64,000 nucleotides of DNA from positions 1 to 64,000 of the forward strand of contig NZ_JACYXK010000027.1 in the NCBI RefSeq assembly GCF_014842975.1, read 5' to 3'. Below the pieces are notes generated by a model. The model saw only the letters and a list, made by a program, of their open reading frames with translations, did no database searches and was not told the DNA's origin. Positions 1 to 64,000 of the stretch are shown here, piece by piece (position 1 is the first letter of the stretch; each line of letters opens with the position of its first letter). This DNA comes from Rhodanobacter sp. DHB23. Lineage in GTDB: Bacteria > Pseudomonadota > Gammaproteobacteria > Xanthomonadales > Rhodanobacteraceae. A program made the translations under genes and the position numbers.

Positions 1-78
1 TGGGTGGTCCACTGGCACCCGCTCGTCCACCGACACATACGAGAACATGCCCAGTTGCTGGATGTCGGCTCCGCGCAC
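1..78 (-). CDS. Transposase N-terminus, partial (IS5/IS1182-like)
   Basis: Only the first 26 residues are in the window; the gene continues past the left edge. Reading from a GTG at 76-78, the protein begins with about ten residues and then MFSYVSVDERVPVDHP. The pattern 'FSYVS.E.RVP.DHP' is the usual start of IS5/IS1182-type DDE transposases, which cut and join element ends. No catalytic residue lies in this part, so family assignment rests on the N-terminal pattern only. The start is 64 bp inside the presumed terminal repeat, a normal distance. Whether the element is intact cannot be seen. Confidence 0.55.
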   Translation of the reverse strand, partial: MRGADIQQLGMFSYVSVDERVPVDHP

Positions 79-142
79 GGAAACGGCCTGATGATTGATG
101 AGGGCTATGATTGTCGCCGGTGCGGGGTTTCTCAACAGCCTG
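1..142 (-). mobile_element. Terminal part of an insertion sequence, cut by the window edge
   Basis: The minus strand carries the first codons of a DDE-type transposase. The candidate outer end of the element is at about 124-142, where the minus strand starts CAGGCTGTTGAGAAACC, a sequence typical of IS5/IS1182-like terminal repeats. The other end lies outside the window, so the inverted-repeat pair and target duplication cannot be checked. The boundary abuts GTTAGGC (142-148), which matches the GTTRRRY core of an integron recombination site. Confidence 0.55.
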
Positions 143-179
143 TTAGGCTTCAATTAGCAATCGAATTTAAGTTAGCTCT

Positions 180-500
180 ATGACACCAGCGCAAGAGATC
201 GCCCGAAAGAAACAGCTTGTGTCCGCTGCCAAGGCTCTGTTGTCCTTGCAAGTAGGCATCAGCATCGGCTGCGTGCGCATAAACAAGGTTCTCATATGGC
301 TGGCGCTTCAAGACGATGAACGGTATCGCATCTTTCATCAATTCACGCGGGCAACTCTTGGCCTTCCTATTGGCAACGAGCGCCTGCTTTGGGCACATCC
401 GGCGCTGTTGGAGCATGATGCAAAGCTCGCGAAAATTGAGGCGGAGTACAGGCCAAAGCTTCTCAGTGCTTGCATCGCCATCATCGGCGAGTATGGCTAA
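180..500 (+). CDS. Hypothetical protein, integron cassette ORF 1
   Basis: A 106-residue protein I do not recognise. It is predicted soluble and mostly helical, with a basic N-terminus (IARKKQLVSAAK), a central DDERYRIFHQF segment and no signal peptide or cysteine motif. It is read as a gene cassette because its TAA stop forms part of the left core of the attC-like site at 498-546, and because GTTAGC at 171-176, just upstream of the ATG, is complementary to the GCTAAC at its 3' end, as expected for the two ends of one cassette. An overlapping minus-strand frame (150-512) is less likely because all neighbouring cassette genes read rightward. Confidence 0.6.
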   Translation: MTPAQEIARKKQLVSAAKALLSLQVGISIGCVRINKVLIWLALQDDERYRIFHQFTRATLGLPIGNERLLWAHPALLEHDAKLAKIEAEYRPKLLSACIAIIGEYG

Positions 501-546
501 CATCTCATTCAAGGCGGACGGCTTCGCCGCCGCTTAACTCCAGCGT
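498..546 (+). repeat. attC-like integron recombination site 1
   Basis: TAAC, then CATCTCATTCAAG, a GC-rich imperfect palindrome, and CTTAACTCCAGCGT. This matches the layout of attC sites: R' core, L'' box TTCAAG, L' box CTTAACT, R'' core. A second copy at 1014-1062 is identical at 48 of 49 positions. The R'' core here (GTCATGC) deviates from GTTRRRY but is nearly complementary to the GGCATAAC at the end of the following cassette, as expected for that cassette's two ends. Confidence 0.7.
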
Positions 547-554
547 CATGCCCT

Positions 555-1016
555 ATGAGCAATGATCCAACAGCGAAAGTCTTGTTCCGTGTCCCAGACG
601 AGGAGGGAGGCGCAACTGTCGAGACACTTTGGGCGACTCCAGTCGGGAATGACCAATACAAACTGGACAATTCCCCTTTCTATGCTTATGGAGTCTCTTG
701 GGAAGACACGGTATTCGCGCCGTTCGACACACAAGAAGGCATGGCTACGTTCCAATCAGTTGTGGCGCGCTCTGGCAATCGAACCATCCGCATCATCTTC
801 GATCCACCGATTTCTTCCGGCAACGCTTCCGACTTGGTGCTTCAAAATCTTGTCGCACTTGGCTGCAGCTATGAGGGAGCCAATCGTAGTTACATCTCGC
901 TCAACATCCCGTCTTCCGTGGATCTTCGGCGTGTCCACTCGTATCTCATCGAAGTTGACGCGCAGTGGGAGCAGGCAGATCCAACGTATGACTCAATGTT
1001 CCCAAGTGAGGCATAA
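555..1016 (+). CDS. DUF4265 family protein, integron cassette ORF 2
   Basis: A 153-residue soluble protein resembling DUF4265 proteins. Visible family features are an N-terminal beta strand with VLFRVPDEEGG, then VETLWA, a tyrosine-rich LDNSPFYAYGVSWEDTVF block, and SGNRTIRI near the middle. The function of the family is unknown; members are scattered and often accessory. The gene lies between two attC-like sites, and its TAA overlaps the second. GTCATGCC at its left end pairs with GGCATAAC at its right end (7 of 8 positions), which supports it being one mobile cassette. Start ATG at 555 is close to the cassette boundary, as is usual for cassettes. Confidence 0.72.
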   Translation: MSNDPTAKVLFRVPDEEGGATVETLWATPVGNDQYKLDNSPFYAYGVSWEDTVFAPFDTQEGMATFQSVVARSGNRTIRIIFDPPISSGNASDLVLQNLVALGCSYEGANRSYISLNIPSSVDLRRVHSYLIEVDAQWEQADPTYDSMFPSEA

Positions 1017-1062
1017 CATCTCGTTCAAGGCGGACGGCTTCGCCGCCGCTTAACTCCAGCGT
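1014..1062 (+). repeat. attC-like integron recombination site 2
   Basis: Second copy of the 49-bp site, differing from 498-546 only by G for A in the TCTCRTTCAAG segment. It carries the R' box (GCATAAC), L'' (TTCAAG), a foldable GC palindrome, L' (CTTAACT) and an R'' core reading GTTCAGG. High identity between neighbouring sites is typical of chromosomal integrons, where attC sites are host-lineage specific. Confidence 0.7.
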
Positions 1063-1071
1063 TCAGGGGCC

Positions 1072-1464
1072 ATGATGAATTACATGCCAACCGTCTATGT
1101 GATCTTGGCGGCTGCAACCTTGTTCATCACGAGCGCCGCAAGGTACATCAGCCTGAGGCGTGTGGTGACACGTCTAAAACAAATCAATATGTCCAAATGG
1201 GTCGAGATGGGTAGCCCGGAGCCCACATTCTTCAGCCGATTCAGTGACTACACCACTTGGCAACCGACAAATTTGCGCGCACCAGACGCTCTGCACACCG
1301 AATTATCAATGTGGCTGACTGAGCGTGACTACGAACGCCTGCACGACGTCGAGATCACTTTGAATGCCAACCGATACAGGCTTCTTGGCAACCTGCAACT
1401 TGCAATCAGCCTCATCTTTGTTTGCGCGTTTCTCTATTTTCGATTCGTGCAGAGACCAACATGA
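1072..1464 (+). CDS. Small two-TM membrane protein, UspB-like, cassette ORF 3
   Basis: A 130-residue protein with one membrane segment at each end (about residues 5-24 and 106-126) and a soluble middle. After the first segment comes ARYISLRRVVTRLK, similar in layout to the universal stress protein B family (UspB, about 111 residues, TM at both ends, ARYxxSLR after TM1); this is a resemblance, not proof. It follows an attC-like site at normal distance, so it is probably a third cassette. No attC follows: its TGA (1462-1464) overlaps the ATG of the next gene by 4 bp (ATGA). Either the cassette lost its attC, or it was fused to the chromosomal gene at the array's end. Confidence 0.6.
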   Translation: MMNYMPTVYVILAAATLFITSAARYISLRRVVTRLKQINMSKWVEMGSPEPTFFSRFSDYTTWQPTNLRAPDALHTELSMWLTERDYERLHDVEITLNANRYRLLGNLQLAISLIFVCAFLYFRFVQRPT

Positions 1465-2135
1465 GCTCATCATTCCGCACCATCGTCATCGGCGGCACCG
1501 GGCAAGTCGGCGGGTCCGTGGTGCAGGCTTTGCTCGCGACGGCCGAGTGCCGCGAAATCGTGATGGTCACGCGCCGGCCGATCACGCCGGCTGACCCGGC
1601 GCGGATGCGCAACGTGGTGATGGACACCGGCGCCGCGGATTTCGAGGCGCGGGTTTCCGACCTGGCGCGGGAGGTGGTCGCATCGGGCGATCGCGTGACC
1701 GCGATCAGTTGCGTCGGCGTCGGCAGTGGCACGGCGCAATGGAGCGAAGAACAGCTCAAGCAACTGGAAGTCGGCGTGGTCGGCGGCTTTGCCCGTGGCG
1801 TGCGCGCGGCGGGCATCACGCAGTTCTGCCTGCTGTCGGCGGTCGGGGCCGCATCGCGAAGCCGGATCAAATACGTCCGCGTCATGGGCTTGAAGGAGGA
1901 GGCGGTACAGGCCGCGGATTTCCCGCGGCTGGCGATCTTCCGCCCCGGCATCATCGTCGGCAACGCGCACACCCCGGCCTGGGCCGGCTGGCTCGGCAAG
2001 CTGGTGCCGGGCCCATGGGGCAATATCGGTCAACGCGATATCGGCAAGGCTTTCGTGGCGGAAATCGTGAAGAACGGCACGCAAGCCGGCGTCGCGTTTT
2101 TCGACAACCGGGCGATGCGTCGCCTGTTCGGCTGA
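1461..2135 (+). CDS. NAD(P)-binding Rossmann-fold protein (atypical SDR / TIP30-like)
   Basis: A 224-residue protein with the nucleotide-binding motif IVIGGTGQVGGSVV at about residues 8-21, VTRRP after the second strand (NADP-type basic residues), AISCVGVGS in the fourth strand, and a later FCLLSAVGA and RPGIIVGN. This layout fits the atypical short-chain dehydrogenases of the NAD(P)H-binding/TIP30 type. The Tyr-x-x-x-Lys pair is weak (KYVRVMGLKEEA), so catalysis is uncertain and the substrate unknown. The ATG at 1461 is chosen because an upstream frame adds residues from the cassette and the Rossmann motif normally lies within the first 15 residues. It converges on tldD. Confidence 0.75.
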   Translation: MSSSFRTIVIGGTGQVGGSVVQALLATAECREIVMVTRRPITPADPARMRNVVMDTGAADFEARVSDLAREVVASGDRVTAISCVGVGSGTAQWSEEQLKQLEVGVVGGFARGVRAAGITQFCLLSAVGAASRSRIKYVRVMGLKEEAVQAADFPRLAIFRPGIIVGNAHTPAWAGWLGKLVPGPWGNIGQRDIGKAFVAEIVKNGTQAGVAFFDNRAMRRLFG

Positions 2136-2161
2136 CCGGGCACGCAAGCAGCCTCGACGCA

Positions 2162-2201
2162 GGCCCTTCGACTTCGCTGCGCTACGCTCAGGGCGAACGG
2201 T
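2162..2201. repeat. Candidate dispersed intergenic repeat
   Basis: The spacer between two convergent genes contains a segment starting CCCTTCGACTTCGCTGCGC and ending CAGGGCGAACGG. I recall such segments as frequent intergenic repeats in Xanthomonadales and pseudomonads. Only one copy is in this window, so repetition cannot be shown here. Confidence 0.35.
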
Positions 2202-2280
2202 TCTATCAACAAGACGACAGGTGGACCGGGCGTGGTTTTCGTCCGATGTCTTCGGAAACACGCGCAGCTTGCGTCGGCGA

Positions 2281-3720
2281 TTACGCCGCCGTCCCGCCCA
2301 CCGTCATCGCATCGATCTTCAACGTGGGCTGGCCCACGCCCACCGGCACGCTCTGGCCGTCCTTGCCGCAGATGCCCACGCCCTCGTCGAGCTTCATGTC
2401 ATTGCCGATCATGGAGACGCGGGTGAGCACGTCGGGGCCGCTGCCGATCAGTGTGGCGCCCTTCACCGGCGCGGTGATCCTGCCGTCCTCGATCAGGTAG
2501 GCCTCGCTGGCGGAGAACACGAACTTGCCGTTGGTGATGTCGACCTGGCCGCCACCGAAGTTCGGTGCGTACAGGCCCTTCTTCACCGAGCGGATGATTT
2601 CCTCCGGATCGTGGCTGCCGCTGCGCATGTAGGTGTTGGTCATGCGCGGCATCGGCAGCGCGGTGAAGGATTCGCGGCGGCCGTTGCCGGTGGGCGCCAT
2701 GCCCATCAGGCGCGCGTTGAGCTTGTCCTGCATGTAGCCCTTGAGGATGCCGTCCTCGATCAGCACGGTGCAGTTGGTCGGCGTGCCTTCGTCATCCACG
2801 CTGAGCGAGCCGCGGCGGCCGGGCAGCGTGCCGTCGTCGACCACGGTGACGCCGGGCGCGGCCACGCGCTGGCCGAGGCGGCCGGCGAAGGCGGAGCTGC
2901 CCTTGCGGTTGAAGTCGCCTTCCAGGCCGTGGCCGATCGCCTCGTGCAGCAGCACGCCGGGCCAGCCGGGGCCGAGCACCACGGTCATCTGGCCGGCGGG
3001 TGCGTCGACGGAGTCGAGGTTCACCAGCGCCTGGCGCACCGCCTCGTCGGCGAAGGCCAGCGCGCGGCCGTTGTCGATCAGCTCGCGGTAGCCGTAGCGG
3101 CCGCCGCCGCCGGCATAGCCCTGCTCGCGGCGGCCGTTGGCCTCGGCGATCACCTGCACGTTGAGGCGCACCAGCGGGCGCACGTCGGCGGCCAGCGTGC
3201 CGTCGGAGGCGGCGATCAGTACGGTGTCGATGGTGGCGGCAATGCTCACGATGACCTGGGTGATGCGCGGGTCGCGCGAGCGCGCATACGCGTCCACCTC
3301 GCGCAGCAGGGCGATCTTGTCGGGGTTGGGCAGGCTTTCCACCGGGTCGATCGCGGGATACAGCTGCCGTGTGTTACCCAGCGCCAGCGGCTGGCCGGCG
3401 CCGCGGCCGTCCTGCGCGATGGCGCGCGCGGCCTTCGAGGCGTCCAGCAGCTGCGGCAGCACGATCTCGTCGGAATAGGCGAAGCCGGTCTTCTCGCCTG
3501 AGATCGCGCGCACGCCCACGCCCTGCTCGATGGAATGGCTGCCGTCCTTGACGATGCCCTCCTCCAGCGTCCACGACTCGCTGCGCGAATGCTGGAAATA
3601 CAGGTCGGCGGCATCGATCGACGGCCCCATCAACTGCGCGAACACGCGCTCGAGGTCGCCTGTGGCGAGTCCACCGGGGGTGAGCAGCCGGCTCTGGGCC
3701 TGGGCAAGCAAGGAATCCAT
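2281..3720 (-). CDS. tldD: TldD metalloprotease subunit
   Basis: A 479-residue protein (E. coli TldD has 481). TldD pairs with TldE/PmbA to form a barrel-shaped zinc protease that degrades unfolded peptides and processes some ribosomal peptides such as microcin B17 precursors. The zinc-binding HEAIGH motif is at residues 259-264 and is preceded by the usual [11 protein letters not shown]. The ATG at 3718-3720 gives the family's normal length and N-terminus. It is the last gene of a minus-strand cluster rng-yhdP-tldD, the same order as in E. coli. A 187-bp spacer with two long hairpins separates it from yhdP, so transcription may be partly uncoupled. No pmbA/tldE is in the window. Confidence 0.95.
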
Positions 3721-3799
3721 GGGGCGTCGTTTGTTGGCGAATGAGACGGCAAGAATGGGGGCGCAACGCGGGAAATGAAAGCCATGCCACCGCACTGCC

Positions 3800-3825
3800 C
3801 CCCTCTCCCATTCATGGGAGAGGGG
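3800..3825. repeat. CCCCTCTCCC hairpin repeat, copy 1
   Basis: Perfect 12-bp stem CCCCTCTCCCAT / ATGGGAGAGGGG with a 2-nt loop, in the yhdP-tldD spacer. It belongs to a seven-copy family in this window (see 3877, 7863, 7949, 10324, 11033, 13653). Confidence 0.85.
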
Positions 3826-3876
3826 CCGGGGGAGAGGGCGCGGTGCGGCGATGCAGGCAAAAGCCCCTCTCCCCAA

Positions 3877-3903
3877 CCCCTCTCCCACAAAGTGGGAGAG
3901 GGG
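3877..3903 (-). terminator. CCCCTCTCCC hairpin just after yhdP, terminator-like
   Basis: Perfect stem CCCCTCTCCCAC / GTGGGAGAGGGG with an AAA loop, 3 bp past the yhdP stop. Downstream in the minus direction a second GGAGAGGGG run leads into CTTTT, so larger alternative stems with a short U tract can form. It may terminate or attenuate transcription into tldD, or it may simply be a copy of the dispersed repeat. Confidence 0.5.
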
Positions 3904-3906
3904 CTT

Positions 3907-6900
3907 TCAATGCTGCGTCGAGGATGCCGCGGCCGGCACCTGCAACTCGTCGCGCAACGGCATCGTGATGGCCGGGCTGGACGACGATGCGGCGGGCAGC
4001 AGCGGCGGCGTGGTGACCGTGGTGGCAGCGGCGGGCACCTCGTTCTTTTCCACCAGGGTCATCACCGGTTTGTCCCAGCTGCCGGTGACGTGGTAGCGGT
4101 AACGCGCGCTGGCGAGCTTGTTGAGGCCATGGCCCAGCAGGCCTTGCACGGCCAGGCCGGCGGCGGCGCCCACCGGACCGGCCACCACCGCGCCGATCAC
4201 CGGCAAGCTGTTGCCGATGTGCGGGACGACCTGCACGTACTGGTCGTAGTCCTTGGCGCGCAGGCCGGTGCGTCCGCTGATGCTGATCTGCACGGCCGGC
4301 CCCTTGATGGCCAGGTTGGCGGTGGTGGCGTTGCCGTCGGCGAGCTGGAAATCGCCCTTGATCGAGTCGAAGCCCAGGCCCTTGCCGAACACGTCGCCGA
4401 AGTCCAGCGTCAACCGTCGCGGCAGTTCGGCCAGCGAGACCAGGCCGAACAGGCGCCCCACGCCGGGCGCCAGTTCGGGGATGCGGCCGTCGCTGACGTC
4501 GACGGCCAGCGTGCCGGTGGCATTGGCGAGGCTGAAGGCGGAGGGCGGGCCGGGCCAGCTGGCATCCAGCTGGTCTTCCGTCTTGCCGCCGTTGACGAGG
4601 CCGGTGTAGCCGAACGCGGCGAGCATCTTGCCGAGGTCGTCGGCGGCGAAGCCGATGCGCATGCGCGTGTGGCTGTTGGTCGGCGTGCCGTTCCAGTCGC
4701 CGCTGCCGGTGATCTGCACGCTGGGCGACAGCGCGCGCAACTGGTCGATGTGCATGCCTTGCGCGGTGGGCCAGGTTTCCAGCCTGGCTTCGCCCAGCCT
4801 GGCGTCGCCGAAGCTCAGCTCGCCCACCCACAGGTGGAACGGCGGCAGCGCGGCGGGATTGATGCCGGTGTTGGCGGGATCCTCGACGGGCTGGTTGGCA
4901 GCCAGCTTGCCGGTCGGTGCGGGCGGGTTGGGCCAGTGCAGGTGCGCGAGGCGCGCGGTGATGCCGCGCTTGCCCAGGTCGCTGTCGGGCACGGTGAAGC
5001 GGCCGGCCATCGCCGCGCCATCCACGTCCACCTGCAGATGGTCGACCGCCGGCGTGGCCTGCAAGGTCATCGCACCCAGCGGATGGCCGAACCATTCGGC
5101 GTGATCGGTGCCCACGTCCACACTTTCCAGCGCGGGGCCGCCCCCCGTGCCATTCGTGCCGCCTGCGGCGCCGCTGCTGCCCGCGCTGAGCGCGACGGCC
5201 TGCTGCACCCAGCCGGTGACGTCGAGCCTGGCCGCGTGGCCGCGGATGCGCAGGCCCTGCGCCGGCAGCTCGGTGGGCATCTGCGTACCGAACGCCAGCG
5301 TGCCGGCCAGCGGCCTGCTGCCATCCGCCAGGCGCAGGTGGCCGCGCGCCTGCTCGCCCAGCGCCACCTTGAGGTCGGCGCCGTTCACCGGCAATGCCAG
5401 CACCAGGTGCAACGGCAATGCCGCGGTGGCGTCCTTCTTCAGCGGCATCGGCACGTTCAGCGCCATGCCGGTGAGGCTGGAGTCGATGGTGAGGGTCTGC
5501 GCCAGCGCGCCGCCACCCGCCGGCGTGACGAGGTCGAAGCCGATGTCGAATACGCTGCGGCCCTCGCCCAGCGGCGCGAGCCAGTCCAGCGAGGGATAGC
5601 CGTCGGTGATGTCGGCAAGGCTGTAGATGCCGCTCAGTTTCGCCGCCAGCACGGTATCCGGGTCGCCGGTGGCACCGGCGATGGCCAGGTCCAGCGTGGA
5701 CGGCTGGCCATGCGCCGTGCCGTTCAACGGGCCGGCATGGAAGCCCTTGCCGTCGAACGTGGCCGGGCCGTCGAGCTTGTCGAGCCTGAGGTTCCAGTCC
5801 TCGTCGCTCACGTCCACGCCGTTCAACTGCGCATTGCCGGCCAACTGGAAATTCTGCGGCGCGCCCAGCGGCAACGAGAGGTGGAAACCGAAGCTGCCGC
5901 TGCCGCCCAGCTTCAGCTTGGCCAGCTGGTCGGCCTGCTTGCTGGCGATGGGGCTCTTCAGCACGAAGCCGAGCAGGTCGGCGCCGCTGCCGTTGCCATC
6001 GACGTTGAGGTCCAGCGTGCCATTGGCGAATTCGGGGATCAGCGCCACCACCTTGTCGGCCTTCACGCCCAGCGACTGGCCGCCGTCGGCCTGCACCAGC
6101 ATGCCGCTGTCGACGAAGCTGGCGATGGCGTGGACGCCGGTGGCCTCGGGCCAGTCGGGCGCGTAGCGGAAGCCCAGGCCGCTGATCTCGGCGCGTGCCT
6201 CGAAGCGTCCTTCGTTGTGGTGGAACGGCCAGTCCTTGAGGTCGCCGCGCACCAGCGCCTCGGCGTGGTCGATGCTGCCGTCGACCAGGGCGCGATCCAG
6301 CCACGCCACGGTGGGCGGCGGCATCACGTCGACCGGCCAGAACAGCTTGGCGGCGGTGACGTCGGCATGCGCGAGGCCGACATAGACGTCGAGGAAGGGC
6401 GGGCCGCCGGCGTCGTGCAGCCGGATCTCGCCGCGCGCCTGGCCACCGTAGCCCTGGCCCTCGAAATCCAGCGCATCGACGCCGACATGCCAGTCGTCGT
6501 CCGCATGCCAGAACGCCAGCGTGCCGGCCAGTTTCGGCATGACGAAGGGCTGCCGGAACACGTGCGTGGCGCGCACCGTGGTCGCCTGCGCGGGCAGTTC
6601 CAGCGATACCGCCTCGCCATCGCCGCGCAGCGTGCCGGCCAGGCCGTCCACGCCGGGCAGCGCGCCGACCGGATCGATGGCTAGGCCGCTGAAGCTGGCC
6701 TGCAGCCGGGCCAGCCCGCCGGCTTGCGACCAGGCCAGCGAGGCGTCGTCGAACCTGCCACGCGGATGCCCGTCGCCCAGCCATGCCGCCAATGCGGGCG
6801 GCAGCTTCGGGGCGAGGCCCAGCCACGGCAGCAACGGCGCGATCTGCAGGTCGCGCGCGGCCGCCTGCACCGAGAGCCGCGGCGTGCCGGGGTCGTGCAG

Positions 6901-7848
6901 CCACACCGCCAGCGCGCTGCGGTCGTCGCCGGCCCAGCGCAGTTCGTAACCGTCGGCGCCACGCGTGAATTCGGCCTCGCCGTGCAGCGCGGGCACGTCG
7001 ATGCTGCCATTCGCGCCGGCGATGCGCACGCCGTCGAGATCGAAGCGGCTGAGGTTGCGCACCACCTTGCCCTGCTTCCAGTCCAGCCACGCGGCCATGC
7101 TGCCGCTGCCGCCCTGCACGGCATAGCCGCCCAGGTCCACGCCCGCGAACAGCGCGGCGAGGTCCAGCCGTTGCCCGGACAGCCACAGCTTCCCGCTGCT
7201 GCCGTCGTCGCGGAAATCCCCCGCGCCGCGCAGCACCCCCGGCGCGCCCTCGCGGCGCAGCAGCGCGCCCACGCGGATATGGCGGCCCCGCCGGCTCAGG
7301 CGCAACTGGTCGGCGATCAGGCTGTAATGCTTGCCGCTGGCTTCCTCGGTAATGTTCAGCCGCAGGTCGTCCAGCCGCATTTCCACCGAGAGCCGGCCGA
7401 AGCCGGGCTGCTGCGAGCTGCCGCCGGTACCGAGGCCGTCGACGTGCCAGGCACCGTCCTTGCCACGGCTGAGGTCGAGCTGCAGGCCGCGCGTACGCAG
7501 GTTCACCAGGTGCCGCGTGGGCAGCCAGCCGCCGAAATCGACCTGCAGTTCGGATTCGGGAATGTGCACCGGCTTGCCGCTGCCGCCCGGCGGCACGCCC
7601 ACGGTGACGTCGCGCAGCACGAACAACGGGCCGGAGCCGTTCCAGCCGCTTTTCAGCGAAGCGAAACTGATCGGGCGTTCCAGCTTGGAGGACAACTCGC
7701 GCGCCACCCATTCGGGATGCCGTGCCACCAGCGGCACCAGCAATTGCGCCAGCGCCATCAGCACGGCCAGCGCGATCACCGCACTGCCGGCGACCCAGCC
7801 CAGCGCGCGCGCGCCAAGGTGCAGCCGCCGCTGCCAGGCGGCCTTCAT
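3907..7848 (-). CDS. yhdP: YhdP family AsmA-like envelope protein (TIGR02099)
   Basis: A 1313-residue protein (E. coli YhdP has 1266). YhdP is an inner-membrane-anchored AsmA-like protein spanning the periplasm and needed for phospholipid transport to the outer membrane. An N-terminal membrane anchor (about residues 17-42) is followed by the typical block in which the protein 'reads' its own signature (HPEWVARELSSKLERPISF). A long beta-rich DUF3971/AsmA region follows, and LASARYRYHVTGSWDKP near the C-terminus is the usual AsmA_2-type end. The ATG at 7846-7848 is preferred to the TTG one codon upstream. It sits between rng and tldD, a conserved arrangement. GC-rich repeat hairpins lie on both sides. 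Confidence 0.93.
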   Translation of the reverse strand: MKAAWQRRLHLGARALGWVAGSAVIALAVLMALAQLLVPLVARHPEWVARELSSKLERPISFASLKSGWNGSGPLFVLRDVTVGVPPGGSGKPVHIPESELQVDFGGWLPTRHLVNLRTRGLQLDLSRGKDGAWHVDGLGTGGSSQQPGFGRLSVEMRLDDLRLNITEEASGKHYSLIADQLRLSRRGRHIRVGALLRREGAPGVLRGAGDFRDDGSSGKLWLSGQRLDLAALFAGVDLGGYAVQGGSGSMAAWLDWKQGKVVRNLSRFDLDGVRIAGANGSIDVPALHGEAEFTRGADGYELRWAGDDRSALAVWLHDPGTPRLSVQAAARDLQIAPLLPWLGLAPKLPPALAAWLGDGHPRGRFDDASLAWSQAGGLARLQASFSGLAIDPVGALPGVDGLAGTLRGDGEAVSLELPAQATTVRATHVFRQPFVMPKLAGTLAFWHADDDWHVGVDALDFEGQGYGGQARGEIRLHDAGGPPFLDVYVGLAHADVTAAKLFWPVDVMPPPTVAWLDRALVDGSIDHAEALVRGDLKDWPFHHNEGRFEARAEISGLGFRYAPDWPEATGVHAIASFVDSGMLVQADGGQSLGVKADKVVALIPEFANGTLDLNVDGNGSGADLLGFVLKSPIASKQADQLAKLKLGGSGSFGFHLSLPLGAPQNFQLAGNAQLNGVDVSDEDWNLRLDKLDGPATFDGKGFHAGPLNGTAHGQPSTLDLAIAGATGDPDTVLAAKLSGIYSLADITDGYPSLDWLAPLGEGRSVFDIGFDLVTPAGGGALAQTLTIDSSLTGMALNVPMPLKKDATAALPLHLVLALPVNGADLKVALGEQARGHLRLADGSRPLAGTLAFGTQMPTELPAQGLRIRGHAARLDVTGWVQQAVALSAGSSGAAGGTNGTGGGPALESVDVGTDHAEWFGHPLGAMTLQATPAVDHLQVDVDGAAMAGRFTVPDSDLGKRGITARLAHLHWPNPPAPTGKLAANQPVEDPANTGINPAALPPFHLWVGELSFGDARLGEARLETWPTAQGMHIDQLRALSPSVQITGSGDWNGTPTNSHTRMRIGFAADDLGKMLAAFGYTGLVNGGKTEDQLDASWPGPPSAFSLANATGTLAVDVSDGRIPELAPGVGRLFGLVSLAELPRRLTLDFGDVFGKGLGFDSIKGDFQLADGNATTANLAIKGPAVQISISGRTGLRAKDYDQYVQVVPHIGNSLPVIGAVVAGPVGAAAGLAVQGLLGHGLNKLASARYRYHVTGSWDKPVMTLVEKNEVPAAATTVTTPPLLPAASSSSPAITMPLRDELQVPAAASSTQH

Positions 7849-7862
7849 CAAGGCACGTCACT

Positions 7863-7972
7863 CCCCGCTCCCGTTTGCGGGAGCGGGGTCGGGGAAGCGG
7901 GCTGCCCTGGCATTACCGCCAGCCCGCGCCCTCTCCCGGCCGGTGCCACCCTCTCCCGCAGGCGGGAGCGGG
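7863..7972. repeat. CCCCTCTCCC-type hairpins, copies 3 and 4
   Basis: The rng-yhdP spacer holds two diverged copies: 7863-7888 (CCCCGCTCCCG / CGGGAGCGGGG, perfect 11-bp stem) and 7949-7972 (core stem CTCCCGC / GCGGGAG). Base changes relative to the other copies occur on both sides of the stem, so pairing is kept. Confidence 0.75.
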
Positions 7973-8001
7973 ACCCACCAGGCAGCGTCCGCGGCAGCGC
8001 T

Positions 8002-9480
8002 TTAAAGCAAAACCACATCAAACTGTTCCTGCGAATAATGTTCCTCGGCCTGGAAGCGTATGCTCTTGGAGATGAACTCCTCCAGTTCGGCCACCGCGGC
8101 GGACTCCTCCTCCAGGATGCGGCCGACCACGGCGGAATTGGCCATCACCAGCAGCTTCTCGGCGTTGAACTGGCGCACCGCGCGGGTGATCTCGCGGAAG
8201 ATCTCGTAGGTCACCGTCTCGGCGGTCTTCAGCGTGCCGCGCCCGCCGCAGGCCGGGCACGGCTCGCACAGCTGGCGCTCCAGGCTCTCGGTGGTGCGCT
8301 TGCGGGTCATCTCGACCAGGCCCAGCGAGGACATCGGGTACACCGTGGTCTTGGCGTGGTCGCGCGCCAGACCCTTGGCCAGCATGCGCAGCACCTGGCG
8401 CTTGTGCTCCTCGTCGACCATGTCGATGAAGTCGATGATGATGATGCCGCCCAGGTTGCGCAGCCTGAGCTGGCGCGCCGCCGCCTGCGCTGCCTCCAGG
8501 TTGGTGCGGTAGACGGTTTCCTCGAGGTTGCGCGTGCCGAGGTAGGCGCCGGTGTTGACGTCGATGGTGGTCATCGCCTCGGTCTGGTCGACCACCAGGT
8601 AGCCGCCCGACTTCAGCGGCACCTCCTTCTTCAGCGCGTGCTGGATCTCGTCCTCCACGCTGTACAGGTCGAAGATCGGCCGCTCGCCATCGTAGTGCTC
8701 CACCCGGTCGTCGAGGCTGGGCATGAACTTGTGCACGAACTTGACCACCTTGTCGAAGGTCTCGCGCGAATCCACGCGCACCTTCTCGATGCCGTCGGTG
8801 AGCATGTCGCGCAGGCTGCGCAGCGGCAGCGAGAGCTCCTCGTACACGCGCTCGCCTACCTTGGTCTTGGCGATGTTCTCCTGCACCACGCGCCAGACCT
8901 TGCCGAGGTAGGTCACGTCGAAGGCCAGCGATTCGGTGCTCTGCCCCTCCGCGTTGGTGCGCACGATGTAGCCCAGCGGGTTCTCGCCGACCAGGCTGCC
9001 CATCACCTCGCGCAGGCGCGTGCGCTCGGCCTCGTCCTCGATGCGCGCGGAAATGCCCATGGTGTGCGCATACGGCAGCAGCACCAGGTAGCGCGAGGGG
9101 ATCGACAGGTGCGCCGACAGGCGCGCGCCCTTGCTGCCGATGGGATCCTTCACCACCTGCACCACGACCTCCTGGCCCTCGTGCACCAGCTCGCTGATCG
9201 ACGGCGTGTGGCCGTTGCCGTGGCCGTTGCCCTCGGCGCCCTCCGGCAGCGCGGGGCGCACGATGTCCGAGGCGTGCAGGAAGGCCGCGCGGTCCAGCCC
9301 GATCTCCACGAACGCGGCCTGCATGCCCGGCATCACCCGCTGCACCCGGCCCTTGTAGATGTTGCCCACGTAGCCGCGCTTCGAGGCGCGCTCGACATGC
9401 ACCTCCTGCAACATGCCGTTCTCGACCACGCCCACCCGCGTCTCGCGCGGGGTCACGTTGATCAGGATCTCTTCGCTCAC
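8002..9480 (-). CDS. rng: Ribonuclease G
   Basis: A 492-residue endoribonuclease of the RNase E/G family (E. coli RNase G has 489). It cuts single-stranded AU-rich RNA and matures the 5' end of 16S rRNA. An S1 domain lies near the N-terminus (YVGNIYKGRVQ at 38-48). The catalytic magnesium aspartates are D307 (TTIDVNTGAYLG) and D350 (IIIIDFIDM). The zinc-link motif CPACGGRG is at 408-415. There is no long C-terminal degradosome scaffold, so it is RNase G rather than RNase E. The GTG at 9478-9480 is the start because MSEEILINVTP-type N-termini are conserved and GGGGAG lies just upstream. It is the first gene of rng-yhdP-tldD. Confidence 0.95.
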   Translation of the reverse strand: MSEEILINVTPRETRVGVVENGMLQEVHVERASKRGYVGNIYKGRVQRVMPGMQAAFVEIGLDRAAFLHASDIVRPALPEGAEGNGHGNGHTPSISELVHEGQEVVVQVVKDPIGSKGARLSAHLSIPSRYLVLLPYAHTMGISARIEDEAERTRLREVMGSLVGENPLGYIVRTNAEGQSTESLAFDVTYLGKVWRVVQENIAKTKVGERVYEELSLPLRSLRDMLTDGIEKVRVDSRETFDKVVKFVHKFMPSLDDRVEHYDGERPIFDLYSVEDEIQHALKKEVPLKSGGYLVVDQTEAMTTIDVNTGAYLGTRNLEETVYRTNLEAAQAAARQLRLRNLGGIIIIDFIDMVDEEHKRQVLRMLAKGLARDHAKTTVYPMSSLGLVEMTRKRTTESLERQLCEPCPACGGRGTLKTAETVTYEIFREITRAVRQFNAEKLLVMANSAVVGRILEEESAAVAELEEFISKSIRFQAEEHYSQEQFDVVLL

Positions 9481-9505
9481 TGCGTAACTCCCCGAATAGA
9501 AAGCC

Positions 9506-9535
9506 TTTATAGCGGTTGCCTGGCACAACTGTCGA
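9506..9535 (-). promoter_or_regulatory. Sigma70-like promoter for the rng cluster
   Basis: On the minus strand, -35 TCGACA (9530-9535) and -10 TATAAA (9506-9511) are separated by 18 bp. Each hexamer matches the consensus at 5 of 6 positions. It lies 26 bp upstream of the rng GTG. Confidence 0.6.
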
Positions 9536-9626
9536 TGCGCGGCGCAGGGTGCAAAGAACCGAATGTTTTGCTAAGCCCGAACGGCGACAATGGAGTCCCT
9601 GCCCCGACCTGAACCATGGATCCGGC

Positions 9627-10292
9627 ATGAAATTGCTGCTGGTGGAAGACTCCGAACGCCTGCGCCAGACCCTGCGACACGGCCTGCTGGGCGCGGGTTT
9701 CACCGTGGACGCCGCCGCCGATGGCGTGGAAGCCTGCGGCTTCCTCGCCGGCTACGACTACGAGCTGGTGGTGCTGGACCTGATGCTGCCGCGGCTGGAC
9801 GGCATCAGCGTGCTGCGCAGCCTGCCCTCCAGCGGGCGCCGGCCGCGCGTGCTGGTGCTGTCCGCCCGCGACCAGGTGCCCGACCGCATCGAGGCGCTGA
9901 ACGCCGGCGCCGACGACTACCTGGTCAAGCCCTTCGCCTTCGACGAACTGGTGGCCCGTCTGCACGCGCTGTCGCGCCGCCCGCAGCAAGCCCAGCCCGA
10001 CGTGCTCAGCCATGGCGCGCTGAGCTGGGATCCGCGCTCGCACAGCACCAGCGTCGACGGCCGGCCGCTGGCGCTGACGCCGCGCGAGTTCGCCGTGCTC
10101 GGCCTGCTGCTGCGCCATCGCGGCCGCGCCTTCAGCCGGCAGGAGATCCTCGACCGTACGGCGGGGAGCGACACTGAGGTATCGGACCGCAGCGTGGAGG
10201 TGCTGGTGTTCGGCCTGCGTCGCAAGCTGGATGCGGCGGGCGTGCCCGGCCTGATCGAAACGCGGCGTGGCGCGGGGTATTTGATCCCGTGA
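9627..10292 (+). CDS. OmpR/PhoB-family response regulator
   Basis: A 221-residue DNA-binding response regulator. The receiver domain (1-115) has the acidic pair E7/D8, phospho-acceptor D51 in VVLDLMLPRLDG, and a conserved lysine in DDYLVKPFAFDEL. The C-terminal winged helix (about 125-221) has LTPREFAVLGLLLRHRG, the recognition-helix segment VSDRSVEVLVFGLRRKLDA and the GAGYLIP end. It resembles QseB/PhoP-type regulators. The ATG at 9627 is chosen because MKLLLVED is the canonical start. Its likely partner kinase begins at 11092, but a 735-bp hairpin-rich palindrome separates them, so co-transcription would have to pass through very strong secondary structure. The signal is unknown. Confidence 0.93.
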   Translation: MKLLLVEDSERLRQTLRHGLLGAGFTVDAAADGVEACGFLAGYDYELVVLDLMLPRLDGISVLRSLPSSGRRPRVLVLSARDQVPDRIEALNAGADDYLVKPFAFDELVARLHALSRRPQQAQPDVLSHGALSWDPRSHSTSVDGRPLALTPREFAVLGLLLRHRGRAFSRQEILDRTAGSDTEVSDRSVEVLVFGLRRKLDAAGVPGLIETRRGAGYLIP

Positions 10293-10323
10293 GGACGCTC
10301 CCTTGCCCGCTCGCACCCATTCT

Positions 10324-11058
10324 CCCCTCGCCCGCTTGCGGGAGAGGGGCTGGGGGAGAGGGCGCTTTTACTTTGGCTGTGTTATCGCAAGGGACAGAGC
10401 GGTTTCGTCCGCCTGTCGGCGGCCGAGTTACTTCTCCTTTGCTTGTCCAAAGGAGAAGTAACCAAGAGGAAACGACACCCCGATGGCGCGCCCTCCGGGC
10501 CTCCTGCCCTACGGGTGCGCGGGTGGGCTGCGGGGTTTTTCGACGGGACTCCTGTCCCGGCGAAAAACTGGCCCGCATCCATGCGGGCCACCCTACGGGC
10601 TTTCCTCCGCCCACCCGCCGCGCCATAGGGGCCCCGGAAGAGCAGCGCGCTCCCAGCGCGCAGAAGCAACAGCCAGAGCAAGGCGAAGCGCTGCAAGTTT
10701 GCGGTGCTTTGGCTTTTGCTTCTGGCGCACACGATGCGCGCCTGCTTTTCCAGGGGCCCCTCGGCGGCGGTGAGGTGGGGACGAAAAGGCCGCGCAGCGG
10801 GCGAGCCCATGGATGGGCTCGCCTTTTCGCGCGGGCAGGAGCCCGCTCGAAAAGCCCGGCCCCGCCTCACGGACTTGCCGGGCAGGAAGCCCGGCAAGCG
10901 CCGCCGCGGGGTGGCCTTCTCTTTTGGTCACTTTTCTCTTGGCCACGCAAGAGAAAAGTAACTCGGCCGCCGACAGGCGGACGAAACCGCTCTGTCCCTT
11001 GCGATAACACAGCAAAAGCCCCTCTCCCCCAACCCCTCTCCCGCAAGCGGGAGAGGGG
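10324..11058. repeat. Giant imperfect palindrome: two inverted copies of a modular hairpin unit (U1, U2)
   Basis: The whole spacer between regulator and kinase is one imperfect palindrome centred near 10697. Arms 10377-10433 and 10956-11012 are perfect 57-bp inverted repeats, flanked outside by CCCCTCTCCC-type hairpins (10324-10349, 11033-11058). Inside, each half has the same modules in mirror order: a long hairpin P4 (10427-10462; 10927-10962); an outer stem P1 (10519-10528 with 10609-10618; 10770-10780 with 10860-10870); two enclosed hairpins, P3 with a TCCT/AGGA loop (10536-10567; 10824-10853) and P2 with an ATCCAT/ATGGAT loop (10569-10590; 10800-10823); and a GGGGCCCC block. U2 also has hairpin P5 (10874-10898). 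Stem sequences differ but remain paired. Open frames through it look spurious. I see no gene in this stretch. Confidence 0.88.
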
Positions 11059-11091
11059 AGATGGGCTCGCGCCCACGAAGCAAAGCCGAGC

Positions 11092-12462
11092 ATGAAGCCC
11101 GCCTCCCTCTCCGCCCGCGTCACCGTGCTGCTGGCCATCGTCTGCCTGCTGGTGCTGGGCGGCGGCGCCAAGCTGATGGACTGGCGCATCGACCACGAGC
11201 TGGCCAGCCGTTTCCACCAGAACCTGCTCGAACAGGCCCGTGCGCTCGGCACCATGCTCGCGCAGGAACAGGCCACGCCTTCCGGCCACGTCGTCGCCGG
11301 TCCGGCCGGCGCCGATGCCTGGTACGACCTCCGTTGCGACGGCGCCCCGCCGCAGCGCAGCGACCCGCCGCCGCCGGCCGTGCCGGAGGGCTGGCCCGAC
11401 AACGTGGACGCAAAGCCGCGCTACGCCCGGCTCGGCCACCACCAGCACCATCTGGACACGGTGCGGCTGAGCTTCGCCCGTCCCGGCAGCGCGGCACCGG
11501 CCACCTGCCGCCTGCTGTTCGTGCAGGATCGCCACTCGCTGGACGAACTGATGCTGGCGTTCGACTGGATCCTCGCGCTGGGCCCGCTGCTCGCCGCCGT
11601 CATCGCGCTGATCGCCGTGCCGCTGGTGGTGCGCCGCGGCCTGCGGCCGATGAGCGCGCTGGTGAATCACATGGGCGGGATCGGCCCGAACGCCCCCGGC
11701 CAGCGCCTTGCGCCCATCGGCCTGAAGGAGCTCGACCCGCTGGTGGCGCGCTTCAACGACGTGCTGGCCCGCATGGACGACGGCCTGGCGCGCGAACGCC
11801 AGTTCGCCAGCGGCCTGGCCCACGAGACGCGCACCCGCCTCGCCGAGCTGCGCGCGCTGGCCGAGGTGGAGGCGCGCTATCCCAGCGGCCGCAGCCTGCC
11901 CGACCTGCTGGCTGAGATCGGCAGCATCGGCGCGGAGCTGGAAGCCACCGTCACCGCCCTGCTCCTGCTCACCCGCCTGCAGTCCGGGCTGGAACAGCCG
12001 CAGTGGCAGCAACTGGCGCTGGCGCCGTGGCTGGAGCGCCAGTTGCAACGCCAGCACGCCACCATCGCCGCGCGCGGCATCGCGCTGGTGAGCAAGGGGA
12101 CGCCTCCCGCCCAGCTGTGCACCGATCCCGCCTTGCTGGAGGTGATCGTCGGCAACCTGCTGGGCAACGCCTGCGCCTACGCCCCCGAGAGCGACACCGT
12201 GCGGCTCGTCGTCGACGCGCGCGGCCTCGCCATCGACAACGCCGCGTTCGGCCTCACCGACGCCGACCTCGCCAGCTTCGGCCAGCGCTTCTGGCGCAAG
12301 CAACTGCCCCACGCGGGACACGCCGGGCTCGGCCTCGCGCTCACCGCCGCCGCCGCGCGGGCGCTGGGCATGGCGCTGGACTTCAGCCTCGATCCGCAGC
12401 AGCGTCTGCACGCCACCCTCGATTGGCAGGCAGCCGTCACCCGGGAAACCTCCACGCCATGA
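11092..12462 (+). CDS. Sensor histidine kinase, degenerate H and G1 boxes
   Basis: A 456-residue membrane sensor kinase. TM1 is at about 11-27 and TM2 at about 157-179, enclosing a roughly 130-residue periplasmic domain. A HAMP-like linker follows, then a DHp helix with ASGLAHETRTRLAEL (phospho-acceptor H244) and an ATPase domain with N box NLLGNACAYAPE (355-366), F box FGQRFWRK (396-403) and G2 box GHAGLGLAL (409-417). Two features are unusual: the H box has Arg where HELRTPL-type kinases have Pro, and the G1 box reads DNAAFG (382-387) instead of DxGxG. It probably pairs with the regulator ending at 10292. It overlaps the next gene by 4 bp (ATGA). Confidence 0.88.
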   Translation: MKPASLSARVTVLLAIVCLLVLGGGAKLMDWRIDHELASRFHQNLLEQARALGTMLAQEQATPSGHVVAGPAGADAWYDLRCDGAPPQRSDPPPPAVPEGWPDNVDAKPRYARLGHHQHHLDTVRLSFARPGSAAPATCRLLFVQDRHSLDELMLAFDWILALGPLLAAVIALIAVPLVVRRGLRPMSALVNHMGGIGPNAPGQRLAPIGLKELDPLVARFNDVLARMDDGLARERQFASGLAHETRTRLAELRALAEVEARYPSGRSLPDLLAEIGSIGAELEATVTALLLLTRLQSGLEQPQWQQLALAPWLERQLQRQHATIAARGIALVSKGTPPAQLCTDPALLEVIVGNLLGNACAYAPESDTVRLVVDARGLAIDNAAFGLTDADLASFGQRFWRKQLPHAGHAGLGLALTAAAARALGMALDFSLDPQQRLHATLDWQAAVTRETSTP

Positions 12463-13157
12463 GCGACATGCCCACCCCCATCCTGCTCGCCTGGAGCGGC
12501 GGCAAGGATTGCCTGATGGCGCTGCAGCGCCTGCAAGCCGATCCGCGCTGGCGCGTCGTCGGCCTGCTCACCACGATCAACCGCAACTACCAGCGCATCG
12601 CCATGCACGGCGTGCGGCACGACGTGCTGCAGGCGCAGGTGGCCGCGCTCGGCCTGCCGCTGCTGGAAGTGCTGCTGGATTGGCCCGGCAGCAACGAAGC
12701 CTACGAAGCCGCGCATGCGCAGGCCCTGGTCGAGGCGCGCATGCGCTGGCCCGGCATCCGCCACTGCGCGTTCGGCGACCTGTTCCTCGAAGACGTGCGC
12801 GACTACCGCGTGCGCCAGCTCGGCCGCGACAACTGGCGCGCGGTGTTCCCGCTATGGGGCGAGGACACCGCCGCGCTGTCGCGCCGCTTCGTGGCCGAAA
12901 GCCATCGCGCCATGCTGTGCTGCGTGGACACGCAGCAACTCGACGCTGCGTTCAGCGGCCGCGCCTACGACGCCGCCCTGCTCGACGCGCTGCCCGCCGG
13001 CGTCGATCCCTGCGGCGAGCGTGGCGAGTTCCACACGCTGAGCTGCGGCGGCCCGCTGTTCCGCCAGCCGCTCAGGCTCAAGCGCGGTGAATCCGTGCTG
13101 CGCGACGGCCGCTTCCAGTTCACCGACTTCCTGCTGGACGATGCCGCGCAAGGCTGA
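12459..13157 (+). CDS. PP-loop ATP pyrophosphatase, Dph6/diphthine-ammonia ligase-like
   Basis: A 232-residue protein of the adenine nucleotide alpha-hydrolase superfamily. The PP-loop SGGKD is at residues 13-17, followed by LMALQRL, and the later FGDLFLEDVRDYR and EFHTLSCGGPLF match bacterial relatives of eukaryotic diphthine-ammonia ligase (Dph6). Bacteria do not make diphthamide, so the bacterial substrate is unknown. The family activates a substrate by adenylation using ATP. The ATG at 12459 overlaps the kinase stop (ATGA), and the 3' end overlaps the glycosylase gene by 17 bp, so the three genes are probably one transcript. No regulatory link between the kinase and this enzyme is established. 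Confidence 0.85.
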   Translation: MSDMPTPILLAWSGGKDCLMALQRLQADPRWRVVGLLTTINRNYQRIAMHGVRHDVLQAQVAALGLPLLEVLLDWPGSNEAYEAAHAQALVEARMRWPGIRHCAFGDLFLEDVRDYRVRQLGRDNWRAVFPLWGEDTAALSRRFVAESHRAMLCCVDTQQLDAAFSGRAYDAALLDALPAGVDPCGERGEFHTLSCGGPLFRQPLRLKRGESVLRDGRFQFTDFLLDDAAQG

Positions 13158-13650
13158 CCATGTCCTGCCCGATGTGCTGCAGCCCGGCCTCGCGCTGGTG
13201 TTCTGCGGCACCGCCGCCGGCAAGCGCTCCGCCGCCGAGCAGGCCTACTACGCACATCCCGGCAACCTGTTCTGGCGCGCGCTGCATGAAGCCGGCATCA
13301 CTCCGCGCCAGCTCGCACCCGCCGAGTTTCCGCTGCTGCCGCAGTTCGGCATCGGCCTCACCGATCTTGCCAAGCGCCACAGCGGCAATGACGACGAACT
13401 CCCGCCCGGCGCATTCGACGTACCTGCCTTGCGCGCGAAGATCCTACGCCACGCGCCGCGCGTGATTGCCTTCACCAGCAAGAACGCGGCACGTGCGGCG
13501 TTGGGACATGCCGTTTCGTATGGTTTGCAGGAAGAGTGCATTGGCACGACACGCGTGTTCGTGTTGCCTTCGCCTTCGGGGCAGGCGCGGGGGCATTGGG
13601 ATATCGGGCCTTGGCGTGCATTGGGTGTGTTGTATCGCCAATCGCTTTGA
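13141..13650 (+). CDS. mug: Mug/TDG-type mismatch-specific uracil-DNA glycosylase
   Basis: A 169-residue base-excision repair enzyme. Mug-type glycosylases remove uracil or ethenocytosine opposite guanine. The active-site region reads LVFCGTAAGKRSA (19-31), followed by YYAHPGNLFWRALHEAG, the family's HPGN-FW block. FGIGLTDLAKR and, near the end, VFVLPSPSGQARG match the TDG PSxSG motif. The usual Asn in the GINPG motif of E. coli Mug is replaced in this FCGTAAG subfamily. The ATG at 13141 gives a 17-bp overlap with the preceding gene. A CCCCTCTCCC hairpin starts 3 bp after the stop. Confidence 0.86.
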   Translation: MPRKADHVLPDVLQPGLALVFCGTAAGKRSAAEQAYYAHPGNLFWRALHEAGITPRQLAPAEFPLLPQFGIGLTDLAKRHSGNDDELPPGAFDVPALRAKILRHAPRVIAFTSKNAARAALGHAVSYGLQEECIGTTRVFVLPSPSGQARGHWDIGPWRALGVLYRQSL

Positions 13651-13652
13651 CT

Positions 13653-14250
13653 CCCCTCTCCCATTCATGGGAGAGGGGTTGGGGGAGAAGGGCGGGTGCT
13701 CGCGACAACCTTTCATCTCCGCACTTTGGCTCGCCTGCGGCGGGCTTTCGATCGCCTGCCGGCGCTCGAGCCACCTTTCTTTGCTGGCCCAAAGAAAGGT
13801 GGCCCAAAGAAATGGCCTTGCTTGATCCGCCGGAATTACAAGCAGGCTATTTCGAGGATGCTGGAATCACATCCCGCGACACGCCCACTACCGCCGCCAT
13901 GCCGCGCCGTATCTGGAGGCTGAGGAACCGAATCTCGCGGCGCCCCGCTTTTCGCTTTGCTTCTGCGCGCAGGAGCGCGCTGCTCTACCCGGGGCCCCTC
14001 GGCGACGGTGAGGCGTGGACGACAAGGCCGCGCAGCGGGCGAGTCCACGGATGGACTCGCCTTTTCGACCGGACAGGAGTCCGGCCGAAAAGCCCGGCCA
14101 CGCCTCACGGACTTTTCGCCCACGGAGGGGCGAAAAGCGTCGCCGCGGGGTGGCCTCTCTTTTGGTTACTTTTCTCTGGCCACGCAGAGAAAAGTAACTC
14201 GGGCCGCGACAGCGGCTCGAAACCGCTCTGAAACTTGCGAAGCAAACACA
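13653..14250. repeat. Second modular hairpin element (partial unit U4 plus full unit U3)
   Basis: The spacer between mug and the efflux operon. The left part has a CCCCTCTCCCAT / ATGGGAGAGGGG hairpin (13653-13678) and a perfect 14-bp P4-type hairpin (13770-13783 with 13790-13803). The right part is a full unit in the orientation of U2: GGGGCCCC (13991-13998), outer stem P1 GTGAGGCGTGG / CCACGCCTCAC (14008-14018, 14098-14108), P2 (14038-14061), P3 with an AGGA loop (14062-14091), P5 (14112-14137) and P4 (14165-14198). The end resembles the 57-bp arm of the first element. The middle (about 13830-13935) is unrelated filler. I see no gene in this stretch. Confidence 0.85.
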
Positions 14251-14305
14251 CCCAAACCCCCACCGATAAGAAAGCCCTAAGCGCCCCCCGGCAAGCTCCC
14301 ATCCC

Positions 14306-15685
14306 ATGATCCCCGTCGCACGCCCGCGCCTCCGCATCACCCTGCTCGCCACGGCAGCCCTGCTGTGCGGCTGCGCCACCTATCACCCGTTGCCTCTGGG
14401 CAACGGCGAAGGCGCCGCCAGTGCCGTGCAACTCAGCGTGCCGGCCAGCACCATGCCCGTGCCGGAATTGGCGAGCCATCGCTTCGATCCCGCCGATGGC
14501 CTCGACGTCACCGAGGTGGCGATGCTGGCGGTGGCGAACAATCCCGACCTCAGGACGCAGCGTGACGGCCTGGGCATTGCGCGCGCGCAGGCTTTCGCCG
14601 CGGGCCTGCTGCCCGATCCGCAACTGAGCTTCGGCGAGGATCTGCCGCATGGCGATGGCGGCGAGAGCGGTGTCACCAGGGCCTACAGCCTCGGCATCGC
14701 CGAGGACGTCAGTTCCATCCTGCTGCGTTCCTCGCGCAAGCACGCGGCGAACGCACAGGCCGAGCAGGTGAACCTCGACCTGTTGTGGGCGGAATGGCAG
14801 ACCATCGCGCAGGCGCGGCTGCTGTTCATGCAGGTGCAAGGCCTGCGCACGCAGCAGGCCGAACTCGATGCCGAGCAGAAGGCGCTGGCGCCGGTGGACC
14901 AGGCGGTGCAAGCTGCGACCCGCGCAGGCAACCTGAGCTATGACGGCGCCAGCGCCGGCCTCAACGCGATGGCCGATGCTCGCAAGCAGGCGTCGGACAA
15001 CGCGGTGGCGTTGCACCAGGCGGAAAGCGATCTGCGCCAGTTGCTGGGTCTCGCACCCGCCGCGCCACTGGACCTGGTGGGCCAGCCGTATCAAGCCGAC
15101 CCCGATACCACGCAGTTGCAAGCGGCGCTGGCCGACCTGCCGCAGCGCCGTCCCGACCTGCTCGCATTGCAGGCCGGCTATCGCGCGCAGGAGGCGACCT
15201 TGCGCGGCGCCATCCTCGCGCAGTTCCCCGCGATCAGCGTCGGGCTCAACAACGCGCGCGACAACACCGGCATCAAGTCCAGCGGTTTCACCATCAACCT
15301 CAGCCTTCCGCTGTTCGACCGCAACCGCGGCAACATCGCAATCGAGACGGCCACGCGCCAGCAGTTGAAGGACGATTACGAGGCGCGCCTGCTCGCCACG
15401 CGCACCGACATGCTGCGTCTCGCCGCCGACCTGCAGACGCTGGATGCGCAGCTGCAGGCGCAAACCGCACACGCGAAGCAACTCGACGCCGCGCGCGATG
15501 CCGCGCAGCAAGCGTGGCGGCAAGGCCTGATCGACTGGCCGACCTATCTCTCGATCCGCGGCAGCGCGCTCGCCGCCGACACCGACCTGATCGCGCTGCG
15601 GCAATCCCGTTCCGCCACCGCCATTGCCCTGGAGGCCCTGCTGGGCCGCACGGATTTCGTCATGCAACGGACGTCCAAACCATGA
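14306..15685 (+). CDS. TolC-family outer-membrane efflux lipoprotein
   Basis: A 459-residue outer-membrane factor, the exit duct of a tripartite RND pump. The N-terminal signal ends in a lipobox LCGC with Cys23 as the lipidated residue. Two outer_membrane_efflux repeats follow: the first with VAMLAVANNPDLRTQRDGL, the second with LPQRRPDLLALQAGYRAQEA and ISVGLNNARD. Helical coiled-coil stretches rich in Ala, Gln and Leu lie between them, as in TolC/CusC. The stop overlaps the adaptor gene's ATG (ATGA), so it is the first gene of a three-gene pump operon. Substrate is not evident. A hairpin element lies directly upstream, leaving about 55 bp for a promoter. Confidence 0.9.
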   Translation: MIPVARPRLRITLLATAALLCGCATYHPLPLGNGEGAASAVQLSVPASTMPVPELASHRFDPADGLDVTEVAMLAVANNPDLRTQRDGLGIARAQAFAAGLLPDPQLSFGEDLPHGDGGESGVTRAYSLGIAEDVSSILLRSSRKHAANAQAEQVNLDLLWAEWQTIAQARLLFMQVQGLRTQQAELDAEQKALAPVDQAVQAATRAGNLSYDGASAGLNAMADARKQASDNAVALHQAESDLRQLLGLAPAAPLDLVGQPYQADPDTTQLQAALADLPQRRPDLLALQAGYRAQEATLRGAILAQFPAISVGLNNARDNTGIKSSGFTINLSLPLFDRNRGNIAIETATRQQLKDDYEARLLATRTDMLRLAADLQTLDAQLQAQTAHAKQLDAARDAAQQAWRQGLIDWPTYLSIRGSALAADTDLIALRQSRSATAIALEALLGRTDFVMQRTSKP

Positions 15686-16803
15686 AGCGAATCATGCTCG
15701 CGCGCTGCGCTGCGCTGGCCGCCACGATCCTGTTGCTGGCCGCCTGCGGCGGCAAGGGCGGCAATGACGACGACCAGGGCGGCGACGCCAAGGGCGTGGC
15801 GCTGGTCAGCACGGTGATGCCGGTGCAACAGCGCTTCCACGACAGTGTGGAAGCGTGGGGCAGCGCCACGGCCGATCCGCACCACGCACGCACGATCAGC
15901 CTCGCGCATGGCGGGCAAGTGGTCGCGCTGAAGGTGAGCGCGGGGCAGACCGTGAAGCGCGGCGACGCGCTGCTGTCGATCACGCCCGACCCGACCGCGC
16001 GCAGTGCATACCAGCAGGCGCAGAGCACGCTGACCCTGGCCAGCGGCGAGTTGCAGCGCACCGAGCAGATGGCGGCGCAGCATCTGGCCACGCAGTCCCA
16101 GGTCGCCGCCGCACGCAAGGCCCTGTCCGATGCGCAATCCGCACTCGCGGCGCAGCAGGCGCTGGGCGGCGGCACCGCGCAGGAGACCGTGAGCGCGCCG
16201 GACGATGGCGTGGTCGCCAGCGTGTCGGTGGCGCTGGGCGACCGCTTCGCCGCGAATGCGCCGTTGCTGGGTTTCATGCCCGCACATGCGCTGGTTGCCG
16301 AACTGGGCGTGCAGCCCGACGCCGGCGCGCAGCTGCATGCCGGCATGCCGGTGCAATTGCATGGTGTGTACGGCAATGCCAAGCCCTTCGCCGGCACGTT
16401 GACGATGGTGGGCAGCGCGATCGATCCGCAGACCCACCTGCTGCCGCTGCAGGCGGAGATCGCCGCGGGCGCCGGCGCAACGTTGGTTGCCGGTGCCGCA
16501 CTCGACGCCACGATCCAGAGCGACGACTACACCGCGTGGGCCGTGCCGCGCGCCGCCGTGCTGAACGACGAGCAAGGCGACTACCTGTTCCAGCTCGACC
16601 ACGACAAGGCACATCGCGTGGACGTGCAACTGCGCCAGCCGGAAGGCGACACCGTCGGCGTGCTCGGCAAGCTGGACGCGAAGCTGCCGGTGATCGTGCA
16701 GGGCGCCTACGAAGTGGACGACGGCGCGGCCGTGCGCACTGGCGACGGCAAGGCCAACGACAAGGCCGATGACGGCAAGGCCGCCGGCGAGGGCAAGCCG
16801 TGA
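15682..16803 (+). CDS. RND efflux periplasmic adaptor lipoprotein (MFP)
   Basis: A 373-residue membrane-fusion/adaptor protein linking the inner-membrane pump to the outer-membrane duct. It has a signal peptide with lipobox LAAC (Cys22), then a lipoyl/barrel-sandwich half (SLAHGGQVVALKVSAGQTVKRGDALLSI, quoted only to show G-G-x-V and GQ-V-KGD landmarks), a short alpha-hairpin and a second lipoyl half with VSAPDDGVVASVSVALGD. The beta-barrel follows. The C-terminus is a Lys/Asp/Gly-rich low-complexity tail (about residues 350-373). It overlaps both neighbours by 4 bp, which indicates translational coupling. Confidence 0.9.
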   Translation: MKRIMLARCAALAATILLLAACGGKGGNDDDQGGDAKGVALVSTVMPVQQRFHDSVEAWGSATADPHHARTISLAHGGQVVALKVSAGQTVKRGDALLSITPDPTARSAYQQAQSTLTLASGELQRTEQMAAQHLATQSQVAAARKALSDAQSALAAQQALGGGTAQETVSAPDDGVVASVSVALGDRFAANAPLLGFMPAHALVAELGVQPDAGAQLHAGMPVQLHGVYGNAKPFAGTLTMVGSAIDPQTHLLPLQAEIAAGAGATLVAGAALDATIQSDDYTAWAVPRAAVLNDEQGDYLFQLDHDKAHRVDVQLRQPEGDTVGVLGKLDAKLPVIVQGAYEVDDGAAVRTGDGKANDKADDGKAAGEGKP

Positions 16804-19800
16804 TCGTTGCGCCATCGACGATCACCGGCTGGATGCAGCGGCACCGCCGCTCGCTGCTGTTCCTCGTCTTCATCCTCGCCATGGGCGGCATCCTCGGCGC
16901 GTTCAACCTGCCGGTGTCGCTGTTCCCCGATGTGTCGTTCCCGCGCGTGCGCGTGACGCTGGATGCCGGTGACCAGCCCGCCGACCAGATGGTGGCGATG
17001 GTCACGCGGCCAGTGGAGGAAGCGATCCGCCAGGTGCGTGGTGTGCGCGAGTTGCGCTCCACCACCAGCCGCGGCAGCGCCGAGATCAACATCGGCTTCG
17101 ACTGGGGCGCGGACATGGGGCGCGCCCTGCTCGACGTCGATGCCGCCGTCGGCGAAGTGCTGCCGCACCTGCCGCCGGGCGTGGACGTGCAGGCGATCCG
17201 GCTCGATCCCACCGTGTTCCCCATCCTCGCCTACAGCCTGCGCTCCGACACGCTCACGCCCGCGCAATTGCACGACATCGCCGAGTTCCAGTTGCGCCCG
17301 CTGCTGTCCGGCGTCGCCGGCGTGGCACAGGTGGACGTGCAGGGCGGCGAGGTGGCCGAGTTCCACGTGGACGTGGATGCGCCCAAGCTGCGTGCGCAGG
17401 GCCTCGCGCTGACCGACGTGGAGCACGCGGTGGCGAACGCCGCCACCATCCAGGCCATGGGCCGCCTGCAGGATCACTACAAGCTCTACCTGCTGCTGGC
17501 CGACAACCAGCCGACGACGATCAAGGCGCTGGGCGACATCGTGCTGCGCGCCGATGCGCACGGCGTGCTGCGCCTTTCCGACGTGGCTTCCGTGGTGATG
17601 GACCACGAACCGCAATGGGTGCGCACCACTGCGGATGGCCACGATGCCGTGCTGATGCAGGTGTTCCAGCAACCCGACGGCAACAGCGTGCAGATCGCCA
17701 ACGACGTGAAGCAGCGGCTGGCCGAGTACCAGCGGCAGGCGCCGAAGGGCCTGCACATCGCCAACTGGTACGACCAGACGCAACTGGTGCTGGGCGCGGC
17801 CGGCAGCGTGCGCGACGCGATCCTGATCGGCATCGTGCTGGCGGGGCTGGTGCTGTTCGTGTTCCTGCGCAATGCGCGGGTGATCCTGGTCGCGCTGGTC
17901 GTGGTACCGGCCACGCTGGCAGCCACCGTGCTGCTGCTGACCGTGCTGCACATGAGCTTCAACATGATGACGCTGGGCGGCATGGCGGCCGCGGTGGGCC
18001 TGCTGATCGACGACGTGATCGTGATGCTGGAGCACATCATGCGCCGGCTGCGCGACGGCACGGGGCATGTGCGCGAGCGCATCGCGGGCGCGGCGTGGGA
18101 ATTCACCCGCCCGCTCACCGGCTCCAGCGCGGCCACCGTGGTGATCTTCCTGCCGCTGGCCTTCCTCAGCGGCGTCACCGGCGCGTTCTTCAAGGCGCTG
18201 TCGCTGACCATGGCCAGCGCGCTGGTGATCTCCTGGCTGCTGACCTGGATCGCCGTGCCGTTGCTGGCCGAATGGCTGATCGACGAACGCCACGCTGCGG
18301 AACATCCGCCGAGCCGCTTCTCGCAGCGCATGCTGGCGGGCTACGAACGCACGCTGGGCCGCCTGCTGCAGCGCCCCGCGCTGGTGCTGCTCGGCGTGAT
18401 CCCGCTGCTGCTGGCCGGCGCGCTAGCGTATCGGCAGGTCGGCAGCGGCTTCATGCCACAGATGGATGAAGGCGGCTTCACGCTGGACTACCTCTCGCCA
18501 CCCGGCACCTCGCTGGACGAGACCGATCGCCTGCTGCAGCAGGTCGAAAAGATCATCCGCGCCAACCCCTACGTGGACACCTACTCGCGGCGCACCGGCC
18601 TGCAGCTCGGCGGCGGCCTCACCGAAGCGAACACCGGTGACTTCTTCGTGCGCCTGAAGAACGGTTCACGGCCTTCCACCGCCGACGTGATGGAGCAGAT
18701 CCGCGAACAGGCCGCTGCGCAGGTGCCGGGCCTCGACGTCGACGTCGCGCAGTTGATGGAAGACCTGATCGGCGACCTCACCGAAGTGCCGCAGCCGATC
18801 GAGATCATGCTCTACGGCGACGACGAGGCGCAGCTCGACGACACCGCGAAGAAGGTGGCCGCCGCGATCGGCAAGATCGACGGCATCGCCGAGGTGCACA
18901 ACGGCATCAATCCCGCCGGCGACGCGCTGGACGTGCGCATCGACCCGGTGAAGGCCGGCCTGCTCGGCCTTGATCCGGTGACGGTGGCGCAGCAGGTGTC
19001 GGACGCGATGGCCGGCAACGTGGCCGCGCAGCTGCCGCAGGGGCCGAAGATGATGGGCGTGCGCGTGTGGCTGCCGCCGGCCTCGCGCGCACAGGTGGAG
19101 CAACTCGCCGCCCTGCCGATACGCGCAGCCGACGGCCACATCGTGCCGCTGTCCGAACTCGCCACCATCCGCGCCGTGCAGGGCCAGCCGGAGATCAACC
19201 GCGACAACCTCAAGCGCATGATCGCGGTGACCGCGCGCATCGTGGGCCGCGATCTCGGCTCCACCGCCAACGACGTGAAACAGGTGCTGGCAAAACCCGG
19301 CCTGCTGCCGCCCGGCATGTACCACGAGCTGGGCGGGCTCTATGCGCAGCAGCAGACAGCCTTCCACGACCTGCGCCTGGTAATGCTGGCTGCGATCGCG
19401 CTGGTGTTCGCGCTGCTGCTGTTCCTGTACGAGAGCTTCCGCGTGGCGCTGGCGATCATGGTCGCGCCGCTGCTGGCGCTGGCGGCCGTGTTCGTGGGGC
19501 TGTGGGTCACCGGCATCGAACTGAACATCTCGGCGATGATGGGCATGACGATGATCGTCGGCATCGTCACCGAGCTGGCGATCTTCTGGTTCACCGAACT
19601 GCGCGAAGCCGAACAAGGCATGCCGCTGCACGAGGCGCTGCGCCACGCCGGCCACCACCGCATGCGGCCCATCCTGATGTCCACCATCGCCGCCATCCTC
19701 ACCCTGCTGCCGCTGGCGCTGGCCATCGGCGAAGGCTCGCAGATGCAGCAGCCGCTGGCGGTGGCGATCATCGCCGGCATGCTGGTGCAGGTGCCACTGG

Positions 19801-19868
19801 TGTTGCTGGTGCTGCCGGTGGTCTACTCGGTGCTGCGCAGGTCGTCGAAGAGCGCCGGCCACCCATAG
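16800..19868 (+). CDS. RND efflux transporter permease (AcrB/CzcA superfamily)
   Basis: A 1022-residue proton-driven inner-membrane pump with the 12-TM RND layout: TM1 at about 19-36, a large periplasmic loop, TM2-6 from about 338, a second loop, and TM8-12 near the end. NLPVSLFPDVSFPRV after TM1 is typical. TM4 carries the proton-relay Asp pair D404-D405 (GLLIDDVIVMLE), as in the AcrB/HAE group. In TM10 the position of AcrB Lys940 appears to be Glu925 (VGIVTELAIFWF), which separates it from AcrB. The GTG start at 16800 overlaps the adaptor stop. Substrate is unknown; a metal or small organic compound is possible. Confidence 0.9.
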   Translation: MIVAPSTITGWMQRHRRSLLFLVFILAMGGILGAFNLPVSLFPDVSFPRVRVTLDAGDQPADQMVAMVTRPVEEAIRQVRGVRELRSTTSRGSAEINIGFDWGADMGRALLDVDAAVGEVLPHLPPGVDVQAIRLDPTVFPILAYSLRSDTLTPAQLHDIAEFQLRPLLSGVAGVAQVDVQGGEVAEFHVDVDAPKLRAQGLALTDVEHAVANAATIQAMGRLQDHYKLYLLLADNQPTTIKALGDIVLRADAHGVLRLSDVASVVMDHEPQWVRTTADGHDAVLMQVFQQPDGNSVQIANDVKQRLAEYQRQAPKGLHIANWYDQTQLVLGAAGSVRDAILIGIVLAGLVLFVFLRNARVILVALVVVPATLAATVLLLTVLHMSFNMMTLGGMAAAVGLLIDDVIVMLEHIMRRLRDGTGHVRERIAGAAWEFTRPLTGSSAATVVIFLPLAFLSGVTGAFFKALSLTMASALVISWLLTWIAVPLLAEWLIDERHAAEHPPSRFSQRMLAGYERTLGRLLQRPALVLLGVIPLLLAGALAYRQVGSGFMPQMDEGGFTLDYLSPPGTSLDETDRLLQQVEKIIRANPYVDTYSRRTGLQLGGGLTEANTGDFFVRLKNGSRPSTADVMEQIREQAAAQVPGLDVDVAQLMEDLIGDLTEVPQPIEIMLYGDDEAQLDDTAKKVAAAIGKIDGIAEVHNGINPAGDALDVRIDPVKAGLLGLDPVTVAQQVSDAMAGNVAAQLPQGPKMMGVRVWLPPASRAQVEQLAALPIRAADGHIVPLSELATIRAVQGQPEINRDNLKRMIAVTARIVGRDLGSTANDVKQVLAKPGLLPPGMYHELGGLYAQQQTAFHDLRLVMLAAIALVFALLLFLYESFRVALAIMVAPLLALAAVFVGLWVTGIELNISAMMGMTMIVGIVTELAIFWFTELREAEQGMPLHEALRHAGHHRMRPILMSTIAAILTLLPLALAIGEGSQMQQPLAVAIIAGMLVQVPLVLLVLPVVYSVLRRSSKSAGHP

Positions 19869-19896
19869 GCCATACCCGTTTTGCGGGAGTCCCGCG

Positions 19897-20550
19897 ATGA
19901 ACATCACGATTACCGCCTTTGAACGCTCGCCCGATGGCGGCAAGGGCCTGGCGCGCGACACGCGCGTGCGCTGGGCGCTCGAGGAAACGGGCCAGCCCTA
20001 CGGGGTCCGCCTCGTTTCCTTCGCCGCGATGAAGGAGCCCGCGCATCGGCGCCTGCACCCCTTCGGCCAGATCCCGACCTACGAGGAAGGCGATCTCGTC
20101 CTGTTCGAAACGGGTGCGATCGTGCTGCACATCGCCGAGCGCCATGCGGGCCTGCTGCCTGACGATGCCGGTGCCAGGGCGCGCGCGGTCATGTGGATGT
20201 TCGCCGCGCTCAACACCGTGGAGCCGCCCATCCTCGAACTGCAGACCGCCAAGTTCACGGAAGGCGACAAGCCCTGGACCGCGGAACGCCTGCCGCTCGT
20301 CAAGGACCGCATCCGCCATCGGCTGGGCGAGCTTTCCGTGCGTCTTGGCGATGCCGAGTGGCTAGCCGGCACGTTCAGCGCGGGCGACCTGATGATGGTG
20401 TCGGTGCTGCTCAGGTCGAGACCCTCGGGCATCCTGGACGAATTCCCCAGCCTGGCCGCCTATGTCGCGCGCGGCGAGGCGCGCCCCGCCTACCAGCGGG
20501 CATTCGCCGCCCAGCTCGCGGTCAACGCAGGCCCCTCCCTCGCCGGCTGA
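19897..20550 (+). CDS. Glutathione S-transferase family protein
   Basis: A 217-residue soluble GST. The N-terminal thioredoxin-like domain ends with FGQIPTYEEGDLVLFETGAI, which holds the cis-Pro (IPT) and the E-T/S pair that contact the gamma-glutamyl part of glutathione. The C-terminal helical domain includes EWLAGTFSAGDLMMVSVL, the usual N-capping region with Asp. The family conjugates glutathione to electrophiles or reduces peroxides; the substrate cannot be read here. It follows the RND pump by 28 bp, so it may share its transcript, which would fit a detoxification theme. It converges with the cytochrome genes, 11 bp stop to stop. Confidence 0.88.
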   Translation: MNITITAFERSPDGGKGLARDTRVRWALEETGQPYGVRLVSFAAMKEPAHRRLHPFGQIPTYEEGDLVLFETGAIVLHIAERHAGLLPDDAGARARAVMWMFAALNTVEPPILELQTAKFTEGDKPWTAERLPLVKDRIRHRLGELSVRLGDAEWLAGTFSAGDLMMVSVLLRSRPSGILDEFPSLAAYVARGEARPAYQRAFAAQLAVNAGPSLAG

Positions 20551-20561
20551 CCGGGTTCGGC

Positions 20562-21854
20562 CTAATCCTCCGGCGTATGCCGGTACCTGCCCACGTCCTG
20601 CGGGCTTACCGCGCCCGCGCGGTTGCCCCAGGCATGGCGGATGTAGCTGACCACGGCGGCCACTTCGGTATCGTCGAGTTGCTGCGCATACGGCGGCATG
20701 GAGTACGGCCGCGGGTTGGCGACGGTGCCGGGGGCGAAGCCGCCGAGCAGCACCATGCGGATGGCGTTGATGGCGCCGGGCTCGATCACGGAAACGTTGC
20801 CGTCCAGGGGCGGATAGATGCCGGGCACGCCACGGCCATCCGCACCATGGCAGTCGGCGCAACGCTGCCGATAGACGTCCTTGCCTTGCTGCACTAACTG
20901 GTCGGCGCCGGGTGGCGCAGGTGGTGCGAGCGGTGACGCGCGTGCCGGCAACGCGGACAGGTAATCGGCGATGGCGTGCAGGTCGTCGTCGCCGATGTGC
21001 TGCGTGCTTTGCCGCACCACGTCGGCCATCGGTCCGAAGGCGGCGCCGCGCGCGGACTGGCCGGTCTTGAGCAGGTCGACGATGTCCTGCGCACTCCAGC
21101 CAGCGAGGCCACCATGGGCCTGCGTGGAAAGGTCGGGTGCGTACCAGTGCTGCGCGGGAATCTCGCCGCCGGCGAGGAAGCGGTCCGGCAGGACCGCGCC
21201 CAGCGCGTTGCGCGGCGCGTGGCATTCGTTGCAATGGGCCAGGCCCTGCACGAGGTAGGCACCACGGTTCCATGTGGCCGTCCTTTGCGGATCGGGCTGG
21301 TAGGTGCCTTCACGGAAGTAAAGCGCGCGCCACGCCACCAGCAGGCGGCGCACGCTGTACGGAAACGCCAGCTCGTCCGGCGTGTCCGTGCGATGCACCG
21401 GCGGCAAGGATTGCAGGTAGGCGTAGATCGCCAGCGCATCGTCGCGCGTGAGTCTGGTGTACGAGGTGTACGGGAACGCGGGATACAGCGGCTCGCGCTG
21501 CCGGCCGATGCCGGAGTGCAAGGCCTGCCAGAAATCCTCGAAGCTCCAGTCGCCGAGTCCGGTGGCGGGATCGGGCGTGAGGTTGCCCGTGGCGATGTTG
21601 CCGAACGGCGTCGGCAACAGGCGGCCGCCGGCGTAGGGCACGCCGCCTTGCGCGGTGTGGCAGGCGGCGCAATCGCCGGCGGCGGCAAGCGCCGCGCCGC
21701 GCGCGATCAGCGCCGGATCGCGCAGGCTGGCTTCGCCCACCGCGCTGGCGCTGCGCGGCACCGGCACCTGCCCGAGCGGCCGCAGCAGCCAGCACGCGAG
21801 CAATACCAGCGCCAACAGGATCGCGATCGACAAGACCCGCAGCAACCACTTCAT
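20562..21854 (-). CDS. Triheme cytochrome c, alcohol/gluconate dehydrogenase subunit-like
   Basis: A 430-residue membrane-anchored cytochrome with three CXXCH heme sites: CAACH (62-66), CNECH (208-212) and CADCH (332-336). An N-terminal hydrophobic segment (about 5-25) acts as signal or anchor. The layout matches the cytochrome c subunits of membrane-bound PQQ- or FAD-dependent dehydrogenases, which pass electrons to ubiquinone or a terminal oxidase. Axial methionines such as SMPPYAQ and GPMADV are visible. The ATG at 21852-21854 overlaps the stop of the upstream diheme cytochrome by 4 bp. No dehydrogenase large subunit is present nearby, so the electron donor is unknown. Confidence 0.88.
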   Translation of the reverse strand: MKWLLRVLSIAILLALVLLACWLLRPLGQVPVPRSASAVGEASLRDPALIARGAALAAAGDCAACHTAQGGVPYAGGRLLPTPFGNIATGNLTPDPATGLGDWSFEDFWQALHSGIGRQREPLYPAFPYTSYTRLTRDDALAIYAYLQSLPPVHRTDTPDELAFPYSVRRLLVAWRALYFREGTYQPDPQRTATWNRGAYLVQGLAHCNECHAPRNALGAVLPDRFLAGGEIPAQHWYAPDLSTQAHGGLAGWSAQDIVDLLKTGQSARGAAFGPMADVVRQSTQHIGDDDLHAIADYLSALPARASPLAPPAPPGADQLVQQGKDVYRQRCADCHGADGRGVPGIYPPLDGNVSVIEPGAINAIRMVLLGGFAPGTVANPRPYSMPPYAQQLDDTEVAAVVSYIRHAWGNRAGAVSPQDVGRYRHTPED

Positions 21855-22633
21855 GTGCCTGCTCCATTGCCTGCCAGCACACCGCAATGCAACGGCGGCT
21901 GCACGCTGCCTGCCTCCTGCGCGTGCATGTCGGCGGGCAGTTCGCGACTCGACAGCCACGCCGACACGGCGGTGATGTCGGATGTGCTCAGGCGCCCGGC
22001 CACCTCCGCCATGCAATCCGGCGCCACGGTGGCGCGGGTATGCGTGCGCCACGCGCCGAGCTGGGCGCTGACGTAGTCGTACGGCAGGCCCACGAGGCCG
22101 GGAATGTCCGGCCGCACCCCGGTGAGCTGGCTGCCGTGGCAACGCGCGCACGCGGGAACGCCGCGCGCGGCGTCGCCCTGCGTGACGAGCTGCTCGCCGC
22201 GCCGCAGCGCCTGCGCCGGCACGGGCGGCAAGGGCGAGCGCGCATACGGCACCTGCTGTGCCGCGAAGTATTCGGCGATCTCGCGCAGATAGTCCGGGCT
22301 CAGGCCGCGCACGGTGTATTCCATCGGCGCGTACTGGCGCAGGCCGCCCTGGAAATCCGCGAGCTGCCGCGCCAGATAACCCGCCGGCTTGCCGGCGAGG
22401 CGCGGGAAGAAGCCGCTGCCCGGCGAGCCCTCGCCATGCGTGCCATGGCAGGCGACGCAGGCGGCGATGCGCTGCTGCAAGGTATCCGGCACGGACGGCG
22501 CCGCCGGACTCGAAGCCGCCGCCGGCCCGGCGGCGAACGCCGGCGACAGCAGCAACGACAGGACCAGCACCGGCACGCGGCGGAGGCGGCGTGCGCTGGT
22601 GGCACGCGTGGGACAGGCAAGGGGCGTATCCAT
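21851..22633 (-). CDS. Diheme cytochrome c (c4-like), exported
   Basis: A 260-residue protein with a signal peptide (basic RRLRRV, hydrophobic core, AFA cleavage site near residue 34) and two CXXCH sites, CVACH (59-63) and CARCH (162-166). Two repeated class I domains and segments such as FFPRLAGKPAGYLARQL and IPGLVGLPYDYVSAQL resemble cytochrome c4 and related periplasmic diheme carriers. It is the first gene of a two-gene cytochrome operon and overlaps the triheme gene by 4 bp. The 95-bp gap to the divergent amidase gene probably holds both promoters. It could pass electrons between the triheme protein and a terminal oxidase. Confidence 0.86.
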   Translation of the reverse strand: MDTPLACPTRATSARRLRRVPVLVLSLLLSPAFAAGPAAASSPAAPSVPDTLQQRIAACVACHGTHGEGSPGSGFFPRLAGKPAGYLARQLADFQGGLRQYAPMEYTVRGLSPDYLREIAEYFAAQQVPYARSPLPPVPAQALRRGEQLVTQGDAARGVPACARCHGSQLTGVRPDIPGLVGLPYDYVSAQLGAWRTHTRATVAPDCMAEVAGRLSTSDITAVSAWLSSRELPADMHAQEAGSVQPPLHCGVLAGNGAGT

Positions 22634-22728
22634 CCGCCGAGTATAGGTGCGGCCATCAGCTCCATCGCGGGCGCACGCGGCTATGCTCTGCGTATCGCGA
22701 CGCCATGTCGCAGGTCCCGGGGAATGCC

Positions 22729-24330
22729 ATGACGCGCCGACCGTTCGCCTGTTCGCTGCTCGCCGCCGCCCTGCTCGCCAGCATGCCGCTGGCCGCGCAG
22801 CAGCAGGACGACTATGCCTCCATCGCCCAGCTGCAGCAGCGCATGGACGACGGCAGCCTGAGCAGCAAGACGCTGACGCAGGATTTCCTCGGCCGCATCC
22901 AGCGCATCGACCGGCACGGCCCCGCGCTGCATTCGGTGCTGCAGACCAATCCCGACGCAGTGAAGATCGCCGCCTCGCTCGACGCCAGGCGCAGCAAGCG
23001 GCATGGACCGCTGTACGGCATCCCGGTACTGCTGAAGGACAACATCGATACCGGCGACCGCGAACTGACCACCGCCGGATCGCTGGCACTGGTCGACGCG
23101 CCTGCACCGCACGACGCCACCGTCACCGCGAAGCTGCGCGCGGCCGGCGCGGTGATCCTCGGCAAGGCCAACCTCAGCGAATGGGCCAACTACCGCTCCA
23201 ACCACGCCAGCAGCGGCTGGACCGGCGTGGGCGGGCAGACGAAGAATCCCTATGCGCTGGACCGCAACCCCTGCGGTTCCAGCGCCGGTTCCGCGGCAGC
23301 GGTGGCCGCCGGACTGGCGACCGTGGCGATCGGCAGCGAGACCGACGGCTCCATCATCTGCCCCGCCTCGATGACCGGCCTGGTCGGCATCAAGCCCACG
23401 CTGGGCCTGGTGAGCCGCGCCGGCATCGTGCCGATCAGCGCCAACCAGGACACCGCCGGCCCGATCACGCGCAGCGTGGCCGACGCGGCCGCCCTGCTCT
23501 CGGCGATCGCCGGCAGCGACGCACGCGACCCGGCCACCGTCGACGCCGACAAGCACGCCACCGATTACACGAAATTCCTCGATCCGAACGGCCTGCGCGG
23601 CAAGCGCATCGGCGTGGTGCGCGCGCTGGGCGGCGTCGAGCCGAACGCCGACCGCGTACTCGACGAGGCCATCGCCGCGATGAAGGCGCAGGGCGCGATC
23701 ATCGTCGACCCGGTGCAGCTGCCGCACCTCAACGAGCTCGGCGACGCCGAGTCCACCGTGATGCAGTACGACTTCAAGCACGACATCAACGCCTACCTCG
23801 CCACGCGCACCGGGCTGAAGGTGCACACGCTGGCCGACCTGATCGCGTTCGACAACGCGCACGCCGCCGAAGAGATGCCGTGGTTCGGGCAGGAGCTGTT
23901 CGAGCAGGCCGAGGCGCGCGGCCCGCTCACCGACCCGGCCTATCGCGACGCACTGGCGAAGGCGAAGCAGCTCTCCGGCCCGGAGGGCATCGACGCCGCG
24001 CTGCAATCGCAACACCTCGACGCCCTGCTCGCGCCGTCCTGGGGACCGGCCTTCATGACCGACCTCGTGCTGGGCGACCACGTGGTCAGCGGCGATCCCA
24101 CCATCGGCGGCCCCTCGCAGCCCGCCGCCGTGGCCGGCTATCCCTCGATCACCCTGCCCGCGGGCTGGGCACATGGGCTGCCGGTGGGCATCGTGCTGTT
24201 CGGCGCGAAGTGGAGCGAGCCCACGCTGATCTCCATCGCCTACGGCTTCGAGCAGCACACGCACGCGTGGCAGGCGCCGAAGTTCCTGGACACGGTGGAC
24301 GGCAAGCCGGTGATGGCATCGTCGAAATAG
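22729..24330 (+). CDS. Exported amidase, amidase-signature family
   Basis: A 533-residue Ser-cisSer-Lys hydrolase. A signal peptide (MTRRPF, then a hydrophobic stretch, cleavage after LAA at about residue 23) suggests a periplasmic enzyme. Catalytic residues read from the pattern are Lys103 (PVLLKDNIDT), cis-Ser184/185 (CGSSAGSAAA) and nucleophile Ser208 (GSETDGSI). The family hydrolyses amide bonds in small molecules, peptides or indole-acetamide-type compounds; the specific substrate is unknown. The ATG at 22729 is preferred to an in-frame ATG at 22705 because it gives a clean signal peptide and has GGGGA just upstream. A zinc-ribbon gene follows after 19 bp. Confidence 0.9.
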   Translation: MTRRPFACSLLAAALLASMPLAAQQQDDYASIAQLQQRMDDGSLSSKTLTQDFLGRIQRIDRHGPALHSVLQTNPDAVKIAASLDARRSKRHGPLYGIPVLLKDNIDTGDRELTTAGSLALVDAPAPHDATVTAKLRAAGAVILGKANLSEWANYRSNHASSGWTGVGGQTKNPYALDRNPCGSSAGSAAAVAAGLATVAIGSETDGSIICPASMTGLVGIKPTLGLVSRAGIVPISANQDTAGPITRSVADAAALLSAIAGSDARDPATVDADKHATDYTKFLDPNGLRGKRIGVVRALGGVEPNADRVLDEAIAAMKAQGAIIVDPVQLPHLNELGDAESTVMQYDFKHDINAYLATRTGLKVHTLADLIAFDNAHAAEEMPWFGQELFEQAEARGPLTDPAYRDALAKAKQLSGPEGIDAALQSQHLDALLAPSWGPAFMTDLVLGDHVVSGDPTIGGPSQPAAVAGYPSITLPAGWAHGLPVGIVLFGAKWSEPTLISIAYGFEQHTHAWQAPKFLDTVDGKPVMASSK

Positions 24331-24349
24331 CGAGCAGGAAGCATCCGAC

Positions 24350-24628
24350 GTGGAACGCCAGCCGCATATCCATTGCCCGCTGTGTGCGTGGGAGCCGCGC
24401 CCCGACAACCAGTGGTACTGCTCGCCGGGCGAACCCGGCTCCGGTTGCGGCACGCGCTGGAACACGTTCTGGACCGCCGGCTGCTGCCCCGGCTGCGGGC
24501 ATTACTGGGCGAGGACGCAATGCCTGTCGTGCAAGCAGGCCTCGCCGCACGAGGCCTGGTACCACTTCCCGCCACCCGAAGATGGCCAGATGCGCGAAAC
24601 GAAGGAAGCGCTGGAAACGACGGGCTGA
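24350..24628 (+). CDS. Small cysteine-rich zinc-ribbon protein
   Basis: A 92-residue protein of unknown role with several metal-binding pairs: CPLC (residues 9-12), CSPGEPGSGC, CGTRWNTFW, CPGC and CLSC. These make two probable zinc ribbons with aromatic residues between them. The C-terminus is acidic (EDGQMRETKEALE). It starts with GTG, 19 bp after the amidase stop, and converges with the DAHP synthase gene at 21 bp. Such small ribbons are conserved among related bacteria, but I know no function for this one. Confidence 0.7.
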   Translation: MERQPHIHCPLCAWEPRPDNQWYCSPGEPGSGCGTRWNTFWTAGCCPGCGHYWARTQCLSCKQASPHEAWYHFPPPEDGQMRETKEALETTG

Positions 24629-24649
24629 GCCCACCGTCGCCAACAACGA

Positions 24650-26011
24650 TCAGCCCGCTTGGCCCGCCGCCGACTTGCGCACGATCAGCATCGCCAGTTC
24701 CAGCGACTGCTCGTAGTTGAGGCGCGGATCGACCATCGACTTGTAGGCACGCTGCAGGTCGGCATCGGCCAAGCCACGTGCGCCGCCGGTGCATTCGGTG
24801 ACGTCCTCGCCGGTGAGCTCCAGGTGCACGCCGCCCAGGCGCGTGCCGGCGGCGGCATGGATGTCGAAGGCCTGGTCGAGCTCGCCGCGGATGTTGTCGA
24901 AGCGCCGCGTCTTGTAGCCATTGGCAGTGCTTTCGGTGTTGCCGTGCATGGGATCGGCCACCCACAGCACGCGCCGGCCCTCGCGCTTCACCGCCTGCAA
25001 CAGCGGCGGCAGCGCCTCGGCGATCTTCGCGTTGCCCATGCGGTGGATCAGGGTGAGCCGGCCCGGTTCGTCCTGCGGGTTCAGTGCATCGATCAGCGGC
25101 AGCAGTTGCTCCGGCGTCACCGATGGACCGACCTTCACCGCGACCGGATTGCGGATGCCGCGGAAATATTCCACGTGCGCGCCGTCCAGCGCCGCCGTGC
25201 GCATGCCGATCCACGGGAAGTGCGTGGACAGGTTGAACCAACCCGGATGCCGCGGCACCTGGCGCGTGAGCGCCTGCTCGTAGTGCAGCAGCAGCGCCTC
25301 GTGCGAGGTGAAGAAATCCACCTTGGTGAAGCCGGCGATCGGCCCGGCCAGGGTTTCCATGAAGCGCAGCGAGTCGCCAATACCGGCCACCATGCGGCGG
25401 TACTCGGCGGCCAGCGGCGAATGCTCGACCCAGGCCAGGTCCCAGTACTCCGGGTGGTGCAGGTCGGCGAAGCCACCGTCGATCAGCGCACGCACGAAAT
25501 TCATCGTCAACGCCGAATGCGCATGCGCGCTGATCAAGCGCTGCGGATCGGCGCGCCGCGCGGCGGCGGTGAATTCGGGGCCGTTGATCACGTCGCCGCG
25601 GAAGCTCGGCAGCGTCACGCCGTCGCGCGTCTCGGTGTCGGTCGAACGCGGTTTCGCATACTGGCCCGCGAAGCGCCCCACGCGCAGCACCGGTTGCTTC
25701 AGCCCGTGCACCAGCACCAGGCTCATCTGCAGCAGCACCTTGAGCCGGTTCGAGATGATCGGGCTGCTGCAATCCGCGAAGCTCTCCGCGCAATCGCCGC
25801 CCTGCAACAGGAAGCGCCGGCCTTCCTGCGCTTCGGCCAGCGCCTGCTTCAACGCCAGCACTTCCCACGAAGTCACCAGTGGCGGCTGCTGCGCCAGCTG
25901 CGCGGTGGCCTGCGCCAGTTCGGCGGCATCCTCGTATTGTGGCTGCTGCAGCGCCTCGCGCTGCTGCCAGGACGATGGTGTCCAGTCCGCGCTCGACTTC
26001 ACCCCGTTCAT
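24650..26011 (-). CDS. Class II 3-deoxy-7-phosphoheptulonate (DAHP) synthase
   Basis: A 453-residue enzyme of the plant/actinobacterial class II type. It joins phosphoenolpyruvate and erythrose 4-phosphate in the first step of aromatic amino-acid synthesis. Class II landmarks are WTPSSWQQREALQQPQY near the N-terminus, LLQGGDCAESF with the metal-binding Cys, GRFAGQYAKPRS, and the C-terminal HGNTE and GGVHLELTGEDVTEC. The ATG at 26009-26011 overlaps the dsbB stop by 4 bp, so the two genes are co-transcribed although functionally unrelated. Class II enzymes in bacteria can also serve secondary metabolism, but nothing in the neighbourhood indicates that here. Confidence 0.93.
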   Translation of the reverse strand: MNGVKSSADWTPSSWQQREALQQPQYEDAAELAQATAQLAQQPPLVTSWEVLALKQALAEAQEGRRFLLQGGDCAESFADCSSPIISNRLKVLLQMSLVLVHGLKQPVLRVGRFAGQYAKPRSTDTETRDGVTLPSFRGDVINGPEFTAAARRADPQRLISAHAHSALTMNFVRALIDGGFADLHHPEYWDLAWVEHSPLAAEYRRMVAGIGDSLRFMETLAGPIAGFTKVDFFTSHEALLLHYEQALTRQVPRHPGWFNLSTHFPWIGMRTAALDGAHVEYFRGIRNPVAVKVGPSVTPEQLLPLIDALNPQDEPGRLTLIHRMGNAKIAEALPPLLQAVKREGRRVLWVADPMHGNTESTANGYKTRRFDNIRGELDQAFDIHAAAGTRLGGVHLELTGEDVTECTGGARGLADADLQRAYKSMVDPRLNYEQSLELAMLIVRKSAAGQAG

Positions 26012-26532
26012 CGCATCAACCTCTTCTTCGTGCGGCGCGTAGCGGCCAGCAGCGTCCACACCGCGAGCAGTACGAACCAGATCAGTGACCACCACGGCAT
26101 CGACAGGCCGAGGATCGGCTGCACCTTGGCGCATTCGCCGGAGCCGCTGAGCACCTTGAGCAGCACCCGGACCAGGCCGCCGTTGCTGGCGCGGGTTTCC
26201 AGCAGATAGCCCAGCGGCGCGCCGCAGCTCGGCACCTGGTCGGGCGGCAGCGACTGGATCCACAGGTGGCGCGCGGCGATGCCGATGCCGACCAGCGCGA
26301 TCAACACCAGCAAGCCCGCGTAGAACCAGCGCCCGCCGCCGCGCGGCGCATGCAGGCCGCCGACCAGGAACACCACGCCCAGCGCGATGAACACCACGCG
26401 CTGCAGGATGCACAGCGGGCATGGATCCATCTGCAGCACGTACTGCGCATACAACGCGAAACCGATCAGGGCGGCGCAGACGAGGAAGCCCGCCAGCAAG
26501 CTGATGCGAAACGACCAACGCAAGGGATTCAT
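26008..26532 (-). CDS. dsbB: Disulfide bond formation protein B
   Basis: A 174-residue inner-membrane protein that reoxidises DsbA and passes electrons to quinone. It has four membrane helices. The first periplasmic loop carries the redox pair CPLC (Cys38, Cys41), and the second loop carries Cys103 and Cys134. The Arg after CPLCILQR, which helps position quinone, is present. Length and topology are standard. It is upstream of the DAHP synthase gene and overlaps it by 4 bp. A terminator-like hairpin at 26617-26657 separates it from the ribosomal block. Confidence 0.95.
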   Translation of the reverse strand: MNPLRWSFRISLLAGFLVCAALIGFALYAQYVLQMDPCPLCILQRVVFIALGVVFLVGGLHAPRGGGRWFYAGLLVLIALVGIGIAARHLWIQSLPPDQVPSCGAPLGYLLETRASNGGLVRVLLKVLSGSGECAKVQPILGLSMPWWSLIWFVLLAVWTLLAATRRTKKRLMR

Positions 26533-26616
26533 GAGCAGAGGGAACAGGAGCGGAAACGCGACATTACCCGCTTGCCGGCGGACTGTCAGCATCGGCGTTC
26601 CGGTCGCCTGCCGCAC

Positions 26617-26657
26617 AAAGCGAAACCCCGGCAGGTTGCCCGGCCGGGGTTTCGTTT
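26617..26657 (-). terminator. Terminator-like hairpin after rplQ
   Basis: Perfect 12-bp stem CGAAACCCCGGC / GCCGGGGTTTCG (26621-26632, 26643-26654) with a 10-nt loop, extended by A/T pairs on both sides. It lies 30 bp past the rplQ stop, at the end of the alpha operon, and could work in both directions. Confidence 0.7.
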
Positions 26658-26687
26658 GGACGTCTGGATGTCCGCAGGCGGCGACGC

Positions 26688-27071
26688 TTACTCGGCGTCG
26701 ACAGCCTCGGCCTGCGGGCGACCGACCAGCTCGACATACGCCATCGGGGCGTTGTCGCCGTCGCGGAAGCCGCACTTCAGGATGCGCAGGTAGCCGCCGG
26801 GACGCTCGCGGTAACGCGGGCCCAGCTCGACGAACAGCTTGCCCACCGCTTCCTTGTCGCGCAGGCGCGCGAAGGCGAGGCGGCGATTGGCGACGCCGTC
26901 GGTCTTGGCCAGCGTGATCAGCGGCTCGGCGACGCGGCGCAGTTCCTTGGCCTTCGGCAGGGTGGTACGGATCAGCTCGTGCTTGAACAGCGACGAAGCC
27001 ATGTTCTTGAACATCGCTTCACGGTGGGCGCTGGTGCGGTTGAGCTTGCGACCGGATTTCATGTGGCGCAT
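26688..27071 (-). CDS. rplQ: 50S ribosomal protein L17
   Basis: 127 residues, the family's normal length. It begins [17 protein letters not shown], the invariant L17 start, and has [16 protein letters not shown] and [25 protein letters not shown]17 binds 23S rRNA near the tunnel exit. It is the last gene of the alpha operon, downstream of rpoA. The 233-bp rpoA-rplQ spacer is long for this pair and holds two strong hairpins, which may reduce or time rplQ expression. Confidence 0.97.
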
Positions 27072-27212
27072 GGCGAATACTCTCTAGTAGGTCTGTTGTT
27101 ATGAAGCGCTGGCACCTGTGTCCAACACCCCGCGGTTACCCGCTTTTATGGCCTCATCGAAGCGAGGCTCTTTTTAAGATCCCCAACCGGAGCGAAAGCT
27201 CTTATGAGGAGT

Positions 27213-27230
27213 GCGGCCATGGATGGCCGC
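27213..27230. repeat. ATGGAT-loop hairpin in rpoA-rplQ spacer
   Basis: Perfect 8-bp stem GCGGCCAT / ATGGCCGC around GG, in the context AGTGCGGCCATGGATGGCCG. One of five near-identical solo copies in spacers of the translation cluster. The apex matches hairpin P2 of the large repeat unit. Confidence 0.75.
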
Positions 27231-27238
27231 TTTTGGTG

Positions 27239-27271
27239 CTTGGCCAGAGCGCTATGAACACTCTGGCCAAG
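27239..27271 (-). other. Perfect 11-bp stem in rpoA-rplQ spacer
   Basis: CTTGGCCAGAG (27239-27249) and CTCTGGCCAAG (27261-27271) enclose an 11-nt loop. No U tract follows on the minus strand. It may be an mRNA processing or stability element between rpoA and rplQ. Confidence 0.55.
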
Positions 27272-27304
27272 ATTCAGCTAAAACAGTGATCAGGGACGAT
27301 CACA

Positions 27305-28303
27305 TTAACCAAGCTGCATGCCGTGCGAGAGCCCAGCCGGCGGCCAGTTCTCCAGCTTCATGCCCAGGGCCAGGCCGCGCGAGCCAAGGACATCCTTGAT
27401 CTCGGTGAGCGACTTCTTGCCCAGGTTCGGCGTCTTCAGCAGCTCGACCTCGGTCTTCTGCACCAGATCGCCGATGTAGTAGATGCTCTCGGCCTTCAGG
27501 CAGTTCGCCGAACGCACGGTGAGCTCCAGATCGTCGATCGGGCGCAGCAGCAGCGGATCGAAACCGCTCTTTTCGGCCTTGTCGGTAGCGCTCTCGCGAC
27601 GCGAGAAGTCACCAAACACGGACAACTGGTCGTTGATGATCTCGGCGGCCTTGCGCACCGCGTCCTCGGCGCCGATGGTGCCGTTGGTCTCGATGTCCAG
27701 CACCAGCTTGTCGAGGTTGGTGCGCTGCTCGACGCGAGCGGCATCCACTTCGTAGGCCACGCGCAGCACCGGCGCGAACGAGGCGTCGAGCTGCAGGCGA
27801 CCGATCGGACGGGCTTCGTCGTCCGGATGGACGCGGGCGCTGGCCGGCTGGTAACCCACGCCGCGGCGCACCTTCAGGCGCATGTTGAGCGCGATGTCCT
27901 TGGTCAGGTGGCAGATCACGTGCTCGGGGTTGATGATCTCCACCGAGTGGTCGACGACGATGTCGCCGGCCGTGACCACGCCCTTGCCCTTCTTGGACAG
28001 GGTGAGGGTGACTTCGTCGCCGGTGTGCTGGCGAATCGCCACGTCCTTGAGGTTCAGCAGGACTTCGATCACGTCCTCCTGCAGGCCCTCGAGGGTGGTG
28101 TATTCGTGCAGCACGCCGTCGATCTCGACCTCGACGATGGCGCTGCCGGGGATCGAGGAAAGCAGGACGCGACGGAGCGCGTTGCCCAGGGTGTGACCGA
28201 AACCGCGCTCGAGCGGTTCGACCACCACCTTGGCGCGATTGGCGCCAAGCTGTTCGACGCTGAGGCCACGCGGCCGCAGCACGCTAGTAGACGAAACTGC
28301 CAT
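27305..28303 (-). CDS. rpoA: RNA polymerase subunit alpha
   Basis: 332 residues, usual length (E. coli 329). The N-terminal assembly domain includes [22 protein letters not shown], the dimerisation signature. The C-terminal domain (about 250-320) has [21 protein letters not shown] and [13 protein letters not shown], which contact UP elements and activators. It lies between rpsD and rplQ in the standard alpha operon. The start ATG at 28301-28303 is 15 bp after rpsD. Confidence 0.98.
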
Positions 28304-28318
28304 GCAAGGCTCCGGTGA

Positions 28319-28945
28319 TTACTTCGAGTAAAGTTCGACGATCAGGGCTTCGTTGATGTCGGACGGCAGGTCGCCGCGATCCGGCACCGCCTTGAACGTG
28401 CCTTCGAACTTCTTGCTGTCGACTTCGACCCAACCCGGACGCAGGTCCATGGTGTCGAACACGGTCGCCGCTTCCTGCACGCGCAACTGGGTACGGCCGC
28501 GCTCGGTCAGCGCGATCGCGTCGCCGGGCTTGACCTGGTAGGACGGGATGTTGACCTTCTTGCCGTTGACCAGCACCGCCTTGTGCGAAACCAGCTGGCG
28601 GGCCTGGGCGCGGGTGACCGCGAAACCCATGCGGTACACGACGTTGTCCAGGCGGCTCTCGAGCAGGCGCAGCAGGTTCTCGCCAGTGTTGCCCTTGAGG
28701 GTCGACGCCTTGGTGTAGTAGTTGCCGAACTGACGCTCGAGCACACCGTAGATGCGCTTGACCTTCTGCTTCTCGCGCAGCTGGACGGCGTAGTCGGACA
28801 TGCGCATGCGCTTGTTGGCGCCGTGCTGGCCGGGCTTGTTCTCCAGCTTGCACTTGGAGTCGATCGCGCGGGCCGGGCTCTTGAGGCTCAGGTCGGCGCC
28901 TTCGCGGCGGGCGAGCTTGCAGGTAGCTCCACGATAACGTGCCAT
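28319..28945 (-). CDS. rpsD: 30S ribosomal protein S4
   Basis: 208 residues. [16 protein letters not shown] is the conserved start, and an S4 RNA-binding domain (about 98-160) has [28 protein letters not shown]4 nucleates 30S assembly on the 5' domain of 16S rRNA and in E. coli represses the alpha operon at the rpsM leader; whether that control exists here cannot be read. It sits between rpsK (11 bp) and rpoA (15 bp). Confidence 0.98.
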
Positions 28946-28956
28946 GGTTGTGCTCC

Positions 28957-29343
28957 TTAGACTCGACGCTTCTTGGGGGGACGGCAGCCGTTGTGCGGAA
29001 TCGGCGTGACGTCGATGATGTTGAGCACCTTGTAACCCAAGGCGTTCAGCGAACGCACGGCCGACTCACGACCCGGGCCCGGGCCCTTGATGCGCACTTC
29101 CACGGTCTTCACGCCGTAGTCGCCAGCGGCACGGCCGGCCTTCTCGGCGGCGACCTGGGCAGCGAACGGGGTCGACTTGCGCGAACCGCGGAAACCCGCG
29201 CCGCCGGCAGTCGCCCACGACAAGGCATTGCCCTGGCGATCGGTGATGGTGACGATGGTGTTGTTGAAGGAGGCCTGCACGTGGGCCACGGCATCCGTGA
29301 CAACGCGCTTGATCTTCTTCTTGGTCTTGACAGGCTTGGCCAT
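28957..29343 (-). CDS. rpsK: 30S ribosomal protein S11
   Basis: 128 residues. The N-terminus is [17 protein letters not shown], followed by [20 protein letters not shown] and the C-terminal basic end [10 protein letters not shown] that binds 16S rRNA in the platform. It lies 12 bp downstream of rpsM in the alpha operon. Confidence 0.98.
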
Positions 29344-29355
29344 ATTCTCGATCCG

Positions 29356-29712
29356 TTACTTCTTGATGGCGCGACGCGGGCCCTTGCGGGTGCGTGCGTT
29401 GGTACGCGTGCGCTGGCCGCGCACCGGCAGGCCGCGACGATGGCGCAGGCCGCGATAGCAGCCCAGATCCATCAGGCGCTTGATGGCCATGCCCACTTCG
29501 CGGCGCAGGTCGCCTTCCACGACGTACTTGGCGATTTCCGCGCGAAGCTTTTCCACTTCGCCTTCGCTGAGCGACTTGATCTGGGTGGTGGGAACCACGC
29601 CAGCGTCCACACAGACCTTCTTGGCCCGGCTGCGGCCAATGCCGTAAATGCTCTGCAGACCAACCCAGACATGCTTCTGGACCGGCAAATTGACACCTGC
29701 GATGCGCGCCAT
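29356..29712 (-). CDS. rpsM: 30S ribosomal protein S13
   Basis: 118 residues. It starts [20 protein letters not shown], has the helix-hairpin-helix [13 protein letters not shown], and ends with the basic [16 protein letters not shown] tail that contacts P-site tRNA in the 30S head. It is the first gene of the alpha operon. The 137-bp gap to secY contains no rpmJ, which usually lies there. Confidence 0.98.
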
Positions 29713-29849
29713 GATGTGCTTTCTCCGAGTGCTTTCGTGCGCGGTAAACGCGCAATTCTATCTTGAATCAACTTGTCAGGAAAGCCCTGCGGTGCCCAAC
29801 ACCGCCCGGCCCTCCGGGTTTTCGGCCAATCCCGCCCGCCCAGCAGCCA

Positions 29850-31172
29850 CTAGTTGCGGCGGAGATTGGCCTTCTTGAGCAAACTTTCGTACTGGTGGCT
29901 GACCAGGTGCGCCTGCACCTGCGAGGTGAAATCCATCACCACGACCACCACGATCAGCAGCGACGTGCCACCGAAGTAGAACGGCACGTGCCAGAACTTC
30001 TGCATGAACGACGGCACCAGGCAGACCGCGACCAGGTACAGCGCACCCACGCCGGTCAAACGGGTGATCACGCCATCGATGTAGCTGGCCGTGGCGCGAC
30101 CCGGGCGGATGCCCGGGATCAGCGCGCCGGAGCGCTTGAGGTTGTCCGCCGTCTCTTCCGAGTTGAACACGACCGCGGTGTAGAAGAAGGCGAAGCCGAT
30201 CACCAGCACCGCATAGATGAGCGCCCACAGCGGCTCACCCGGATTCAGCGCCTGGGTCAGGTCCTGCAGCCAGCGCGACTGGTGGCCGGCGCCGAACCAG
30301 TTCACCGCGGTGGCCGGGAACAACAGCAGACTGGACGCGAAGATCGGCGGGATCACGCCCGACATGTTGATCTTCAGCGGCAGGCTGGAGCTCTGGTTCT
30401 GGTAGCCACGCTGGCCGCCGGAGCGCCGCGCGTAGTTGACCGTGATCTTGCGTTGCGCGCGCTCCATGAACACGCAGAACGCGGTGACCAGCAGCACGAT
30501 CGCGAAGACGATCAGCACACCCAGCACCGACAGCTCGCCGTTGCTCGACATGCCCAGCGTATGCACCACCGCGCCCGGCAGGCCGGCCACGATGCCGGCG
30601 AAGATCAGCAGCGAGATGCCGTTGCCGATGCCGCGCTCGGTCATCTGTTCGCCGAGCCACATCAGGAACATGGTGCCAGCAGTCAGGCCGATTACCGCGG
30701 CCAGCACGAAGCCGAAGCCCGGGGTGTACACCACCGGCGCGCCACCGGCCGCGACCTGCTTCTGAAATCCCACCGCCATGAAGAAGGACTGGAACAACGC
30801 CAGACCCACCGAACCGATGCGCGTGTACATCGTCATCCGACGCTTGCCGGACTCGCCTTCCTTGCGCAACGCCTGCAGGCTCGGGATCACCGAACCCATC
30901 ATCTGGATCACGATGGAGGCCGAAATGTACGGCATCACGCCCAGTGCGAACACCGAGAAGCGCGCCAGCGCGCCGCCCGAGAACATGTTGAACATGTCCA
31001 TCAGGCCGTTGCCCTGAACCAGGTTGCTCATCGCGTCCGGATTCACGCCCGGCACCGGGATGAACGAACCGAGGCGGAACACCAGCAGCGCACCGATCAC
31101 GAAGAAGATGCGCTGGCGCAGCTCGGTCAGTTTGCCGAGCTTGCCGAGTGCGTTGCCGTTGGCCTGGGCCAC
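29850..31172 (-). CDS. secY: Preprotein translocase subunit SecY
   Basis: 440 residues (E. coli 443), ten membrane helices. SecY forms the protein-conducting channel with SecE and SecG. The plug and TM2 region, the cytoplasmic loop YARRSGGQRGYQNQSSSLPL and the C5 loop ALIPGIRPGRAT are all present. The GTG at 31170-31172 is chosen over upstream frames because VAQANGNALGKLGKLTELRQ gives the normal N-terminus and GGAG lies 9 bp upstream. The start overlaps the end of the rplO region closely, so translation is coupled to the spc operon. Confidence 0.96.
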   Translation of the reverse strand: MAQANGNALGKLGKLTELRQRIFFVIGALLVFRLGSFIPVPGVNPDAMSNLVQGNGLMDMFNMFSGGALARFSVFALGVMPYISASIVIQMMGSVIPSLQALRKEGESGKRRMTMYTRIGSVGLALFQSFFMAVGFQKQVAAGGAPVVYTPGFGFVLAAVIGLTAGTMFLMWLGEQMTERGIGNGISLLIFAGIVAGLPGAVVHTLGMSSNGELSVLGVLIVFAIVLLVTAFCVFMERAQRKITVNYARRSGGQRGYQNQSSSLPLKINMSGVIPPIFASSLLLFPATAVNWFGAGHQSRWLQDLTQALNPGEPLWALIYAVLVIGFAFFYTAVVFNSEETADNLKRSGALIPGIRPGRATASYIDGVITRLTGVGALYLVAVCLVPSFMQKFWHVPFYFGGTSLLIVVVVVMDFTSQVQAHLVSHQYESLLKKANLRRN

Positions 31173-31176
31173 GCGA

Positions 31177-31608
31177 TTACTCCACGCTGCCGCCGGCTGC
31201 CTCGATGGCAGCCTTGGCACCCGCCGTGGCCAGCAGGCCCGACAGCTTCACCGCGCGACCGATCTCGCCCTTCAGCACGACCTTGACCTTCTTGGCCTTG
31301 CTGTCGATCAGGCCGGCCTTGTGCAGCTCGACCACGTCGATCACGTCGGCCTTGAGGCCGGCGAGCTGGTACAGGAACACCTGCTGGCTCTCGGCCTTCA
31401 GCTTGGAGCGGAAGCCGACCTTGGGCAGGCGACGCTGCAGCGGCATCTGGCCGCCCTCGAAGCCGTACTTGTGGGTGCCGCCGGCGCGGGCGTGCTGACC
31501 CTTGTGGCCGCGACCGGCCGTCTTGCCGAGGCCCGAGCCGATGCCGCGACCGACGCGCAGCTTGGTCTTGCGCGAACCGGCGGCCGGCTTGATGTCATTC
31601 AAACGCAT
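31177..31608 (-). CDS. rplO: 50S ribosomal protein L15
   Basis: 143 residues. [20 protein letters not shown] is the conserved start, followed by the Gly-rich basic [17 protein letters not shown] segment that threads into 23S rRNA. The C-terminus has [21 protein letters not shown]. Its stop is 4 bp before the secY GTG, and rpmD ends 2 bp upstream of it, the tight spc-operon packing. Confidence 0.98.
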
Positions 31609-31610
31609 GA

Positions 31611-31808
31611 TTAATCCTCCACCTGGACCAGGTAGTAGACCGTGTTGATCAGGCCACGCACCTGCGGGCTGTCCTTCAGCTCGCGGACGTCGTTGGTCTT
31701 GTTCAGGCCCAGCGCCTTGACGCTGAGGCGATGACGCGCCTGCACGCCGCGTAGGCCCTTGACCAGGCGCACGCGCACGGTGCCGGCGGTTTCGTTCTTC
31801 TTAGCCAT
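31611..31808 (-). CDS. rpmD: 50S ribosomal protein L30
   Basis: 65 residues; L30 in bacteria has about 60. It begins [20 protein letters not shown], then [20 protein letters not shown] and [13 protein letters not shown]. The ATG at 31806-31808 overlaps the end of rpsE by 8 bp, so translation is coupled. It binds 23S rRNA and contacts L5/5S-region rRNA. Confidence 0.96.
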
Positions 31809-32310
31809 TGCCCAGCACCTCTTCCACGGTCTTGCCACGCTTGGCGGCGATCTGCTTCGGCGAAGCCACCGCCTGCAGGCCCTTGATGGTGGCACGCACC
31901 AGGTTGATCGGGTTGCGCGAGCCGACCGCCTTGGCCAGCACGTTCTTCACGCCGACCACTTCCAGCACGGCGCGCATGGCGCCGCCGGCGATCACGCCGG
32001 TACCTTCGGAAGCCGGCTGCATGTAGACGCGGGCCGCGCCGTGGTTGGCCTTGATGGCGTACCACAGGGTGCCGTTGTTCAGGTCGATGTTCACCATGTT
32101 GCGACGGGCGCGCTCCATCGCCTTGGAGATGGCGACCGGCACTTCGCGCGCCTTGCCATAGCCGAAGCCGACCTTGCCCTCGCCGTCGCCGACCACGGTC
32201 AGCGCGGTGAAGCTCATCTGGCGGCCACCCTTGACGGTCTTGGCCACGCGGTTCACGGCAATCAGCTTCTCGAGCAGGCCGTCTGAATTTTCGCGATCGT
32301 TGGAAGACAT
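31801..32310 (-). CDS. rpsE: 30S ribosomal protein S5
   Basis: 169 residues. A short charged N-terminus ([16 protein letters not shown]) precedes the S5 double-stranded RNA-binding domain with [16 protein letters not shown] and [18 protein letters not shown]. The second domain has [21 protein letters not shown]5 works in the decoding-accuracy and mRNA-helicase region. It overlaps rpmD by 8 bp. The 147-bp gap to rplR upstream is unusually long and contains a heptad repeat. Confidence 0.98.
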
Positions 32311-32423
32311 TTCTCGATTCCGTGTGCCCGGACCATCCGGGACTTTTGCTTGCGGCTGGGCCGCTTGTTGTTGTGTTGTTACTGGAAGCGAGGGATCCGG
32401 GGCTTGCGGCAGACGGGCTCTTT

Positions 32424-32455
32424 CGAATCCCGAATCCCCAACCCCGAATCCCGGC
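32424..32455. repeat. Tandem CGAATCCC heptad repeat in rplR-rpsE spacer
   Basis: Four imperfect copies of the 7-8 bp unit CGAATCCC in a row, ending CCGG, in the 147-bp spacer between rplR and rpsE. The same unit occurs at 62620-62707 as an inverted pair. Such heptads are frequent in xanthomonad-type intergenic DNA. Confidence 0.65.
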
Positions 32456-32457
32456 TC

Positions 32458-32817
32458 TTAGAACTTCAGGCCGGCTTCGCGAGCCGCATCGGCCAGCGCC
32501 TTGATGCGACCGTGGAAGCGGAAACCGGAGCGGTCGAACGCCACCGATTCCACGCCGGCAGCCAACGCACGCTCGGCAACGGCCTTGCCCACCGCGGCAG
32601 CGGCGGTCAGGTTCTTGGTGCCCTTCAGGCCTTCGGCCACCGACTTCTGCACGGTGGAGGCAGCCGCCACCACGTTCTGACCGTCGGCAGCGAACACCTG
32701 GGCGTAGAGATGCTGGCCGGTGCGATGCACCGACAGGCGCGCCACGCCGAGCTTGCGGATGTGCGAACGCGTGGACTTGGCGCGACGCAGGCGGGATTCG
32801 TTCTTGTTCATCGTCAT
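32458..32817 (-). CDS. rplR: 50S ribosomal protein L18
   Basis: 119 residues. It starts [20 protein letters not shown], with a basic N-terminal arm, then [17 protein letters not shown] and the C-terminal [21 protein letters not shown]18 binds 5S rRNA together with L5 and L25 and carries it to the large subunit. It lies in the spc operon between rplF and rpsE; both flanking spacers are longer than usual and contain repeats. Confidence 0.98.
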
Positions 32818-32878
32818 GTTCCTCGAAAGCGGATCGGCTCGAAATGCGTGATCTGTCTAGCCTGCTTTTCTGAAGAGT

Positions 32879-32896
32879 GCGGCCATGGATGGCCGC
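32879..32896. repeat. ATGGAT-loop hairpin in rplF-rplR spacer
   Basis: GCGGCCAT / ATGGCCGC stem, preceded by GAAGAGT and followed by TTCTTC, which allows the stem to extend. Same module as at 27213, 34407, 41101 and 42492. Confidence 0.75.
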
Positions 32897-32919
32897 TTCT
32901 TCGCGCAGGGACAGCGCAC

Positions 32920-33447
32920 TTATGCCTTCTTGGCTTCCTTCAGGGTGATCTTCTCGCCGGCATAGCGCACGCCCTTGCCCTTGTAAGGCTCAGGCGAACG
33001 GAAGGCACGGATCTTGGCGGCCACCTGGCCCACCACCTGCTTGTCGGCACCCTTGATCAGGATTTCCGTCTGCGTGGGGGTTTCCAGGGTGATGCCCTCC
33101 GGAGCCTCGAACACCACCGGGTGCGAGAAGCCCAGGCTCAGGTTCAGCGCCTTGCCGGCCATGGACGCGCGGTAACCCACGCCGACCAGCTCCAGCTTGC
33201 GCTCGTAACCTTCGGACACGCCCTTGACCATGTTCGCCAGCAGCGCGCGCGCGGTGCCGCCGAACTTGTCGTCGGCGCCCTCGGCCAGCTGGATGTTGAC
33301 GGCATCGCCGTCCACCTTCAGCGACACGCCGGGCAGCACGTGAATGGACAGGGTGCCCTTCGGGCCCTTCACGGAGATACCTTCGGCGGCAGCCTTCAGC
33401 TCCACGCCCTTCGGCAGGTTGATCGTCTTCTTGGCAACACGTGACAT
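32920..33447 (-). CDS. rplF: 50S ribosomal protein L6
   Basis: 175 residues, the normal length, from [16 protein letters not shown] (ATG at 33445-33447; a longer frame upstream reads through the end of rpsH). Two L6 repeats are visible, the second ending with the signature [21 protein letters not shown]6 sits near the sarcin-ricin loop and the EF-G site. It is 10 bp downstream of rpsH in the spc operon. Confidence 0.98.
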
Positions 33448-33457
33448 CGTCGGCTCC

Positions 33458-33853
33458 TTAAGCGACCTGGCCGATGACTTCGCCGCCCAGACCCTTGGCA
33501 CGGGCCTGCGCGTCGGTCAGCAGACCGGCGGACGTCGAGATGATCGAGATGCCCAGACCGCCGAGCACCTTCGGCAGTTCACCCTTGCCGCGGTAGATGC
33601 GCAGGCCGGAACGGCTGACGCGGGAAATGGACTCGATGGCCGGACGACCTTCGAAATACTTCAGGCGGATTTCGAGAACGGGCTTGCCTTCCGCCTGCGC
33701 GGTCTGCGCGTCGAGAATGTAGCCTTCGTTCTTGAGAAGGTTGGCGATGGCCACCTTCAGCTTCGACGACGGCATGCTCACCGTCGGCTTGCCCATCAGC
33801 TGGGCATTGCGGACACGCGTAAACATGTCGGCGATGGGATCAGTCATGCTCAT
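33458..33853 (-). CDS. rpsH: 30S ribosomal protein S8
   Basis: 131 residues. It starts [18 protein letters not shown], matching E. coli S8, and ends with the [20 protein letters not shown] type region and [10 protein letters not shown]8 binds the central domain of 16S rRNA and in E. coli also represses the spc operon at the rplE mRNA. A 222-bp non-coding gap to rpsN upstream contains two hairpins (33983-34001 and 34004-34029) that could matter for such control. Confidence 0.98.
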
Positions 33854-33982
33854 GAAAACATCCTTCAGAGTGCACCGATATCCGATAAAACCGGAAATCT
33901 TCTAGATTGTGATGCCGACAAAGCGTCAGCCTGCGTTGCGCAGACCGACGACTATAGCAGCTTTTTCCGGCTTTGCGAACAT

Positions 33983-34029
33983 CGGCGCCAAGATTGCGCC
34001 GACGGCGGCAGATCCGAAGGCCTGCCGCC
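33983..34029 (-). other. Two adjacent hairpins in the rpsN-rpsH spacer
   Basis: Stems CGGCGC / GCGCCG (33983-34001) and GGCGGCAG / CTGCCGCC (34004-34029) lie in a 222-bp gap inside the spc operon. No coding frame is visible there. A processing or regulatory role is possible; there is no clear U tract. Confidence 0.45.
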
Positions 34030-34075
34030 GCATCGGGTCAGGCGGGATCAGCTCCCGCCCTGCCCTGTTTGGGTC

Positions 34076-34381
34076 TTACCAGCTGGCCTTGCGCAGGCCA
34101 GGCACGTCACCACGCATGGTGGCTTCGCGCAGCTTGTTGCGGCCAAGGTTGAACTTGGCGTACACGGCGCGCGGACGGCCGGTCAGCGCGCAACGGGTGC
34201 GCTGGCGGCTCGGGCTGGCGTCGCGCGGCAGCTTCTGCAGCTTGCCCTGCGCGTCCATCTTCTCCTCGTAGGAGGCGGTGGTGCTCAGCACGATCGCCTT
34301 CAGTTCGGCGCGCTTGGCGGCGTACTTCTTGACGAGCTTGGTCCGCTTGATGTCGCGGTTGACCATCGAGGTCTTTGCCAT
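34076..34381 (-). CDS. rpsN: 30S ribosomal protein S14
   Basis: 101 residues, the long zinc-free form (E. coli type): no CxxC pairs are present. It begins [20 protein letters not shown] and ends [21 protein letters not shown], with [20 protein letters not shown] before it. S14 joins the 30S head late in assembly. It follows rplE after a 71-bp spacer with an ATGGAT-type hairpin. Confidence 0.98.
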
Positions 34382-34406
34382 GAATAAATGCTCTCTTTTG
34401 AAGAGT

Positions 34407-34424
34407 CCGGCCACGGATGGCCGG
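34407..34424. repeat. Hairpin in rplE-rpsN spacer (CCGGCCA stem)
   Basis: CCGGCCA / TGGCCGG stem with a CGGA loop in the context AAGAGTCCGGCCACGGATGG. Compared with the GCGGCCAT copies, both sides of the outer stem changed together, so pairing is kept. Confidence 0.72.
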
Positions 34425-34452
34425 TTTTCCCGATCACGGATGATCGTTTGGT

Positions 34453-34992
34453 TTAGTTGCGGAACGGGAAGTTGAAGGCTTCCAGCAGCGCCTTGGCCTC
34501 GGCATCGGTCTTCGCGGTCGTGGTGATCGCGATGTCCATGCCGCGCATCGCGTCGACGGCGTCGAAGTCGATTTCCGGGAAGATGATCTGTTCCTTCACG
34601 CCGAAGTTGAAGTTGCCACGGCCGTCGAAGGCGCGGCCCGACACGCCGCGGAAGTCGCGGGTACGGGGCAGCGAGATGTTGATCAGGCGATCCAGGAACT
34701 CGAACATCTGGGCGCGGCGCAGGGTGACCTTGCAACCGATCGGCCAGCCGTCGCGGATCTTGAACGAGGCCACGGAAACGCGCGCCTTGGTCGTGATCGG
34801 CTTCTGGCCCGAGATCTTGGCCATGTCCGCCACGGCATTCTCGAGGATCTTCTTGTTGCCGGCGGCTTCGCCCACGCCCATGTTCAGCGTGATCTTGGTG
34901 ATGCGGGGAACCTGCATCACGTTCTGGTAGCCGAACTTCTCGGTGAGCTTCGGCACTACCTGCTCTTTGTAAAACGTCTCAAGGCGCGTCAT
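34453..34992 (-). CDS. rplE: 50S ribosomal protein L5
   Basis: 179 residues. [20 protein letters not shown] is the standard start, with [16 protein letters not shown] and the C-terminal [20 protein letters not shown]5 binds 5S rRNA and bridges to the 30S head. It lies 11 bp after rplX in the spc operon. Confidence 0.98.
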
Positions 34993-35003
34993 GTCATTAA
35001 TCC

Positions 35004-35318
35004 TTACGCGTCCACGACCTCGCCATTCGAACGGAACACGCGGACCTTGCGCCCATCAGCGAGCGTCTTGGTGCCAACGCGTTCACCCTTGTTCGTGGCG
35101 GGGTTGAACAGCTGCACATTGGAGAGATGGATCGAGGCCTCGCGCTCGACGATGCCGCCGGCCTGGTTGGCCTGCGGATTCGGCTTGGTGTGGCGCTTGA
35201 CCAGGTTCACGTTGGAGACGAACACGCGCTCGCCTTCCACGCGCAGCACTTCGCCGCGCTGACCCTTGTTCTTGCCGGTGATCACGAGGACCTGATCACC
35301 CTTGCGGATACGGTTCAT
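35004..35318 (-). CDS. rplX: 50S ribosomal protein L24
   Basis: 104 residues. It starts [20 protein letters not shown], the KOW motif, followed by [18 protein letters not shown] and [21 protein letters not shown]24 is an early assembly initiator for 23S rRNA. It is 14 bp downstream of rplN. Confidence 0.98.
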
Positions 35319-35332
35319 GTTCAGGACCTCGC

Positions 35333-35701
35333 TCAGAGCACTTCGGGCGCGAGCGAGACGATCTTCATGAACTTCTCGCTGCGCAGCTCGCGGGTGACCG
35401 GCCCGAAGATACGGGTGCCGATCGGCTCGAGCTTGTTGTTGAGGAGCACCGCTGCATTGCCGTCGAAACGGATCAGCGAGCCATCGGGACGGCGCACGCC
35501 CTTGGCGGTGCGAACCACCACGGCGTTGTACACCTCGCCCTTCTTCACCTTGCCGCGGGGAATGGCATCCTTCACGGTGACCTTGATCACGTCACCGATC
35601 GCGGCGTAACGGCGCTTGGAGCCGCCGAGCACCTTGATGCACATCAGTTCCTTGGCACCGCTGTTGTCCGCCGCGGAGAGCGTGCTTTGCATCTGGATCA
35701 T
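35333..35701 (-). CDS. rplN: 50S ribosomal protein L14
   Basis: 122 residues, the usual length. It begins [20 protein letters not shown] and carries the family signature around [20 protein letters not shown], with [20 protein letters not shown] after it. L14 forms intersubunit bridges and binds L19 and the silencing factor RsfS. It is the first gene after rpsQ. Confidence 0.98.
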
Positions 35702-35716
35702 GTCTGCACCCTCCTC

Positions 35717-35977
35717 TTAGACGGCCGCGCGGGTGACGATTTCGACCACGCGGTGATGCTTGGTCTTGGACAGCGGGCGGCACTCGGCGATGCGCACGAG
35801 GTCGCCCTCGTTCGCGCCGAGGTCGTCCTGCGCGTGCAGCTTGGTCGAGCGGCGCACGATCTTGCCCAGCAGGCCGTGCTGCACCTGGCGCTCGATCAGG
35901 ACGGTGACCGTCTTGTCCATCTTGTTGCTGATGACGCGCCCTTCGAGGGTACGCGCCTGCTTCTGGTTGTCGCTCAT
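35717..35977 (-). CDS. rpsQ: 30S ribosomal protein S17
   Basis: 86 residues with an OB fold: [24 protein letters not shown]-type acidic turn and the C-terminal [20 protein letters not shown] signature. It binds the 5' domain of 16S rRNA. It lies between rpmC and rplN. Confidence 0.98.
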
Positions 35978-35989
35978 ATCGGCGGTCCC

Positions 35990-36175
35990 TTACTTCTTGC
36001 CGCCGAGCACGAATTTCGTGCGGGCGATGTCGCGCCGGACGCGGCGCAGCTGATGCGGCTGGTTGAGCTGGCCGGCGCCCTTCTGCATGCGCAGGTTGAA
36101 CTGTTCCTTGCGCAGGTCCAGCAGGTGCTGATTGAGCTCTTCGGCCGACTTGGTGGTCAGATCTTTGATGGCCAT
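35990..36175 (-). CDS. rpmC: 50S ribosomal protein L29
   Basis: 61 residues, two helices: [20 protein letters not shown] and the signature [16 protein letters not shown]29 sits at the tunnel exit next to L23 and helps dock SRP and trigger factor. It starts 1 bp after the rplP stop, so the two are translationally coupled. Confidence 0.97.
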
Positions 36176-36176
36176 G

Positions 36177-36590
36177 TCACATCACCGCCCGGGTCACGAA
36201 CTGGGTCTGCACCGAGAGCTTGGCGGCGGCCAGGCGGAACGCCTCGCGTGCCGAAGCCTCGTCGATGCCCTCGATTTCATAAAGCATGCGGCCGGGCTGG
36301 ATCGGGGCGACCCAGAATTCCACGCCGCCCTTGCCGGCGCCCATGCGCACTTCGATCGGCTTCTTGGTGATCGGCTTGTCCGGGAACACGCGGATCCACA
36401 GCTTGCCGCCACGCTTCACGAAGCGGGTGATGCAACGACGACCTGCCTCGATCTGGCGTGCGGTGAGCGCGCCGGTGGTGGTCGCCTTGAGGCCGAATTC
36501 GCCGAAGCTGACGAGGTTGGCGCAGTGCGCCAGACCGTCGTTGCGGCCCTTGAACTGCTTGCGGTATTTGGTTCGCTTGGGTTGCAACAT
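36177..36590 (-). CDS. rplP: 50S ribosomal protein L16
   Basis: 137 residues. [20 protein letters not shown] is the invariant start, followed by [20 protein letters not shown] and [21 protein letters not shown]16 is a late assembly protein near the A-site tRNA elbow. It is 11 bp after rpsC. Confidence 0.98.
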
Positions 36591-36601
36591 GGCAACTCTC
36601 C

Positions 36602-37366
36602 TTACTTCGCCGCACGCTCGCGACGGCCTTCGCCATCACGATCGCGACGCGGTTCACGGTCACGGCGGCCTTCGCCACCCTCGCGGCGCGACGACGGCGC
36701 CGGGGACTCGTCCTTCGGTTCCTGGCCGATCTGGGCCACGTCGAAGATCTCGCCCTTGTAGACCCACACCTTGATGCCGATGATGCCGTACTGGGTCTTC
36801 GCCTCGGCGGTGCCGTAGTCGATGTCCGCACGCAGGGTGTGCAGCGGCACGCGGCCTTCGCGGGCCCACTCGGAACGGGCGATCTCGGCGCCGTTCAGAC
36901 GGCCGGACACGTTGATCTTGATACCCAGCGCGCCCAGGCGCATCGCATTGCCCACCGAGCGCTTCATCGCGCGACGGAACATGATGCGGCGCTCGAGCTG
37001 CTGCGCGATCGACTCGGCCACCAGCTGGGCGTCCAGCTCGGGCTTGCGCACTTCGTTGACGTTGATGTGCGTCGGAACGCCCATCATGTCGCTGACTTCC
37101 TTGCGCAACTTCTCGATGTCCTCGCCCTTCTTGCCGATCACCACGCCCGGACGGGCGGTGTAGATCGTCACGCGCGCGGTCTTGGCCGGGCGCTCGATCT
37201 GGATCTTCGAGATGCCGGCGGCAGCCAGCTTCTTCTTCAGCATCTCGCGGACCTTGATGTCCGCCACGAGATACTTCGCGTAGTCGCCCTTGTTGGCGTA
37301 CCACTTGGCGTTCCAGTCCTTGGCGATGCCGAGGCGGATGCCGGTGGGATGAACTTTGTGACCCAT
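36602..37366 (-). CDS. rpsC: 30S ribosomal protein S3
   Basis: 254 residues (E. coli 233). [20 protein letters not shown] fixes the start; an upstream in-frame ATG would add eight residues not seen in the family. A KH domain ([17 protein letters not shown]) binds mRNA at the entry channel. The last 35 or so residues form an Arg/Glu/Asp-rich low-complexity tail ([18 protein letters not shown]), longer than in E. coli and common in related lineages. It is 13 bp after rplV. Confidence 0.97.
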
Positions 37367-37379
37367 CGTCTTCTTCCTC

Positions 37380-37715
37380 TTACTCGCCAACGACCACGGT
37401 GATGTGGCTGGTGCGCTTCAGGATGCGGGAACCGCGGCCTTTGGCGCGGGCATACATGCGCTTCATCGCCGGACCTTCGTCCACGAAGATGCGCGCGACC
37501 TTCAGCTCGTCGACATCGGCACCGAGGTTGTTCTCGGCGTTGGCGACGGCCGACAGCAGCACCTTGCGGACAAGGTGTGCAGCCTTCTTGTTGGTGAACT
37601 GGAGCACGTCGCTGGCCCGGCCCACGGGCATGCCGCGGACCAGGTCTGCCACCAGGCGTGCCTTCTGCGCCGAGATGCGGGCGCCGCGCAGGATCGCTTT
37701 GGCTTCGGTGCTCAT
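37380..37715 (-). CDS. rplV: 50S ribosomal protein L22
   Basis: 111 residues. [20 protein letters not shown] is the start; the beta-hairpin that lines the exit tunnel includes [20 protein letters not shown]. The ATG shares one base with the rpsS stop (37715), so the genes are coupled. Confidence 0.98.
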
Positions 37716-37987
37716 CACTTGCCCTTCTTGTCGCCGACGTGGCCCTTGAAGGTACGCGTCACCGCGAACTCGCCGAGCTTGTGCCCGACCATGTTCTCGT
37801 TGACGAGCACCGGCACGTGCTGGCGGCCGTTGTGGATGGCGATGGTCAGGCCCACCATTTCGGGCAGGATCATCGAGCGGCGCGACCAGGTCTTGATCGG
37901 GCGCTTGTTGTTGGCGGAAACCGCGGCTTCCACCTTCTTGGCGAGGTGAAGGTCGACGAACGGACCTTTCTTCAGAGAGCGTGGCAT
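37715..37987 (-). CDS. rpsS: 30S ribosomal protein S19
   Basis: 90 residues. [20 protein letters not shown] and the signature [20 protein letters not shown], with [15 protein letters not shown], identify S19. It contacts S13 and the A-site tRNA region of the 30S head. It lies between rplB and rplV in the S10 operon. Confidence 0.98.
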
Positions 37988-37999
37988 GTCGGGTTCCTG

Positions 38000-38821
38000 T
38001 TACTTGCGACGACGCACGATGAACTGCTGCGTGCGCTTGTTGTTGCGGGTCTTGTAACCCTTGGTCGGCGTGCCCCACGGGCTGACCGGATGACGGCCGC
38101 CGGAGGTACGGCCTTCACCACCGCCGTGCGGATGGTCGACCGGGTTCATGACGACGCCGCGAACGGTCGGACGGATGCCCAGCCAGCGCTTGGCGCCGGC
38201 CTTGCCGAGCTTCTTCAGGCTGTGCTCGCCGTTGCCGACTTCACCGATGGTGGCGCGGCACTCGACCGGCACGCGGCGCATTTCGCCGGAGCGCAGGCGC
38301 AGCGTGGCGTAGCCGGATTCGCGGGCCACCAGCTGCACCGAGGCACCGGCGGAGCGGGCGATCTGCGCGCCCTTGCCGGGCTTCATCTCGATGCAGTGGA
38401 TCGTGGAACCCACCGGGATGCTGCGCAGCTGCAGGCAATTGCCCACCTTGATCGGCGCGTCGTGGCCGGACAGCAGGCGATCACCCACCTGCACACCCTT
38501 CGGCGCGATGATGTAGCGACGCTCACCGTCGGCATAGCACAGCAGCGCGATGTGCGCGGTGCGGTTCGGATCGTATTCGATGCGCTCGACCTTGGCGGCA
38601 ATGCCTTCCTTGTCGCGCTTGAAGTCGATGATGCGGTAAGCCTGCTTGTGGCCGCCACCGCGATGACGCGTGGTGATGCGACCGAAATGGTTGCGACCAC
38701 CCGTCTTCGACTGGCTTTCGGTCAGCGGCGCGTACGGCGCGCCCTTGTGCAGCCCCTCGGTGCGGACGCTGACGGCGTCACGACGACCCGGCGAGGTTGG
38801 CTTGTGATTGATTAGTGCCAT
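38000..38821 (-). CDS. rplB: 50S ribosomal protein L2
   Basis: 273 residues, same length as E. coli L2. [19 protein letters not shown] opens it, and the C-terminal [20 protein letters not shown] signature holds the His that supports the peptidyl-transferase centre. L2 is one of the largest rRNA-binding proteins of the 50S subunit. It is 17 bp after rplW. Confidence 0.98.
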
Positions 38822-38838
38822 CTCGAGGAACTCCTGGC

Positions 38839-39132
38839 TCAGGCCTTGGCCGACACGTCGATGGTCTGGCCATCGGCGAGGCGGACGTAGGCCTTGCGCT
38901 TGCCCTGGCGGCTGCCAGCGCGGAAACGGAAGGACTTGACCTTGCCCTTGCTGTTGACGAGGTTCACCTGCTCGACCTTGACGTCGAACATCTTCTCCAC
39001 CGCCTCACGGACATCGGCCTTGGTCGCCTCGGGGGCAACCACGAAAACGTACTGGTTGTGCTCGCTGACGCGAGCCGACTTCTCGGAAATGTGCGGCGCG
39101 CGCAGCGTATCGAGAATGCGTTCGTTGCTCAT
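38839..39132 (-). CDS. rplW: 50S ribosomal protein L23
   Basis: 97 residues. [20 protein letters not shown] is the conserved N-terminus; [20 protein letters not shown] and [19 protein letters not shown] follow. L23 is the docking site for trigger factor and SRP at the tunnel exit. The ATG at 39130-39132 overlaps the rplD stop by 4 bp, and it is preferred to a start 9 bp upstream. Confidence 0.97.
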
Positions 39133-39731
39133 GCCAGCCACTCCTCGATCTTCTTCACGGCGTCAACCGTCATCACCACGTGGTCGGAACCGACCAGACT
39201 GACCGGATTCAGCGCCATCACGTCCAGGACGTGCAGGTAGGGGATGTTGCGCGAAGCCAGATACAGCGCCTCGTCGGCATCCTCGGAAACCAGCAGCACG
39301 CGACCGGAAACTTCAAGCTCCTTGAGCTTGGCGACCATTGCCTTGGTCTTGGGCTGCTCGACGCCGAAACCGTCGACCACCTTCAGGCGACCCTGGCGGT
39401 TCAGTTCGGCAAGGATCGAGCGGATCGCCACGCGGTAGGCCTTGCGGTTGACCTTCTGCTCGTAGCTGCGCGGCTTCGCGGCAAAGGTCACGCCACCGCC
39501 CACGAAGATCGGGGCGCGGTAGTCACCGTGACGGGCGCCGCCGCCCTTCTGCTTCTTGAACTTCTTGGTGGTGCCCGACAGCTCGCCACGCGACAGCTGC
39601 GCCTTGGTACCGGCGCGACCGCCGGCCTGGTACGCAACCACTACCTGGTGAACCAGGGCCTGCTTGAACTCGCCGCCGAACACTTCGTCCGACACGCTGA
39701 GCGGCTTGGCGCCAATGACATTCAGTTCCAT
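39129..39731 (-). CDS. rplD: 50S ribosomal protein L4
   Basis: 200 residues. [20 protein letters not shown] is the family start (an upstream ATG adds five residues and is rejected). The tunnel loop contains [20 protein letters not shown]. In enterobacteria L4 also represses its own S10 operon by acting on the leader at an attenuator; this window has an attenuator-like hairpin in that leader (40831-40867). L4 overlaps rplW by 4 bp. Confidence 0.98.
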
Positions 39732-39742
39732 GGCGTCTCTCC

Positions 39743-40384
39743 TCAACCCTTGGTGGTCGGACGGATGACGACGTCGCCACCGGTCGCACCGGGGACAGCG
39801 CCCTTCACCGCGATCAGGTGACGCTCGGCGTCGACCTTGACCACTTCCAGACCCTGCTGCGTGCGGTTCACCGCACCCATGTGGCCCGACATCTTCTTGC
39901 CCGGGAACACGCGGCCCGGCGTCTGGCGCTGGCCGATCGAACCCGGCGCGCGGTGCGACAGCGAGTTGCCGTGCGTCGCATCGCCCATCTTGAAGTTGTG
40001 GCGCTTGATGGTGCCCTGGAAGCCCTTGCCCTTCGAGACGCCGGCGACGTCGACGATCTGGCCGACCGCGAACACCTCGTCAGCCTTGATCTCCGCGCCC
40101 ACGCTGTACTTGCCGAGGTCGTCGGCGGACACGCGGAACTCCCACAAACCACGACCCGGCTCAACCTTGGCCTTGGCGTAATGGCCCTTCAGCGGCGCCG
40201 TCAGCAAGCTGGCGCGCTTCACGCCCGCCGCGACCTGCACCGCGCTGTAGCCATCGTTGTCTTCCGTCTTCAGCTGGGTGACGCGGTTCGGGGTCGCTTC
40301 AATCAGCGTCACCGGAATCGAGCGTCCGTCTTCAGTGAAGAGCCGGCTCATGCCGCACTTGCGGCCTACCAGTCCGATACTCAT
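39743..40384 (-). CDS. rplC: 50S ribosomal protein L3
   Basis: 213 residues. [20 protein letters not shown] starts it; [20 protein letters not shown] and [20 protein letters not shown] contain the family signature. The Gln in the GQRQTPG loop is the residue methylated by PrmB in E. coli. L3 initiates 50S assembly. It is 20 bp after rpsJ. Confidence 0.98.
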
Positions 40385-40404
40385 GTTCGTATCCTGTCTA
40401 TCGC

Positions 40405-40716
40405 TCAACCGAGCTTGATCTGAACATCGACGCCAGCGGCGAGATCAAGCTTCATGAGCGCGTCCACGGTCTTGTCGTTGGGATCGACGATGTCGAGCAC
40501 GCGCTTGTGGGTACGGGTCTCGTACTGGTCGCGTGCATCCTTGTCGACGTGCGGCGACACCAGAATGGTGTAACGCTCGATCTTGGTCGGGAGCGGAATC
40601 GGGCCGAGCACCGTGGCGCCCGTGCGCTTGGCCGTCTCGACGATCTCGCTGGCCGAACGGTCGATCAGACGATGATCGAACGCCTTGAGCCGGATGCGAA
40701 TCTTCTGGTTCGCCAT
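40405..40716 (-). CDS. rpsJ: 30S ribosomal protein S10 (NusE)
   Basis: 103 residues from [19 protein letters not shown]; an upstream in-frame ATG is rejected because this is the invariant N-terminus. [20 protein letters not shown] and [19 protein letters not shown] follow. Besides its role in the 30S head, S10 binds NusB and links NusG to the ribosome. It is the first gene of the S10 operon, with a roughly 300-nt leader. Confidence 0.98.
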
Positions 40717-40830
40717 AAAACCGTGTCCTGTTATCAAAAGAACCTGGATGTGCAACGAAGCGGCTTCTCACCGCCCCGCAACTGCCTTTGGAACCGGGCC
40801 GGGACCCTGCCGAAGCGAAATCCCGACCCG

Positions 40831-40867
40831 AAAAACGCCAAGCGAGCATTGGTCTGCTCGCCTGGCG
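40831..40867 (-). terminator. Attenuator-like hairpin in the S10 operon leader
   Basis: On the minus strand the RNA reads CGCCAGGCGAGCA, a 6-nt loop, TGCTCGCTTGGCG, then TTTTT. The stem pairs CGCCA/TGGCG and GCGAGCA/TGCTCGC with a small internal bulge. It is an intrinsic-terminator shape about 115 nt upstream of rpsJ and about 150 nt downstream of the presumed promoter, as expected for leader attenuation. It could instead terminate read-through from tuf. Confidence 0.65.
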
Positions 40868-41023
40868 CAAATCCTGCTGCGCAATCTGTTCGTGGCAACG
40901 GGATCAACCCGGAATCACGCCGAATGCGATGGCCGTCCACGGCCTGCGAACTCGAAGCACTTCCTGCGCCTCATTTCGCGGTGAGCCGGTCGAAATCAGG
41001 TTCGTCCGGCTAGGGAGCTGCGA

Positions 41024-41052
41024 AGTATAACGACAAATTTCCCGAATGGGAA
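41024..41052 (-). promoter_or_regulatory. Sigma70-like promoter of the S10 operon
   Basis: Minus-strand -35 TTCCCA (41047-41052) and -10 TATACT (41024-41029), spacer 17 bp. The predicted start near 41017 gives a 300-nt leader before rpsJ. The 447-bp tuf-rpsJ gap otherwise holds the attenuator-like hairpin and one ATGGAT hairpin; I see no gene in it. Confidence 0.6.
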
Positions 41053-41100
41053 GAGCTTGGCGTTAGCCGTGCTCACATCCATGTTCGCGAAGATCAAGAA

Positions 41101-41118
41101 CCGGCCATCCATGGCCGG
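41101..41118. repeat. ATCCAT-loop hairpin after tuf
   Basis: CCGGCCAT / ATGGCCGG stem, loop CC, 46 bp past the tuf stop and followed on the plus strand by ACTTTTT. It is the reverse complement of the copies at 34407 and 42492. Confidence 0.75.
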
Positions 41119-41163
41119 ACTTTTTACCAAAAGCCGCTATTCCAACGGCATTTTGGCCAGTTA

Positions 41164-42354
<1,191 letters not shown>

Positions 42355-42491
42355 GACTAGAGACCTCTGGATAGTACTTTTGTCAGTGCGGCTCGCGCCG
42401 CGTCGTTGTGCTTACGCGACCCGGAGGCCGCACTGCCTGCTTCTTCAAAGCATCGCGACCAGTCAAGACCACGATGCTTTTCTTGAAAAGT

Positions 42492-42509
42492 GCGGCCATG
42501 GATGGCCGC
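42492..42509. repeat. ATGGAT-loop hairpin in fusA-tuf spacer
   Basis: GCGGCCAT / ATGGCCGC stem in the context AAAAGTGCGGCCATGGATGG. Same module as at 27213 and 32879. The 208-bp spacer has no gene. Confidence 0.75.
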
Positions 42510-42562
42510 CCGTTTGATCTTCGCGGTCAGGATGACCGCAAAATCAATCCGGCCGCAAAAAA

Positions 42563-44692
<2,130 letters not shown>

Positions 44693-44829
44693 AGTCGTAG
44701 TCCGACGGAGATCCATCCCCGATGGGGCAGCGGCGGCCATCCGAGCCGCACTGGTCATGAAAAAATCCGGCACAAGTGCCGGCTTGTATGGCGCCGCCCG
44801 CACCCGCGGGCGGCGCATTTACCGCCGAA

Positions 44830-45297
44830 TTACCAGCGGTAGTGCGAGAAGGCCTTGTTGGCTTCCGCCATGCGATGGGTTTCCTCGCGCTTCTTGGCGG
44901 CACCACCACGGCTCTCGGAGGCTTCCTGCAGCTCGGCGGCCAGCTTGCGCGGCATCGAGGTCTCGCCACGCTTGCGCGCAGCCTCGATCACCCAGCGCAT
45001 CGCCAGCGCCATGCGGCGGCCCGGACGCACTTCGACCGGCACCTGGTAGGTGGCGCCACCGACACGGCGGGACTTCACCTCGACGGCGGGCGCGACGTTG
45101 TTCAGCGCCTTCTCGACCAGAGCCACCGGCTCGGCGTGCTTCTCGCCCAGATGCTCGAGCGCACCGTAGACGATGCTCTCGGCCACCGACTTCTTGCCGC
45201 TCTTCATCACCATGTTGATGAAACGGGCGATCAGCTGGCTGCCGTGCTTCGGGTCGGGCAGCACCACACGGGCGGGATGGGAACCTTTACGCGACAT
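44830..45297 (-). CDS. rpsG: 30S ribosomal protein S7
   Basis: 155 residues. It begins [20 protein letters not shown], carries the signature [20 protein letters not shown] and [20 protein letters not shown], and ends [16 protein letters not shown]7 nucleates the 30S head and in E. coli regulates the str operon at the rpsL-rpsG junction. Here that junction is 42 bp. Confidence 0.98.
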
Positions 45298-45339
45298 GTT
45301 TGATATCCGTTATTCAGCGACCAGGATGGCCGCACACAA

Positions 45340-45714
45340 TTAAGCCTTCGGGCGCTTGGCGCCATACTTCGAACGCGACTGGCGACGCTTGGTGACGCCC
45401 GCGCAGTCGAGGCTGCCGCGCACCGTGTGGTAGCGCACGCCGGGGAGATCCTTGACGCGGCCGCCGCGGATCAGCACCACCGAGTGCTCCTGCAGGTTGT
45501 GGCCTTCGCCGCCGATGTAGCTGATGACCTCGTAGCCGTTGGTCAGGCGCACCTTGGCAACCTTGCGCAACGCCGAGTTCGGCTTCTTCGGGGTGGTCGT
45601 GTACACGCGCGTGCAGACGCCGCGACGCTGCGGGCTGTTCTGCAGGGCAGGCGAATCGCTCTTGTAGCTCTTCGGGCTGCGGGACTTGCGCACCAACTGG
45701 TTGATAGTCGCCAT
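45340..45714 (-). CDS. rpsL: 30S ribosomal protein S12
   Basis: 124 residues. [20 protein letters not shown] opens it; [20 protein letters not shown] holds Lys43-equivalent and the PNSA loop at the decoding centre, where streptomycin-resistance substitutions occur; both look wild type, as does [13 protein letters not shown]. It is the first gene of the str operon. Confidence 0.98.
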
Positions 45715-45775
45715 GCGTAACCTATTCTGAAAACATAAAGGCAGCCCGAACGAGCTCGGTCTGCCAAGAAGCGGG

Positions 45776-45805
45776 AATATAACACGGACAGCCTGTCAAG
45801 GACAA
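45776..45805 (-). promoter_or_regulatory. Sigma70-like promoter of the str operon
   Basis: Minus-strand -35 TTGTCC (45800-45805), 18-bp spacer, -10 TATATT (45776-45781), 62 bp upstream of the rpsL ATG. A perfect TTGACA also lies at about 45794-45799 but has no -10 at a suitable distance. Confidence 0.5.
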
Positions 45806-45836
45806 GCCAGCGTCCCGCCTTCCATGACCCGAACAC

Positions 45837-45856
45837 GAGGTGCATCCGTGCACCTC
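45837..45856 (-). terminator. Hairpin after rpoC
   Basis: Perfect 8-bp stem GAGGTGCA / TGCACCTC with a TCCG loop, 36 bp past the rpoC stop. There is no U tract, so it may be a weak or Rho-assisted end of the rpoBC transcript, or a member of the short-loop hairpin family. Confidence 0.5.
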
Positions 45857-45892
45857 ATTTCGTATGTCTAGCGAGCAACGCCCGTATCGGAC

Positions 45893-50104
<4,212 letters not shown>

Positions 50105-50193
50105 GGGAGTCTCCGAAGATCGGGAATAGGGAATGGAGAATCGGGAACCGGGAGAACGGGGAGCGACGGTCCGCTCCTCGTCTCCGCCTCAAC

Positions 50194-54354
<4,161 letters not shown>

Positions 54355-54503
54355 GGTTGACGCCTCGGTTCGCAGTGACGCCGGTGGTGCACGCACCGGC
54401 TGAAATGATGAAGACTTGATCTGGGAGATCGCGGTTGGGAACTCAGCACCTGAATTCCCAGCCGCCATACCCCAAAGCCACAGCATCCATGCTTGATGGG
54501 CCG

Positions 54504-54659
54504 CAAATGGGCTCCTGCCCATTTGTGGCTCGCCCGCCAAAGGCGGGCTCCGTCAAATCAGGCGCCACGCGCCTGATTTGCGGCGGGTCTCCTGACCCGC
54601 TGCGGGCTCCGCTGAATCGGGCGCAAGCGCCCGATTCACGGCGGGCCATCCTGGCCCGC
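54504..54659. repeat. Six consecutive hairpins in the rplL-rpoB spacer
   Basis: Perfect stems at 54504-54525 (loop TCCT), 54532-54548 (loop AAA), 54554-54580, 54583-54600 (GCGGGTC / GACCCGC, loop TCCT), 54614-54637 and 54641-54659 (GCGGGCCA / TGGCCCGC, loop TCC). The TCCT loops match hairpin P3 of the large repeat unit. The 400-bp spacer 54355-54754 holds no gene. Confidence 0.8.
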
Positions 54660-54685
54660 GCGCCGCCCGACTCCTTAAGCGGCCA

Positions 54686-54713
54686 AAGCCCGGGGGCTTT
54701 CGCCCCCAGGCTT
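54686..54713 (-). terminator. Attenuator-like hairpin after rplL
   Basis: On the minus strand AAGCCTGGGGGC, GAAA-type loop, GCCCCCGGGCTT, followed by TGG: an 11-12 bp stem 41 bp past the rplL stop. In E. coli a partial terminator lies at this position and sets the ratio of L7/L12 to RNA polymerase; the same role is inferred here. Confidence 0.6.
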
Positions 54714-54754
54714 GGCTTGCGCTAAGTCAAACTGACGGCGCGCAAGAGCGCCGA

Positions 54755-55126
54755 TTACTTCAGTTCGACCGTGGCGCCGGCAGCTTCGAGGTCCTTCTTG
54801 AACTTCGCAGCGTCTTCCTTCGAAGCGGCTTCCTTCACGACGCCACCGGCTTCGGTCAGGTCCTTCGCTTCCTTCAGGCCCAGGCCCGTGATGGCACGGA
54901 CGGCCTTGATCACGTCGACCTTCTTGTCGCCGGCGCTCTTCAGGATCACGTCGAACTCGGTCTGCTCTTCGGCAGCCGGGCCGGCAGCGGCCGGGCCGGC
55001 GGCAACCATCACCGGGGCGGCGGCGGTCACGCCGAACTTCTCTTCGATGGCCTTCACCAGGTCCATCACTTCCATCAGCGACTTGGCGGCGACGGCTTCA
55101 ACGATCTGTTCGTTGGTCAGGGACAT
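54755..55126 (-). CDS. rplL: 50S ribosomal protein L7/L12
   Basis: 123 residues. An N-terminal dimerisation helix ([20 protein letters not shown]), an Ala/Pro-rich flexible hinge around residues 38-52, and the C-terminal domain with [20 protein letters not shown] form the stalk protein that recruits GTPase factors. It is 46 bp after rplJ. Confidence 0.98.
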
Positions 55127-55172
55127 TTTGATTTACCTTCTGGAAATTGATTCGATTGAGTAGACGGCGAAC

Positions 55173-55706
55173 TTAGGCGGGCTCGGCCTCGGCCGGGGCT
55201 TCGGCGGCGACTTCGCCACCACCCTGCTTGTCGGCCACAGCCTTGACGACGCGGGCGAACATGGCGGCCGGCTCGGCCAGCACACGTGCCAGCATGGCCA
55301 GGGCCTGCTCGCGGGTCGGCAGCGATGCCAACACTTCGACGTGTTCAGCCGGCAGCAACTTGCCTTCCACCGAGACGACGCGCGCCTTCAGCTTGTCGTT
55401 GCCCTTGGCGAATTCCTTGATCAGGCGACCGGCAGCGCCGGGCTCCTCGGTCGAGAATGCGTACAGCAGCGGACCGGTCAGGGCGTCCTTGACGACCTCG
55501 AACTCGGTACCCACCACGGCGCGCGAAGCCAGCGTGTTCTTGACGACTTTCAGGAACACACCCGACTCACGGGCCTTCTTGCGCATCGCGGTCATCTGCT
55601 CGACCGTGGTGCCCGCATACTCGGCTGCGACCAAGGAGTGAGCCTTCGCTGCGACTTCTGCCAGCTCGGCGACTACTTCTTGCTTCTGCGAGAGATTCAG
55701 AGCCAT
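55173..55706 (-). CDS. rplJ: 50S ribosomal protein L10
   Basis: 177 residues. [20 protein letters not shown] begins it; [20 protein letters not shown] and the C-terminal helix that binds L12 dimers follow, ending in an Ala/Glu-rich tail. L10 anchors the L12 stalk and in E. coli represses rplJL by binding the leader. A structured leader lies upstream (55707-56006). Confidence 0.98.
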
Positions 55707-56006
55707 ATCACTCCTCCACTATGAAATCCGCTTACGGCTCCTGCCGCTTGCGGTCCTGAGCGACGCCATCCGTGACGTCGGGGACACGGGGTGTCCCGGG
55801 TGGTGGCCTTTCCAGAACAGATCAAACGATTCCAGAAGGGGCAGCACCATCTGCGCAGGCCGGATCCGCAAGGAACCCGATTAAGCGACCCCGCTGGCGA
55901 CGACGGCGTTTCCATGCCAATACGAGCTCCCTGCTCGTCGCCGTCGCGCGCTGATCGCGCCTGCGGTCTTTGACGGCGGCTCCGGCTTGCAACCGGGGCT
56001 GCCCTC
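55707..56006 (-). ncRNA. L10 (rplJ) mRNA leader, probable L10-L12 binding region
   Basis: The 345-bp rplA-rplJ gap has no gene and is GC-rich and foldable: for example a GCCGTCGTCGCC / GGCGACGAGC-type pairing and complementary GGACCGCAAGCGGC and GGTTCCTTGCGGATCC segments on the minus strand. Position and length match the L10_leader regulatory RNA of proteobacteria. I cannot align it to the family model by eye, so the call is mainly positional. Confidence 0.45.
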
Positions 56007-56040
56007 AAAAACGTGCCCGCACGGCGCATGGCCGTGCGGG
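56007..56040 (-). terminator. Intrinsic terminator-like hairpin after rplA
   Basis: Minus-strand stem CCCGCACGGC / GCCGTGCGGG (56016-56040), loop CATGC, then CACGTTTTTG. It lies 12 bp past the rplA stop and could partly end rplKA transcription before rplJ. Confidence 0.65.
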
Positions 56041-56051
56041 ACTTGAATGAC

Positions 56052-56759
56052 TTACTTGGTCGCGATGGTCAGCGACGAGGCATCGACGGCGACGCCGACA
56101 CCCATCGTGCTGGACAGGGCGACTTTCTGCAGGTACTGGCCCTTCGCCGTGGCCGGCTTGGCCTTCAGCAGGTCGGCAACCAGCGCGTTGAGGTTGTCGG
56201 CGAGCTGCGAGGCTTCGAAGGTGGCCTTGCCGATGGTGGCGTGGATGATGCCCGCCTTGTCGTTGCGGAACTTCACCTGGCCGGCCTTGGCGTTCTTCAC
56301 CGCGGTGGCGACGTCGGCGGTGACCGAGCCGTCCTTCGGGTTCGGCATCAGGCCGCGCGGACCGAGCAACTGGCCCAGCTTGCCGACCACGCGCATCGCG
56401 TCCGGCGTGGCGATCACGCGACCGAAGTCGAGGTCGCCAGCCTGCATGCGCTCGGCCAGATCGTCCATGCCGACGGCGTCGGCACCGGCGGCCTTGGCGG
56501 CCTCGGCCTTCTCACCGGCCGGCACGAACACGGCGACCTTGACGGTCTTGCCGGTGCCATGCGGCAGCAGCGAGGAGCCGCGCACGCCCTGATCGGACTT
56601 CTTGGCGTCGATGCCGAGGCGCACGGCCACGTCGACGGATTCAGCGAACTTCGCCTTGGCGTTGTCCTTGACGATCTTCAGGGCCTCTTCGAGACCATAG
56701 ACCTTGCCCGGCTGCACTGCGGCCTGGGCGGCCTTCATACGCTTGGTGATCTTTGCCAT
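56052..56759 (-). CDS. rplA: 50S ribosomal protein L1
   Basis: 235 residues. [20 protein letters not shown] starts it; the family signature lies in the [18 protein letters not shown] region. L1 forms the mobile L1 stalk that moves E-site tRNA and in E. coli represses rplKA through the L11 leader. It is 3 bp after rplK, so translation is coupled. Confidence 0.98.
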
Positions 56760-56762
56760 GTC

Positions 56763-57191
56763 TTAACCCTCCACCACCAGGCCCATGCTGCGCGCGCTAC
56801 CGGCAATGGTGCGCACCGCGGCGTCCAGATCGGCAGCCGTCAGATCCGGCTCCTTCTGCTTCGCAACGTCTTCCAGCTGCTTGCGGGTGATCTTGCCGAC
56901 CTTGTCGGTGTTCGGCTTCGATGAACCCTTGGCGACACCCGTGACCTTCTTGATCAGCACGGTGGCCGGCGGGGTCTTGGTGATGAAGGTGAAGCTGCGG
57001 TCGGAATACGCGGTGATGATGGTCGGGATCGGCAGACCCGGCTCCATCTTCTGCGTGGCGGCATTGAACGCCTTGCAGAATTCCATGATGTTCAGGCCGC
57101 GCTGGCCGAGGGCCGGGCCCACGGGCGGCGACGGGTTGGCCTGACCGGCCTTGACTTGCAGCTTGATGTAGCCGACTACTTTCTTTGCCAT
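56763..57191 (-). CDS. rplK: 50S ribosomal protein L11
   Basis: 142 residues. [20 protein letters not shown] and [20 protein letters not shown] hold the Pro-rich N-terminal domain at the thiostrepton site; the C-terminal rRNA-binding domain follows ([20 protein letters not shown]). L11 is the factor-binding stalk base and activates RelA. It has its own promoter region upstream. Confidence 0.98.
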
Positions 57192-57326
57192 TGGATTTTC
57201 CTCGCGAGTTCAGGCGCCTTGCGGCTCCTCGCCATGCAACATCCCTGGTTGGGAGGGAAATCCGCATCCCGCGGATTCCTTGAAACACGGACACGCCGGG
57301 TCGAAAGACCCCGGCGGGAACCGTGC

Positions 57327-57355
57327 AGTATAAAGATTGACCAGCTTCCTAGCAA
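57327..57355 (-). promoter_or_regulatory. Sigma70-like promoter of rplKAJL-rpoBC
   Basis: Minus-strand -35 TTGCTA (57350-57355), 17-bp spacer, -10 TATACT (57327-57332). The start near 57320 gives a 128-nt leader with a strong hairpin (GCCGGGGTCTTTCGACCCGGC, about 57295-57315), a possible L1 target. Confidence 0.65.
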
Positions 57356-57380
57356 GCCCCATGCCGGGGCGTCGCGTGCC

Positions 57381-57941
57381 TCAGGCCTTTTCGACCTGGC
57401 CGAATTCCAGCTCCACCGGGGTGGAGCGGCCGAAAATCAGCACCGCCACGCGCAGGCGGCTCTTCTCGTAATTGACTTCCTCGACCACGCCGTTGAAGTC
57501 GTTGAACGGGCCGTCGGTGACTCGCACCATCTCGCCCGGCTCGAACAGCACCTTGGGCTTGGGCTTTTCCACGCCCTCGCGCACGCGGCTCAGGATGGTG
57601 TCGGCCTCGCTGTCGCGGATCGGCAGCGGGCGATCGGCGGTGCCGCCGATGAAACCCATCACCTTGGGGGTTTCCTTGACCAGGTGCCAGCACTCGTCGT
57701 CGATGCGCGGCGCCTTGCCCTCGGTGTTGGTCTCGATCTGCACCAGCACGTAGCCGGGGAAGAACTTGCGATCGCTGCGACGCTTCTGGCCGCCGCGCAT
57801 CTCGATCACTTCCTCGGTGGGCACCAGCACTTCGCCGAACCTCTCCTCCATCCCGGCGCGCTGGATGCGCTCGGAAAGTGCCCGGCGGACCTGGTTCTCG
57901 AAGCCCGAATAGGCGTGCACCACATACCAACGCTTGCTCAT
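57381..57941 (-). CDS. nusG: Transcription termination/antitermination factor NusG
   Basis: 186 residues. The NGN domain begins [20 protein letters not shown]; the C-terminal KOW domain has [20 protein letters not shown], where the FNDFNG loop binds Rho or S10. NusG reduces pausing and links RNA polymerase to the ribosome. It is 10 bp after secE, the usual pair. Confidence 0.98.
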
Positions 57942-57951
57942 GGTTTGGGCC

Positions 57952-58341
57952 TCAAAGCTTCAGCAGCCAGTCGAGAATGACTGTCTTCAGGAACAGATCG
58001 ATCAGGCCCAGCAACAGGGCGAGCACGATGACCACGACGATGATGATGCCGGTGGTCTTGATCGTCTCGTCGCGCGTCGGCCAGACCACCTTGCGCATCT
58101 CGAACTGCGATTCGGCGAGGAAGTGCCGCACGCGGCGCCCCAGCGCGGTGAACGCAGCGATGGCCAGCGCAACCACCAGTGCCGCCAGCACGCCCAGCAG
58201 GCGCACCACCGGCGGCACGCTGGCGTCGTTGCCGAACCACGAATACGCGACGATGCCAGCCGCCAGAATCACGGCGGCCAGCACCAGCTTGGCGATATCG
58301 GCGGCGGTCGTGCCCTTGGGCTGTTCTGCCTTGGTATTCAT
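57952..58341 (-). CDS. secE: Preprotein translocase subunit SecE
   Basis: 129 residues, the three-TM proteobacterial form. Two helices lie at about 17-35 and 43-65, then the conserved amphipathic [20 protein letters not shown] and the third helix [20 protein letters not shown]. SecE clamps SecY. The ATG at 58339-58341 is chosen over an upstream frame that reads into the spacer after tRNA-Trp. Confidence 0.96.
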
Positions 58342-58420
58342 GCGCAGTCTGCGGATGTCATCGGCAACCAGATGCGCGGAGCATCCGTTTGCCGCCATCC
58401 GTCATCGATCCTCGGAGAGA

Positions 58421-58496
<76 letters not shown>

Positions 58497-58512
58497 ATCT
58501 TGAAACGGGAGA

Positions 58513-58577
58513 CGGGATCCGGGCCTCGGAAGCCGGGAGCGCGTTGCCGCGCCGCCGAATCCCGCACCCGGATCCCG
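58513..58577 (-). other. Inverted repeat between tuf and tRNA-Trp
   Basis: CGGGATCCGGG (58513-58523) and CCCGGATCCCG (58567-58577) form an 11-bp stem with a 43-nt interior. Each arm is itself nearly palindromic. It lies just after the tuf stop and may delimit tRNA processing. Confidence 0.5.
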
Positions 58578-58584
58578 CAGGGTA

Positions 58585-59775
<1,191 letters not shown>

Positions 59776-59836
59776 GACCAGAATCCCGGTGGAGTCAGTG
59801 AGAGGAAAACCGCCCGGAACGGGCGAGCAACAAAGA

Positions 59837-59912
<76 letters not shown>

Positions 59913-59923
59913 GAAGACTTTCG

Positions 59924-60024
59924 GCCGTCCTCCATGACGGCGAAGAACAAACCGGCATCCTGCCGGACTCTTCAAATTCAGCCATCCTCCATGATGGCGA
60001 AGCACAAGACCGGCATCCTGCCGG
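59924..60024. repeat. Tandem ~57-bp repeat of two hairpins between tRNA-Gly and tRNA-Thr
   Basis: Copy A has GCCGTC / GACGGC with loop CTCCAT (59924-59941) and CCGGCA / TGCCGG (59952-59966). Copy B has GCCATC / GATGGC with the same loop (59981-59998) and the same second hairpin (60010-60024). The first stem differs by a paired change, G-C to A-T, which keeps the structure. Confidence 0.75.
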
Positions 60025-60088
60025 ACCTTTCAAGAAAGCGCGCGACCTGTTGCAGTCAGCGACGAATCTTTCGTGACAGGACATTCAA

Positions 60089-60162
<74 letters not shown>

Positions 60163-60238
60163 CCTGCGCGGAGCCCGTTGCCAGGGTCGGCCGAACCGGC
60201 CTGGCGAACCAGCCCAATCGCAAGCTGCGCGAATCGAC

Positions 60239-60324
60239 TGGTGGAGGGAGGTGGATTCGAACCACCGAAGGCGTAAGCCAGCAGATTTACAGTCTGCCCC
60301 CGTTGGCCGCTTGGGTATCCCTCC
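60239..60324 (-). tRNA. tyrU: tRNA-Tyr (GTA)
   Basis: 86 nt including CCA, with the long variable arm of a class II tRNA. Acceptor GGAGGGA / TCCCTCC, anticodon loop CTGTAAA with GTA, T-arm GGTTCGAATCC. It is the first gene of the tRNA-tuf transcript. Confidence 0.96.
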
Positions 60325-60338
60325 AACAAAGAACGCGT

Positions 60339-60367
60339 ATTGTGTGGATCGCCCCGCCGACTGTCAA
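60339..60367 (-). promoter_or_regulatory. Sigma70 promoter of the tRNA-tuf operon
   Basis: Minus-strand -35 TTGACA (perfect, 60362-60367), 17-bp spacer, -10 CACAAT (60339-60344), predicted start about 8 nt before tRNA-Tyr. The GC-rich stretch GGCGGGGCGA in the spacer and GCG after the -10 are reminiscent of stringent-control discriminators. Confidence 0.75.
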
Positions 60368-60394
60368 CACCTGCGGCGCATCGCGAACCCGATT

Positions 60395-60895
60395 TCAGCC
60401 GGAATTCTGCGGACCTTCGTCGGCCTGCACGTCGACCAGGCGCTCCATCTCGCGCGACAACTCCTGCAAGCGCCGCGCATGCGCCTGCAGCTTGCGCTCG
60501 CCGTCGTCGCGCGGCTCCCAGTGCGGCACCGGCGTGGGCTTGCCGTCGGGGGCGTCCAGCGCCACGAACACCATCACGCAACTGGTCGCCAGGCGCTGCT
60601 CGTTCTTGCGCAGGTCGCTGGCCAGCACGTCCACCGCCAGGTGCATGCTGGAGGTGCCGGTGTGGATCAGCCTCGCCCGCACCGTGACCAGGTCGCCGAT
60701 CAGGATCGGCGCCACGAACTGGATCCCGCTGACCGAGACCGTGACGCAATACGCCCCGCTCCACGCCACCGCGCAGGCGTAACCGGCCTGGTCGATCCAC
60801 TTCATCGCCATGCCGCCATGCACCTTGCCGCCGAAGTTGACGTCGGTGGGCTGGGCGAGGAAACGGAAAGTGACTTCGTGCTGCTGGCCTGGCAT
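60395..60895 (-). CDS. Acyl-CoA thioesterase (hotdog fold, YciA/ACOT-like)
   Basis: 166 residues. The hotdog domain has FLAQPTDVNFGGKVHGGMAM with the catalytic Asn/Asp region, then MKWIDQAGYACAVAWSG, and RLIHTGTSSMHLAVDV later. These proteins hydrolyse acyl-CoA esters. A charged C-terminal helix (ERKLQAHARRLQELSREME) extends past the domain. The ATG at 60893-60895 is preferred to an in-frame GTG 15 bp upstream because GGAG lies 6-9 bp before it. Confidence 0.9.
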   Translation of the reverse strand: MPGQQHEVTFRFLAQPTDVNFGGKVHGGMAMKWIDQAGYACAVAWSGAYCVTVSVSGIQFVAPILIGDLVTVRARLIHTGTSSMHLAVDVLASDLRKNEQRLATSCVMVFVALDAPDGKPTPVPHWEPRDDGERKLQAHARRLQELSREMERLVDVQADEGPQNSG

Positions 60896-60929
60896 GCGTA
60901 CTCCGATCACCGCGGCGGGAAAAGCCGCA

Positions 60930-61427
60930 TTATGCCCGCCGGCCGCGCATCGGGATGCGCTTCAGTTCCATCGGCGTGGTGAGCACGCCACTCGGCGACA
61001 GGCGCTCCGGCCCGGTGGCCACGAATCCCAGCCTCCGGTATGCCGGCACCGCACAGCGCGAGGCATTGAGCGTGAAACGGCGCGTGCCGGCCCGATGCAC
61101 CGCATCGGCCATCGCACGCCGCCACAAGCGCCGCGCGATGCCGTGTCCGTGGTAGCGGGTACTGACGAAGAGCTGGGTGAGATGGCTGTCGTCGCGCATT
61201 GTCGCCACCCCCACCAGGGTGTCCCCGAGCCAGGCGAGATGGAAGCGATGCCCCTCTTCCATGTGCCTGCGCTGGACTGCCGCGCCTTGCCGCGACAGCA
61301 GCGCCAGCCCGGCCTCGCGCGGCTGGTCGGGCAGGATCCAGCGTCGCGTCATGCGACGCACCAGCATGCCCACCGCGCGCGCGTCGCCGGGCCGACCCAG
61401 CCTGATGCTCAATGCCGCCTTTGCCAT
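60930..61427 (-). CDS. GNAT-family N-acetyltransferase
   Basis: 165 residues. The acetyl-CoA-binding motif A is LTQLFVSTRYHGHGIARRLW, matching V-x-x-x-x-R/Q-x-x-G-x-G/A with His in place of the usual Arg/Gln, followed by TLNASRCAVPAYRRLGF, a typical motif B. The family transfers acetyl groups to amines; the substrate is not evident. An N-terminal stretch of about ten residues precedes the fold. It lies between the thioesterase and ychF. Confidence 0.87.
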   Translation of the reverse strand: MAKAALSIRLGRPGDARAVGMLVRRMTRRWILPDQPREAGLALLSRQGAAVQRRHMEEGHRFHLAWLGDTLVGVATMRDDSHLTQLFVSTRYHGHGIARRLWRRAMADAVHRAGTRRFTLNASRCAVPAYRRLGFVATGPERLSPSGVLTTPMELKRIPMRGRRA

Positions 61428-61491
61428 GCCCCGCCCCGCGCGTCGCCTTGCCGAACGGCGCGCATCCTTGCACGGAATGAGGCTGTTGGCG

Positions 61492-61520
61492 CATGCCGTC
61501 CGCGCGATGCGGACGGCATG
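61492..61520 (-). terminator. Hairpin after ychF
   Basis: Perfect 12-bp stem CATGCCGTCCGC / GCGGACGGCATG with a GCGAT loop, starting 2 bp past the ychF stop. No U tract follows, so termination is likely weak or Rho-dependent, or the stem protects the mRNA 3' end. Confidence 0.6.
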
Positions 61521-61522
61521 GA

Positions 61523-62611
<1,089 letters not shown>

Positions 62612-62619
62612 TTTTTGCT

Positions 62620-62707
62620 CCGGGATTCGTGATTTGGGATTCGGGATTCGGAAGAGCGGGACCGCCATGCTTCTGACGAATCCCGAATCCCGTATCCCGA
62701 ATCCCGG
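62620..62707. repeat. Inverted heptad repeat between pth and ychF
   Basis: CCGGGATTCG-type heptads at 62620-62651 face CGAATCCC heptads at 62677-62707. The arms match at about 28 of 31 positions and can form one long hairpin covering most of the 96-bp spacer. Confidence 0.75.
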
Positions 62708-63283
62708 CTATTTCGTATGCAACCGCTGCATGGCCTTGTCGAACTGCCCCTCGACCGCCAGCGGCAGCACGTCCAGCGCGCGCGCGACGCCGTCAAGGAT
62801 GGCGTCCTCGTCCTGCGCCGAGGGGCGTCCGAGCACCCAGGGTGTGACCTTGTCCTTGTGGCCGGGATGGCCGATGCCGATGCGCAGGCGGTGGAACCTG
62901 CCGTGGCCGAGGTGGGCCACGATGTCGCGCAGGCCGTTCTGGCCGCCGTGGCCGCCGTCGAACTTCATCCGCACGGTGCCCGCATCGAGATCCAGCTCGT
63001 CGTGCGCCACCAGGCACTCGTCCGGCTCGATCTTGTAGTAGCGCAGCGCGGAAGCCACCGCGATGCCGCTCTTGTTCATGAAGGTGGCGGGCTTGAGCAG
63101 CCACACCGGCTCGCCGGCGATGCGCAGCTTGCAGGTCTCGCCGTGCAGCTTGCCGTCGAAGCCCCAGCGCCCGTCCTGCCCCGCCGCGAGGGCGTCAACA
63201 AACCAGAACCCGGCGTTGTGCCGGGTTCGGAGGTATTCGGCACCGGGATTGCCCAGCCCGACGATGAGTCGCAGACCCGCCAT
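62708..63283 (-). CDS. pth: Peptidyl-tRNA hydrolase
   Basis: 191 residues. It frees tRNA from drop-off peptidyl-tRNA. Active-site residues are Asn12 (GLGNPG), His22 (RTRHNAGF), Asn in FMNKSG and Asp in AHDELDL. The start MAGLRLIVGLGNPG is used; a frame six codons longer is less likely. It lies between rplY and ychF, the usual rplY-pth-ychF order. Confidence 0.97.
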   Translation of the reverse strand: MAGLRLIVGLGNPGAEYLRTRHNAGFWFVDALAAGQDGRWGFDGKLHGETCKLRIAGEPVWLLKPATFMNKSGIAVASALRYYKIEPDECLVAHDELDLDAGTVRMKFDGGHGGQNGLRDIVAHLGHGRFHRLRIGIGHPGHKDKVTPWVLGRPSAQDEDAILDGVARALDVLPLAVEGQFDKAMQRLHTK

Positions 63284-63302
63284 GACGGCAAGCAAGCGCA
63301 CA

Positions 63303-63330
63303 CGTCCCGCGCCCGGACGGGCGCGGGACG
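63303..63330 (-). other. Hairpin in the rplY-pth spacer
   Basis: Perfect 12-bp stem CGTCCCGCGCCC / GGGCGCGGGACG with a GGAC loop, 7 bp past the rplY stop. No U tract. It may partly uncouple pth from rplY. Confidence 0.6.
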
Positions 63331-63337
63331 CAGCGGC

Positions 63338-63997
63338 TTACTTCTTGTCCTTGGCCGGGGCGGCGGGCTTCGCTTCCGCGGCCGGAGCGGCTTCGGCAGG
63401 CACTTCCTCGACCTCTTCCTTCACCGCGTTCGCGGTGACCACCGTGGTGTCGTGGTCGGCACCCAGGTGCAGCGCCACGATCTCCACGCCCTTCGGCAGC
63501 TTCAGCTGCGACAGGTGGATGATGTCGCCGGGCTTCAGGTCGGCCAGGTCGAGTTCGATGAACTCCGGCAGGTCCTTCGGCAGGCAGGAGATTTCCACTT
63601 CCGTCAGGTTGTGCGAGATCACCACGCCGGAGGTCTTGGCGGCAGCGGACTTTTCCTGGTTGAGGAAGTGCAGCGGCACGTTCACGCGGATGGCGTGGTT
63701 CTCGTCGATGCGCAGGAAATCCATGTGCATCATCTGCTGCTTGAACGGGTGCTTCTGCCAGTCGCGCACCAGCACCTTCTGCACCTTGCCGTCGACGTTC
63801 AGGTCGAGCACGGAGGAAAAGAACCACTCGTGCTTGGCGGCGAGCAGGATGGTGTTGTGCTCGATCTGGATGCTCTGCGGGGGCTGGCCTGCGCCATAGA
63901 CGACGGCCGGCACGTAGGCCGCACGACGCAGGCGGCGGCTCGCACCTTTCCCCTCGTCCTTGCGGCTCTCGGCCTTGATTTCATGAGTCTGTGCCAT
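63338..63997 (-). CDS. rplY: 50S ribosomal protein L25/general stress protein Ctc
   Basis: 219 residues, the long two-domain form. The N-terminal L25 domain (about 1-95) begins MAQTHEIKAESRKDEGKGAS and binds 5S rRNA; the C-terminal TL5/Ctc beta domain has VNVPLHFLNQEKSAAAKTSG and VVISHNLTEVEISCLPKDLP. It ends with an Ala/Glu/Lys-rich tail. The gene is complete, its ATG 3 bp from the right edge; its promoter is outside the window. Confidence 0.96.
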   Translation of the reverse strand: MAQTHEIKAESRKDEGKGASRRLRRAAYVPAVVYGAGQPPQSIQIEHNTILLAAKHEWFFSSVLDLNVDGKVQKVLVRDWQKHPFKQQMMHMDFLRIDENHAIRVNVPLHFLNQEKSAAAKTSGVVISHNLTEVEISCLPKDLPEFIELDLADLKPGDIIHLSQLKLPKGVEIVALHLGADHDTTVVTANAVKEEVEEVPAEAAPAAEAKPAAPAKDKK

Positions 63998-64000
63998 TTC

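Follow-up and report, generated by a model that had tools for sequence, protein, structure and literature searches.

What is the 799-bp sequence that separates a response regulator gene from the sensor histidine kinase gene downstream of it in Rhodanobacter sp. DHB23? The window analysed here is the whole 64,000-nucleotide stretch containing the locus. The original prediction, made from this sequence alone, described an imperfect palindrome of two inverted copies of a multi-hairpin unit, splitting a two-component operon, and took it for a structured non-coding mobile repeat or a paired RNA that could attenuate kinase expression. In three congeners (G003, G002 and G001; the genome of the window is G000) the regulator stop and kinase start codons overlap as GTGA with nothing between them, and an operon was therefore split by insertion, as had been proposed. 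Inserts at this junction measure 799 bp in G000, 885 in G004, 877 in G014, 649 in both G008 and G009, and 232 in G011, where just two element ends are left, fused, by eye, at the small terminal hairpin; the G007 contig covers the kinase side of the junction only, and a 71-bp "insert" in G013 proved to be an artefact of partial kinase alignment. Filled and empty junctions alternate on a kinase tree of 11 genomes, so that presence is patchy: the empty G003 is sister to the filled G000 and G004 (support 99/97), and the empty G001 groups with G014, G007 and G011 (94/95). This pattern calls for more than one hit at the junction, or else for precise loss of the insert or its replacement through recombination; the alternation suggests that the junction may be a repeated insertion target. 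TGA is present on both sides of the insert, and filler of tens of bp obscures its ends. Between positions 9500 and 12500 no sigma-70-like promoter was found, and there are seven terminator-like sites, compared with 1.8 (sd 1.3) in shuffled sequences.

A repeat search of the window returned inverted arms of 169 nt (10371-10539 with 10850-11018, 79% complementary) and outer inverted arms of 42 nt (95% complementary). The perfect inner stretch lies where predicted and is 58 bp by alignment (10376-10433 with 10956-11013) rather than 57. The unit is indeed present in inverted form, but its halves are diverged subtypes, here called L and R, of about 300 bp each and about 76% alike, rather than two copies of one sequence. 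Each arm folds into a branched group of hairpins, frequently enclosed by REP-like ends (Table 1); the P2 and P3 hairpins are found in both halves, as first described. A match to a protein-coding family had been named as evidence that would count against a non-coding element; the four open reading frames over the palindrome and two more over a second family copy in the window gave no Pfam match, and a protein-coding origin was rejected on these. Rfam gave nothing at gathering level in the palindrome, and a known RNA family was likewise rejected, since permissive matches fell far under the cut-off (RsmY, 12.1 bits against 57).

Table 1. Features of the insert, its flanking genes and the second family copy (window coordinates).
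Feature	Position	Strand	Remark
Whole insert, 799 bp	10293..11091	none	absent in G003, G002, G001 (GTGA there)
Upstream gene: response regulator, Response_reg + Trans_reg_C	9627..10292	+	start codon inferred by eye
Downstream gene: sensor histidine kinase	11092..12462	+	HATPase_c over cut-off, HisKA below cut-off
Left outer REP-like imperfect palindrome (CCCCTC..GCGGGAGAGGGG)	10321..10362	+	separately dispersed
Right outer REP-like palindrome, inverted	11020..11061	-	separately dispersed
L-type arm, GGA loops on - strand	10371..10670	-	limits approximate
R-type arm, GGA loops on + strand	10716..11018	+	limits approximate
Central linker	10671..10715	none	differs between copies (alignments)
EH, small terminal hairpin, L arm, loop TGTC/GACA	10409..10422	none	
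TH, 15-bp terminal hairpin, L arm	10427..10462	none	
H2 hairpin, L arm, loop AGGAG	10497..10509	-	
P1 stem, L arm	10519..10618	-	10519-10528 with 10609-10618; encloses P3 and P2
P3 hairpin, L arm, loop AGGA	10535..10568	-	
P2 hairpin, L arm, apex ATGGAT	10569..10590	-	
Hin hairpin, L arm, loop TGGGA	10645..10661	-	
Hin hairpin, R arm, loop ACGAT in this copy	10724..10742	+	GGA in 36/83 R arms
P1 stem, R arm	10770..10870	+	10770-10780 with 10860-10870; encloses P2 and P3; one G-T pair
P2 hairpin, R arm, apex ATGGAT	10800..10823	+	
P3 hairpin, R arm, loop AGGA	10824..10853	+	
H2 hairpin, R arm, loop AGGAA	10874..10898	+	
TH, 15-bp terminal hairpin, R arm	10927..10962	none	
EH hairpin, R arm	10967..10980	none	
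Second family copy in window: short arm inverted to R arm	13744..14238		short arm 13744-13817, R arm 13961-14238

The palindrome is almost certainly a member of a dispersed, mobile, non-coding repeat family. Its sequence has 108 matches in its own genome. Five double-arm copies lie on contigs C22, C24, C25, C19 and C26; the other matches are R-type arms, some of them single and some paired with a short arm, and many outer 40-nt ends on their own. The 42-nt outer ends occur by themselves at about 40 additional places, so the REP-like end is an independent repeat. Three of the double copies have common outer ends, beyond which their sequences diverge. R-arm matches occur in 14 of the 15 genus genomes and in 35 of 61 relatives, the own genome being counted in both. 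A covariance model, R1, built on the P1 domain of 22 R arms and used under strict filters across the order, matched 18 of 121 genomes and 11 of 57 genera, some of them in other families; three genomes belonging to a single other genus have 20 to 32 matches each. When named genome contigs were scanned for the end pattern, 83 stretches came up; among the 80 listed, 68 are from Rhodanobacter, 5 from one Lysobacteraceae MAG, 1 from Fulvimonas and 6 from unrelated taxa. These six (L186, L198, L202, L212, L218 and L245) are single exact matches to the 22-nt end pattern on contigs labelled Planctomycetota, Verrucomicrobiales, Mucilaginibacter, Micrarchaeota, Actinomycetota and Sphingomonadales, and may reflect chance, contamination or transfer.

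Profile searches of 98 loci (duplicates and L026-L086 left out) yielded 169 arm hits, 121 R and 48 L. Arms or arm ends are inverted in 66 of these loci, a single arm was recognised in 31, and one has neither. The commonest pairing is L-R; R-R (L112 and, by nearest profile, L160, L161 and L165) and L-L (L158) also occur, as does an R arm facing a short arm that matches the terminal 60-90 nt only. By these pairings, the arms resemble exchangeable modules set between common inverted ends. In G108, from another genus, many copies are wrapped on one or both sides in two extra mirrored layers, a CGTCATCCC-type repeat and a GGGAGAGGG REP around the core. Many copies in that genome (L331-L346) have equal model scores and are ~76-99% alike over longer stretches. 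At L347 (G036:C1:2255500-2271500) eight model matches lie within 14 kb (six oriented one way, two the other), a cluster unlike the usual dispersed inverted pairs.

Mobility is indicated at other sites too. For two own-genome copies (L002 and L003) several congeners have an empty site, by eye an overlap of the stop and start codons of co-directional genes, as at the regulator-kinase junction; a third (L004) is absent in G003, whose corresponding site is an ordinary intergenic gap. Tens of bp of filler separate element from genes at the loci examined and obscure any clear target duplication. Neighbours were resolved by codon-score gene calls for 85 of the 98 loci (37 convergent, 43 co-directional, 5 divergent), and at 80 of the 85 at least one gene points into the element; family copies sit at gene 3′ ends. 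The neighbouring genes differ widely among copies, which makes a kinase-specific role unlikely. A PF01797 search of the own genome gave two Y1_Tnp matches (C19:311874 and C19:268542). No arms lie near these genes, a profile search of C19:1-320000 having found arms only at 31464-32070, and by eye the hairpins around both genes include no end of the palindrome family; a RAYT was rejected as mobiliser, since neither candidate gene has a family member beside it. At L055, the 109-aa matched part of an open reading frame scored 51.9 bits for REP_Tyr_transpos, for which the cut-off is 80.

Folded as RNA, the 800-nt sequence lies 28 sd below 20 shuffles, and single arms, on each strand, 5.7 to 7.3 sd below 100 shuffles. 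Complete arms number 84 of the 121 R and 37 of the 48 L (83 and 36 distinct). RNAalifold gave L and R alike a structure of Hin, P0, P1 enclosing P2 and P3, H2, the 15-bp TH and the small EH; the P1 sequences of the two subtypes are unrelated, yet both pair, as had been noticed for this copy. Among 67 of the 84 full R arms, double changes occur in 29 of 79 pairs. Double-change cells number 449, compared with 143 (sd 8.3) after shuffling, and 0 of 500 shuffles reach 449, a comparison in which relatedness alone can exceed the shuffles; paired cells make up 97.8% of the R-arm alignment, against 38-47% when it is slid. Aligning the P1 domains of L and R arms jointly misplaced the region of P2, and that alignment was left out. 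The original prediction had looked to many genomic copies and covarying pairs for support; the searches gave many copies, and the R-arm alignment many compensatory pairs.

These pairs do not by themselves speak for RNA. Over Watson-Crick columns of all stems there are 168 G·U and 121 A·C mismatches; by stem, G·U/A·C is 4/16 in Hin, 48/37 in P0, 36/9 in P1, 5/10 in the inner pairs, 6/7 in P2, 19/11 in P3, 7/6 in H2, 38/19 in TH and 5/6 in EH, so that P1 and TH alone lean to G·U and Hin leans to A·C. Assignment of an RNA strand from G·U excess was rejected as unsupported on the totals. An RNA-only constraint should clearly favour G·U, and the two totals count against an RNA reading; with G·U close to A·C, stem pairing is no sign of an RNA, and the covariation could be maintained at the DNA level. 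Of the element as predicted, the structured and apparently non-coding mobile repeat is supported; its RNA nature is putative. DNA template switching, which two papers describe as keeping hairpins perfect during replication (PMC8794818; PMC8604942), and one of them as also inverting spacers (PMC8604942), is a sufficient explanation for the short stems. Double changes can have few intermediates: columns 114 and 130 hold CG 35 times, GC 31 times and another combination once.

The loops behave otherwise. The apices TCCT/AGGA and ATCCAT/ATGGAT had been noticed originally, but not their identity as CsrA-type sites that persist through changes in the stems. On the strand that runs outwards from the linker, an apical GGA is found in P2 of 79 of 83 R and 36 of 36 L arms, in P3 of 77 and 36, in H2 of 77 and 34, and in Hin of 36 and 35; on this strand none of these four hairpins has TCC in its apical loop in the 83 R and 36 L arms. 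Published as primary CsrA/RsmA sites are AAGGA, ACGGA, ATGGA, AGGGA and AGGA, and as secondary ones CTGGA, AGAGA, CGGGA and TGGGA (PMC4066749). A primary word (ANGGA or AGGA) stands in 335 of the 357 P2, P3 and H2 loops of the 83 R and 36 L arms on the outward strand, with some ATGGA-type H2 loops scored as AGGA because mostly-gap columns were dropped beforehand, and in 0 of 357 on the opposite strand. Hin has a primary word in 24 of 83 R and 5 of 36 L arms and a secondary one in 9 R and 25 L, and lacks GGA in 47 of the 83 R arms. The terminal hairpins have a primary word once in 238 (TH 0/119, EH 1/119), and 34 of the 119 TH loops contain a GGA that is no site word. For comparison, primary words were scored on either strand in 57 of 1314 hairpins inside genes, and in 44 of 308 intergenic hairpins outside the arms, repeats being uncollapsed.

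In R-arm P2 the base preceding GGA takes all four letters, and the A and GGA are mostly constant. In other genera the P2 stem sequences are widely different (those of P3 less so) and GGA is retained, in 44 of 46 P2 and P3 loops of the 23 distinct model matches of at least 60 bits. Over all 61 distinct matches 112 hairpins have GGA, 12 neither and 6 TCC, the 6 coming from three matches of low score, on the other strand of arms already in the count; as R1 was built from GGA-loop arms, weak matches are biased to GGA, and strong ones much less. Relative to co-directional neighbours, GGA was kept in 89 sense loops and lost in 4, and kept in 102 antisense loops and lost in 4; stand-alone GGA hairpins comprise 24 sense, 29 antisense and 16 between opposed genes. 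These counts showed no sense-strand bias and no better retention of GGA in sense arms.

Accessibility depends on what is folded. In the minimum-energy fold of the whole insert, from which only structures were used, the arms pair together, the P3 and H2 GGA are buried and P2 alone is open; in the R arm folded alone, for which unpaired numbers were also used, all three GGA loops (P2, P3 and H2) are open. At the ATGGAT apices the predicted folds pair A with T, giving a four-base loop. The RsmE site is, by NMR, a hairpin with an ANGGAN hexaloop, according to part of a review (PMC7652899), and this is the sequence form of P2. Hairpins from CsrA SELEX are described, in passages of the published work, as having mostly four or fewer contiguous pairs, and the family stems are longer than most of these. 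The own genome has one canonical copy of the CsrA gene, with R44.

Hairpins with GGA loops are also found apart from the family's arms. Another REP-like family with ANGGAT loops occurs in the window at 27212, 32878, 34406, 41100 and 42491, and on other contigs of the genome; its sequence is GAARAGT followed by GCGGCCATGGATGGCCGC or similar, often then CTTCGCGATCAGGGATGATCGC. Between tRNA genes at 59923-60026, hairpins CCGGCAGGATGCCGG and GCC(G/A)TCATGGAGGA(C/T)GGC alternate, with GGA on the tRNA sense strand, and at 54503-54659 there are three consecutive GGA-loop hairpins on the sense strand of the neighbouring genes. At the regulator-kinase junctions of G009 and G007 (L062 and L063) the loop of the terminal hairpin is enlarged by extra GGA-loop hairpins (e.g., GGGCAGGATGCCC), by eye on the strand opposite to the GGA loops of the arm itself.

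The retention of these loops on one and the same arm strand, through changes of stem sequence, suggests something that reads GGA in single-stranded loops, and CsrA/RsmA would be the best-fitting candidate. The interpretation we favour, with a probability of roughly 0.45, is a mobile palindrome carrying hairpins with a predicted role in RsmA/CsrA binding. It would be a non-autonomous mobile palindromic repeat built of two inverted arms, each with at least three hairpins that would present ANGGA or AGGA in the apical loop, read from the linker outwards. Where copies settle at gene 3′ ends, read-through transcripts would cross the elements, and the inverted arms would let a transcript from either side display the GGA hairpins of one arm, the far one. 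Hairpins so displayed should bind RsmA/CsrA as a local 3′-UTR binding site, and the ~20 copies per genome, summed, could act as a distributed RsmA/CsrA decoy. Such an orientation-neutral design would explain the absent sense bias, which is otherwise evidence against an RNA role. Against CsrA binding weigh the buried P3 and H2 GGA of the full-length fold, the A paired with T in the ATGGAT apices, stems longer than most of those from SELEX, and the RsmA binding that Xanthomonas RsmU kept with its predicted GGA motifs changed. Transcription of the element, CsrA binding, titration, an effect on the kinase and the mode of movement are inferred. More tentatively, the element may be a transposable RsmA/CsrA sponge, with an orientation-independent array of putative CsrA-binding hairpins as its sole cargo; together with the other GGA-loop repeats it would then form a dispersed, evolvable titration network in 3′ UTRs, which would replace one CsrB/RsmZ gene and give the element a reason to be tolerated.

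A purely DNA-level mosaic, of REP/BIME or MITE kind, would form its hairpins in single-stranded DNA and have no RNA function, its GGA loops serving as recognition sites for its mobiliser or for some other DNA-binding protein. The REP-like outer ends and nested mirrored layers agree with this, as do the G·U and A·C totals (168 and 121), the lack of sense bias in the GGA hairpins and the GGA loops of other repeats in the genome; we nevertheless regard it as somewhat unlikely. An HUH transposase usually needs one hairpin per end, a need that three to four GGA hairpins per arm exceed. No arm was found near either Y1-transposase match, the loci examined and the PF01797 search revealed neither a clean target duplication nor a mobiliser, and the loop words closely match the published CsrA list.

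That the palindrome is neutral, its stems kept perfect by template switching and its loops alike by common descent only, seems improbable, although switching of this kind has been described (PMC8794818; PMC8604942) and would produce double changes with as few intermediates as columns 114 and 130 show. Common descent accommodates poorly a P2 loop of R arms in which the base before GGA varies freely and A and GGA are mostly fixed, or P2 stems that differ widely between genera around a constant GGA; and switching is described as also inverting spacers (PMC8604942), yet 0 of 357 loops are inverted. Least probable of all, in our estimate, is that the kinase gene has here a local attenuator or a paired riboregulator. 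The insert does split an overlapping regulator-kinase pair, and terminator-like sites between 9500 and 12500 exceed those of shuffled sequence (7 against 1.8, sd 1.3), but the family adjoins many other genes, the junction is empty in close relatives and presence on the kinase tree is patchy.

If the loops bind CsrA/RsmA, as the favoured interpretation predicts, mobile repeats that usually pass for genomic clutter would form a layer in the wiring of a global regulator, and one inserted copy would put a neighbouring transcript under that regulator; the family would also be a candidate CsrA antagonist for bacteria that have no recognised CsrB/RsmZ gene. If they do not bind, it would still be a good example of loops kept while stems change, one of use in distinguishing selection on RNA from template switching in DNA.

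Among the matches listed in open-licence PMC literature, none described this family or a mobile repeat that binds CsrA, and the family's nearest counterparts are of several kinds. REPs are short and have a conserved head motif. Like REP, BIME and REPIN sequences as described in PMC2817692 and PMC3116915, the family consists of extragenic inverted palindromes, mosaic, in many copies and with compensatory changes. It differs from them in arms of ~300 bp, a branched fold and several GGA loops, and from REP/BIME systems with a RAYT in that no rayt gene flanked by two inverted family copies was found in its own genome. MITEs are non-coding, have inverted ends and leave empty sites in relatives. The family resembles MITEs with long inverted repeats in being apparently non-coding, with inverted ends and empty sites in relatives, and is unlike them in its imperfect, type-swapping arms. 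Several hairpins with apical GGA are also the mark of CsrA-sequestering sRNAs of the CsrB/RsmZ type and of Xanthomonas RsmU, an mRNA-derived sRNA whose RsmA binding and function, according to passages of its description, were not abolished when all four predicted GGA motifs were changed (PMC7694677). Unlike CsrB/RsmZ and RsmU the family is dispersed and mobile with an inverted two-strand design, and unlike the sequestering sRNAs it matches no Rfam family at gathering level; its resemblance to a CsrA decoy RNA is one of motif only.
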